From: Candidatus Kerfeldbacteria bacterium
GTDB taxonomy: Bacteria > Patescibacteriota > Patescibacteriia > UBA9570
Direction: 5' to 3'
Length of the DNA: 41,739 nucleotides
Assembly: GCA_016182495.1 (NCBI GenBank)
Contig: JACPGK010000001.1
Location: 1-41,739 of the forward strand
Below the pieces are notes generated by a model. That model did not search any database, was not told the origin of the DNA, and saw nothing but the letters and a program-made list of their open reading frames with translations. A program made the position numbers and the translations under genes. Shown piece by piece: positions 1 to 41,739 of this stretch. Numbering within the stretch: position 1 is the first letter of the stretch; the number at the start of each line of letters is the position of its first letter.

Positions 1-135
1 GCAGAGATTCAAGCTGTATTGATGAGTGTAGTACAAACATTGGCCTTACGAGGTAAGTCTATTATGGATACCCTGCCCAAACTCTTGGCTGTACCGGCTC
101 AACGGTATGCGGTAGTACTGGATAAAGGTGAATAG
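1..135 (+). CDS. C-terminal end of an unidentified gene (partial)
   Basis: An open frame runs in from the window edge for 44 codons and stops with TAG at 133-135. The visible tail ends QRYAVVLDKGE. The segment MSVVQTLALRGKSIMDTLPK vaguely recalls C-terminal regions of transposases with a helical end, but no catalytic motif is visible, so this is not assigned. It ends 15 bases before the promoter of the tRNA-Asn leader and is therefore a separate unit. If it is a transposase, the tRNA locus is flanked by a mobile element. Confidence 0.5.
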   Translation, partial: AEIQAVLMSVVQTLALRGKSIMDTLPKLLAVPAQRYAVVLDKGE

Positions 136-150
136 TTACGCAACGTGATA

Positions 151-179
151 TTGACAATAACCGACCACTACGCTATCAT
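151..179 (+). promoter_or_regulatory. Strong promoter of the tRNA-Asn leader
   Basis: TTGACA (151-156), a 17-base spacer and TATCAT (174-179) form a near-consensus housekeeping promoter. Transcription would start near 186, only about 4 bases before the ATG at 190. The leader ORF would therefore be read from an almost leaderless transcript, as for several other genes in this window. Confidence 0.75.
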
Positions 180-189
180 TCAATTAGGT

Positions 190-249
190 ATGCATTGCTA
201 CTGCAATAATAATTTGAATCACAATCCAAACCAGCACGCGGCTGGCTGA
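190..249 (+). CDS. Asparagine-rich leader peptide upstream of tRNA-Asn
   Basis: This 19-codon ORF reads MHCYCNNNLNHNPNQHAAG and stops with TGA at 247-249. Six of its 19 codons are Asn: AAT at 205-213 in a run of three, then AAT 217, AAT 223 and AAC 229. It starts a few bases after the inferred transcription start and overlaps the first two segments of a hairpin series ending in a terminator, directly upstream of tRNA-Asn(GTT). This is the architecture of an attenuator leader peptide such as those of his, trp or phe operons, in which a ribosome stalled on scarce aminoacyl-tRNA decides which hairpin forms. Its role is inferred from layout only; translation is not shown. Confidence 0.6.
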   Translation: MHCYCNNNLNHNPNQHAAG

Positions 250-292
250 TTCACTTATTCTAGATTGCATCTTGCATATACACACAGCCAGC
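231..292 (+). promoter_or_regulatory. Competing hairpins (anti-antiterminator and antiterminator)
   Basis: Segment 1 CCAGC (231-235) pairs with GCTGG (241-245) across a 5-base loop. Segment 2 GCTGGCTG (241-248) pairs without mismatch over 8 bp with segment 3 CAGCCAGC (285-292). Segment 3 also supplies the left arm of the terminator (287-293). The 1:2, 2:3 and 3:4 pairings are therefore mutually exclusive. Segment 1 lies inside the leader ORF just after its Asn codons, and segment 2 ends within the stop codon, which is the geometry expected of ribosome-mediated attenuation. Confidence 0.6.
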
Positions 293-314
293 GTTCCCGC
301 TGGCCGCGTTTTTT
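287..314 (+). terminator. Rho-independent terminator before tRNA-Asn
   Basis: GCCAGCG (287-293) and CGCTGGC (298-304) form a perfect 7-bp GC-rich stem with a TTCC loop. After CGCG comes a run of six T (309-314). It lies 13 bases before the first base of tRNA-Asn and after the leader ORF. No promoter is visible between terminator and tRNA, so the tRNA would be transcribed by read-through of this terminator. Confidence 0.75.
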
Positions 315-327
315 ATTTAGAAACTCT

Positions 328-403
328 TCTGGGATAGTTGAGCTGGTACAACGCTGCCCTGTTAAGGTGGATATCGCAGGTTCGAATCCTGCTCCCAGAG
401 CCA
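328..403 (+). tRNA. tRNA-Asn (anticodon GTT)
   Basis: A complete cloverleaf folds by eye. The acceptor stem TCTGGGA (328-334) pairs perfectly with TCCCAGA (393-399). The D stem is GTTG/CAAC (337-340, 349-352). The anticodon stem is 354-358/366-370 with loop CTGTTAA, giving anticodon GTT at 361-363. The T stem is GCAGG/CCTGC with loop TTCGAAT. The discriminator is G400 and CCA (401-403) is encoded. It sits directly behind the attenuator-like leader and has no promoter of its own that I can see. Confidence 0.95.
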
Positions 404-424
404 ATGATCCCATTTTGGGATTAT
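404..424. repeat. Inverted repeat between tRNA-Asn and the XRE gene
   Basis: ATCCCA (407-412) and TGGGAT (416-421) are perfect inverted repeats around TTT, and pairing extends outward to 404/424 through one G-T pair. No T-run follows, so it is not a convincing terminator. Its place just upstream of the XRE-family regulator suggests an operator for that protein or an RNA processing hairpin after the tRNA. Confidence 0.45.
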
Positions 425-454
425 ACCACAATAGGATATATGATATAAACAAGT

Positions 455-676
455 ATGAACAAGTCAGTGTACTCAAAAGACTATAAGGAAATCATAGAAC
501 GCTTGAAAAAGGCGCGTGTTGAAGCCGACCTGTCGCAACAGGCAGTAGCTGACAAACTGGGCAAGCCACAATCCTATATCTCAAAAATAGAATCCGGCGA
601 AAGACGGCTTGATGTTGCTGAAATGAAAAAGTTTGTAGCGATTTACAATAAGCCAGCCGATTATTTTTTGGAATAA
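455..676 (+). CDS. XRE-family HTH transcriptional regulator
   Basis: This 73-residue protein is essentially one Cro/C1-type helix-turn-helix domain. The segment LSQQAVADKLGKPQSYISKI gives helices 2 and 3, followed by the typical ESGERRLDVAEMKKFVAIY. It probably binds DNA as a dimer; an inverted repeat lies upstream at 404-424. Two bases separate its stop from the next start at 679, so the two genes are probably co-transcribed. Its size and position beside a DNA methyltransferase fit a controller (C) protein of a type II restriction-modification system, but XRE proteins this small also serve toxin-antitoxin and phage functions. Confidence 0.85.
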   Translation: MNKSVYSKDYKEIIERLKKARVEADLSQQAVADKLGKPQSYISKIESGERRLDVAEMKKFVAIYNKPADYFLE

Positions 677-678
677 CC

Positions 679-1268
679 ATGTATAAATATAAACATCCAA
701 AGCCAATTATCGTAAAACTCACTGACGAGTTAGGTTTTAAATTGAGACAAAAAGCGGCAGAGTACATCGCCGCTAATCAAAACCGAACAGACAAAGAAAA
801 TGGATACTTTACATCTGCGGGTGGGTATCAAAAAAGCGGGTAACAAATGAAGGTGTTTATCTGCCACGCGGTTCTCTAACTGAACAAGGAAAAACTTGGT
901 TTACATATCGCGGACAAGAGATAGAATTTTACAACCGCAACCTCAATGGATTGCAGAATATTGAGGACTTATTGAGCGTTGAGTCTGCGGATGTAGAAAA
1001 AGATAAAAAGCACAAAGGTGATCTAAACCTCACTTCTGTTGATGCCGTGAGAATTGCCTACGATCTTATTGGTCGGGGTGTGCTTTCCGAGAAGCATCTC
1101 GCATTTGTCCAAAAAGAAACCGACATAGATAAAATAGTGAAGCCGATTTTGCATTCAAACCAGTATTTTCATCTTTTGAAGTGGCTCAAAGAGCAGGGCG
1201 CGCTGACTAATGCTGAAATTGAAAAAGCGCGGCAAGTTCTTCAAGAGGAGCCGTATAGCGGAATCTAA
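679..1268 (+). pseudogene. Frameshifted gene of unknown function, possible restriction endonuclease
   Basis: An ATG at 679 opens a frame that stops at 841-843 after 54 codons. The -1 frame then continues without a stop to TAA at 1266-1268. Crossing at the A6 run (830-835), for example with one added A, gives a single protein of about 196 residues. The start follows the XRE stop by 2 bases, and the 3' end overlaps the end of the convergent methyltransferase by 2 bases. I do not recognise the family; no clear PD-(D/E)XK or HNH signature is visible. The C-terminal part is helical and charged (FVQKETDIDKIVKPIL). Restriction enzymes are poorly conserved, so an endonuclease role is possible from context only. 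The frameshift may be real decay, slippage on the A-run, or an assembly error. Confidence 0.6.
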
Positions 1269-2359
1269 AACAGCTTTAATTTATTGCTCTCTGCTTTGTA
1301 TTGAGCTTCAGCTTTTTTGATACGTTGTTTAGAAACTTCCACATAATCAACTTTGTGCTTTTTGAAAAGGTAAACCTCTTTGTTCTTTTCAATCCCGACA
1401 AATTTTCTTCCCTCCAAAACTGCCGAAACAAGAAAACTTCCACTCCCGCAGGTGCTATCTAGCACGACATTCCCCTCTTTTGTGAAAGTTCGAACGAGAT
1501 ATCGTCCAAGTTCTACTGGCTTTTGTGTTGGATGATAAACCTCGCCTTCACTTTCGGCAGTTTTGAAATAGACGACGTCGGTAGGATACCTTTCGCCATT
1601 GCTTTTTACTTCAACAGTTTTGAAATCGCCGTAGCTCCCGGTTAGCTGATCTTTTCTGAAACCTTTATTGTAGGGTTCGCCATAAGTCATTTGTGGATTG
1701 TAGGCGGGCTGGTTTTTATAAAATATACAAACATCCTCGTGTTTACGAAGCGGTTGTTTTTTTGCATTAAGAAAATTTGTCGGTTTAGATTTTACCCAAG
1801 TTATTTTGTACTTAAAGAGTCTAGGATTGGAAAGCATTAGGTTTGCAGTAAATAGCCCTTGTCCAGTTAAAGTTATAACTCCGTTATCTTTAATAATCCG
1901 TTCATAGTGCGCCCAAAGTTGATCGAGGGGAATAACACTGTCCCAATGATTTTGTGTTGTGCCGTAGGGCAGATCGCACAAAATCATGTCTATCGATTTT
2001 GAGGGGATACCTTTCATTACCTCCAAACAATCACCCTCAATCACTTTATTTTCAAAGTGAGCGGTTGTTTTTTCGCTTTTTGTTGTTTTGGCCTTCGGCT
2101 CTTCTGTCTTAATATTTTTACGCAGATACCAAAGACAATAGGTATTTACCGGCAAGCCCTCTTGTTGTGCGCGTTGTTCAAGTTCTAGATAAGAATCCGT
2201 GCCGAGTAAGTTCCGCAATTCATTACTTCCAAAATCAGCTATGCTTTTATATAAATCATTATTCTTTGGACCAAAAGCCAAAATAAACCCTTTTGCTTTT
2301 GGGTTAGCTTCTTTATAGTCGGGAAAGTAAACTGCTTTAAAAATCTGATTGCTTGCCAT
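1265..2359 (-). CDS. DNA (adenine-N6/cytosine-N4) methyltransferase, beta class
   Basis: This 364-residue protein is a site-specific DNA methylase of the N6/N4-Mtase family. The catalytic motif IV is DLPYG at residues 129-133, the target-recognition region lies between about 190 and 270, HPTQKP (276-281) is motif X, and the SAM-binding motif I DSTCGSGSF is at 301-309. The order IV-TRD-X-I marks the beta class that includes M.HinfI. The first 100 residues are an extension I do not recognise. A -10 box (TATAAT on the minus strand, 2366-2371) ends 7 bases before the start codon, so the message is probably leaderless. With the XRE gene and the broken gene beside it, it is most likely the methylase of a decayed restriction-modification unit. 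The recognition site cannot be read from the sequence. Confidence 0.9.
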   Translation of the reverse strand: MASNQIFKAVYFPDYKEANPKAKGFILAFGPKNNDLYKSIADFGSNELRNLLGTDSYLELEQRAQQEGLPVNTYCLWYLRKNIKTEEPKAKTTKSEKTTAHFENKVIEGDCLEVMKGIPSKSIDMILCDLPYGTTQNHWDSVIPLDQLWAHYERIIKDNGVITLTGQGLFTANLMLSNPRLFKYKITWVKSKPTNFLNAKKQPLRKHEDVCIFYKNQPAYNPQMTYGEPYNKGFRKDQLTGSYGDFKTVEVKSNGERYPTDVVYFKTAESEGEVYHPTQKPVELGRYLVRTFTKEGNVVLDSTCGSGSFLVSAVLEGRKFVGIEKNKEVYLFKKHKVDYVEVSKQRIKKAEAQYKAESNKLKLF

Positions 2360-2365
2360 AGGTAT

Positions 2366-2371
2366 ATTATA
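2366..2371 (-). promoter_or_regulatory. -10 box of the methyltransferase gene
   Basis: TATAAT on the minus strand places the transcription start at about 2359, the A of the start codon. A weak -35-like TTTCAT lies at 2389-2394 with a 17-base spacer. The message would be leaderless. Confidence 0.5.
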
Positions 2372-2401
2372 ATATGATACCCACCAATATGAAAGTCCTA
2401 T

Positions 2402-2410
2402 TTATCCACA
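2402..2410 (+). promoter_or_regulatory. DnaA-box-like sequence
   Basis: TTATCCACA is an exact match to the consensus DnaA box. It lies in the 268-base non-coding stretch between the methyltransferase and helicase genes, just upstream of the methyltransferase promoter. Two more exact matches lie in other intergenic regions of this window (11713 and 16309). Confidence 0.45.
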
Positions 2411-2560
2411 TTTCTTGTTATTATGTAAGTCATAATGGCAATTCCAGATTCTGACTATTTTGTAGAAGAGTAGCCGCTGATTTTTTCAAAAAAGAAAGCA
2501 CCGTCTCCTTTGCCCCAGAAAAATAGCGGCGGGGCGCATCATTTCAGATTTCGCTCTTTA

Positions 2561-2592
2561 CCCTTCCGTAGCTTTACGCGAAGGAGGGTTTT
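2561..2592 (+). terminator. Imperfect hairpin with short T-run
   Basis: CCCTTCCGTA (2561-2570) pairs with TACGCGAAGGAGGG (2575-2588), with bulges at 2579 and 2585, around a GCTT loop; TTTT follows. No plus-strand gene ends nearby, so its use is unclear. The rest of 2360-2627 holds no ORF I would support. Confidence 0.35.
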
Positions 2593-2627
2593 AATTCGGG
2601 AGCCAATAAACTAGATACGAACTTTTT

Positions 2628-5600
2628 TTAGCGAAAATCCGAACGCTGAATTTCGCAATAACGACAATCACCACACATGCTATCGGCTGAAAAATCTAAA
2701 AAGGCCAAGCTAGTAATGGCATCGTACACCCGCCGGATTTCATCACGTATGGTAGTAATGGCATCATCGCTAAAGATAAATTGTTTCCGAATAAACTGAC
2801 CAGTGTGTTTGCTGGGTTGAATAAAATGCACTTCCCCCGATATCGCCGTATAGCCAAATTGTTTGGCGCCATCGCATAATAATTTATAAAACAACAATTG
2901 GCGATAATACGCTCCGGTCGGGCTCAACTGTGAGGCTTTATTATCAGAATTACCGGTTTTATAATCTACTACCTGAACCGTTTTATCAGCTTCAGATACT
3001 ATCTCGATGCGATCAATTTTTCCTACCAGTGGTACATGGTCAATCATTACATTGTAATTGGTAAAATCTTTTTCCACTATTAACGGCCGTAAAAAATCTT
3101 TATGATACTGTTTGTAATAGGCCGTTAAAATTATTTTACCAAAGGCTAGAGTATCGCGTTGCTGTTTGGTACTCAATACTTGTCGCTGCAGCACTTGGGT
3201 AAACTGTTCAATCAACCAGCGCCCTGGTGGTACTTTACCTTGCTCGGCAGTAGTACTAGCCAGCCGCCGTAAGGCTTCGTGCACAGCCGTTCCAAATGAA
3301 AAGGCGCGCGTATTTACTTCTGGCACGTGCAGTAAATGACGGTAATAAAATTGGCGCGGACATTCCAAATACGTATTCAAATGGGTAGCACTCAAAGCAT
3401 AGTCACGCACCATAGCAGCTACATAATCACGCTCGGCCACAGTGGTAGTTGCAGCTGGCACAAACTGAAGGCTGGTATGTAACCGCTCCACCACGGCTTG
3501 TTCAACATCAGTAGTATCAATAGCTTGAATGCAATCAGGGGATAATTCTTGCACAAAAATAGCTGGCATGGTAGTGCGGCTACTGCCATAGTTTTTGGCA
3601 TAGGTAATATATACCTGCTGTTTGGCACGAGTGAGGGCGACATAAAATAACCGACGTTCATCTTCGTTACGCATCAATTTTTCTAGACCCCGTTCCACTT
3701 GTAAAATACCAGACGGCAGTTTAATTTTGGCACGGTCGGGCACATTCCCCCAATGCCGGTCAATACATTTCATAATAAACACATGCTCAAATTCTAAACC
3801 TTTAGCCCGGTGAGCAGTGAGTAATTGCACAGCTGCCCGTTGGCTGGGCAAAGTTTGTTCTGGAATGGCCAGGGCATGCTGCTTTAATAAGCTGATATAC
3901 TCAACAAACTGTTCAGGTGTAACATCTGGTTGCTGGCGGTTCAAACCGCGTACCTCTGCTAACCAACTATTCAACCGATTCAATAACTCCACAGCATTCG
4001 GCTGCTGCATGATCCAATGTACAATGCCAGCCTCGTTAAGCAACTGGTCCATAAAATCAAGCAAGGCACTATGTACACTATTTTTTCGCCACTGCACTAA
4101 CTGCTTAGCCAGGTTTAAAAATGGGGTTGGCCGGGTAATACCAGCCGCGGTTAATTGATCAACTGAATTGATTAACTCAAATAAATTAATTTTGTGTTGA
4201 TAACTGTGCCGCACTAACCGCGTTAGAGCTAATGGTTCGAATCCCCACCATTGAGCATGTAATAATTGAAACAAATCGGCTTCGTTATGTGGCGTTCCTA
4301 ACCAATGCAGTAACGCCATCAGTTGTTGTATCAGTGGATCGTGTAATACATTACGACCAGCCGCCACTTGAAATGGAATATTTAATTTTGTCAGCCACTG
4401 CATTAATTCATGCACATCGGCATTATTGCGATAAATAATGGCAATATCATTGGCCAATATACCCTGCTGTACTAGCTGCTGCACTTGTCGGCTAATCCAA
4501 AATAATTCGGTGCTGGCATCATCAAATTCACCCACGGCTATAGGCTGACTGGTTAATTGTCGCGCCGCGGTGAGTTGTTGTTGAATTTGCGGTAACACCG
4601 CGCTTAAACTGTACTGATTATGGCCAATCACTGATTCGGCGGCAGTGAGAATGGTTTGCTGACTGCGATAGTTATCTTGTAAAGAAATAATTTTTGTATC
4701 ACTGCCGTATAACTGATAAAAAAATAAAATATTCTCTAGCGAAGCACCTTGAAAACGGTAAATTGACTGACGATCATCGCCCACCACAAAAATATTTGGC
4801 TGTTCTACAGCACTGCCTAATAACCGAACAATTTCATTTTGGGCACCGTTAGTATCTTGGTACTCATCCACCAAAATATATTGATACAATTCTTGATACT
4901 CGGCTAGTAAAGCAGGGTTATCCTGCCAAGCCTTCACCACAAACAGCAGCATATCTTCGTAATCATATCGTCCGCGTTGGTGTAGCTGTGCCTGATAGCG
5001 CTGGTACACCTCGGTAAGGGCTTGTTGCTTGAGTATATTTTTTAACAGTGTTTGATAAAAACTCTTGATTTCTCGATGCAAGGTGACACAACTATCAACA
5101 CTGGGTGGATAATATTTAAACAAACTTAACACATCTTGCAGCAAGGCGCTGGGGTGTTTGGCAGTGGTTAATTTTTTTTCTAGTTTGGTGCAATCAGCCA
5201 AAGTAATACTACGAGCTGGGCATTCAATGAATTTGGTCAGTACCGCACCATACTGTTGCTGAAATTGCGTCACATCGTGTAATAACCGCTGATATTTTTC
5301 GACAGTAATATTTTCTCGTTTCAAGGTTTGAATGGCGCGCGATAAATCGCTAATGTAATAGTACGGAGCGGCAAATGGCTTCAACACACTATCAGTTGGC
5401 AAGGCATCGAGCACTTCTCTGAATACAGATATTCGTTCAATATCGCTCAATGGTGCTAAATCATAAGCGAATAAAAACTGTTCGGGATGATCCTGAATCA
5501 CTTCATTACAAAAAGAATGGAAGGTATGAATTTTAACATAGTAGGCTGGCTGTCCAATCATAGCCAACAAGCGTTGGCGCATGGCTGTTACCCCAGTTTC

Positions 5601-5804
5601 GGTAAAGGTGAGGCATAAAATATTACTTGGCTCCAAATCAGTGGTTTGCAATAACCGAGCAATGCGCAAGGCAATAATTTGGGTTTTGCCAGTACCAGCG
5701 CCGGCCAATACAATAAAAGGACCAGTATTGTGATTCACGGCGGCCCGCTGGGCTGAATTTAATAATTGATAGTGAACGGCAAAATCGCCGCTGGCTTTAG
5801 GCAT
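2628..5804 (-). CDS. UvrD/AddA-type helicase fused to a RecB-family nuclease
   Basis: This 1,058-residue superfamily 1A helicase-nuclease probably processes DNA ends or damaged DNA. Walker A is GAGTGKT (35-41). VDEYQDT is motif II, GDDRQSIYRFQGA motif III, NYRSQQ motif IV, TAHRAKGLEFE motif V and RRLFYVALTRAK motif VI. The C-terminal 250 residues hold a PD-(D/E)XK nuclease: LNTYLECPRQFYYR, then VVDYKTGN with the catalytic D and K. A terminal CGDCRYC cluster (C1044, C1047, C1050) with the Cys of ECPRQF could hold an Fe-S cluster as in AddB. The combination resembles AddAB functions merged in one chain. The start overlaps the stop of the upstream small gene by 8 bases, so translation is probably coupled. 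Confidence 0.92.
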   Translation of the reverse strand: MPKASGDFAVHYQLLNSAQRAAVNHNTGPFIVLAGAGTGKTQIIALRIARLLQTTDLEPSNILCLTFTETGVTAMRQRLLAMIGQPAYYVKIHTFHSFCNEVIQDHPEQFLFAYDLAPLSDIERISVFREVLDALPTDSVLKPFAAPYYYISDLSRAIQTLKRENITVEKYQRLLHDVTQFQQQYGAVLTKFIECPARSITLADCTKLEKKLTTAKHPSALLQDVLSLFKYYPPSVDSCVTLHREIKSFYQTLLKNILKQQALTEVYQRYQAQLHQRGRYDYEDMLLFVVKAWQDNPALLAEYQELYQYILVDEYQDTNGAQNEIVRLLGSAVEQPNIFVVGDDRQSIYRFQGASLENILFFYQLYGSDTKIISLQDNYRSQQTILTAAESVIGHNQYSLSAVLPQIQQQLTAARQLTSQPIAVGEFDDASTELFWISRQVQQLVQQGILANDIAIIYRNNADVHELMQWLTKLNIPFQVAAGRNVLHDPLIQQLMALLHWLGTPHNEADLFQLLHAQWWGFEPLALTRLVRHSYQHKINLFELINSVDQLTAAGITRPTPFLNLAKQLVQWRKNSVHSALLDFMDQLLNEAGIVHWIMQQPNAVELLNRLNSWLAEVRGLNRQQPDVTPEQFVEYISLLKQHALAIPEQTLPSQRAAVQLLTAHRAKGLEFEHVFIMKCIDRHWGNVPDRAKIKLPSGILQVERGLEKLMRNEDERRLFYVALTRAKQQVYITYAKNYGSSRTTMPAIFVQELSPDCIQAIDTTDVEQAVVERLHTSLQFVPAATTTVAERDYVAAMVRDYALSATHLNTYLECPRQFYYRHLLHVPEVNTRAFSFGTAVHEALRRLASTTAEQGKVPPGRWLIEQFTQVLQRQVLSTKQQRDTLAFGKIILTAYYKQYHKDFLRPLIVEKDFTNYNVMIDHVPLVGKIDRIEIVSEADKTVQVVDYKTGNSDNKASQLSPTGAYYRQLLFYKLLCDGAKQFGYTAISGEVHFIQPSKHTGQFIRKQFIFSDDAITTIRDEIRRVYDAITSLAFLDFSADSMCGDCRYCEIQRSDFR

Positions 5805-6159
5805 TAAACGTGACAGTCACGTTACAAAAATCTCTGGTTTTCGGCTCAACAATATCAACCATTGGGTGATAGTGCTTAAAGGCACTGGCAATGCGCTGGC
5901 CGAGAGTAACGGCTAAACGTTTATTGTTGAGTTTATAAACCGTGGTACCGCCAACTGTTTGCATGACGATGAGATTGGTTTTGCTGCGAGAGTAATTTTT
6001 GATAGTGTTGGCAATTAAATGCAACAAATCGGCCTGATTTTTAACCGTTGTACTATTCACTAATTTTACGGTGCTCACTGCAGTATCATGATCGCGATCA
6101 CGTACCCGTAAGGCTTTTATTTGCAGCGAGCGTTGCCCGCGAATGGTTGTGCCTGACAT
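5797..6159 (-). CDS. Hypothetical protein co-transcribed with the helicase-nuclease
   Basis: A 120-residue basic protein of unknown function (start MSGTTIRGQRSLQIKALRVR). It has no membrane segment or cysteine pair and looks like a small mixed alpha/beta fold; TNLIVMQTVGGTTVYKLNNK could be a strand-turn-strand. Its stop overlaps the helicase start by 8 bases, which points to a joint role in DNA repair. The start at 6159 is supported by a good promoter whose inferred +1 is the start codon itself. I do not recognise the family. Confidence 0.7.
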   Translation of the reverse strand: MSGTTIRGQRSLQIKALRVRDRDHDTAVSTVKLVNSTTVKNQADLLHLIANTIKNYSRSKTNLIVMQTVGGTTVYKLNNKRLAVTLGQRIASAFKHYHPMVDIVEPKTRDFCNVTVTFNA

Positions 6160-6392
6160 AGAGATAGTGTAACAGAAAAAGTAATAGTATTCAATATAAA
6201 GGATCGCCTCCCCTTTTGATCATTGTCGTAACCATGAGTACGCGTCACAGATCGCTGCTTTGCGGCCTGATCAGTTCTTCGAGGAAAACTATGTCCTTCT
6301 TTACAATGCTTTCGTTGGCTCCTACTGTGTTCTTTAGTACCAGAACAATAAGGGCAGGTGTCATCAAAAGAAATATTCAGGGTCGTCGACAT
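6117..6392 (-). pseudogene. Truncated zinc-finger-like gene in the foreign block
   Basis: From ATG 6392 the frame reads MSTTLNISFDDTCPYCSG with a CPYC pair and a later HCKEGH, suggesting a small zinc-binding domain. AAGGAG lies about 8 bases before the start. After about 60 codons the reading frame leaves the GC-rich block near 6200 and runs through the host promoter into the helicase-companion gene before stopping at 6117. The native C-terminus is therefore missing. I do not recognise the family. The opposite-strand reading of 6216-6464 has no start signal and looks like a shadow. Confidence 0.4.
6166..6194 (-). promoter_or_regulatory. Leaderless promoter of the helicase operon
   Basis: On the minus strand, TTGAAT (6189-6194), 17 bases and TACACT (6166-6171) put +1 at about 6159, the first base of the start codon. 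No Shine-Dalgarno sequence is present. The edge of the foreign block at about 6200 lies just beyond the -35 box, so the insertion left the promoter intact. Confidence 0.65.
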
Positions 6393-7155
6393 AGCGAACA
6401 TCTCCTTGCCCTAACCGACGGGTTATGGACTAAAGGATACGTTAACAATAACTCATTCGATTGACAAGTAGGCTGATGTTCTGAAACAATGCCCGCCGGA
6501 GGAAAGTTGAATGCGTGACCTGATAACCATGTTGATTGGGTTGCGAATCACAGTGAAATGGATGATCATCACCCTGTGGCGGTTTGTTACGGGTGGTGAT
6601 GTTAGTACCTGTGCCTATAGCTGGGCCAAACAAGGCGTACAGCAAAGTTTCAGCCGCCTTGGGGTTGAAACTGAAGTGCAGCTGAATGGCGAGCTGCCAC
6701 CGGCCAATTGGCACATAGTGGCCTTTGGCAATCACCCTCATACCTCGGCCGTGTTTAAGTACGTCGAGGTGGTGGTTGATAGCTTTGGCCAACGCCCCTT
6801 TAAGCCAACGGGCCGAAAAGGCTTGTTGATCGGCTGGGGCTTGCGAGCCATTGGCGGTATTTTGCTCAACCGGGATGTACCTAAAAAAGCCCGGCGTGAG
6901 CTAAAGCATGGCCTGACCAAAATCAACCAAGCATCCCTGGTGACCATCTTCTGTGATGGTCGCAGGTTTCGTCGGCTGCGCCTGGCCAAAGAGCGCGAGC
7001 GGATGCTGAAGGAAGGCAAGCATGCTTTCCGGTGGCAACGCTACACTTTGCGACCCAAGGTAGGCGGCCTGGCTGATTTGTGCGACAGCTTGCCGGCCGA
7101 ACGCACGGCCTATTTCCGCGTAACGGTAACGTTTACCCGCTTCACTAAAACGGTG
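6205..7155. other. Foreign GC-richer block with two truncated divergent genes
   Basis: Between about 6205 and 7155 the DNA becomes clearly richer in G and C than its flanks, and both genes inside start with textbook Shine-Dalgarno sequences that native genes here lack. The two genes diverge from a central promoter region (6393-6510) and each runs off the end of the block into AT-rich host sequence. No terminal inverted repeats or target duplication could be found by eye, so the mode of insertion is unknown. The edges are estimates. A chimeric join in the assembly is an alternative. Confidence 0.6.
6461..6503 (+). promoter_or_regulatory. Promoter and SD of the acyltransferase-like gene
   Basis: TTGACA (6461-6466), 18 bases and AACAAT (6485-6490) make a good housekeeping promoter. 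GGAGGA (6498-6503) lies 7 bases before the ATG at 6511. Such a strong SD is foreign to most genes in this window. Confidence 0.6.
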
Positions 7156-7227
7156 TGGGAATATGATATAATTTATAATTCTCTATTCATGATTCATTTT
7201 AAAATATGCCAGAATTACCTGAAGTAG
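6511..7227 (+). CDS. PlsC/AGPAT-like acyltransferase, C-terminally truncated
   Basis: The protein resembles 1-acyl-sn-glycerol-3-phosphate acyltransferases of the AGPAT/YihG type. It has an N-terminal hydrophobic stretch, AFGNHPHTSAVF in place of the NHxSxxD block, and TIFCDGRRF in place of the F(P/C)EGTRF block, followed by the basic helix and RPKVGGL expected after it. The aspartate of the HX4D catalytic motif is Ala here, so activity is doubtful. The last 25 or so residues come from AT-rich host sequence and overlap the start of mutM by 22 bases; the natural C-terminal domain is missing. This is probably a stranded fragment of a transferred gene. Confidence 0.6.
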   Translation: MRDLITMLIGLRITVKWMIITLWRFVTGGDVSTCAYSWAKQGVQQSFSRLGVETEVQLNGELPPANWHIVAFGNHPHTSAVFKYVEVVVDSFGQRPFKPTGRKGLLIGWGLRAIGGILLNRDVPKKARRELKHGLTKINQASLVTIFCDGRRFRRLRLAKERERMLKEGKHAFRWQRYTLRPKVGGLADLCDSLPAERTAYFRVTVTFTRFTKTVWEYDIIYNSLFMIHFKICQNYLK

Positions 7228-8057
7228 AAACCGTAGCGCGCGGTTTACGGCGCTATGTGCAAGGCCAAACTATTCAAAAGGTGCGTGTAGTAGAAAAAAA
7301 GAAATTTCGTGGCACTCCAGCCCAATTGCACCGAGTAGTGTATGGTCAAAAAATTTCCGCTATTGAACGACGAGGCAAGTGGTTAGTGCTACAGCTCACT
7401 TCACACTATGGTTTTGTGATTCATTTAAAAATGACCGGCCAGTTATTGTATGACCAACAATTTTTAGGTGGACATACCATGGGCCAAGAACAATTTAATT
7501 CTAACCACACTCGAGTGATATTTGAATTGGCTAACGGTGGCCGCTTATTTTTTCAAGATATGCGCAAATTTGGTTATGTTGAACTGTACTCCCCCACCGA
7601 ACTGGCTGATTATTTTGTTAAAAAAAAGTTAGGCATTGAACCATTTGATTCAAGCTTTACTTTTAGCTATTGGAAAAATCAATTGCGTCGGCATTCCAAT
7701 ACTAGCGTAAAAGCGCTATTACTGAACCAATCCATTATCGCTGGCATTGGTAACATTTATGCTGATGATATTTGTTGGACGGCGCGAGTACGGCCACAGC
7801 GCCGAGTGCGTAGCCTGCGGCTGGCTGAACAACAAGCCATAGTTCAAGCCATTAAAAAAGTGTTAGCTGAAGCGATTACACTAGGCGGCACATCGTTTAG
7901 CCATTACTACCGCGTAGATGGGCAACTTGGTCAATATTGGCAACGACGTAAAGTGTATGGGCGTACTGGCGAACGGTGTCGGCGTTGTCATCAACCAATC
8001 AAAAAAATCCGCTGCGCTGGTCGCGGTACCCACTACTGTGCCGCCTGCCAAAGCTAA
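7206..8057 (+). CDS. mutM: Formamidopyrimidine-DNA glycosylase (MutM/Fpg)
   Basis: A full-length 283-residue base-excision repair glycosylase that removes 8-oxoguanine and ring-opened purines and cleaves the abasic site. The mature N-terminus PELPEVETV carries the catalytic Pro and Glu. The helix-two-turn-helix segment contains NQSIIAGIGNIYADDICW. The C-terminal zinc finger has CRRCHQ and a final CAAC. Two TATAAT boxes lie at 7167-7172 and 7174-7179, about 30 bases upstream, so it has its own promoter at the right edge of the foreign block. Its stop overlaps the end of the convergent gene by 4 bases. Confidence 0.97.
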   Translation: MPELPEVETVARGLRRYVQGQTIQKVRVVEKKKFRGTPAQLHRVVYGQKISAIERRGKWLVLQLTSHYGFVIHLKMTGQLLYDQQFLGGHTMGQEQFNSNHTRVIFELANGGRLFFQDMRKFGYVELYSPTELADYFVKKKLGIEPFDSSFTFSYWKNQLRRHSNTSVKALLLNQSIIAGIGNIYADDICWTARVRPQRRVRSLRLAEQQAIVQAIKKVLAEAITLGGTSFSHYYRVDGQLGQYWQRRKVYGRTGERCRRCHQPIKKIRCAGRGTHYCAACQS

Positions 8058-8533
8058 AGCGTTTTAAACCAATCGTTATAGGCAGCGTCGGCTTCGGCTT
8101 TGGTGCGAACAATTTTAGCTGGTGTGCGACTAAAAAATAATAACATGTTGATCAAAAAAGTCATGCCTGGGCGCATCCCATAAAATACCGCTAAACCATA
8201 CTGTGGATGACGTAACAATTCTGCATACATTTTTTTGGATTGATCCGATACATATTCACTATCATCCGCTCGACTCATATCAATAAGAATACAAAATTTT
8301 TTCTCTGGATACTGTTTTACCCAACGCAATAATTGATCGCGAATAAAAATAGTTTCAGCAGTATTAGCTGCTTCGTCGGGAGTAGAAACACCAAAATGAA
8401 CATGGATCAAATTTCTTTCTGGATAAAACATCAGCCAATCGTCCACTTCTTCATCCGGCTGAAAAATAACAAGATCCTCTTTGGGATATTGGTTACAGTC
8501 GTCACATTCAAACGGGTGGGTATATATTGGCAT
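8054..8533 (-). CDS. Hypothetical protein, STAS/SpoIIAA-like
   Basis: I place the start at ATG 8533 (MPIYTHPFECDDCNQYP) rather than at 8608, because the longer form would overlap the divergent thiB gene and its promoter. The 159-residue protein has an N-terminal CDDC pair. Strand-helix elements then resemble small anti-sigma-antagonist or STAS-like folds: NLIHVHFG, KFCILIDMS and YGLAVFYG. It ends with RTKAEADAAYNDWFKTL, a type of tail often seen in such single-domain proteins. Assignment is weak. A TTGCAC-17-TATACT promoter on the minus strand supports the start. Confidence 0.6.
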   Translation of the reverse strand: MPIYTHPFECDDCNQYPKEDLVIFQPDEEVDDWLMFYPERNLIHVHFGVSTPDEAANTAETIFIRDQLLRWVKQYPEKKFCILIDMSRADDSEYVSDQSKKMYAELLRHPQYGLAVFYGMRPGMTFLINMLLFFSRTPAKIVRTKAEADAAYNDWFKTL

Positions 8534-8541
8534 AGGTCTTA

Positions 8542-8574
8542 TTGTAGTATAAAAGGATCGATGATATAGTGCAA
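8542..8574. promoter_or_regulatory. Overlapping divergent promoters
   Basis: On the plus strand, TTGTAG (8542-8547), 17 bases and TATAGT (8565-8570) serve thiB with +1 near 8577, 3 bases before its GTG. On the minus strand, TTGCAC (8569-8574), 17 bases and TATACT (8546-8551) serve the STAS-like gene with +1 near 8539. The two promoters occupy the same 33 bases, so they are likely to compete. Confidence 0.55.
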
Positions 8575-8579
8575 TTGCT

Positions 8580-9626
8580 GTGAAAAAATTTTTTATTTTA
8601 CTTACCATTACACTGGTGGTTGGGGCAGCTTGTCAGCAAGCAACCGTCACGCCCTCACCCACTCCCGAACAGTCTACCCTAACCATATATACCTATGATA
8701 GTTTAGCGGCTGAAGGGGGATTATTACCAGCTATTAAAGATCAGTTTGAACAGCAGTACCAAGTACGCTTAGAAATTATTACCTTTCCTGATACCGGCAC
8801 CATGCTGCAGCAACTGCTGGCCGAACAAAATCAGCCCAGTGCTGATATTGTATTGGGGTTAGATAATGTCAATTTTGCTCAAACTCTTACGGACAATCTA
8901 TTTGAACCCTATCGCCCACAGCCAGCCAGTAGCATAGCCCAAGACTTGCAGTTTGATAGTACGTTTTCCATCACCCCATTTGATTACGGCTATATTGGTT
9001 TTGTATACGATACAACAGCCTTACAATTTTCTGAACCAATCAGCTTGCAAGATTTAGCTACCCCCCAATACGCCGATCAAATTATTATCGAACAACCTGG
9101 TTTATCATCGCCTGGTACCCAGTTGGTGTTATGGGCGCAAGCGGTAGTACCAACCGATCAACGAGGAACCTTTTGGGATGGGTTAGCCAGCAATAGCCTA
9201 GCCGTAACGCCCGATTGGAGCACGGCCTATTACACGATGTTTTTGAATGGTGAAGCCCCAATTGTATTAAGCTATCTCACCAGCCCAGCCTATCATATTG
9301 ATCAAGAGCAAACTAATCGCTATGCAGCTATCCCAATAAAAGAAGGCTATATTCGCCAAATAGAAGGGGTTGCTATTATTCGCAGCACCGATCAGCTCGC
9401 CATCGCCCAACAATTTATTGATTATTTGCTCACAGATAATGTACAAAATATGATTCCCACCACGCAATGGATGTTCCCAGTACTGGGTGATCCCGGTAGC
9501 TGGCCGGCAGCGTACAATCAAATTATTGTACCAACACCAGAACAAGTTCATACGGTGTCGGCTGTCAGCATCGCCGAATCAATGCCTGATTGGTTACGGT
9601 TGTGGCAGGAGCACTTCCAACCATAG
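8580..9626 (+). CDS. thiB: Thiamine-type ABC transporter substrate-binding lipoprotein
   Basis: A 348-residue solute-binding protein with a lipoprotein signal peptide; the acylated Cys is C18 (VVGAAC). IYTYDSLAAEGG, DIVLGLDNVNF and TPFDYGYIGFVYD closely follow conserved blocks of ThiB/TbpA, which binds thiamine and its phosphates. It starts with GTG at 8580, just after a good -10 box, with no SD. The permease gene begins inside its 3' end and the ATPase follows, forming a complete importer. No TPP riboswitch precedes the operon. The substrate is inferred from the binding protein; iron or polyamine import is less likely. Confidence 0.85.
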   Translation: MKKFFILLTITLVVGAACQQATVTPSPTPEQSTLTIYTYDSLAAEGGLLPAIKDQFEQQYQVRLEIITFPDTGTMLQQLLAEQNQPSADIVLGLDNVNFAQTLTDNLFEPYRPQPASSIAQDLQFDSTFSITPFDYGYIGFVYDTTALQFSEPISLQDLATPQYADQIIIEQPGLSSPGTQLVLWAQAVVPTDQRGTFWDGLASNSLAVTPDWSTAYYTMFLNGEAPIVLSYLTSPAYHIDQEQTNRYAAIPIKEGYIRQIEGVAIIRSTDQLAIAQQFIDYLLTDNVQNMIPTTQWMFPVLGDPGSWPAAYNQIIVPTPEQVHTVSAVSIAESMPDWLRLWQEHFQP

Positions 9627-11005
9627 TTTGGTTTACTGTATGGCAAGCTACAGTGACAGCGCTTGGTAGTATTGTATTTGGCGGTAGTTTAGCTTGGCTA
9701 GAATATTACTGGGGCATTAAACCAGCTCGTTGGTTTATGGCATTAATGACGCTGCCAATTTTTTTACCCACGGTGCTAGTTGGATTAGGTTTTGTGTTGG
9801 TATTAGGCCGAGCCGGCTATGTCAACGATCTTCTCATTATGTTGCACTTACCAACTCAACATTTGCTATATTCACCGCTAGCGATTATCTTGAGCCACTG
9901 GTGGTATAATGTACCATTAGCCTACCTAGCGGTGCGACTGCGCCTCAACAGTTTACCGCGTAGTGTGCTAGAAACTAGCCAAGTGCTAGGAGCACGCTGG
10001 TGGCAATATTGGCCTACGGTACTATGGCCGCGTCTGCACAGTACAGTGATATCAATTGGGTGTATTATTTTTTTATATGCCTTTGTTAGTTTTGCTCTAC
10101 CGTTACTACTGGGCGGCTGGCATTATCAAACTGTAGAAGTGTACCTATATACCTTAATCACCCAACAGTTTAATATAGCTGGTGCCGCTTATGTAGCTGG
10201 GCTGCAAAGTTTAATGTTATTGGTTGTATTACTGTATGCCCAACGATTCTGGAAAACCACAATTGAACTAGAACGCACTGCCACCATTCTAGCGTTAACA
10301 TCAGGCCGATATCTGATAAGGTTCTTACGATTATCGTGCAGTCTAATCATCACCGCTCCAGTGCTAGCGGTCGTGATCAATAGTTGGCAACGCGGGGTTG
10401 AAAATTATATTCAATTATGGCATAGCAGTTTTAATTTAGCGCTAATCCGCACTATTACTATAGCCATCATCGTTATTGTCACCACCACTATACTAGCAGT
10501 TGAACTACTACAGTTACAACAACGCTTCGGGCGCACTATACTGTTATTGATCTTGACTATTTCACCAGTCACGGCTGGGTTACTGTGGTTTTCATTCACT
10601 GGCAAATCATTAACCGCCTTAACCATCGCTTACAGCATCCTGTATTTACCATTGGCTTATACAATAATCAGTAACCGCTGGGCTAGCCGGCCACCGCAGT
10701 TTATGACTATGGCTCAAATATTAGGAGCTAATCGATGGCAAACCCGCTGGTTACAATGGCGTTGGTTGCAACCGGCCATAGTACAATTAACTATTTTAGG
10801 CTATGCCTTTGTAGTAGGTGAATATGCTTTAGCGTTACTTCTAACTCCATTTCAACAGGGTACAGCTGTAGTGGTAGCTATGCAGTGGCTAAGCTCTTAT
10901 CACTTCGGCATCACTACCGCTGGATTAACCATCATTGTCATGAGTATGATGGTATTTGCCGGCATAATACTAGCGTTACAAAAACTGTATGATTCTCACA
11001 GTTAA
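9590..11005 (+). CDS. thiP: ABC transporter permease, fused two-domain ThiP type
   Basis: About 470 residues with roughly 12 hydrophobic segments in two homologous halves, as in ThiP and FbpB permeases. Each half carries an EAA-like loop that contacts the ATPase: SQVLGARWWQYWPTVLWPRL and AQILGANRWQTRWLQW. The first candidate start is TTG at 9590; GTG at 9602 is an alternative. Either overlaps the end of thiB, and the 3' end overlaps the ATPase gene by 17 bases, so the three genes are translationally linked. It forms the membrane channel of the importer. Confidence 0.85.
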   Translation: MVTVVAGALPTIVWFTVWQATVTALGSIVFGGSLAWLEYYWGIKPARWFMALMTLPIFLPTVLVGLGFVLVLGRAGYVNDLLIMLHLPTQHLLYSPLAIILSHWWYNVPLAYLAVRLRLNSLPRSVLETSQVLGARWWQYWPTVLWPRLHSTVISIGCIIFLYAFVSFALPLLLGGWHYQTVEVYLYTLITQQFNIAGAAYVAGLQSLMLLVVLLYAQRFWKTTIELERTATILALTSGRYLIRFLRLSCSLIITAPVLAVVINSWQRGVENYIQLWHSSFNLALIRTITIAIIVIVTTTILAVELLQLQQRFGRTILLLILTISPVTAGLLWFSFTGKSLTALTIAYSILYLPLAYTIISNRWASRPPQFMTMAQILGANRWQTRWLQWRWLQPAIVQLTILGYAFVVGEYALALLLTPFQQGTAVVVAMQWLSSYHFGITTAGLTIIVMSMMVFAGIILALQKLYDSHS

Positions 11006-11699
11006 TCAAGTCACGGTGACTAGTGGTACCGACACGCTGTTAGGGCCAGTCAGTTTCACGTTATCCTCGAACCAACAACGGTGTGCCATCATTGGCCAAT
11101 CAGGGGCTGGTAAAACTACCTTGCTACGCTGCCTGGCTGGTGTACAACCGTATCGCGGCAGTATTCACTTTCAACAACAAGCTTTAGAACCAGTGCCCGT
11201 GCATCAACGCCAGTTTAGTTTGGTAGATCAACATGGCAGTTTATTTCCCCATTTAACCGTATTTGAGAATATCGCCTATCCTTTACGGTTGCGCCATCTT
11301 ACTCGGCCAGAAATCGATGAACGCGTAGCGACCACGCTAGCACAGATTCAGTTAGTTCATTTAGCCGATCGCTTACCACAGCAACTAAGCGGCGGTCAAC
11401 AGCAGCGCGTGGCGTTAGCGCGCGCCTTAATTTATCAACCACGCTTACTGTTACTTGATGAACCTTTGCGTTCGCTGGATGCTATAACGCGATACGATAT
11501 GACGCAATGGCTACAACACATCACAGCCACCGTAGCGGTACCAATGGTATTTGTGACGCATGATGTTCAAGAAGCCCGGGCCTTGTGCAACTATGTCATT
11601 ATTCTGCATCAAGGCCAGCTGGTGGCTCAAGGTACCTGGTTACAGTTGGCTGATACTGCCATCCCTTTGGTTCAACAATTACTTAGTCAAACACTGTAA
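10989..11699 (+). CDS. thiQ: ABC transporter ATP-binding protein (ThiQ/PotA-like)
   Basis: A 236-residue nucleotide-binding subunit that powers the importer. Walker A is GQSGAGKT (36-43), the Q-loop region is VDQHGSLFPHLT, the signature is LSGGQQQR (133-140), Walker B is LLLLDEP (153-159) and the switch His is in VTHD. It lacks the C-terminal regulatory domain of PotA or MalK, as ThiQ does. It ends the three-gene operon. Confidence 0.88.
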   Translation: MILTVNQVTVTSGTDTLLGPVSFTLSSNQQRCAIIGQSGAGKTTLLRCLAGVQPYRGSIHFQQQALEPVPVHQRQFSLVDQHGSLFPHLTVFENIAYPLRLRHLTRPEIDERVATTLAQIQLVHLADRLPQQLSGGQQQRVALARALIYQPRLLLLDEPLRSLDAITRYDMTQWLQHITATVAVPMVFVTHDVQEARALCNYVIILHQGQLVAQGTWLQLADTAIPLVQQLLSQTL

Positions 11700-11712
11700 A
11701 ACCTTACAATAA

Positions 11713-11721
11713 TGTGGATAA
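11713..11721 (-). promoter_or_regulatory. DnaA-box-like sequence upstream of glnA
   Basis: TGTGGATAA on the plus strand is the exact complement of the consensus DnaA box. It lies 8 bases upstream of the -35 box of glnA. Confidence 0.4.
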
Positions 11722-11728
11722 GTTGATT

Positions 11729-11756
11729 TTGACACTCTAGTTGAATACTTTATACT
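11729..11756 (+). promoter_or_regulatory. Promoter of glnA
   Basis: TTGACA (11729-11734), 16 bases and TATACT (11751-11756) form a near-consensus promoter. Transcription would begin about 11763, leaving an untranslated leader of about 33 bases without SD. Confidence 0.7.
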
Positions 11757-11795
11757 GAAGACTGCTATTAGCTAATTTTATAAAAATATACCCAC

Positions 11796-13112
11796 ATGAC
11801 CAAAGCCGAAATCCTCAAAAAAGTAAAATCTGAAAAAGTGACTATGGTAGGATTTTGGTTCACGGACATTCTCGGACAATTAAAGGGTATTACCTTCCCA
11901 GTGGAACGCTTAGCTCGCTACTTAGATGAAGGGGCCTTTTTTGATGGTTCTTCGATTGATGGTTTTGCCCGCATTGAAGAGAGTGATTTAGTATTAAAAC
12001 CGATATTAGAATCATTTGCCATTATTCCATTACAAGCCGACGTACATAAAATTGCTCGGTTCATGTGCACAGTGCACGATGCTCAAGGTCGGCCATATCA
12101 CAGTGATCCGCGTGAGGTATTACGACGTAATGTTCAATATGCCAACAGCCTAGGCTATACCTATTATACTGGCCCTGAATTGGAATATTTCTATTTCAAA
12201 AACGACCATAGTACTGTTGGAGTTGATGATGGAGGTTATTTCGATCAACTGACGATGCATGAAGGTACTTTCGTGCGCGAACGCACCGTTGAAGCGTTAG
12301 AAAAGCTCGGCTATAGTGTAGAGCGTGGTCACCATGAAGTAGCGGCCTCGCAGCAAGAAATCAACATGAAATTTAGCGACGCCTTAACTATGGGTGATAT
12401 TGTGATGACCTATAAGTACGTGGTTAAAGAAATTGCTCGCGAGCTAGGCGTGTATGCCACCTTTATGCCAAAGCCAATATTTGGCGTGAATGGCAGCGGT
12501 ATGCACGTTCACCAAAGTTTATGGAAAGGCGGCAAAAATGTCTTCTATAACAAAACGGATGAGTACGGCCTATCAGAGATAGCCAAATCCTATGTCGCCG
12601 GTATTTTAAAACACATGAAAGAGATTGTGCTCGTTACCAATCAATATGTTAATTCCTACAAACGACTAGTCCCCGGCTATGAAGCACCGGCCTATTTAGC
12701 CTGGGGTCGACGTAATCGCTCTGCCCTGATTCGTATTCCACTCACCCGCGGCGAACCCTCTGCTGCTCGTATCGAATTACGTTGTCCAGACCCAGCGGCT
12801 AATCCATATCTAGCTTTTGCGGTGATACTGCGAGCTGGTTTACAAGGTATACAGGGCAAATATAAGTTAGTTCCAGCTACCGAAGGTGATATTTTTGAAA
12901 TGTCGACAACCGAAATGAAACGTCATCATATCGACGCTTTACCGGGTAGCTTGCGTGAGGCCATTGAATATGCCGAAGGTAGCAGCTTACTGAAAGAAAC
13001 TCTAGGCACCGAAGTACATGAAAAACTGATTGAAAGTAAAGTAATGGAATGGAATACCTATCGCCGTCAGGTGCATCAATACGAAATTGATACCTATCTG
13101 CCAAAGCTATAA
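11796..13112 (+). CDS. glnA: Glutamine synthetase, type I
   Basis: A full-length 438-residue cytosolic dodecameric-type enzyme making glutamine from glutamate, ammonia and ATP. The N-terminal FFDGSSIDGF, the ATP/Glu-binding GVNGSGMHVHQSLW, the Arg-rich SALIRIPLTRG, and RIELRCPDPAANPYLAF are all present. The length and lack of the NLYxLP adenylylation loop place it with the Gram-positive GSI-alpha forms. It stands alone with a strong promoter and abuts the convergent DUF1858 gene with no gap. Confidence 0.96.
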   Translation: MTKAEILKKVKSEKVTMVGFWFTDILGQLKGITFPVERLARYLDEGAFFDGSSIDGFARIEESDLVLKPILESFAIIPLQADVHKIARFMCTVHDAQGRPYHSDPREVLRRNVQYANSLGYTYYTGPELEYFYFKNDHSTVGVDDGGYFDQLTMHEGTFVRERTVEALEKLGYSVERGHHEVAASQQEINMKFSDALTMGDIVMTYKYVVKEIARELGVYATFMPKPIFGVNGSGMHVHQSLWKGGKNVFYNKTDEYGLSEIAKSYVAGILKHMKEIVLVTNQYVNSYKRLVPGYEAPAYLAWGRRNRSALIRIPLTRGEPSAARIELRCPDPAANPYLAFAVILRAGLQGIQGKYKLVPATEGDIFEMSTTEMKRHHIDALPGSLREAIEYAEGSSLLKETLGTEVHEKLIESKVMEWNTYRRQVHQYEIDTYLPKL

Positions 13113-13352
13113 CTACAACGCTGGAGTTTGTGTTTTACTCACCAGTTGATTCATTTCGATTAACATTTCACTGACCGTTTCATCTGATACGCCGTGCAAG
13201 TCGGCAATCATACCAAAGGTATCAAAGCTTTGCCCTGGACAAAATACACAAGCCACTTCTTCACCAAAATATTTCAACATTACTTCCTGGGCTTCAGGGT
13301 ATTCAAACAGCACTTCCCCAATTAAGGTATCTTTGGTTACTTCCATAACCAC
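13113..13352 (-). CDS. DUF1858 redox-disulfide domain protein
   Basis: A 79-residue protein matching the small DUF1858 family: IGEVLFEYPEAQEVMLKYFGEE, then a CVFC pair (C35, C38) and a helical GMIADLHGVSDETVSEMLIEM. Members are often linked to hybrid-cluster or iron-sulfur redox proteins. Starts at 13352 or 13346 both overlap the end of the upstream membrane-protein gene, so it is the last gene of the nrdJ operon. A redox partner role for the reductase is possible but not shown. Confidence 0.8.
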   Translation of the reverse strand: MVMEVTKDTLIGEVLFEYPEAQEVMLKYFGEEVACVFCPGQSFDTFGMIADLHGVSDETVSEMLIEMNQLVSKTQTPAL

Positions 13353-13912
13353 ACTTTAACAAAGGCACTGGCCAACCCTCGTTTGACGTAGGGTAAATAT
13401 TGATACACCGTCAATGTCACTACCGATACAACTGGCACGATCATCAAATTACCCAACAATTGATTCCGTAAAAATGGCACAGCTAACACATAGCAATCAA
13501 GTAATCCTGCCCAGGTGTGGGGATATAAGCCGCCAATATGCCACACGCCAAAGTTAGTCCATCCATAAAAAAATAATGTGGTTACTATACTCCAGCCAGT
13601 AAAACGAATGGATCGATCAGTAATGCTGCTCCGGCTGCTAAAACGCTGTAACCAAGCGCTGCTGGCACCAATTATGGCCCAAGCGCTCCAGGTATACACT
13701 AAAATAGTAGTGTTGCCAATGACCATATCCTTACCCACTACCGCTGCCAAGCCAACCAACAATCCCAAATATGGTCCTAACAGAGCACCTGCCAAAATAC
13801 TGGACGAGGTTAATGTTTCAACATTGGCATAATCTATCAACCACAACTTAGTCACCACGGCAAAGGTGATTAGTCCAAAGGCGAAAATAATATTTTTTGT
13901 ACTTAAGCGCAT
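13337..13912 (-). CDS. Membrane protein resembling ECF S-components / DUF6580
   Basis: A 191-residue integral membrane protein with about five to six hydrophobic segments. ILAGALLGPYLGLLVGLAAV resembles the substrate-specific (S) subunits of ECF vitamin transporters, and TNFGVWHIGGLYPHTWAGLL with PFLRNQLLGN matches the DUF6580 style. It overlaps the 3' end of the B12-dependent reductase gene by 10 bases and lies in the same unit as the corrinoid adenosyltransferase. From that context I infer uptake of a corrinoid or precursor, but no substrate motif is known to me. No ECF module genes are in the window. Confidence 0.6.
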   Translation of the reverse strand: MRLSTKNIIFAFGLITFAVVTKLWLIDYANVETLTSSSILAGALLGPYLGLLVGLAAVVGKDMVIGNTTILVYTWSAWAIIGASSAWLQRFSSRSSITDRSIRFTGWSIVTTLFFYGWTNFGVWHIGGLYPHTWAGLLDCYVLAVPFLRNQLLGNLMIVPVVSVVTLTVYQYLPYVKRGLASAFVKVWLWK

Positions 13913-16227
13913 TTTGAATATCCACAGTTAAAGCAAGTTAAACAGCCTTCGGCCATAGCTAGTACACTATTACATTCCGGGCATTCTGGCGAGATGCCTA
14001 GGTTAGCAATTGAATTAGAAGCTTGAATCATTTGATACTGCGATTCAGCTTTTTTCACGGTAGCCGTCATCGTATCTTTCACCAGTGTTTCAGTTTGCGC
14101 CTGCAACCGAACCACTTCCTTTTCGCGTTCAGCCACTTTTTCATCGACGGTTTTTTTCTGCTCCATAGAATCCAGATGGTCGGATAATACTTGGGCAATG
14201 GCATCAGGTACAGATAACACCATGCCGCGCTTGCCGAATACTGGCATGGGGCCTCGAATACCTTTAATTTGCTCGATAATGGTGGCTAACGGAATACCAG
14301 CGCGTAGAGCTAACGATACTAATCGGCAAATCGCTTCCGATTCTTCGGCAAATACTCCACCGGCTTTCCCAATGGTGGCAAACACTTCAAATGGCTGATT
14401 TTGTTCATCATGATTAACCGTCACAAACATGGTGCCATAGCCAGTTTTAATTTTATAGGTAATGCCTGGTACACGATCGGGCCGTAAACGCGGTGATACC
14501 ACAGCTCGTGGTTGAATGTGTTTATCATCAGTAGCAGCTTTTTTACCATCAGCCGGCAAACTGGTTAGCACTGCTTCGTTACGTGATCCATCTCGGAAGT
14601 AGGTTACACCCTTACAGCCTAAATCGTAGGCCTTAATGTACAGTTCTTGCACTTGTTCTTGAGTATGGTTATTGGGGGCATTGACGGTTTTACTAATGCT
14701 AGAATCGACATACGATTGGATTAACGCCTGCATGCGAATATGTTCATCGGGTGTTAATTCTTTGGCATTCACAAAATAGTCTGGCACGGCGGTAGTTGTG
14801 GGGTTAGCATCTTTCCAGGCTTTAAATAATCCATGATACACCGTATGGCTACCTAAACGATCGTTCCGTTGATAAGCAAAATCATACACTGGCTCAATGC
14901 CCGAACTCACTCCGGCTAAAATACTGGTAGTGCCGGTAGGCGCTTGCGTTAGCAACACTCCGTTACGAATACCCTGATGAGCAATCATATCTTGCAACTC
15001 TTGAGGCAATCGTTTAATAAACCTGCCCTGAAGATATTTTTCGCGATCAAACTGTGGAAAAGGTCCTTTTTCAGCAGCAATTTCAGAGCTAGCAATATAC
15101 GCCTCGTCGCGAATCACCCGGTGAATTTTTTCGGTTATAGCCAACGATTCCTCACTGCCATAACGCACTTTCATTTTAATCAAGGCATCAGCCAAACCCA
15201 TAGTGCCCAGCCCAGTGCGGCGAATTTTTCTTTGGGCGGCTTCATTTTCTGGAAAAAAGTACTCGGTATAATCAACCACATTATCTAAAAAGCGCATCGC
15301 TACTCGCACTACTTGACCCAAACGATTATAATCAAATGACTCATCGGCCAATACAAAATTAGCTACATTAATAGCGCCCAAATTACACACGCCCCAAGCT
15401 GGCAAACCTTGTTCACCACAGGGATTAGTAGCAATAATATCTTCAAAGTACCACGAATTGGATTCTTTATTATAACGCTCCTTGAACATCATGCCTGGCT
15501 CACCAGAAGCCCAGGCCGATTCGCACACTAAATTCCATAACTCACGGGCTTTAACAGTTTTATACACTTGACCGCGCCATTGCAACTGCCAATCTTGATC
15601 GGCTTTGACGGCAGCCATAAAACTATCAGAAATACAGACCGATAAATTAGCATTGGTAATTTTACCCATGGCGCGCTTGACCGTGACAAACTCTTCAACA
15701 TCGGGATGATCAATATCAATCATTAACATTAAAGCACCACGGCGAGAACCACCTTGAATAATCAAGCCAGTAGCAAAAGAATACAGTGCACCAAAAGATA
15801 CGGCGCCAGAAGCCGTACCATTCACGCCTTTAACGTAACTACCACGTGGCCGAATACTCGATAAGTTTACTCCCACGCCACCACCCCGGCTCATAATTTC
15901 TACCATTAATTTCACACTATCTAAAATCCCGCCCCGACTATCATCGGGTGATGGAATGACGAAACAATTATATAAGGTTAACGAAGCACCCGATCCAGCT
16001 CCAGTTAAAATACGACCGCCTGGTATAAAATCAAACCCCTCTAAAATATCATAAAACTTTTTTTGCCAGTCTTGTTGTAAGGCCGGGGTTGTTTCAACAC
16101 CAGCTAAGGCCTTAGCTACGCGTTGCCACATTTCTTCTGGGGTGGATTCGATCCGTTGGCCAGTTTCATCTTTTAAAGCGTACCGATCAAAAAAAACTTT
16201 TTGAGCTAAACCCTCCAATTGATACAT
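13903..16227 (-). CDS. nrdJ: Adenosylcobalamin-dependent ribonucleotide reductase (class II)
   Basis: A 774-residue enzyme that reduces ribonucleotides to deoxyribonucleotides using adenosylcobalamin to make the thiyl radical. The active-site NPCGE is at 268-272 (thiyl Cys C270) with redox-partner cysteines C88 and C281. GLGTMGLADALI and APTGTTSILAGVSSGIEP are conserved blocks. The C-terminus carries a zinc-ribbon-like CPEC...CFNCGYSKC tail. The cofactor-making cobO and the repressor gene nrdR lie immediately upstream. NrdR-box-like sites are in the 96-base gap before the gene. It overlaps the next gene, encoding the S-component-like protein. Confidence 0.96.
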   Translation of the reverse strand: MYQLEGLAQKVFFDRYALKDETGQRIESTPEEMWQRVAKALAGVETTPALQQDWQKKFYDILEGFDFIPGGRILTGAGSGASLTLYNCFVIPSPDDSRGGILDSVKLMVEIMSRGGGVGVNLSSIRPRGSYVKGVNGTASGAVSFGALYSFATGLIIQGGSRRGALMLMIDIDHPDVEEFVTVKRAMGKITNANLSVCISDSFMAAVKADQDWQLQWRGQVYKTVKARELWNLVCESAWASGEPGMMFKERYNKESNSWYFEDIIATNPCGEQGLPAWGVCNLGAINVANFVLADESFDYNRLGQVVRVAMRFLDNVVDYTEYFFPENEAAQRKIRRTGLGTMGLADALIKMKVRYGSEESLAITEKIHRVIRDEAYIASSEIAAEKGPFPQFDREKYLQGRFIKRLPQELQDMIAHQGIRNGVLLTQAPTGTTSILAGVSSGIEPVYDFAYQRNDRLGSHTVYHGLFKAWKDANPTTTAVPDYFVNAKELTPDEHIRMQALIQSYVDSSISKTVNAPNNHTQEQVQELYIKAYDLGCKGVTYFRDGSRNEAVLTSLPADGKKAATDDKHIQPRAVVSPRLRPDRVPGITYKIKTGYGTMFVTVNHDEQNQPFEVFATIGKAGGVFAEESEAICRLVSLALRAGIPLATIIEQIKGIRGPMPVFGKRGMVLSVPDAIAQVLSDHLDSMEQKKTVDEKVAEREKEVVRLQAQTETLVKDTMTATVKKAESQYQMIQASNSIANLGISPECPECNSVLAMAEGCLTCFNCGYSKCA

Positions 16228-16241
16228 AGTGGTAGTGATTA

Positions 16242-16257
16242 AACCTATATATAGTGT
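16242..16257. promoter_or_regulatory. NrdR box, proximal
   Basis: AACCTATATATAGTGT differs from the consensus ACACTATATATAGTGT at only two positions. It lies in the leader of nrdJ, 33 bases centre-to-centre from a second site, about three helical turns, as known for paired NrdR boxes. Confidence 0.75.
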
Positions 16258-16274
16258 GTTAGAGGGTCAGTATA

Positions 16275-16290
16275 ACACAATATGTAGATT
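16275..16290. promoter_or_regulatory. NrdR box, distal
   Basis: ACACAATATGTAGATT matches the NrdR consensus at about 13 of 16 positions if A/T positions are treated as equivalent. It overlaps the likely nrdJ promoter on the minus strand: TAGACA at 16301-16306 with a -10 near 16277-16282, or TATACT at 16269-16274. NrdR bound here would block RNA polymerase. Confidence 0.65.
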
Positions 16291-16308
16291 GCGTGTATAC
16301 TGTCTAGC

Positions 16309-16317
16309 TGTGGATAA
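16309..16317 (-). promoter_or_regulatory. DnaA-box-like sequence upstream of nrdJ
   Basis: TGTGGATAA on the plus strand is an exact DnaA box in reverse orientation, just upstream of the nrdJ promoter and NrdR boxes. DnaA control of reductase genes is known from E. coli nrdAB, so a link between initiation and dNTP supply is plausible. Confidence 0.5.
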
Positions 16318-16323
16318 ATATGG

Positions 16324-16890
16324 TCAGCGCTCAATTCCCCAACGTGGCTGAAAGCCTTGGTATTGAAAATAGTGCTTAGTGGGCTGCATTACTGTTACTA
16401 AATCGGCCATATTTAACAGGGCTGGGTGCGCTTCCCGGCCAGTTAAAATAACTTCGGTGGCGCGGTGACGATTATCCAAAAAATCTACCACATCTTCAAT
16501 CAAAAGTAAGCGATATTGAACGGCTGTGGTAATTTCATCTAAAATAAGTAAATCCGGTCGGCGGCGGCGCATTACCTCACGGGCATAATTTAAGCCTTGA
16601 TTGGCCAAATATTCATCCATGGCTTGTAATTGATCGAGTGAAGTTAACTCTGGTCGACCAAACTGCAACAATTCTACGTTTTTCATAGTTTGCGCAGTCT
16701 GCACTTCGCCAGCATCTTTATGCCCCTTTAAAAACTGAATCATCACTACCCGCTGCCCTTGCCCGGCAGCCCGTACCATCGCGCCCAACGCGGCCGAAGT
16801 TTTACCTTTGCCTGCACCGGTATAAATATGTAAATAGCCTAAATTACTCTTATCAGAGCGATCGTTAGCTGGTTTGGGATGAATAATCAT
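16324..16890 (-). CDS. cobO: Corrinoid adenosyltransferase (CobO/BtuR)
   Basis: A 188-residue ATP:cob(I)alamin adenosyltransferase of the CobA/CobO/BtuR type, which makes adenosylcobalamin from salvaged corrinoid. The unusual P-loop GAGKGKT is at residues 25-31, followed by VVMIQFLKG, DLLILDEI (Walker B) and VILTGREAHPALL. It starts 2 bases after nrdR and precedes nrdJ, the enzyme needing its product. No corrin ring biosynthesis genes are present, so salvage is likely. Confidence 0.95.
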   Translation of the reverse strand: MIIHPKPANDRSDKSNLGYLHIYTGAGKGKTSAALGAMVRAAGQGQRVVMIQFLKGHKDAGEVQTAQTMKNVELLQFGRPELTSLDQLQAMDEYLANQGLNYAREVMRRRRPDLLILDEITTAVQYRLLLIEDVVDFLDNRHRATEVILTGREAHPALLNMADLVTVMQPTKHYFQYQGFQPRWGIER

Positions 16891-16892
16891 GG

Positions 16893-17366
16893 TTAGCGAG
16901 GTTTTTTATGGCGTTTAGAAATAAGTTTTTCGACCTCTTCTTGAAATTCTACCAAATCTTCAAAGTCTTGGTAAACTGAAGCAAATCGAATATAGGCTAC
17001 TTTATCAATTTTCTTGAGGTGCTTCATTACAATATCCCCGATCGTACTCGATTCGATTGTATCCGATTTGGCGGTTAATTGCACATCGCGTTCAATGGCG
17101 GCAATCAATCGTTTATAGCGGTCTTCGCTTTTTAAACGCTTTTCCAAAGCAATATGTACACACCGAACAATTTTTTCAGTTGAATACGGTTCAAATTCTC
17201 CGTTCCGTTTTTTGACTTTTAAATTCAAAATTTCCACTTGCTCTTTGGTGGAAAAACGAAAACCGCACTCGGGACATTCTCGCCGCCGGCGAATAGCCAT
17301 GGCGTCATCCAGTACTCGGGTTTCGACTACTTTAGTATCTTCGTGTAAACAGCCAGGGCAACGCAT
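16893..17366 (-). CDS. nrdR: Transcriptional repressor NrdR
   Basis: A full-length 157-residue nucleotide-sensing repressor of ribonucleotide reductase genes. The N-terminal zinc ribbon has MRCPGC and CPECGFRF (C3, C6, C31, C34). An ATP-cone domain follows from about residue 46 (VKKRNGEFEPYSTEKI). It stands first in the nrdR-cobO-nrdJ series, and its probable binding sites lie before nrdJ. No SD is visible. Confidence 0.97.
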   Translation of the reverse strand: MRCPGCLHEDTKVVETRVLDDAMAIRRRRECPECGFRFSTKEQVEILNLKVKKRNGEFEPYSTEKIVRCVHIALEKRLKSEDRYKRLIAAIERDVQLTAKSDTIESSTIGDIVMKHLKKIDKVAYIRFASVYQDFEDLVEFQEEVEKLISKRHKKPR

Positions 17367-17381
17367 AAAGGTACCATGCGA

Positions 17382-20072
17382 TTATTTTTTATACTCATCC
17401 GCGCCAATATCAACCTTGTCCTCTTTAGCTGGTAAACGCACATTCCCATTTACATCGTGTTGCAATAATTGATAATCAACTGATTTTTTTTCAACATCGT
17501 ATTTTTTCGTAGTACCAATGTTGCGAGCTGGAGATGATTTTTTCAGCCGGCCGGTGGTGGTTAATTTTGGATCTAAATTCACCGAGTGAATATCATACCC
17601 GTAACTGCCGGTGGTGTTTTGCCAATCGCCCAGAGCAATGGCCGCATCATTATCAGTATCATAAATTAATTGATCAGCCACAGTGACGTTGTATAATACA
17701 TTATAATCAAGATGTAACGTATCACGGTTAATCACATCCCAAGCCAAGGCAATTGGGTACGCATTATTACCAACTGCACTAAAAATATTATTATAAATTC
17801 TCATTTTACTGCCACCGCCAAGATACATTGGATACAGCCAATCAGTGACGGTATTATGATACAGATACACTACTGTATTGGACTGGTTGGGTAAGTAAAT
17901 ACCATAGGCTGCCTCTGCACCAAAATCAGCACCGCCTTGAACGATATTATTATATATCCTGCTTGTAGAAGCGTCGGCATTAAAATACATTCCATATACC
18001 TCATGAGCATCAGCATAGCCAGATGTACTGGTTAAAGATCGAACGGTATTACTATTCACATACACCGGTCGCGTATCACCCACGAATAGGCCATACAATC
18101 GATTATAGGCTGATGTTCCAGCTGTAGCATTGCTTAAATCATGGATAGCATTATTCTGCAGCACAGCCTGCGGGCTAGTAACAACATACACACCATATAA
18201 ATAATCATATGCCCCGTTATCGGGTGTGATAGTATCGGTGATATTGAATATTTTGTTATTCATCAGCTGTACTCCACTACTACCTGAAATTGACATACCA
18301 TACGTATAGAGCGATAAGGTATTATCAGTGATGCCAGTGATGGTGTTAGTGACATCATGAAAAGAATTCTTTGCAAACACCCCATTACTGGCAGAAATAG
18401 CAAAATGTCCGTACACGTACATGTAGGAATACGATGTACTCGTGGGATCAGCTAGATTGACCGTAACATCAGTGGTATGAATGGTATTACGCTTGGCTTG
18501 AATACCAGGGCTATTGTAATAGTAAAATCCATACTGACTAAATGACGAAGCTCCGCCAGTACCAGCCGTATCATAAATTTGATGAATAGTATGGATGGTA
18601 TTTTTTTGAACAATACCATTAGTGACGTAGGCTAAATACACACCGAAAAAGCTACCTGTATCGTAAAATGAGACAGTGTCGTTATTTTCGGTGGTCATGG
18701 TAGCGTCACTAACGGTATTCTGTTTAATAGTAATGCCGTCAGATGAAGATAACGATATTGGATACACGGCATAGTTCGAGCTACTATCATCAGCCGTGTA
18801 CTGGGCCAGAGTCGTGAGATTTTTAATGGTATTATTTCGAATAACAGCGTCGGAGCTAGTTGACGGGCCATCAATGCCAGCAACACTCGGGCGTGATGAT
18901 CCATTACTTTCGGCGCTGGTGGTGGTAGCTGTAAAATTATCCAGGGTATTTTTGCGCAGCATGACTCCATCAGAGAAATCAATATCAAAACCGCGCACGC
19001 TAGCAGTAGCGGTTTTAGCAGTGCTAGTGACGGTAAGATTACTGATGGCATTATTACGGAGCAGATTGCGTTCTAATTGAGCGTGACGAATGTTAAATAG
19101 AGTAAAAGCACTCAATTGACTACTGCCGGTACTGCTACTACCGGTAAGATTCGCCGTAGCCGACAAATCAGTGACGGTTGAGTTGAGTAATTGTAAATCA
19201 ATCACATCATAAGCATACAGCCCAACCACGATACTTTGCTGATTACTGCTAACCGCACTACCAGTTTCGGTGGCAGACAAATTTTGAAAAGTGTTATCGA
19301 TAGCATTAATATTAGCCGCGCCATATAAATATACCCCATACACATAGGAGTAGTGAAAATTTTCCAACACACTGTCGTTGGTAATAGTCAAGTTCGATAT
19401 TGTATTATCTTGCAATACTGAATCATACAAATAAAAACCATACACGCCATACACATAATGATAACTCGAGCCATCGGTTAAGGTATAATTTCCTCCAGTA
19501 ACAGTATTATTCTTAACCGTGGCATTTTTAACGTATTGTAAAAAAATACTGGCTATACTAGTAGCGTCGGCGGCTTGATTTTGAACAGTGTTATGATGAA
19601 TCGATGTTCCATTCACCACGTTAATGCTGCTGCCTTGTATTTGAATGCCGTAGCGACCATGATCGATGGTTAAATGATCAATTTCAACACTATGAACACC
19701 ATTAATATACACCCCGGCATCCAACCCCGTGGCATCAATGATAGCCGGAGCGTCATGATCGGTTGAAGTAATATGTAAACCCTTTAAAGTATCAGGTAGA
19801 GTCACACTACTCGAGGAAAATTCGATGGCTTCAGTAAAAGTACCGGCTAACCGCAGCGTAGTGTTAGCTGGGTCAGATAAACCAAAGATCAATGTTTGAG
19901 CAGCCGTAATGGTTTTACAGGGAGTACTAACCGTTGTACAATTATTGGCGTCGTCGCCAGTGCTAGCATCAACGTAAAATGTGCCAGTGGCTAAAGCTGG
20001 GTGAGTAACGGCGAAAGCCGCAGTCACTGTCAAAATAGTGATCAAGGCTCGCGTTGATAGTTGTATTGTCAT
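17382..20072 (-). CDS. Secreted right-handed beta-helix repeat protein
   Basis: An 896-residue exported protein. Residues 1 to about 29 form a signal peptide ending HPALA. FYVDASTGDDANNC begins a DUF1565/pectate-lyase-like fold, and the rest is a long series of short coils with repeated N-N-T-I-x-N and xVYGxY elements rich in Ser, Thr and Asn. Such parallel beta-helices are usually surface adhesins or polysaccharide-binding proteins; no catalytic residues could be recognised. The start codon coincides with the inferred +1 of a minus-strand -10 box (20079-20084). It lies upstream of nrdR by 15 bases, probably without a functional link. Confidence 0.85.
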   Translation of the reverse strand: MTIQLSTRALITILTVTAAFAVTHPALATGTFYVDASTGDDANNCTTVSTPCKTITAAQTLIFGLSDPANTTLRLAGTFTEAIEFSSSSVTLPDTLKGLHITSTDHDAPAIIDATGLDAGVYINGVHSVEIDHLTIDHGRYGIQIQGSSINVVNGTSIHHNTVQNQAADATSIASIFLQYVKNATVKNNTVTGGNYTLTDGSSYHYVYGVYGFYLYDSVLQDNTISNLTITNDSVLENFHYSYVYGVYLYGAANINAIDNTFQNLSATETGSAVSSNQQSIVVGLYAYDVIDLQLLNSTVTDLSATANLTGSSSTGSSQLSAFTLFNIRHAQLERNLLRNNAISNLTVTSTAKTATASVRGFDIDFSDGVMLRKNTLDNFTATTTSAESNGSSRPSVAGIDGPSTSSDAVIRNNTIKNLTTLAQYTADDSSSNYAVYPISLSSSDGITIKQNTVSDATMTTENNDTVSFYDTGSFFGVYLAYVTNGIVQKNTIHTIHQIYDTAGTGGASSFSQYGFYYYNSPGIQAKRNTIHTTDVTVNLADPTSTSYSYMYVYGHFAISASNGVFAKNSFHDVTNTITGITDNTLSLYTYGMSISGSSGVQLMNNKIFNITDTITPDNGAYDYLYGVYVVTSPQAVLQNNAIHDLSNATAGTSAYNRLYGLFVGDTRPVYVNSNTVRSLTSTSGYADAHEVYGMYFNADASTSRIYNNIVQGGADFGAEAAYGIYLPNQSNTVVYLYHNTVTDWLYPMYLGGGSKMRIYNNIFSAVGNNAYPIALAWDVINRDTLHLDYNVLYNVTVADQLIYDTDNDAAIALGDWQNTTGSYGYDIHSVNLDPKLTTTGRLKKSSPARNIGTTKKYDVEKKSVDYQLLQHDVNGNVRLPAKEDKVDIGADEYKK

Positions 20073-20093
20073 ATTAGCAGTATACCATATAAT
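20066..20093. promoter_or_regulatory. Overlapping divergent leaderless promoters
   Basis: On the plus strand, TTGTCA (20066-20071), 16 bases and TATAAT (20088-20093) put +1 at 20100, the A of the next ATG. On the minus strand, TATACT (20079-20084) puts +1 at about 20072, the A of the beta-helix ATG, though its -35 is weak. The two transcripts would start 28 bases apart and overlap at their 5' ends. Confidence 0.55.
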
Positions 20094-20099
20094 ACATTT

Positions 20100-20537
20100 A
20101 TGCTATACCAGATGATCAAAATCTTTGTTACAATCGCCGCCATGATGATACCATGGGCGGCACAAGCCGATGTAGTGTTTCCAACTGAAACTACCATATA
20201 TTTTGAAAATCAAACCAAACCAATTACCCAGCCGGTCGATTTCATTATTCGTTGCTATGGTTATCAATATGCTCCCGGGGTAGATCCTGGCTATGCGCCG
20301 GGCAGTTATATGGCCACGGAGGTATATAGTTTGACTGCTGCTTGTCCAAGCTATGGCTGCAGTATCAACGAACCGTATTATTTGAATTACCTCCACATCG
20401 ATTATTGCAGTATTACAGCGCAAACACCAAAAAAAACTTTAACTATTAACAATATTGGTAATAAACCATACAGCCAATGTGATTTTCAATCTATTGTCTT
20501 TGACAGTTGGTCTGCTGTTGGCGCTAATGTAAGCTAG
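20100..20537 (+). CDS. Small secreted protein of unknown function
   Basis: From ATG 20100 the 145-residue product begins MLYQMIKIFVTIAAMMIPWA with a signal peptide ending about AQA-DV. The mature part is acidic and aromatic, with several cysteines (IIRCYG, AACPSYGCS, DYCS, QCDF) that could form disulfides. I do not recognise the family. The start is preferred over an earlier ATG at 20061 because that one lies in the promoter region. It converges on ftsZ with a 2-base gap once the ftsZ frame is corrected. Confidence 0.65.
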   Translation: MLYQMIKIFVTIAAMMIPWAAQADVVFPTETTIYFENQTKPITQPVDFIIRCYGYQYAPGVDPGYAPGSYMATEVYSLTAACPSYGCSINEPYYLNYLHIDYCSITAQTPKKTLTINNIGNKPYSQCDFQSIVFDSWSAVGANVS

Positions 20538-20539
20538 GC

Positions 20540-21635
20540 CTACATCATCTTCTTCCGAATAAAGGCTGGCACTTCTAAATCTTCATCTTCTGTGTTGTCA
20601 ACCGGTGCTTCGGCCATAATATTTTTATGTTGGTTTAACGGCTTGAATTTTTTTAGTTGATTTGGCTCCTTTACCAAATCCAGTAGCCACCACCGTAATT
20701 TTTATCTCATCACCTAATGATTCATCAATCACCGATCCAAAAATAATTTTAGCGCTTGGGTCGGCCGATTCAGTGATGACACGAGCAGCTTCATTCACTT
20801 CATACATGCCTAGATTGGGTCCACCAGCGATGGTGAACAAAATACCTTTAGCACCTTCAATGTCCATTTCTAATAATGGGCTATCAATGGCTGCCTTAGC
20901 CGCTTCAACAGCACGATTTTCACCAGTCGCTCGACCAATACCCATTAAGGCAGAGCCAGCTCCAGCCATAACCGATTTTACGTCGGCGAAGTCAACGTTA
21001 ATTAAGCCAGGAATAGTGATTAAATCAGAGATCCCCTGAACACCTTGAAACAACACATCATCAACCGTTTTAAAAGCATCTAACAAGGAAGTTTTTTTAT
21101 CAATGATTTGCAATAACCGATCATTCGGAATAGTAATAATAGTATCCACTCGATCAGCCATTTCATTGTAGGCCCCTTCAGCAATCTGACGACGTTGTTC
21201 ACCTTCAAAGGCGAATGGTTTAGTTACTACCGCTACAGTTAAAGCACCAGCTGATCGGGCTAAATCCGCAATAATTGGACCAGCGCCTGAACCAGTGCCT
21301 CCGCCTAAACCACAAGTCACAAATACCATGTCAGCTCCTTTAACCAACTGCTCGAGTTCTTCATTCGATTCTTCAGCCGCTTTTGCTCCTACGCCTGGAT
21401 CCATGCCGGCGCCTAAACCACGCGTAGTGCTTTTACCAATATGCACTTTACGTTTTGCTGGGTTATGATGTAGCGCTTGGGCATCAGTGTTGACAGCAAT
21501 AAATTCAACACCACGTAAATCACGCTCAATCATTCGTGAAATAGCCGACCCACCAGAGCCACCTACTCCAACCACTAAAATTTTAGCAAATGTTTCGATA
21601 TCTGGTTTTACTTCCATGTATTTTCCATTAGCCAT
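20540..21635 (-). CDS. ftsZ: Cell division protein FtsZ, frame interrupted near the 3' end
   Basis: The tubulin-like GTPase forming the division ring. The GTP-binding signature GGGTGSG is at 111-117, GVGGSGGSA near 23-31, and the T7 loop contains NVDFAD. As written, the frame ends at 20625 with ...[11 protein letters not shown] (336 residues) and lacks the C-terminal peptide that binds FtsA. An A7 run (20648-20654) lies just before this; with six A the frame continues to TAG at 20540-20542, ending [13 protein letters not shown], a canonical FtsZ C-terminal peptide. I therefore annotate the longer extent. The cause may be a real mutation, slippage on the A-run or a sequence error. The gene follows ftsA and has its own promoter. 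Confidence 0.93.
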
Positions 21636-21677
21636 AGCGTGTATAGTGAAGTTAAACTGATTTAATAAACAGACCTT

Positions 21678-21706
21678 ATACTACAATTGACTCTGTAATT
21701 CGTCAA
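21678..21706 (-). promoter_or_regulatory. Promoter of ftsZ
   Basis: On the minus strand, TTGACG (21701-21706), 17 bases and TAGTAT (21678-21683) put +1 at about 21671, leaving a leader of about 36 bases. Two palindromic repeats lie upstream. Confidence 0.55.
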
Positions 21707-21714
21707 GATTTTAT

Positions 21715-21733
21715 GAATACAAAATGTATCCAA
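21715..21733. repeat. Palindromic repeat copy 1 upstream of ftsZ
   Basis: GAATACAAAATGTATCCAA contains the inverted repeat ATACA-3-TGTAT. It matches copy 2 at 21805 in 17 of 19 positions, with differences only in the central spacer. It lies about 9 bases upstream of the ftsZ -35 box, where an activator or repressor could bind. Confidence 0.6.
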
Positions 21734-21774
21734 GCGAACATTTTAGACAATAATAATAGGCATAAAATAACACA

Positions 21775-21796
21775 ACAGCGCCTGATATTGCGCTGT
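21775..21796. terminator. Hairpin between ftsA and ftsZ
   Basis: ACAGCGC (21775-21781) and GCGCTGT (21790-21796) form a 7-bp stem with an 8-base loop. No strong T-run follows on the minus strand (GTGTTATTTTATG), so it may be a weak terminator, an RNA processing site, or a partial barrier separating ftsA from ftsZ transcription. Confidence 0.45.
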
Positions 21797-21804
21797 GATA
21801 GAAC

Positions 21805-21823
21805 GAATACATTATGTATCCAA
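21805..21823. repeat. Palindromic repeat copy 2 upstream of ftsZ
   Basis: GAATACATTATGTATCCAA carries the same ATACA-3-TGTAT palindrome as copy 1, with an exact 90-base offset. It lies 6 bases after the ftsA stop codon. Confidence 0.6.
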
Positions 21824-21829
21824 AATAAA

Positions 21830-23074
21830 TTATGGCAGTAAACTTTTAAACCACTTTTTCATTTTGGTAGTAGCATCACCAACCGCTGAAAATTTAGCCA
21901 GTGTTGAAAAACCAGCAGTTTGATGGAGCATGCTTTCACCCCATACTACTAACCCCAGAGCCGTAGCAAATACTGGGTCTTGAATTTTATCAATGGCCGT
22001 TTTAAAAAGGCGTGGAGCTCCAATTGAAGCTGGCAAGTAAAATTGTTTTTTGGCCACATCAATAATACCCTGTAATTTAGCACCTCCACCCGTTAACACT
22101 ATGCCAGCTGGTAACATGCCATGCCGATTAATAGTTTTGAGTTCTTTATTAACCATACTAAACATTTCTTCTAACCGAGCTTGGATAATTTCAGCCACTT
22201 CCCGGCGCGAGACTCGTCCGTTTTCGTTAGGATCAATATTTTTCAAATCAATTTCTTCATGTTTAGCAACCTCGTCAGGTGAGGCTGCTCCATATTCGGT
22301 TTTGATAGCTTCAGCCACATCCACCGAAGTACGCAAACCAATGGCAATGTCATTGGTAATATGGCCTGATCCAACTGGTAATACTTTCGTATGAATCACA
22401 TCACCTTCTTCAAACACCATGAGACTAGTAGTTAAACCGCCTAAATTGACTAAAGCTACACCTAGTTCTTTTTGACGCTTGGTTAACACTGCCTCACTGG
22501 CTGCCAAAGCGCCTAACACTAAATCTTGAATGTCGGTACCAGTACGATAAACACATTTGGTTAAATTTTTTATCTGCGAAACTGATCCTAGAATAATCTG
22601 GGCATCAACCTCTAGTTTAATACCGGTCATGCCGACGGGATCCTTAATATTACGCTGACCATCCACGGTAAATTGGCGCGGAATCACATGAAGAATCTCA
22701 TAGTTTGGTGGGGTAGCCACAGTTTGAGCTGCTTCGATCACTCGATTAACATCATCTTCTCGAATTTCACCATCGGCTTTAGACACTGCTACTACTCCAT
22801 GGCTATCTTGCGATAGAATATGACTACCATTAACGCTTACAAAGGCTCGCTCGGTGGGAATACCAGTCATACGCTCGGCTTTATCTAAGGCTCCAGAAAT
22901 ACTGGAAACAGCATCTTCAATGCTGGTAACAATTCCCTTGTTTATACCTTCAGCTGGGTGTTCAGCAGCGCCAATGATATGAATTTCGTTATCGTGAGGG
23001 TTAAGCTGACCAACAGCGACCCGAATTGTAGTAGAACCAATATCCAAGCCGGTAATGACATCTAATTTTGCCAT
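21830..23074 (-). CDS. ftsA: Cell division protein FtsA
   Basis: A 414-residue actin-like ATPase that tethers FtsZ filaments to the membrane. The phosphate-1 block is TGLDIGSTTIRVAVG, the phosphate-2 block VALVNLGGLTTSLMVF and the adenosine motif GIVLTGGGAKLQG. The last residues KMKKWFKSLLP form the amphipathic membrane-targeting helix. A minus-strand TATACT (23081-23086) places +1 on the start codon, so ftsA may also be made from a leaderless message. Confidence 0.96.
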   Translation of the reverse strand: MAKLDVITGLDIGSTTIRVAVGQLNPHDNEIHIIGAAEHPAEGINKGIVTSIEDAVSSISGALDKAERMTGIPTERAFVSVNGSHILSQDSHGVVAVSKADGEIREDDVNRVIEAAQTVATPPNYEILHVIPRQFTVDGQRNIKDPVGMTGIKLEVDAQIILGSVSQIKNLTKCVYRTGTDIQDLVLGALAASEAVLTKRQKELGVALVNLGGLTTSLMVFEEGDVIHTKVLPVGSGHITNDIAIGLRTSVDVAEAIKTEYGAASPDEVAKHEEIDLKNIDPNENGRVSRREVAEIIQARLEEMFSMVNKELKTINRHGMLPAGIVLTGGGAKLQGIIDVAKKQFYLPASIGAPRLFKTAIDKIQDPVFATALGLVVWGESMLHQTAGFSTLAKFSAVGDATTKMKKWFKSLLP

Positions 23075-23077
23075 AGT

Positions 23078-23461
23078 TCAAGTATATAACAAGCCGTAAA
23101 ATAAATCTACTAGATACGGAACAAAAATAAGCAATGCAATAATCACGGCACCAGCCGAAGCTAATAACACGGCTGCGGCCATCATATCTTTAATCACCTC
23201 AACATACGAGTGGATACGTGGTTTAAGAATATCAATCATTTTTTCAAAAATAGTATTGACTACTTCGAGCACTAGTACAAATAAAATCAGCATAATCAGT
23301 ACAATTGCCTGCCAAATAGCTACCTGAAACAGCCCCATGCTGATAATAACTAGCACAGCTATGCCAATTTGAACGCGAAAATTTTGTTCGTTGATCCAAA
23401 CATACTTTAGCCCCTGCCAAGCATACTGAAAACTGTTTCGGAAGTGACGTAGATTAAACAT
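23078..23461 (-). CDS. dgkA: Diacylglycerol/undecaprenol kinase family membrane protein
   Basis: A 127-residue small membrane kinase of the DgkA family, which recycles undecaprenol or diacylglycerol to its phosphate. The signature is LEVVNTIFEKMID with E66, N69 and E73, flanked by three hydrophobic helices. The start ATG 23461 gives the conserved N-terminus MFNLRHFRNSFQYAWQG; longer readings run into ybeY. It overlaps the ybeY stop by 8 bases. The same ybeY-dgkA pairing is common in Gram-positive bacteria. Confidence 0.88.
   Translation of the reverse strand: MFNLRHFRNSFQYAWQGLKYVWINEQNFRVQIGIAVLVIISMGLFQVAIWQAIVLIMLILFVLVLEVVNTIFEKMIDILKPRIHSYVEVIKDMMAAAVLLASAGAVIIALLIFVPYLVDLFYGLLYT
23081..23109 (-). 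promoter_or_regulatory. Possible leaderless promoter of ftsA
   Basis: TAGATT (23104-23109), 17 bases and TATACT (23081-23086) on the minus strand give +1 at 23074, the A of the ftsA ATG. The -35 is weak and lies inside dgkA. Confidence 0.4.
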
Positions 23462-23870
23462 GGCTAACAATTTGTTGTTCCAAGGGTCGCATCGTAGCAG
23501 CATCAGCTGCTTGCTCGTGATCGTAGCCGAGTAAATGTAATAAACCATGGGCTACCAACCAAGCTAATTCGGTGCGCAACGGTAATTGCTTTAAACGAGC
23601 CTGCTGCACTGCTTGGGGATAACATAGCACGATATCACCGTCAGGTTGACCAGCTGTACTGGTATTGCCAAATGATAACACATCAGTTACGGCATTCACT
23701 CCGCGATATGTTCGATTTAACTGCTGCATGCGACTAGTGCCAACTGCTACCACCGCCACCTGCCAATTGTTTGGTGCTGTTGTAAAACGACGTGTCACAG
23801 TAAACACTCGCTGCACCAATTGATCAGTTAACGCCTTAGCTGTCACTTTACGATGCAGCTGAATTGGCAT
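23454..23870 (-). CDS. ybeY: Endoribonuclease YbeY
   Basis: A 138-residue zinc-dependent endoribonuclease involved in rRNA maturation and ribosome quality control. The metal motif HGLLHLLGYDHE carries the three zinc-binding histidines, and RGVNAVTDVLSFG is the other family hallmark. I choose ATG 23870 (MPIQLHRKVTAK), which overlaps the preceding gene by 23 bases; an ATG at 23933 would add 21 residues not typical of the family. Confidence 0.93.
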   Translation of the reverse strand: MPIQLHRKVTAKALTDQLVQRVFTVTRRFTTAPNNWQVAVVAVGTSRMQQLNRTYRGVNAVTDVLSFGNTSTAGQPDGDIVLCYPQAVQQARLKQLPLRTELAWLVAHGLLHLLGYDHEQAADAATMRPLEQQIVSHV

Positions 23871-25035
23871 TGGTATTGCTGTTCTGGTTGCTGTTACCAG
23901 ACTGGGTTTTTTTGTTGGCCTTAGTGAGAGCAAAACTTTTGGCCATCAGGGTAAAGGTGCTTTGAAAATGTACTTCTTTGCTGTTACCAAAACGATAACT
24001 AATGGCATAGACATAATCCGTTGTGGCATAATAGGCTGTGTAACCATCAATGCTTACAACACCAGCCAGCCCACCAAACGAGGTAATGGGAGTAAGGGTT
24101 GCTTCATCCACCTTAGTTTGATCAACGTACCAATCCAAAGCGGTAAAACCAGTCGGATTATCTTCCACAATTACTTCAACAAACTGTCCGGCGGTATCAA
24201 GGGCTTTAGGCGTAAATAAAATTTCATCAGCCGAGCCTTCTGCTAAAGCTTCGGCAATCCAATCAGCCGGATAAGTAATGGTATAACCAAACTCTTTATT
24301 GACATAGTTACTCACAATCGGATTATCTTGAATGCGACCACTACTAACAGAATTATTAGGGTCATAACCGGCGATTACTTCGGCACCATCGTTATAGCCA
24401 TCACTATCAGTATCTGGCAAATCGGCTTTGGTGCCATATAACTGCTCTTCTTCGTTGGTGAGGGCATCTTTATCAGTATCTTTACTCGGCGTTACGCTAC
24501 TAACCGTATTAGTCACTGTAGTATTAGTATTGGTAGGAGTGGTGGTATTACTGTTGACAGGTGTATTGATATTGGTCACATTGGTATTGGTGGCATTAGT
24601 ATTCGGCACAGTATTGGTAACTGTGGTAGCGTTAACGTTAGTATTAGCATTGACTGGCTCGGTGACTGTTTGATTTTGATTCGTTACAGCAGTAACACTG
24701 GTGTTGGTATCAGCGTTGCGTAAAAAATAGAATGCCACTCCACCAATAATACCTAGCACCGCTAGCACAATAATGCCAATCAGTACCCAGGTGAGCCAGC
24801 CTGATTTTTTAGACTTACCTGGAGCTGCACCAGTGCCTGAACCTTTCAAAAATTTTTCAGGCATCGTATACACTGGCTCTGGAGCAGCCGCATTTGGAGC
24901 TGGGGCCACCGATACTGGAACATTCAAATTGGACCCCGCTGGCGGCGGTACTGGATTAAAAGCTTGGGGTTGAGCTGGTGGCTGAACTGGTGGCACTGGG
25001 GTTGGCATTGGGGGTGGGGTTTGTGGAAAATCCAT
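23848..25035 (-). CDS. Membrane-anchored surface protein with TSP3 calcium-binding repeat
   Basis: A 395-residue protein with a Pro-rich cytoplasmic N-terminus (about 1-60), a single membrane helix at 80-104, a long Thr/Asn/Val linker (NTNVNATTVTNTVPN type, about 110-190), then acidic repeats DTDKDALTNEEEQLYGT and DTDSDGYNDGAEVIAGYDP that match thrombospondin type-3 calcium loops. The C-terminal 150 residues form a compact domain (YTITYPADWIAEAL) of a type seen in many CPR surface proteins; function unknown. It is the second of two TSP3 proteins behind the giant surface gene, 12 bases from the previous stop. Confidence 0.8.
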   Translation of the reverse strand: MDFPQTPPPMPTPVPPVQPPAQPQAFNPVPPPAGSNLNVPVSVAPAPNAAAPEPVYTMPEKFLKGSGTGAAPGKSKKSGWLTWVLIGIIVLAVLGIIGGVAFYFLRNADTNTSVTAVTNQNQTVTEPVNANTNVNATTVTNTVPNTNATNTNVTNINTPVNSNTTTPTNTNTTVTNTVSSVTPSKDTDKDALTNEEEQLYGTKADLPDTDSDGYNDGAEVIAGYDPNNSVSSGRIQDNPIVSNYVNKEFGYTITYPADWIAEALAEGSADEILFTPKALDTAGQFVEVIVEDNPTGFTALDWYVDQTKVDEATLTPITSFGGLAGVVSIDGYTAYYATTDYVYAISYRFGNSKEVHFQSTFTLMAKSFALTKANKKTQSGNSNQNSNTNANSAAS

Positions 25036-25047
25036 AATATTATGTTA

Positions 25048-25593
25048 TTATTCTAAGTCGAATAAGCGTTTAGTTGGGTCGGGATGATTAGGGTGATAAA
25101 AATTTTCTACTTCGATACCATCACTATAGCCATCGCCATCGGTATCATTAGCTCGCGGATCAGTTAAATACACCCGGACTTCTTCTCGATCAGATAAACC
25201 ATCTTCATCAGTATCTTTCTTCTTTGGGTTAGTATTATGCTCTAATTCTTCATCATCCGATAAACCATCGTAATCAGCATCACTATACGTAGTAACATTG
25301 ATTACAGGAATACTAATATTGGTTGTAGTAGTATTAGTAGTTGGTATAGTGAGATTAGTAGTTGTGGTAATAGTACTAGTAGTGTTATTAGAACGTTGTT
25401 GCAGCCACCAATATACTCCAAAACCAACTGCACTTAATAATATCAAACCACCCAGGCTGCTGGCAATAATCCATATCCAGCGGCGTGGTGTTTCAACCGA
25501 TTCAGTCGGTACCACTGGTTCAATCGTCGGACTGGGTGAGGCCGTTTCAACATCGGAAAAAATATCTTGAACGTCATTCGAAGTTTCCGGCAT
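25048..25593 (-). CDS. Membrane-anchored TSP3-repeat protein
   Basis: The start ATG 25593 (MPETSNDVQDIFSDV) is preferred; it overlaps the giant gene end by 20 bases. The 181-residue product has a short acidic N-terminus, a membrane helix at about 39-63, a Thr/Asn-rich linker and three TSP3-type calcium repeats: DADYDGLSDDEE, DTDEDGLSDREE and DTDGDGYSDGIE. It ends soon after, at NHPDPTKRLFDLE, so it is essentially a calcium-binding stalk. With its neighbours it probably belongs to one cell-surface assembly. Confidence 0.8.
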   Translation of the reverse strand: MPETSNDVQDIFSDVETASPSPTIEPVVPTESVETPRRWIWIIASSLGGLILLSAVGFGVYWWLQQRSNNTTSTITTTTNLTIPTTNTTTTNISIPVINVTTYSDADYDGLSDDEELEHNTNPKKKDTDEDGLSDREEVRVYLTDPRANDTDGDGYSDGIEVENFYHPNHPDPTKRLFDLE

Positions 25594-28500
25594 AATCAGA
25601 ATCAAGAGTTGTTTCCGTTGGGGTGACAACGTAATTAAAGGTGGCGCAGCCTCGATCACTGAAATCTGGATAGTAGTCAGCACAGGGATTATACGGAGCG
25701 TCGTCAACAGATAATTCTTGCCAACTGCCTGTACCACTATATTCTAAATTTCCATACAAACCAAACGAGCCGTCGCTAGGATTATATTTATATTGATACA
25801 AATATGAACCAGCCGGACCATAATAATCTTTTAAGACTGGATCCCAACAGGTGCCGGCTTCATCATAATACGTAAAGCTAGGATCACTGGGGTTATCGCC
25901 AGCCGCTAAATCTGGCGGATGATAAGGACAAGCGTTAGTGGCATCGTTGTAGGTATTCGTTGGATCTGTTGGTAGGCTTTGTGCTAGAGCATTACCTAAT
26001 ACCGAATTCCATGATGACCAAATTGAACCAGTTAAACCAGCAATATATGAACCTACCGCTACATCAGGAAAGTTATTGACCTCATCACCATCCGAATCGT
26101 TATAGTAGTAGCTTGATAACAAGTACGCCATAGTGCCAAGATCATTAATCCGTTGGGTATCACGAATGATCTTTTGCTTCTCAAGCTTGCAATCAGCTGC
26201 TAAGGCAGCATTGCTATTAAATTCAAATCGCTCTAACAGTTCTCGAACCAAAGCTTCAGTTTGATCATTAGCATCTTCACTATAGGCAATAACATAAATA
26301 TATGGTGTTACGGTAGCGGTCGCGTCATTCAAATTGGTGGCGGCTACATACATGGTATTGCCAACTTGAACAGCTTGATACCCATCCATTGTGATACTGG
26401 TGCTACTGGCATCCGCCTCGCTAGCATGCAATACATACCACAGGCCTGGATCAATACTATCGGCTACTGTACTGCTGGCATTATCTAAATCATTAGGATA
26501 TACCCGAATAGCGATGGTATTATTATTGGCGTTTGGATCATTAGTGAGAGCGACCGCATCTTTAAAAGCAACTTCATGAATAAATTCTACATTGCCACCA
26601 TAAGCGGCTTGTACGCCAGCTTGATCACGTTCAAACACATCTACAAAATCGGGTAAAAAATCATTGGCTTGAGGATCACTCCCTCGACAATATGACCAAT
26701 ATAAATTATAGGTGGTATTTTCATACGATGATAAATACTCACTGTTACAAAACAACACTCGAATAGTTTGAGCCACACTTAACTGATCATCCCAGGTAGC
26801 ATTTTGACCAATAATAGTAACGGATATCGTATCACTATCTTCTAAATCACCGGCCGTGATAGTTTGTTGATTAACATCTTCATTAAAACCACCACTTGAC
26901 CAATTAGGATTGGTTTCATCACAGGTTAATGTATTATCAGCAGCATCAAGTACTGCACAATTAACCGTTTCGTCGGTGTTGAAGGTCACCTCACAGGTTG
27001 ATTCATCGCCAACCATAGTACAACTATCAGCCACCGTACAGATACAGGTATTGGTGGTGCTATCATAAGTGGAATCAAGGGTATCGCATATGCCATTGGG
27101 GGAATCGGTGCTACAGGTAACGCCACTGGTAGTGGTACAACTAATGACCGCTTCGTTATCTACGGTAGCAGCATCGTCAGCGGCCAGTGAACAACTTTCT
27201 TCAAAATCACAACTACATGAACCGGTATCACCCTCGGAAATAATACCAACCACTGGGCAAGCATCGGCCTGTAAATCAGTTAAGGAATCATACACTGTAT
27301 CCCAATCATACTCCCAATCATAGGTGCCATCTAATCGAGTAATGGCTTGATCATCAGCGCCATCATCAGCGCCATCGCCATTGGTATCAACCTCACTATC
27401 AGCAAAGCTATCAATCAGTTCAACCGTACCATCACTATTACGATCCGCCCCAGTAGAGGTAGCTCCGGCATCAGGCAGGCTATCATTGCCAGCAGCATAC
27501 ACTGTTGCTATCAATGCTTGGGTTTCTTCGGCTGCGGTCATGGTATAATCATTATCGCTAAACGCACTATCAACCGCCTCCAACGTAACATAGCTAGGTG
27601 AACAGTTAGTAGCAAATTGATCTGTGGTAGCGGTAGTAAAGGTTAAACGCACTTGCGTAGTAGCATCACACATACCAGCAGCTACTTGCTCGCTATCACA
27701 GCCAGCCGCTATACCGTTGGCTAAACTCACAATACCATGTTGATAGGCAGCATTGCTGTAATCGACATCCCCATAACCGGTGAATTGATCAGCGGTATCT
27801 GATACGGTATAGGTATACCCTCCAATAACACTGTCAGCCGCAATCAACAACTCGTATTGGGTATTAAATTGGAGTAATTCTGACTGGGTTACTGTTAAAG
27901 TTGATAAATCAGAGCTCAAGTTAATATCGGCTATCACACTACCGCTGCCACCAACTGGGCGTAACTGCACATATTCAATGAAGGCTAAATCTTCTAACGC
28001 AATATCATCGCTGTTAGGATCAACATCAGCCGGTACGGTTTCGACTGTATTGGTATTAAATGGCCAAGCTGCGCTGGTGATAATGGGTTCACTAAAATGA
28101 ATCTGAAACTCACCGTTGGGACACACTCCCGTATCGCCTTGTTCGGGAGTAGTGACATCATCGAATAGTATCAGCGGTTGTGAGGCACACGTGCCATAAT
28201 CATAATTATCATCACCAACGTTAGTGGTACTATCGTACACACAACTGGTAGTATTACAACATGAATCTGGTTCAGCTCGACAAAATCCATTATTGGCTGT
28301 AGTGCAGGCACCAAAATTATCGTCGTATTCTAAGTTACAATGTAAATTATCTCCGGCCGATGCACAATCGCCGCATGAGTTACAACTGACTGGAAATTCA
28401 ATACCATTGCTCACACACTGGGTAGCATCGCTGGTAGTAGCAATGACTGCTACATCACCGGTTTCGGCTAACGTTGGTACATCGATATAATAATTGGTAT

Positions 28501-31500
28501 CGGCAGTATATTGAGTTGTCCAATCGGTAATATCGGCTGGTACGGCATTAGTAAATTCAACTGAACCAGCCAACTCAACAAAGCTGGCACTATCAGCCGT
28601 GCAACTATAGGTAACAGCACAGCTTGATTGATTTACTGGAATCGTACAAGTGGCACTGGCATCAGCCGGATCAGTATAGATGCAATACCCATTGGTAGCA
28701 TCGTAGGTAGTATAGTCATTACTGGTAGCAGTACTGCACACTTCGGCTGGATTACTAGGATTAACGTAATAGGTATCCCCTAAATTGCAAGTTTCACTAG
28801 TAGAAATTTGACAGCTTGTTGCACCAACAATACTGTTACAGGTGATGGTTGGATCAGTTGGGTCAGTATAGGTACAATAGTGATTACCATCGGCGTCAAC
28901 GGCAATGGATTCATACGCCGTAAAGGCGTTGGAAGTAGTATCACTACACGTTTCGGTAGGATCACTGGGATTCACATAATAACTGACAGTTTGTGTAACG
29001 GTGCAAGCTGAACCACCTTCGCTAATATTACATTGGCCTAAACTAGCCGTGGCACAAGTGCAATAGCCACTAGCCTCACCATAAAAATTATCACCGCTCA
29101 AAGTTTCATCATTACCATACGGGCCATAGGCTGGGTTAATATTACATAACACTGGTAAATCAACGGCTGAACAGGTGTTATCCTGGGTAAAAATGGCAGT
29201 ATTGCTTGATTGACTCACTAAGGTACCACCGCCAGCATTATACACTTGCTGCACTACCACATTAGCGCTGGTATCGGTGCCGCTGAAAATTGGATTAGTG
29301 GTACTTTCAGGAGCAGTGACAATAATTTGCGTATTGCTCCAACCATCAGTGGTACTACAGGCTAATGGGGCATCAACGGTATCAAACTGTACTGTACTAT
29401 AAGTTGGGCTATAGATGGCAGGATTATAATACGTACCAAAATGACACCCTTGAATCGTCACCGGCTGACCTTCGGAGCCAGTGGTGGGGCTAAGGCTAGT
29501 GATATACGGAGAGCACATACCGTTCACACAGGCTGATTGACAGGCACCATAGCTGCAATCGGTATCGTTAACACAAGCATTACATATTTCTGCTTCGCGA
29601 CATTCGCCGGCCGAACAACATCCGCTGGCACAATCCCAGTTACTGCTGCATGACACCGTAAAATCAATAGCATTACTGGTATAGTTATCACTGGTCACTT
29701 GCACGCCCTCATCATCACTGACCGCTCCATTGGGCACAGGCGTATCGTCAATATGGCTATCAAACCAGGCAGCTAAAGTAGCATCGGCATCCACCCAGCT
29801 ACCGGCACCGGCCGCAAACCGAGCCCGGTAATGAGTATCGGCCGTCAACAAAGAAAAATGTTCTCCATATAAATCAACTGGTGTGCCTTCTTCAGCAGTA
29901 GCTGGATCAACTCGACACAAACATGGGGTCACTTCGGATCCAATCGTACAATTTGAACCACCATCAGCCGTACTATAGGTATCGGATAAATAGGCTCCGT
30001 CAACATCATTAAAATAATAACTCGCTAGGGTAATACCGTAATCGTCTGGCGTGATGGTGGTTGGTACTTGCACTACCACTTGGTCATTATCCCAAGTATC
30101 CAAACAGGTTGCTTCGTTTGGATAAGATACTGGAGTATCGTTCAATGTTACCGAACCAGTAGCTGGCGCATTATAGCTGGCATCGGTGGCATCACAAGTA
30201 TCTGTACCAGTCACCACACAACTAGTATTAGCTTCACTCACCAAGCAAGAACCGCCGCCGTTAGTACACGTACAATTTTCTAAACCACCAGCTTCGGCAA
30301 AATTAGCACTGGGAGAAGTAGCAGTGCAAGCAGTCTCCAGCGTGCACAAACTTTCACCCAGCGTACAGCTATCAACGTAATTCGATAAAATGCAACTATT
30401 GGAACCTTCATACACATTACACACCTCACCGGTATCAGCGGCTGTACAATTACAGGTGGCAGTATTTTGTCGATCGGGTCCAAAATAACAACCGTTAATG
30501 GTTAAACAACCGCCCGGTCCAACATCTGGTGTACCCGTAGCATTGTTAGGTGAAAAACTAATAATATCCGGAGCACAATGTGACGTGACTGGATCACAGT
30601 ATGTATCTTGACAAGTATTGGTAAAACAATCTTCATCTGACGTACAATAACCATAATCAACCACCACATGACCGTCATCGCTGGGACCATCACTACCATC
30701 AGCTGGATTCAGCAAAGTAACAATTACGGCTGCGTCACCAGTATTAATAGTATCTTCACCTTGCAAACAAACGCTAGTATAGCCGTTAGTGGTAGTGTCA
30801 CTGGTGCTTTCTGATGGTGAAGCATCGTTACCAAATTGCACTACATCGTAACCGGCCGCTGGGTTGGTAATATTCCAATTATACGTACCAGCATCATCGA
30901 GCACTAAACAATCGGCAGTAAGTTGTTGGACGCGCATACTATATGGTTCTGCCACAGTATCGTTATTGGTATCGTAACTATAGGTATCCAAACAACGGTT
31001 AGCTGACTCATAACTGACGGCTCGTTGTGTAAACGGGCTAAGGGATACATAATCGGCCACACAAGGAGTAACATCGTTACGAACCTGAAAATACCATGAA
31101 TAGGTATCGACAATGTTGATACCATCACTATTCGTGACCGTATTTGGGATAACTACTTTGTAATACGTATCGGCTTGCAGTGGATTGAGTGGCGAAAAGG
31201 TATAGGCTTCGTAGGCATCGGCCGCTTCATGTGTTACACCATCGCCATCAATATCGGTACTGCCATTTAAGGTGATGGTACCAGTGCCGTTAGTATAGGC
31301 ATCGGTTAAAAATTCTGCAGCGTAATTACCAGCTACCGGGGTGATACAGGTAGTGTCATCAAAATTACCACCGGTATTACATTGATATACTATAGTACCA
31401 TCAGTCACCGTACTATCGGCCATATTATTATTGAAACCGAAATACACTACACTATTCACACAAGCATTATCGCCGTAACTACGGGGATTAGGTAAATAAA

Positions 31501-33973
31501 CAGCTTCTTCAGGACTACATTGATTATATTCCAACACTTGCGGCGGATCGGAGCAAGTGATGTTAAAATTCAATCCATTACTCCAGCCATTATCATTACC
31601 TACGGTTAAATCATAGGTGTCGATTTCGGTGATTGGAGTATTATTGGTGATTACCGTAGCACTAGCATAGGTAGCATCATAGCTATTCCAAGTTTGAATA
31701 GAACAGGCATCACTGTCGGCACAGGAATAATTGGTAGTATCGCCCGCTTGAAAGTTGACGTCTCCTTGGGCTTCACCGAAATTTTCACCAACAATGGTAA
31801 CGTCATCTAAGCCGGTATCGCTACAACTAGGATGTAATTCACAAATCCCTGGCCCTGGCTCGTTATCATTAATAATAAAGCTGCGCTCGTTACTGTATTT
31901 GTTGGTGGTAGCCGTTAGCACTTGAATGTTCGGCACAGCCTCAATGGCAAAACCTTCTGGCACTTGCACAATAATTTGATCGTCATCCCAACCATCAGCA
32001 CACACTACTTGAGCTTCGGTAGTATCAAAAAATACTTGCCCGCGACGAGAATTGGGATCGATAGGATCATAATCACCAAAATTACGCCCTTTAATAGTAA
32101 CGTACTGGCCAGCTGGTCCGGCACTGGGAGAGGTAGTACTAATATACGGCGAAGTAATGGTTAAAACATCAGCTGAAAAATCTGTGCCGGTACCGTTATC
32201 AACCGTGACATGACCGGTTAAACTAGCTACCGGAGTACGCAATTGTAAGGTGCCAGACCCAACATGCGACACAAAACATGATAGATTAGCGGCATGATTT
32301 GTATCAAAACAATTTTGACCAGCGGCCGAGATGTTATTATTAAAATCAACATCGTAAAATGGATACAGGTATGAACCGGTAATAAGCGTTAAATCTGAAT
32401 CTTCCGGACCGGTGGTACCGGTGGCATTATCAACATTGAGTAAATCTTCACTGTAATAATTGCTGGCGGGAGTTACAGTATCAATTTCTGGAGTACAGTA
32501 CGGTTCATCTCCGGTGGTCCAGGTCCATTGATAATCAAAACCAACGTACTGTTCATGACTAGGTGTACATGAGACGCCTAAATTACAGGTAGTAGCATTG
32601 GGTAAAATGCATGAATTTTCATTGACAGCGACTTGGCAGATATCAACCCCACTAATACAACTACAAAAGGCTTGATTCAAACCGGCACTGGTTGTTTCAA
32701 CAAAATCATCAATTGGGCTGCCCTCGGCAGTGGTATCAAAATCACCGCTTAGTGGATTACCGCAGGTGTCATAAATAGCTCCAACGAAAGTATCGGTGGC
32801 AGCATCGCCACTATACAAATTAATGCCGTATTCGGTAAATTCTGTTAGCTGATCTTCGGGGACAGTCACTAAAGTGTCATCAGCCTCACCACCAATACTG
32901 GTAATATGAATCAAATCAACATCTAACGCATCACTGGGCCCGCTATTACTGCTTTGATACAGCCAGAAATTTTGATCATCCGGTGAAGCCGGATCTAAAC
33001 TTTCCGAGAATGAAGCCTGTAAGGTGGGATTTAAACACACCTCGGTTTCGCCGTCGGTTGGTGCCGGGCTGATTTCCACTACATCCACTGTTGGGGGAAT
33101 GTCATCGGTTTCGGTGCCAGTAGCAAAAGTAAATTCACGCTTAGGATCATTTTGAGACAAATTATAGACAGCGCCGGTTTTTGGCTCAATCCCTTGAATA
33201 GTAGTGGTTAACTCAACATCGTAAAGAGTGTTTTGATAAAAATCACTACTGGGATAAAACACTGCTGCTGTGCCGGTTTCAGAAAAATCAAATGAGCCAT
33301 CTAATTGGCTGCCAACACAACTACTGCTGGAACATAACCCCGATAAACACTCGGCACCTTCAGTGCAGCTGGCGCCGTCAATTTTACCCAAGGTAGTAGT
33401 ATGTACAGCATCATTGTTAGCTGGGATAGTGACTTTAAAACTTTCAGGAGTAATGGTGGTTAAGTTGAGTGGATAAGAAAACGTCACTGCCACAATATGA
33501 CACAACGTAACATCGGTTTCGTTATCGGCTGGGTTACTATGATCAACATAAAAAGGTGAGCCATCATTATCACAATCGCCTACACAGCCAGGTGGCTCAT
33601 TGAGATCAATATTGGCGTTGGTAAAATCGAGCAGTAAATTTAACACATATAACGCCAATCCCCAGGCGGCTAAAATAATTACTAAACCGATTGCTCCATT
33701 GCGGAGAATAGCCTTAGCTTGTTCAATTCGCTCTTCGTTACCCTGTGAACTTAACCACATAAAGCCGCCCCACAGCACAATGATAACGGCGATCAGAGCT
33801 AAAATACCAAGCGACCAATTGACCGCGGCAATAATAAGATCAATCGGTGAAGTTTGCCCGAGTAAAATAGTATAATCAGTATTAATATCAACAGCCTTAG
33901 CCAGGCGGCCGCTATTAAGCCAACCAAGCATGATGACTCCCAGCCATTGTAATCGGCGACGCCACTGTTTCAT
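25574..33973 (-). CDS. Giant cysteine-rich multidomain surface protein
   Basis: A 2,799-residue protein. The N-terminus (1-120) has an export signal (to about residue 27) and a VirB2/pilin-like pair of membrane helices at about 46-74 and 92-115, common in CPR genomes. Next come SbsA-like Ig modules (SNPADNETDVTLCHIVAVTF, GETEVCLNPTLQASFSESLD) and several IPT/TIG domains (AGPAGQYVTIKGRNFGDYD, EGQPVTIQGCHFGTY, GLDDVTIVGENFG). Between them lie Cys-rich disulfide-type modules and at least eight CxC...C...SC cassettes, some inserted inside IPT domains. The C-terminal 500 residues are a less repetitive domain with a possible helical part (LERFEFNSNAALAADCKLEK). Probable role: adhesion or cell-cell contact. 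It overlaps yqeY by 4 bases. Confidence 0.9.
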   Translation of the reverse strand: MKQWRRRLQWLGVIMLGWLNSGRLAKAVDINTDYTILLGQTSPIDLIIAAVNWSLGILALIAVIIVLWGGFMWLSSQGNEERIEQAKAILRNGAIGLVIILAAWGLALYVLNLLLDFTNANIDLNEPPGCVGDCDNDGSPFYVDHSNPADNETDVTLCHIVAVTFSYPLNLTTITPESFKVTIPANNDAVHTTTLGKIDGASCTEGAECLSGLCSSSSCVGSQLDGSFDFSETGTAAVFYPSSDFYQNTLYDVELTTTIQGIEPKTGAVYNLSQNDPKREFTFATGTETDDIPPTVDVVEISPAPTDGETEVCLNPTLQASFSESLDPASPDDQNFWLYQSSNSGPSDALDVDLIHITSIGGEADDTLVTVPEDQLTEFTEYGINLYSGDAATDTFVGAIYDTCGNPLSGDFDTTAEGSPIDDFVETTSAGLNQAFCSCISGVDICQVAVNENSCILPNATTCNLGVSCTPSHEQYVGFDYQWTWTTGDEPYCTPEIDTVTPASNYYSEDLLNVDNATGTTGPEDSDLTLITGSYLYPFYDVDFNNNISAAGQNCFDTNHAANLSCFVSHVGSGTLQLRTPVASLTGHVTVDNGTGTDFSADVLTITSPYISTTSPSAGPAGQYVTIKGRNFGDYDPIDPNSRRGQVFFDTTEAQVVCADGWDDDQIIVQVPEGFAIEAVPNIQVLTATTNKYSNERSFIINDNEPGPGICELHPSCSDTGLDDVTIVGENFGEAQGDVNFQAGDTTNYSCADSDACSIQTWNSYDATYASATVITNNTPITEIDTYDLTVGNDNGWSNGLNFNITCSDPPQVLEYNQCSPEEAVYLPNPRSYGDNACVNSVVYFGFNNNMADSTVTDGTIVYQCNTGGNFDDTTCITPVAGNYAAEFLTDAYTNGTGTITLNGSTDIDGDGVTHEAADAYEAYTFSPLNPLQADTYYKVVIPNTVTNSDGINIVDTYSWYFQVRNDVTPCVADYVSLSPFTQRAVSYESANRCLDTYSYDTNNDTVAEPYSMRVQQLTADCLVLDDAGTYNWNITNPAAGYDVVQFGNDASPSESTSDTTTNGYTSVCLQGEDTINTGDAAVIVTLLNPADGSDGPSDDGHVVVDYGYCTSDEDCFTNTCQDTYCDPVTSHCAPDIISFSPNNATGTPDVGPGGCLTINGCYFGPDRQNTATCNCTAADTGEVCNVYEGSNSCILSNYVDSCTLGESLCTLETACTATSPSANFAEAGGLENCTCTNGGGSCLVSEANTSCVVTGTDTCDATDASYNAPATGSVTLNDTPVSYPNEATCLDTWDNDQVVVQVPTTITPDDYGITLASYYFNDVDGAYLSDTYSTADGGSNCTIGSEVTPCLCRVDPATAEEGTPVDLYGEHFSLLTADTHYRARFAAGAGSWVDADATLAAWFDSHIDDTPVPNGAVSDDEGVQVTSDNYTSNAIDFTVSCSSNWDCASGCCSAGECREAEICNACVNDTDCSYGACQSACVNGMCSPYITSLSPTTGSEGQPVTIQGCHFGTYYNPAIYSPTYSTVQFDTVDAPLACSTTDGWSNTQIIVTAPESTTNPIFSGTDTSANVVVQQVYNAGGGTLVSQSSNTAIFTQDNTCSAVDLPVLCNINPAYGPYGNDETLSGDNFYGEASGYCTCATASLGQCNISEGGSACTVTQTVSYYVNPSDPTETCSDTTSNAFTAYESIAVDADGNHYCTYTDPTDPTITCNSIVGATSCQISTSETCNLGDTYYVNPSNPAEVCSTATSNDYTTYDATNGYCIYTDPADASATCTIPVNQSSCAVTYSCTADSASFVELAGSVEFTNAVPADITDWTTQYTADTNYYIDVPTLAETGDVAVIATTSDATQCVSNGIEFPVSCNSCGDCASAGDNLHCNLEYDDNFGACTTANNGFCRAEPDSCCNTTSCVYDSTTNVGDDNYDYGTCASQPLILFDDVTTPEQGDTGVCPNGEFQIHFSEPIITSAAWPFNTNTVETVPADVDPNSDDIALEDLAFIEYVQLRPVGGSGSVIADINLSSDLSTLTVTQSELLQFNTQYELLIAADSVIGGYTYTVSDTADQFTGYGDVDYSNAAYQHGIVSLANGIAAGCDSEQVAAGMCDATTQVRLTFTTATTDQFATNCSPSYVTLEAVDSAFSDNDYTMTAAEETQALIATVYAAGNDSLPDAGATSTGADRNSDGTVELIDSFADSEVDTNGDGADDGADDQAITRLDGTYDWEYDWDTVYDSLTDLQADACPVVGIISEGDTGSCSCDFEESCSLAADDAATVDNEAVISCTTTSGVTCSTDSPNGICDTLDSTYDSTTNTCICTVADSCTMVGDESTCEVTFNTDETVNCAVLDAADNTLTCDETNPNWSSGGFNEDVNQQTITAGDLEDSDTISVTIIGQNATWDDQLSVAQTIRVLFCNSEYLSSYENTTYNLYWSYCRGSDPQANDFLPDFVDVFERDQAGVQAAYGGNVEFIHEVAFKDAVALTNDPNANNNTIAIRVYPNDLDNASSTVADSIDPGLWYVLHASEADASSTSITMDGYQAVQVGNTMYVAATNLNDATATVTPYIYVIAYSEDANDQTEALVRELLERFEFNSNAALAADCKLEKQKIIRDTQRINDLGTMAYLLSSYYYNDSDGDEVNNFPDVAVGSYIAGLTGSIWSSWNSVLGNALAQSLPTDPTNTYNDATNACPYHPPDLAAGDNPSDPSFTYYDEAGTCWDPVLKDYYGPAGSYLYQYKYNPSDGSFGLYGNLEYSGTGSWQELSVDDAPYNPCADYYPDFSDRGCATFNYVVTPTETTLDSDYAGNFE
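26910..27235 (-). repeat. Cys-rich cassettes g and h in the giant gene
   Basis: Two adjacent modules start GSCSCDFEESC and TNTCICTVADSC, each with later paired Cys (C-x-V/I near DESTCEV). They share the CxC...C pattern with the other cassettes but sit outside an IPT domain. Boundaries are approximate. Confidence 0.55.
28570..29090 (-). repeat. Cys-rich cassettes d, e and f inside an IPT domain
   Basis: Three modules, beginning GYCTCATASLGQC, HYCTYTDPTDPTITC and GYCIYTDPADASATC, interrupt an IPT domain between NFYGEASGY and GSVEFTNAV. Modules d and e contain the near-identical text TYYVNPS(D/N)P(T/A)E(T/V)C. At DNA level, parts of 28660-28790 and 28850-28985 are tandem duplicates. Boundaries are approximate. 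Confidence 0.6.
30175..30470 (-). repeat. Cys-rich cassettes b and c inside an IPT domain
   Basis: Modules beginning TCNCTAADTGEVC and NCTCTNGGGSC split an IPT domain between INGCYFGPDRQNT and GSVTLNDTPV, the same loop used by cassettes d-f. Boundaries are approximate. Confidence 0.6.
32555..32670 (-). repeat. Cys-rich cassette a in the giant gene
   Basis: A single module, FCSCISGVDICQVAVNENSC and following CNLGVSC, is set into an Ig-like region before VGFDYQWTW. Boundaries are approximate. Confidence 0.5.
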
Positions 33974-34413
33974 TGGGTTTCAGCTAATAGTGATTTAAGG
34001 CCGGCCTGAATGACTTTGCCATCAGCCAAGCCCTGTAGCTGTGCCATAGCTAATTTCATGACCGGTCCAAATTCTTTAACGGGAGCGGTAACTACAATAG
34101 TGCGTAAACGTTCTTGTAACTGATCCGGTGACAATTGAGCCGGTTGATAACGCTGTAAAATAGCTAGTTCAGCTTGTTCTTTGTCGACTAAATCTGTGCG
34201 TTGGGCCGCTTGATATGATGCCACGGAATCTTGGCGCTGTTTAATTTCTTTTTGCACTATAGCCAGCGCTTGCACTTCGTTTAAGGCTTGCTTATGCTCA
34301 ATTTGAGCACGTTGTAAAGCCGATTTTAAACTACGCAAAGCTGTTAAAGCTACTGGGTTACGTTGTTTTAACGCTTGCACCAAATCTTGTTGAATTGTGT
34401 CCGATAATTCCAT
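33970..34413 (-). CDS. yqeY: GatB/YqeY domain protein
   Basis: A 147-residue YqeY-family protein, the usual length when read from ATG 34413 (MELSDTIQQDLVQALKQRN). LTALRSLKSALQRAQIE and the C-terminal GPVMKLAMAQLQGLADGKV are family hallmarks. The domain is shared with the tail of GatB and is thought to bind tRNA. It follows rpsU by 10 bases, a widespread arrangement, and its TGA overlaps the ATG of the giant gene. Confidence 0.93.
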   Translation of the reverse strand: MELSDTIQQDLVQALKQRNPVALTALRSLKSALQRAQIEHKQALNEVQALAIVQKEIKQRQDSVASYQAAQRTDLVDKEQAELAILQRYQPAQLSPDQLQERLRTIVVTAPVKEFGPVMKLAMAQLQGLADGKVIQAGLKSLLAETQ

Positions 34414-34423
34414 GGTGGAAAGT

Positions 34424-34648
34424 TTAGTTGGTTTCAAGTTTACCAATTTTGCGTAAATAATCACGTTCTTGGCGACGTTGACTACGAATAATCGCGCTTC
34501 GTCGACGTAAACGTTTACTTTGGTCTGGTTGTCGGAATTGCTTCTTTTTAGCTACTAATAACACGCCACTGGCCTGCACTTTACGCACAAATCTTCGAAT
34601 AATGCTTTCATTTGATTCAGTTTCGTTGTTTTTCTTAACAGAAATCAC
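34424..34648 (-). CDS. rpsU: 30S ribosomal protein bS21
   Basis: A 74-residue basic ribosomal protein near the anti-SD end of 16S rRNA. Read from GTG 34648 the product begins MISVKKNNETESNESIIRRF; the first residues and FVRKVQASGVLL, then the Arg/Lys-rich tail (RSAIIRSQRRQERDYLRK), fit the family. The start is fixed by an unusually strong SD (AAGGAGGTG, 34657-34665) 8 bases upstream, the best SD among native genes in this window. A seven-codon ORF overlaps the SD and start. Confidence 0.93.
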   Translation of the reverse strand: MISVKKNNETESNESIIRRFVRKVQASGVLLVAKKKQFRQPDQSKRLRRRSAIIRSQRRQERDYLRKIGKLETN

Positions 34649-34668
34649 TGCTGTAACACCTCCTTCAT
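34645..34668 (-). promoter_or_regulatory. SD and seven-codon leader ORF of rpsU
   Basis: ATG 34668 opens a tiny ORF, MKEVLQQ, whose TGA (34645-34647) overlaps the rpsU GTG (34646-34648) as GTGA. The ORF itself contains the strong SD at 34657-34665. The overlap could couple or compete with rpsU initiation; it may also be chance, because AAGGAGGTG preceded by ATG reads as sense codons. Confidence 0.45.
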
Positions 34669-34699
34669 AGTTGCACAAAGACAAATCATAAGTAAAAAA

Positions 34700-34728
34700 A
34701 ATATACCATTAATTTTTGCAGAAGTCAA
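34700..34728 (-). promoter_or_regulatory. Promoter of rpsU-yqeY
   Basis: On the minus strand, TTGACT (34723-34728), 17 bases and TATATT (34700-34705) put +1 near 34693, giving a true leader of about 45 bases before rpsU, unlike the leaderless genes. Confidence 0.6.
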
Positions 34729-34735
34729 ATGTGAC

Positions 34736-35074
34736 CTACGTAATCCCCTGCACCGGTTCGCCGCCCAAGATATGAAAATGCAGATGCGGTACAGCCTGGC
34801 CGCCATCAGAGCCATTGTTAGCAATCACTTTATAACCTGATTTGGCAATACCCAACCGCTGGGTAACGTTGGCAATGGCTTCGGCTACGCTAGCCATACT
34901 ACCATAGGTAACTGGAGTAAAATCGTTGAATGTAACGATGTGTTGTTTTGGAATAACTAACAAATGCACTTTTGCTTTAGGATGAATATCAGCAATCACA
35001 AATACCGCCTCATTATCGTACAATTTTTCCGCTGGAATTGAACCTTGACCAATAGCACAAAAAATACAGCTCAT
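34736..35074 (-). CDS. hinT: HIT family nucleotide hydrolase (HinT-like)
   Basis: A 112-residue histidine-triad protein that hydrolyses adenosine phosphoramidates and related nucleotides. The triad HLHFH is at residues 97-101 with the catalytic His central, followed by ILGG. The N-terminal CIFC pair (C3, C6) is typical. It overlaps hisS by 4 bases and is the last gene of its operon. Full length. Confidence 0.95.
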   Translation of the reverse strand: MSCIFCAIGQGSIPAEKLYDNEAVFVIADIHPKAKVHLLVIPKQHIVTFNDFTPVTYGSMASVAEAIANVTQRLGIAKSGYKVIANNGSDGGQAVPHLHFHILGGEPVQGIT

Positions 35075-36546
35075 ACTGAAACTGCTGGGGTCACTGGTGG
35101 GGGTTCGGCTGGTAACACAGCATTAGGATTAAGCTCAACTTCATCGTACGGACCAATTTGTTTCGGTGGTTGAGCGTGACTAGATTTACTTAATCGTTTG
35201 CTCAATTCTTTCTCTAATTTTTTAATATCAATAATTTCTTGTGAGCCACTATCCATATCCCGAATAATAATAGTACCGTCAATTAATTCTTTTTGACCTA
35301 AAATCAAAGTGAATCTTGCTCCAACTTTATCAGCAATTTTTAACTGACTAGTTAAACTTTCTTTTACTAAATTAGCCCATACTCGAAAACCGGCTTGGCG
35401 CAGTTGTTCCAACAAGGCCAATGATCGCTTTTGGGCACTTTCGCCCAGTTGGGCTAAAAACACATCAGCGATATATAAACCAGGTAAGGTAATATTTTTG
35501 GCTTTTAATTCCAACACGATGCGTTCAATACCGGCGGCAAAACCGGAAGCCGGGGTAGGTTGCGTACTACCAAGTTGTTCCAACAAACCATCATACCGAC
35601 CGCCACCGATTAAAGCGGATTGACTACGTAACTGCTCTTCACTATCAACCACTGGAAAAAACTCCCAGGTGGTTCTGGTATAGTAATCAAGACCACGCAC
35701 AATTTTTGAATTTAAGGTATAGGGTACTTGTGTTTCATCGAGATGTTCTAACACTTTAACAAAGTGATCACGACATGGCACACACAGGTGATCAACAATT
35801 TGTGGGGCATCTTGACTAATTTCCTGACACACTGGTTCTTTGCAATCTAACAAGCGCAACGGGTTTTTACTGAAGCGCAATTTGCAATTTTCGCACAAAT
35901 TTTTCTTTTTCGGACGATAATAATCCTGCAATTGTTGAATGTACTGTGGTCGACATTGAGCATCGCCAACGCTATTAATTTGCACAGTGGCATCGAGTGA
36001 TAAATCGCGCAATAAAAAATAACCAATGGCAATCAGTTCAGCATCAATCACCGGCTGACCTTCGCCAAGCACTTCAAAATCAAGCTGATGAAACTGGCGA
36101 TAACGCCCAGCTTGTGGTCGGTCGTGACGAAACAATGGTCCCATGGTATACAGCTTGACTGGTTGAGTACGATTAATCATGCCATGTTCAATATACGCTC
36201 GACAAATTCCGGCGGTAAATTCTGGCCGCAGCGATACCCGATCGCCTGATTTATCTTCAAACACATACATTTCTTTTTCAACAATGTCAGTTACTTCACC
36301 AATCGAACGAGTAAACAGGCTGGCTTGCTCAACCACCGGCGTGTCGATACGTTGATAGCCATAGGCTACAGCGATAGCTTCTAATTTTTGTAAAATGGCT
36401 AAACGATATTGCTGTTCCTCAGGCAAAATATCTTTCATGCCTTTCAATAATTGCGGCGGTTCGAACTTACGCTTGCGGACGACTCGTTTAAGCGGCAAAG
36501 TGGCTGGGGCTATTTTTTTCTCTTTTTTTCTTAGCATAGCAGGCAT
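35071..36546 (-). CDS. hisS: Histidyl-tRNA synthetase
   Basis: A class II aminoacyl-tRNA synthetase charging tRNA-His. Motif 2 is in FRHDRPQAGRYRQFHQLDFEV, the histidine-binding block in RGLDYYTRTTWEF, and motif 3 in AAGIERIVLEL. The C-terminal domain (IADVFLAQLG...) recognises the anticodon. The start is placed at ATG 36546 (MPAMLRKKEKK), just after the lepB stop; ATG 36537 is possible. It has a basic N-terminal extension of about 30 residues, a CENC...C...C insert that may bind zinc, and a proline-rich tail of about 40 residues. It is co-transcribed with lepB and hinT. Confidence 0.95.
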   Translation of the reverse strand: MPAMLRKKEKKIAPATLPLKRVVRKRKFEPPQLLKGMKDILPEEQQYRLAILQKLEAIAVAYGYQRIDTPVVEQASLFTRSIGEVTDIVEKEMYVFEDKSGDRVSLRPEFTAGICRAYIEHGMINRTQPVKLYTMGPLFRHDRPQAGRYRQFHQLDFEVLGEGQPVIDAELIAIGYFLLRDLSLDATVQINSVGDAQCRPQYIQQLQDYYRPKKKNLCENCKLRFSKNPLRLLDCKEPVCQEISQDAPQIVDHLCVPCRDHFVKVLEHLDETQVPYTLNSKIVRGLDYYTRTTWEFFPVVDSEEQLRSQSALIGGGRYDGLLEQLGSTQPTPASGFAAGIERIVLELKAKNITLPGLYIADVFLAQLGESAQKRSLALLEQLRQAGFRVWANLVKESLTSQLKIADKVGARFTLILGQKELIDGTIIIRDMDSGSQEIIDIKKLEKELSKRLSKSSHAQPPKQIGPYDEVELNPNAVLPAEPPPVTPAVSV

Positions 36547-36551
36547 ATATA

Positions 36552-37124
36552 TTAATCGAAAATAGCTAATCGGTCTAGTGGCCAAGCCCGAATCCACACC
36601 CGCCCAACCAACGTATCAATATCAACTGGTCCAAATCGGCGAGAATCATAACTTTGTTCTCGATTATCACCCATGACAAAATATTGATCGTCTTGAAGAG
36701 TAAATTGACTTTGCCCAGAAAATGTATTGGTCATTACATCGCTGGCTAAATAGACAGATTCATCCAAGACATCACCATTAACTACCACTGTACCGTTCTT
36801 AAAGATTATGGTTTCACCAGGTAAGCCAACAATGCGCTTGATAAAAAACTGTTTGTGATTACGAGGATCATTCAGTACCACTACTTGACCACGCTGCGGC
36901 GGAGAAAACCGATACGATAGTTCATCGATAATGAGATACTCGTAATCATGATAATTGGGCTCCATTGAAGCCCCTTTCACATAAAACGGCTGAATTAAAA
37001 AATATCGGATCGGCAAAATAATGGCCAATGAAATCACAACCACTTTAGCCACTTCAATAATAAAATTGCCACTGTGCAGCAACCACGCTTTAATGATCGT
37101 TGAAAAATTTTTGGCTTGGCTCAT
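36552..37124 (-). CDS. lepB: Signal peptidase I
   Basis: A 190-residue membrane serine-lysine protease that removes signal peptides. A membrane anchor spans about residues 22-46. The nucleophile is S53 in KGASMEP, the general base K96 in FIKRIVGLPGE, and GDNREQSYDSR is the conserved box E. It overlaps the response regulator gene by 4 bases and ends 6 bases before hisS. Confidence 0.95.
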   Translation of the reverse strand: MSQAKNFSTIIKAWLLHSGNFIIEVAKVVVISLAIILPIRYFLIQPFYVKGASMEPNYHDYEYLIIDELSYRFSPPQRGQVVVLNDPRNHKQFFIKRIVGLPGETIIFKNGTVVVNGDVLDESVYLASDVMTNTFSGQSQFTLQDDQYFVMGDNREQSYDSRRFGPVDIDTLVGRVWIRAWPLDRLAIFD

Positions 37125-37501
37125 GATGTTAACACCTGCTTCACCTGCTGCAGAATAGTTTCGATAGTATTGTTGGCTTTAATTAAATAGGCTACAGCAC
37201 CAAGTTCTTTCCCTTGAGCAATATCAGAATCTTGACCAAGATTCGATAATACAATCACCGGGATGTGTTGTAATTTTTTATTTTCTCGTAATCGTTTTAG
37301 GTAGACAAAACCGTCAATTCTTGGTAGTAAAATATCGAGCAACACGATATCGGGTAGTTCTTCTTTAGTTTTTTGCCAGCCTTCTTCACCTTGAATGGCT
37401 ACTTTAACATCATAACCCGCTTCAGCCAAGCGCTCTCGCAAAATATTACCGAGGGCAGCTTCATCTTCAATTAATAGAATTGTCTTTTTTTTATCGGTCA
37501 T
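37121..37501 (-). CDS. Single-domain response regulator
   Basis: A 126-residue CheY-like receiver without an output domain. The acidic pocket is E12-D13, the phospho-acceptor D56 in VLLDILLPRIDG, the switch Ser S86 in VLSNLGQ and the conserved Lys K108 in YLIKAN. It may signal through protein contact. No histidine kinase is nearby. Promoter and start are tight: +1 is inferred about 5 bases before the ATG. It is the first gene of the lepB-hisS-hinT operon. Confidence 0.93.
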   Translation of the reverse strand: MTDKKKTILLIEDEAALGNILRERLAEAGYDVKVAIQGEEGWQKTKEELPDIVLLDILLPRIDGFVYLKRLRENKKLQHIPVIVLSNLGQDSDIAQGKELGAVAYLIKANNTIETILQQVKQVLTS

Positions 37502-37512
37502 GCCTACTATAT

Positions 37513-37557
37513 AGCATACTGAATTAGCTTGAAATAATCAAGTTAATTCAGTATACT
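37513..37557. promoter_or_regulatory. Symmetric palindromic divergent promoter
   Basis: A 17-bp inverted repeat (37516-37532 with 37538-37554, one G-T pair, 5-base loop) holds two promoters. Plus strand: TTGAAA (37529-37534), 17 bases, TATACT (37552-37557), +1 about 37564, one base before the LCP ATG. Minus strand: TTGATT (37536-37541), 17 bases, TATGCT (37513-37518), +1 about 37506. Each strand thus has nearly the same promoter sequence. Confidence 0.7.
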
Positions 37558-37564
37558 TGATTTC

Positions 37565-39010
37565 ATGCCAAAAAAGAAGATTGAACCGATTGAACAACCG
37601 ATCGAACAGTTGAGCCTAGCACCATCAAGTACGCCATCACGGACACTGCCGATTATTACTGCTTTGGCCAGTGTATTACTGTTAGTGGCTATTGGCTTGG
37701 GCTATAAAGTGCTCGCTTCAGCTACACAACAGGTGACGGCTGGCTCATCGGATAGCTCGTGGTTAGTACAGTTCAGTGAGGTATTTGGTAGTGATAATGG
37801 ACCACTGCAGGGCGAAAGTAACGATCGCATCAACGTACTGCTGCTTGGTATCGGTGGTGATGGCCATGCTGGCGGCACGTTAACCGATTCAATTATGGTA
37901 GCCAGTATTAAACCATCAACCAATCAAGTTGCTCTGCTATCATTGCCCCGTGATTTAATCGTTAAAATTTATGATGACGATAATCCAAAATACTGGGAGG
38001 GACGAAAAATTAACTATGCCTATGAATTAGGCGGCATGCCATTGGCTCTCACGAAAGTATCCGAGGTGACTGGCTTACAATTACACTATTTTATGTTAAT
38101 TGATTTTAATGGCTTCCGTAAAATTATTGACGATCTTAATGGTATTCCCGTAACGGTACCGCATGATTTTACCGGTTTATATGGAGCCACCGAATTAAGC
38201 GTGCCCTGCCCAACGGCTCAATTATACAACCTAGATGATGGGGCCTATTGTGCTATACCGTTTACCCGGGGCGACCAACAATTTGATGGTGAACAAGCCC
38301 TGATTTATAGTCGCATTCGTAAACTAGCCCCCGGTTCCGCCAACACCAATGAAGGCACCGATTTTGCTCGCGCTCAACGCCAACAGCTGATATTGCAAAG
38401 TGTCAAACAAAAATTATTCTCATCGAGCACGCTGTTACGGCCCAATCGAATATCGGCTGTATTAAATGACATTGGCGATCATTGGCAAACGAACCTGGAA
38501 TTATGGGAGATGGTTAGATTGTTACAGTTAGTTAGCACAATTACCACTGATAGTATTATTACGAGAGTGGTAGACGAATCACCCAATGGTTTGGTTGAAT
38601 CAAAATTGTATGCGCCCACTGGGGCATCTGTAGTGGTGCCAGTGGCGGGAGAGTATAATTTTAGTGATATTCATCAGTTGGCTGATACCATGTTTGCGGT
38701 ATCAAGCACAGCCACCACTACAGCTACCATTCAAGTATTAAATGGCACGGGTACCAATGGTTTGGCTGCCCAAACAGCCGATCGCTTACGAGCGTTAGCC
38801 TTCACTATTAATGATGTGAGTAATGCTCCAACCACCAATGTGGCTGATACCGTGATTTATGATTTTACTAACGGTACTAAACCAGAAGCAGCTGATTTAT
38901 TACTTAGTCAAATAGGCGGCACCATCCAACCGGCTACTGCATTGGCTGAAGCCGATGTGTATGATACCACCGCTGATTTTATTATAGTACTAGGTCAAGA
39001 CGCTTTATGA
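37565..39010 (+). CDS. LytR-CpsA-Psr (LCP) family cell-envelope protein
   Basis: A 481-residue membrane-anchored protein of the LCP family, which attaches polymers to peptidoglycan. A membrane helix lies at about 28-50. The LCP core carries NVLLLGIGGDGHAGGTLTDS, LSLPRDLIV and ALIYSRIRK, with the conserved Asp and Arg residues. The C-terminal LytR_C domain starts about ATIQVLNGTGTNGLAAQTAD. It overlaps der by 4 bases (ATGA). Start ATG is at the inferred +1. Confidence 0.93.
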   Translation: MPKKKIEPIEQPIEQLSLAPSSTPSRTLPIITALASVLLLVAIGLGYKVLASATQQVTAGSSDSSWLVQFSEVFGSDNGPLQGESNDRINVLLLGIGGDGHAGGTLTDSIMVASIKPSTNQVALLSLPRDLIVKIYDDDNPKYWEGRKINYAYELGGMPLALTKVSEVTGLQLHYFMLIDFNGFRKIIDDLNGIPVTVPHDFTGLYGATELSVPCPTAQLYNLDDGAYCAIPFTRGDQQFDGEQALIYSRIRKLAPGSANTNEGTDFARAQRQQLILQSVKQKLFSSSTLLRPNRISAVLNDIGDHWQTNLELWEMVRLLQLVSTITTDSIITRVVDESPNGLVESKLYAPTGASVVVPVAGEYNFSDIHQLADTMFAVSSTATTTATIQVLNGTGTNGLAAQTADRLRALAFTINDVSNAPTTNVADTVIYDFTNGTKPEAADLLLSQIGGTIQPATALAEADVYDTTADFIIVLGQDAL

Positions 39011-40368
39011 AACCACCAATTGTTGTATTAATTGGTCGTACCAATGCTGGTAAATCGACCTTGTTTAACCGCTTAACTGAACACGGCGCTGCCATTGTAT
39101 CGCTGGCTGAAAATACTACCCGCGATCAAAATCGAGATTTGGTCTATTGGAAAGGAGCGGTGTGTGAACTGATTGATACCGGTGGGCTTGATACCGCTGT
39201 GCAAGACGATCTGGGCGCTGAAATTCAAAAACAAGTGCAACGAGCGATTGATCAGGCCGATACCATTGTACTGGTAGTGGATGGTCGAGGTGAGTTAATG
39301 CCACAAGATAAAACCTTACTACGCCAATTAGCTAAACAAAACAAACCAGTGGTAGTGTGTATCAACAAAGTTGATAATGCCCGCTGGCGTCAGCATGCTA
39401 CTGGAACGTTTGCTACATTACATCAATTTCCAATGGCATTATGTTCAGCTTTAAATGGATCTGGTACTGGCGATTTACTGGATACTGTATTTAGCGTCAT
39501 TCGTCACGCTCCAGCTCCCACTAGCCCGATAACACAAACTTCTATTCAACTAGCCCTAGTTGGTCGACCCAATGCCGGTAAATCAACCTTGTTTAATGCT
39601 TTAGTTGGGGAAGACCGCGTTATTGTCAGCCCACTGCCGCATACTACGCGCGACACGAACGATAGCGAACTGATCTATCAAGGTCAGTCGTATACCTTAA
39701 TTGATACGGCCGGGATTCGGCGTCAAAATCGGGTAGGAAAAATGCCCGAGCGGGTGGTTGGTCAAATTGAACGCAAAAGTGTACGCACGGCTTTAGAAAT
39801 GATTGAACGCTCGGCGGTAACCATTTTGCTGCTTGAAGCGCAACGACGTTTGGAAAAACAAGATAAAGCCCTGTTGCGGTACGCCCTGCAGCATGGCAAA
39901 GGTTTGATTGTGGCTTTAAATAAATGGGATTTAGTACCTGATAAATCTCCCAGTACGATTACAAAATATACCACCTATTTTACAATTCATTTAGAGTTAC
40001 CTGATTATATTCCGTTCGTTTTCATTTCTGCGTTAGAAGGCCAGCGGGTTACGCAATTGTTAGATATGGCTAAACAAGTGCATGATTATCGCTCGTGGCG
40101 TGCTCCGCAAGCAGTGTTAGATAGTATTTTAAAATCAGTGTTGGCCGCTAACCCCAAACGACGCACCATTAAAGGGCACAATATGCGTAAACAACCGTTA
40201 ACATTAATTTCGTTAAAACAAATTGATATTAACCCTCCCACCTTTAGATTAGTATCACCGCAACCTAAAGAAGTGGCGCCAGCCATTATGCACGTTATTG
40301 AAAAACGTATTCGGCAACAGTGTCACTTTACTGGTGTGCCGATCACCCTTATTTTACGAAATAGTTAA
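39007..40368 (+). CDS. der: Ribosome-assembly GTPase Der (EngA)
   Basis: A 453-residue GTPase with two tandem G domains and a C-terminal KH-like domain, acting in 50S subunit assembly. Domain 1: P-loop GRTNAGKST at 10-18, DTGG and NKVD. Domain 2: GRPNAGKST, DTAGI and NKWD, with LLEAQRRLEKQDK in place of the usual acidic strand. The KH-like part contains RRTIKGHNMRKQPLTLI. Length is close to the family norm. One base separates it from pth. Confidence 0.95.
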   Translation: MKPPIVVLIGRTNAGKSTLFNRLTEHGAAIVSLAENTTRDQNRDLVYWKGAVCELIDTGGLDTAVQDDLGAEIQKQVQRAIDQADTIVLVVDGRGELMPQDKTLLRQLAKQNKPVVVCINKVDNARWRQHATGTFATLHQFPMALCSALNGSGTGDLLDTVFSVIRHAPAPTSPITQTSIQLALVGRPNAGKSTLFNALVGEDRVIVSPLPHTTRDTNDSELIYQGQSYTLIDTAGIRRQNRVGKMPERVVGQIERKSVRTALEMIERSAVTILLLEAQRRLEKQDKALLRYALQHGKGLIVALNKWDLVPDKSPSTITKYTTYFTIHLELPDYIPFVFISALEGQRVTQLLDMAKQVHDYRSWRAPQAVLDSILKSVLAANPKRRTIKGHNMRKQPLTLISLKQIDINPPTFRLVSPQPKEVAPAIMHVIEKRIRQQCHFTGVPITLILRNS

Positions 40369-40369
40369 C

Positions 40370-40921
40370 ATGAAATTAGTTGTTGGTTTAGGCAATCCTG
40401 GCAAACAGTATGCTCGTACCCGTCACAATGTCGGCTGGCGGGTGCTTGATGCCATGGTAACCGCTGATTGGAAAACTGTAAAAAACTGTCAGGCACTGAT
40501 TGTCAAACAGGCTGATGTACTGTATGCCAAACCGGTAACGTTTATGAATGAATCTGGGATAGCGGTGGCGGCCTTACTGCATTACTATCATCTCACAACA
40601 GCTGATTTATGTATTGTTTATGATGATAAAGATTTACCGTTTGGCACTATTCGGTTTCGTAACAAAGGTTCGGCCGGCGGACACAATGGCATGAAATCCA
40701 TTATTCAGCATATTGGTACAGAAAATTTTGCACGCTTGCGGATTGGTATTGCACCCGATCAATCTGGGATGATCATTCACGATACAGCTGATTATGTTTT
40801 AAGCAAATTTACTACACAAGAAGAACAAGCTTTGCCGAAAATTATTGAACAGGCTTGTAAGAAAATAAAAACACCCACTAACCTAAATGCATGGGCGGAG
40901 TCAAATGACTCACTTCATTAG
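40370..40921 (+). CDS. pth: Peptidyl-tRNA hydrolase
   Basis: A 183-residue enzyme that recycles peptidyl-tRNA. The N-terminus LVVGLGNPGKQYARTRHNVG carries the catalytic His (H19) and N9; FMNESG, DDKDLPFG and GSAGGHNGMKSI are the other conserved blocks. The start is ATG 40370, one base after the der stop. It is the last gene of the LCP-der-pth operon. Confidence 0.96.
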   Translation: MKLVVGLGNPGKQYARTRHNVGWRVLDAMVTADWKTVKNCQALIVKQADVLYAKPVTFMNESGIAVAALLHYYHLTTADLCIVYDDKDLPFGTIRFRNKGSAGGHNGMKSIIQHIGTENFARLRIGIAPDQSGMIIHDTADYVLSKFTTQEEQALPKIIEQACKKIKTPTNLNAWAESNDSLH

Positions 40922-40976
40922 CATAGGCCGACATAGGAGGAATAGCCGTTCCATACTAGCCCATACAATTAGGTTA

Positions 40977-41017
40977 CTGGGTATGTTTAAAGAACTGGCA
41001 CATGATACCAGATTTTT
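40977..41017 (+). terminator. Possible terminator after pth
   Basis: CTGGGTATG (40977-40985) pairs imperfectly with CATGATACCAG (41001-41011), and ATTTTT follows. It ends the plus-strand operon and lies before the end of a convergent gene. The remaining bases to 41045 show no other feature. Confidence 0.45.
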
Positions 41018-41045
41018 AAAAAATGTCAAGACCGCATGAATATGG

Positions 41046-41384
41046 CTATTGCTCGACTACATCGTCACCACCCATATCATCCAACGATACCTGTTTGGCA
41101 GCTAACACTTGCTGCATGGCGGCTGGATTTTGTTCTTGCACCACGGCTTTTTTGATTGTTTTATCCTGTTTGATGTAATCAACCACCGACCGAATTTTGG
41201 CTGGATGATCATAAAAATACTCCATAGCAAACTCACGCTTATCATCAGGAATTAAATCCAACAAGCGGAAAAAAATATCTTGATCGCGTTTTGGTAAACT
41301 TTCTAATGGATCAACTGACTGAAATTCATCATTACTATACTCATCCGTATCACCACTATTCCAGTCGTCAAAGTAGCCTCCCAT
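41046..41384 (-). CDS. Hypothetical acidic protein
   Basis: Read from ATG 41384, a 112-residue acidic protein (MGGYFDDWNSGDTDEYSNDE), rich in Asp and Glu at the start and helical afterwards (LPKRDQDIFFRLLDLIPDDK, PAKIRSVVDYIKQDKTIKKA). It has no membrane segment, signal or known motif. It lies 10 bases behind another small gene on the same strand, and the two may act together. An earlier ATG at 41450 would overlap that gene in another frame and is less likely. Confidence 0.6.
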   Translation of the reverse strand: MGGYFDDWNSGDTDEYSNDEFQSVDPLESLPKRDQDIFFRLLDLIPDDKREFAMEYFYDHPAKIRSVVDYIKQDKTIKKAVVQEQNPAAMQQVLAAKQVSLDDMGGDDVVEQ

Positions 41385-41394
41385 ACTTGTAATC

Positions 41395-41574
41395 TTATTC
41401 GGCCAAAAATGTTTCCCAGCGCTCGCGGCCACGCTGTTCATCTCCGGCACCGGCGCGCACCTGGGCAGCGACTTCAGTAACGATAGCGCGTAATTCCATA
41501 AGTTTTGGATCTTCCTGTATTTCCACTCGGCGATTCATTTGGTGTTCAATTGACATGTAGTGATAGGTAATCAT
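41395..41574 (-). CDS. Small hypothetical protein
   Basis: A 59-residue frame from ATG 41574 (MITYHYMSIEHQMNRRVEIQ) to TAA 41395-41397; ATG 41556 is an alternative start. The product is charged and helical, ending ERWETFLAE, with no recognised motif. A TTGACA lies at 41588-41593 on the minus strand, but the matching -10 is not clear. It is kept because it fits the 10-base spacing to the next gene and fills the gap. Confidence 0.45.
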   Translation of the reverse strand: MITYHYMSIEHQMNRRVEIQEDPKLMELRAIVTEVAAQVRAGAGDEQRGRERWETFLAE

Positions 41575-41613
41575 ACTTTAAGAATTTTGTCAATGGAATT
41601 GTAGGCGAGCAGC

Positions 41614-41690
41614 TATAATGTCCCCATAGTCTGTTGAGCATCGTGTCCTCTTGGGGAAGTACTGGATTAACAACACGACTACTATGGACA
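41614..41690 (+). promoter_or_regulatory. Structured leader that pairs with the start codon
   Basis: After TATAAT (41614-41619), CCATAGT (41624-41630) is perfectly complementary to ACTATGG (41681-41687), which contains the ATG (41684-41686). An inner stem TCGTGT (41641-41646) pairs with ACACGA (41673-41678). Transcription would start near 41626, so the outer helix may keep 5 to 6 bp. Such a fold could hide the start codon as in a riboswitch or thermosensor. It matches no riboswitch I know by eye. Confidence 0.4.
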
Positions 41691-41739
41691 TTGACAATCA
41701 TATCGTTGGAAAACATGCCATCTTTCAATTAGTGGAAGG
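41684..41739 (+). CDS. N-terminal fragment of an unidentified gene (partial)
   Basis: The frame MDIDNHIVGKHAIFQLVEG is open to the window edge. GKHAIFQLVEG is faintly like the start of TrmH-type rRNA methyltransferases or S-adenosylmethionine decarboxylases, but 18 residues cannot decide. A promoter-like TATAAT lies 65 bases upstream. Confidence 0.4.
   Translation, partial: MDIDNHIVGKHAIFQLVE

Follow-up and report, generated by a model that had tools for sequence, protein, structure and literature searches.

A predicted leader-peptide attenuator upstream of a tRNA-Asn gene and its conservation in a bacterial class of small genomes

Classical leader-peptide attenuators control biosynthetic operons (trp, his, thr, ilv, and leu), and pheST is an example of a synthetase gene placed under the same type of regulation. 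T-box riboswitches bind uncharged tRNA directly. The levels of bacterial tRNAs themselves are usually attributed to growth-rate control and gene copy number. The theory of leader-peptide attenuation has been worked out (PMC1183508), and this form of control was also proposed for hisS of bacilli (PMC2965389) and for cysS (uORFC-8-2; PMC8632094). For the 41,739-nt stretch of DNA analyzed here (the window), a previous sequence-only reading proposed that a tRNA-Asn gene is attenuated through its own cognate codons and knew of no such case. In agreement with this, a search of the open-access full-text literature yielded no account of leader-peptide attenuation acting on a tRNA gene.

The putative attenuator lies entirely on the forward strand and begins with a sigma-70-type promoter (151 to 179), in which TTGACA (151 to 156) and TATCAT (174 to 179) are separated by 17 nt. 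With 11 of 12 matches, it was the best site of the region in a consensus scan. The leader ORF (positions 190 to 249; ATG at 190, TGA at 249) comprises 19 codons, including six for Asn, and would encode MHCYCNNNLNHNPNQHAAG. Given that its ATG is located 10 nt past the −10 box, the mRNA is predicted to begin only about 4 nt before the ATG, making the leader nearly leaderless, and a clear Shine-Dalgarno sequence is absent. Segment 1 (CCAGC, 231 to 235) pairs with 241 to 245, i.e., with part of segment 2 (GCTGGCTG, 241 to 248), which overlaps the last leader codons and the stop codon and can alternatively pair with segment 3 (CAGCCAGC, 285 to 292). Segment 3, the antiterminator partner, in turn overlaps the 5′ arm of an intrinsic terminator (287 to 314; stem 287 to 293/298 to 304), beyond which the tRNA-Asn(GTT) gene (328 to 403) carries an encoded CCA and a D arm of the second type (GGTACAACGC). 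The coordinates initially assigned to the promoter and the tRNA gene, and the sequence initially given for the ORF, were all correct, and the three mutually exclusive pairings (231 to 235/241 to 245, 241 to 248/285 to 292, and 287 to 293/298 to 304) are exact complements, as had been claimed. The stem and the T6 tract (309 to 314) of the terminator were confirmed as well, with CGCG separating the two. This 4-nt gap makes the terminator slightly off-canonical and counts against the attenuator reading, as does the interruption of the Asn run (NNNLNHNPN). A consensus scan of the forward strand from 180 to 403 revealed no second promoter-like site, consistent with the earlier observation that none was visible before tRNA-Asn. 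The leader RNA folds more stably than all 200 of 200 dinucleotide shuffles (z −3.2). The locus was also considered as a T-box riboswitch (stem I, specifier loop, T-box antiterminator), a candidate that was rejected when an Rfam scan of the window at gathering thresholds matched tRNA only. Directly past the tRNA-Asn gene, on the minus strand, the 455 to 2359 interval contains an XRE-type regulator, a second frame, and then an adenine-specific-type DNA methyltransferase, possibly forming a mobile element at tRNA-Asn. Further along the same strand (2628 to 5804) is a UvrD/PcrA-like helicase whose C terminus weakly matches a Cas4-like nuclease, an architecture of the AddAB/RecB type.

The tRNA-Asn genes of relatives were then searched and the DNA upstream of them was compared, the source genome of the window being 1.3 Mb (96% complete) and those of the relatives roughly 0.4 to 2 Mb, sizes that suggest a CPR/Patescibacteria-like group. 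Two sequence types were distinguished, i.e., that of the window (D arm AGTT..GGTASAAC; variable stretch, e.g., ATATC or ATGTT) and a canonical type (D arm AGC..GGTAGAGC/GGTAGCGC; variable stretch mostly TGGTC). The window type occurs in 57 of the 381 sampled genomes of the class, plus G009, which was found via its tRNA. All 58 of these genomes, which belong to 21 families, have a short Asn-rich ORF behind its own promoter and, between this ORF and the structural gene, an intrinsic terminator, as in known attenuators; in one locus (G169; L099) the terminator stretch is masked by N. Fifty-five of the leaders were recovered by an automatic scan and two (G003 and G169) were read by eye, as the tRNA is truncated at a contig end or lies beside masked bases; the last is that of G677. 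Each of the 55 aligned leaders has a terminator, located either by script or by visual inspection, as do L109 and L173. The latter locus (in G677) had been considered an exception, but its leader is present about 1 kb farther upstream, where it precedes a tRNA-Asn copy split by a palindromic insert. Leader ORFs range from 13 to 24 codons, contain a run of Asn codons, and are almost leaderless. The same promoter precedes most of the 55, with the ATG 5 to 12 nt past the −10 box (median, 9), which would place the start of translation at the predicted 5′ end or no more than a few nucleotides from it. In nearly all 55 leaders, the stop codon precedes the terminator arm by 16 to 52 nt.

The leader peptides (for instance, MRYKRNNNNNNNNRVTTR, MKSLNNNLNNNNA, MTYFEFSSLNNNNNNRP, and MIFAKTVNNSVNFINRIDGR) have diverged in sequence, and their Asn residues are retained through synonymous AAT and AAC codons (235 and 88, respectively), with a mean of 5.9 Asn codons in 17-residue peptides. 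In the sister species G085 and G612, the peptide is identical and the genes differ by synonymous AAT/AAC and TTG/TTA changes. It is mainly the 58 relatives, sharing the layout and diverged in sequence, that exclude a chance origin of the window layout. A lack of conservation of the ORF or the stems would have contradicted the original proposal, but the 58 loci of the same type have all kept the leader ORF with its Asn run, the terminator, and the complementarity that forms the antiterminator. Asp codons occur within the Asn runs of L145, L147, L181, L172, and L176 (NNDNNDNN), reflecting either drift or sensing of Asp as well. At seven loci (L129, L134, L141, L143, L177, L180, and L183), fragments resembling tRNA 5′ ends (e.g., TCCGGGATAGTT) lie between the terminator and tRNA-Asn, accompanied by palindromic GC-rich DNA of the kind that splits the L173 tRNA-Asn copy. 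These fragments and palindromes likely represent a small mobile repeat inserted into tRNA-Asn genes.

The capacity of the leaders to switch was evaluated by pairing and folding calculations. Taken from the last clustered Asn codon onward, the segment following the Asn run pairs with the 5′ arm of its own terminator at −14.2 kcal/mol across the 55 leaders, compared to −8.5 kcal/mol (SD, 0.35) with swapped partners, and none of 20,000 partner permutations matched the observed mean, a control that is conservative because the members are related. Restricting the test to the sequence after the stop codon left a weak signal (median rank of the own partner, 8 of 55), since segment 2 often overlaps the last codons. 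The switch itself was modeled at equilibrium, not kinetically, by masking the RNA covered by the ribosome (A-site codon plus 12 nt) and folding the remainder. When the ribosome occupied the first Asn codon, upstream RNA sequestered the 5′ arm of the terminator in 55/55 leaders before the 3′ arm was made, and the median probability of the terminator, P(terminator), was 0.007. With the ribosome at the stop codon, the arm was sequestered in only 2/55 and the median P(terminator) rose to 0.976. Ribosome position on Asn codons versus the stop codon thus sets mutually exclusive antiterminator and terminator structures in these computations. P(terminator) fell below 0.5 in 40 of the 55 real leaders versus 4% of those with dinucleotide-shuffled spacers. 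In the other 15 it exceeded 0.5 even when the first Asn codon was occupied, which counts against the attenuator reading and requires the assumption that the antiterminator takes kinetic precedence in these leaders. For the window, P(terminator) with the ribosome on Asn codons dropped only to 0.09 if the folded stretch ended with the stem and only to about 0.5 if it reached into the T-run, a further point against this reading; with the ribosome at the stop codon it was 0.99.

Taken from sequence and modeling, the window region is very probably a ribosome-mediated (leader-peptide) transcription attenuator with the tRNA-Asn gene as its output. Transcription would start at about 186 and a ribosome would enter the nearly leaderless ORF immediately, a start that would couple it tightly to the polymerase. 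When charged Asn-tRNA is scarce, the ribosome would stall in the Asn run and segments 2 and 3 would pair, blocking the terminator and letting the polymerase read into tRNA-Asn (and into asnS in a few relatives). A ribosome that reaches the stop codon would instead block the antiterminator, and the terminator would form. Additional tRNA-Asn would relieve the stall, so that the supply of Asn-tRNA would be under negative feedback. We infer from this architecture that the ORF is translated, that ribosomes stall and the polymerase reads through, and that the response runs in this direction. The leader would sense charged Asn-tRNA, and shortages of Asn, AsnRS, or tRNA-Asn would be indistinguishable to it. 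Because extra tRNA is useful only if tRNA is limiting, the arrangement points to correction of tRNA supply, supplemented by AsnRS in the five genomes that have asnS behind the tRNA.

The leader is specific to this type of tRNA gene. None of 43 other tRNA-Asn genes has an Asn leader, nor does the second, canonical tRNA-Asn of the source genome (C8:1372-1444, minus strand). In that genome, which counts 47 tRNAs with the window gene and this plain second tRNA-Asn, a cognate leader with a terminator is absent from the other 45, and in G154 no cognate leader was found on the 29 others of 30 tRNAs. The leader is also absent from 88 viral contigs with a similar tRNA-Asn and, outside the class, from tRNA-Asn genes resembling type 2 (L110, L124, and L125), in a phylum thinly sampled there. 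An exact-pattern search of genome contigs with a leader 18-mer returned chance matches only. The analysis establishes the anatomy, its conservation, and its specificity for one tRNA type, and shows that the switch is thermodynamically feasible. Since a cognate leader was seen for Asn only among the tRNAs examined, the question arises of what is special about asparagine here.

The homeostatic loop originally proposed agrees with the conservation and the modeled switch but requires amendment, as the attenuated gene is one of two tRNA-Asn genes in the source genome and the loop is consequently not the sole supply there. A canonical tRNA-Asn with a plain promoter is present in this genome and in many others, and the attenuated copy differs from it in the D arm and the variable loop. 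Both observations would fit an emergency spare that stays off unless the cell loses its constitutive tRNA-Asn (e.g., to an anticodon nuclease). This explanation, which disputes the purpose of the attenuator and leaves its mechanism identical, is the most serious rival, yet we consider it unlikely given the genomes in which the attenuated gene seems to serve routine translation. A relaxed anticodon and T-arm pattern was applied to 21 genomes selected for giving no clear second tRNA-Asn with the canonical pattern. In 18 of them it detected the attenuated tRNA-Asn only, whereas tRNA-Lys and tRNA-Ile were found as controls. They include G418, G434, and G109 (100% complete) and G154, G402, G450, G601, and G652 (99%), and at least a dozen genomes of at least 96% completeness showed no other GTT tRNA by this pattern. 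From these sequences, the attenuated gene is likely the sole tRNA-Asn in those genomes. A tRNA gene that is interrupted or strongly diverged could escape the relaxed pattern, and the Rfam list of G154 (L245 to L274; single contig, 99% complete) is incomplete, with 30 tRNAs but none for Gly, Cys, Phe, or Pro, such that interrupted or divergent tRNA genes are likely in this genome; for both reasons, sole-copy status falls short of proof. With this in mind, we favor as probable a closed homeostatic loop, operating class-wide, in which a tRNA-Asn gene that is apparently the sole copy in many species is autoregulated via its own codons.

The real target could alternatively be asnS, in an ordinary synthetase attenuator with tRNA-Asn as a passenger. 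Indeed, asnS lies 43 to 122 nt past tRNA-Asn in four genomes (G137, G643, G614, and G677; loci L097, L145, L147, and L173) and, in G135, about 130 nt past a tRNA-Asn preceded by a leader of its own, giving five genomes in which an Asn leader is followed by an apparent operon of tRNA-Asn and asnS (the four loci above and L386). The synthetase-operon class fits these five relatives only and was rejected for the window. At most loci, no asnS was found behind tRNA-Asn within the stretch examined, and asnS genes located apart from tRNA-Asn, including others of the same clade and the source genome's own on another contig, have no leader. An intrinsic terminator even follows tRNA-Asn immediately in 12 of 56 loci. 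Because asnS is mostly elsewhere and has no leader when separate, the leader, judged by its distribution, tracks tRNA-Asn rather than asnS, which renders asnS improbable as the real target. The earlier view of tRNA-Asn as the controlled gene stands and is amended for the few relatives in which the transcript is predicted to extend into asnS. AsnRS scored above the cut-off in 45 of 51 class genomes tested, and Asn-tRNA is thus probably made directly in most of them.

Two further explanations are very improbable. The terminated leader itself, an RNA of about 130 nt, could be the product, as a small RNA or a trans-acting peptide with a neighboring tRNA-Asn that is incidental; trans-acting leader products such as peTrpL (PMC7298713) set a precedent, but here peptide and RNA have strongly diverged while Asn content and cis-complementarity persist, and linkage to a single tRNA type is strict. 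An accidental ORF, with the hairpin ending an upstream gene and tRNA-Asn expressed by read-through or a cryptic promoter, would suit the coding frame that enters the window at its left edge and ends at 135, intergenic terminators being ordinary, but the promoter sits between that gene and the terminator, the order of promoter, Asn ORF, and terminator is kept in relatives despite unrelated upstream sequence, and the complementarity is partner-specific.

If the attenuator reading is true, gene-specific feedback via the decoding of codons would add a new principle by which the level of an individual tRNA is set, and leader-peptide attenuation would extend to small-genome bacteria that are mostly uncultured and whose leader mRNAs are predicted to be nearly leaderless. 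The Asn leader may also offer a compact natural sensor of Asn-tRNA charging. T-box riboswitches likewise tie a terminator/antiterminator switch to tRNA charging, whereas here Rfam detects no T-box and the conserved sensor is an Asn run whose translation is predicted. Like the synthetase attenuators (pheST; hisS, PMC2965389; cysS, PMC8632094), the Asn leader would sense the charging of one tRNA and raise the means of charging, and in five relatives asnS does follow tRNA-Asn; unlike them, it has the tRNA as conserved first gene and goes with the tRNA, not with asnS. As in the trp, his, thr, ilv, and leu attenuators, a leader ORF with regulatory codons precedes segments 1 to 4, and ribosome position would choose between terminator and antiterminator; here, however, the output is a tRNA gene instead of an enzyme operon, and the leader ORFs start almost at the predicted transcription start. 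The mechanism is therefore a known one, and what is new, as far as we could find, is its target, its lineage, and a loop whose output is the tRNA part of the very molecule that is sensed.
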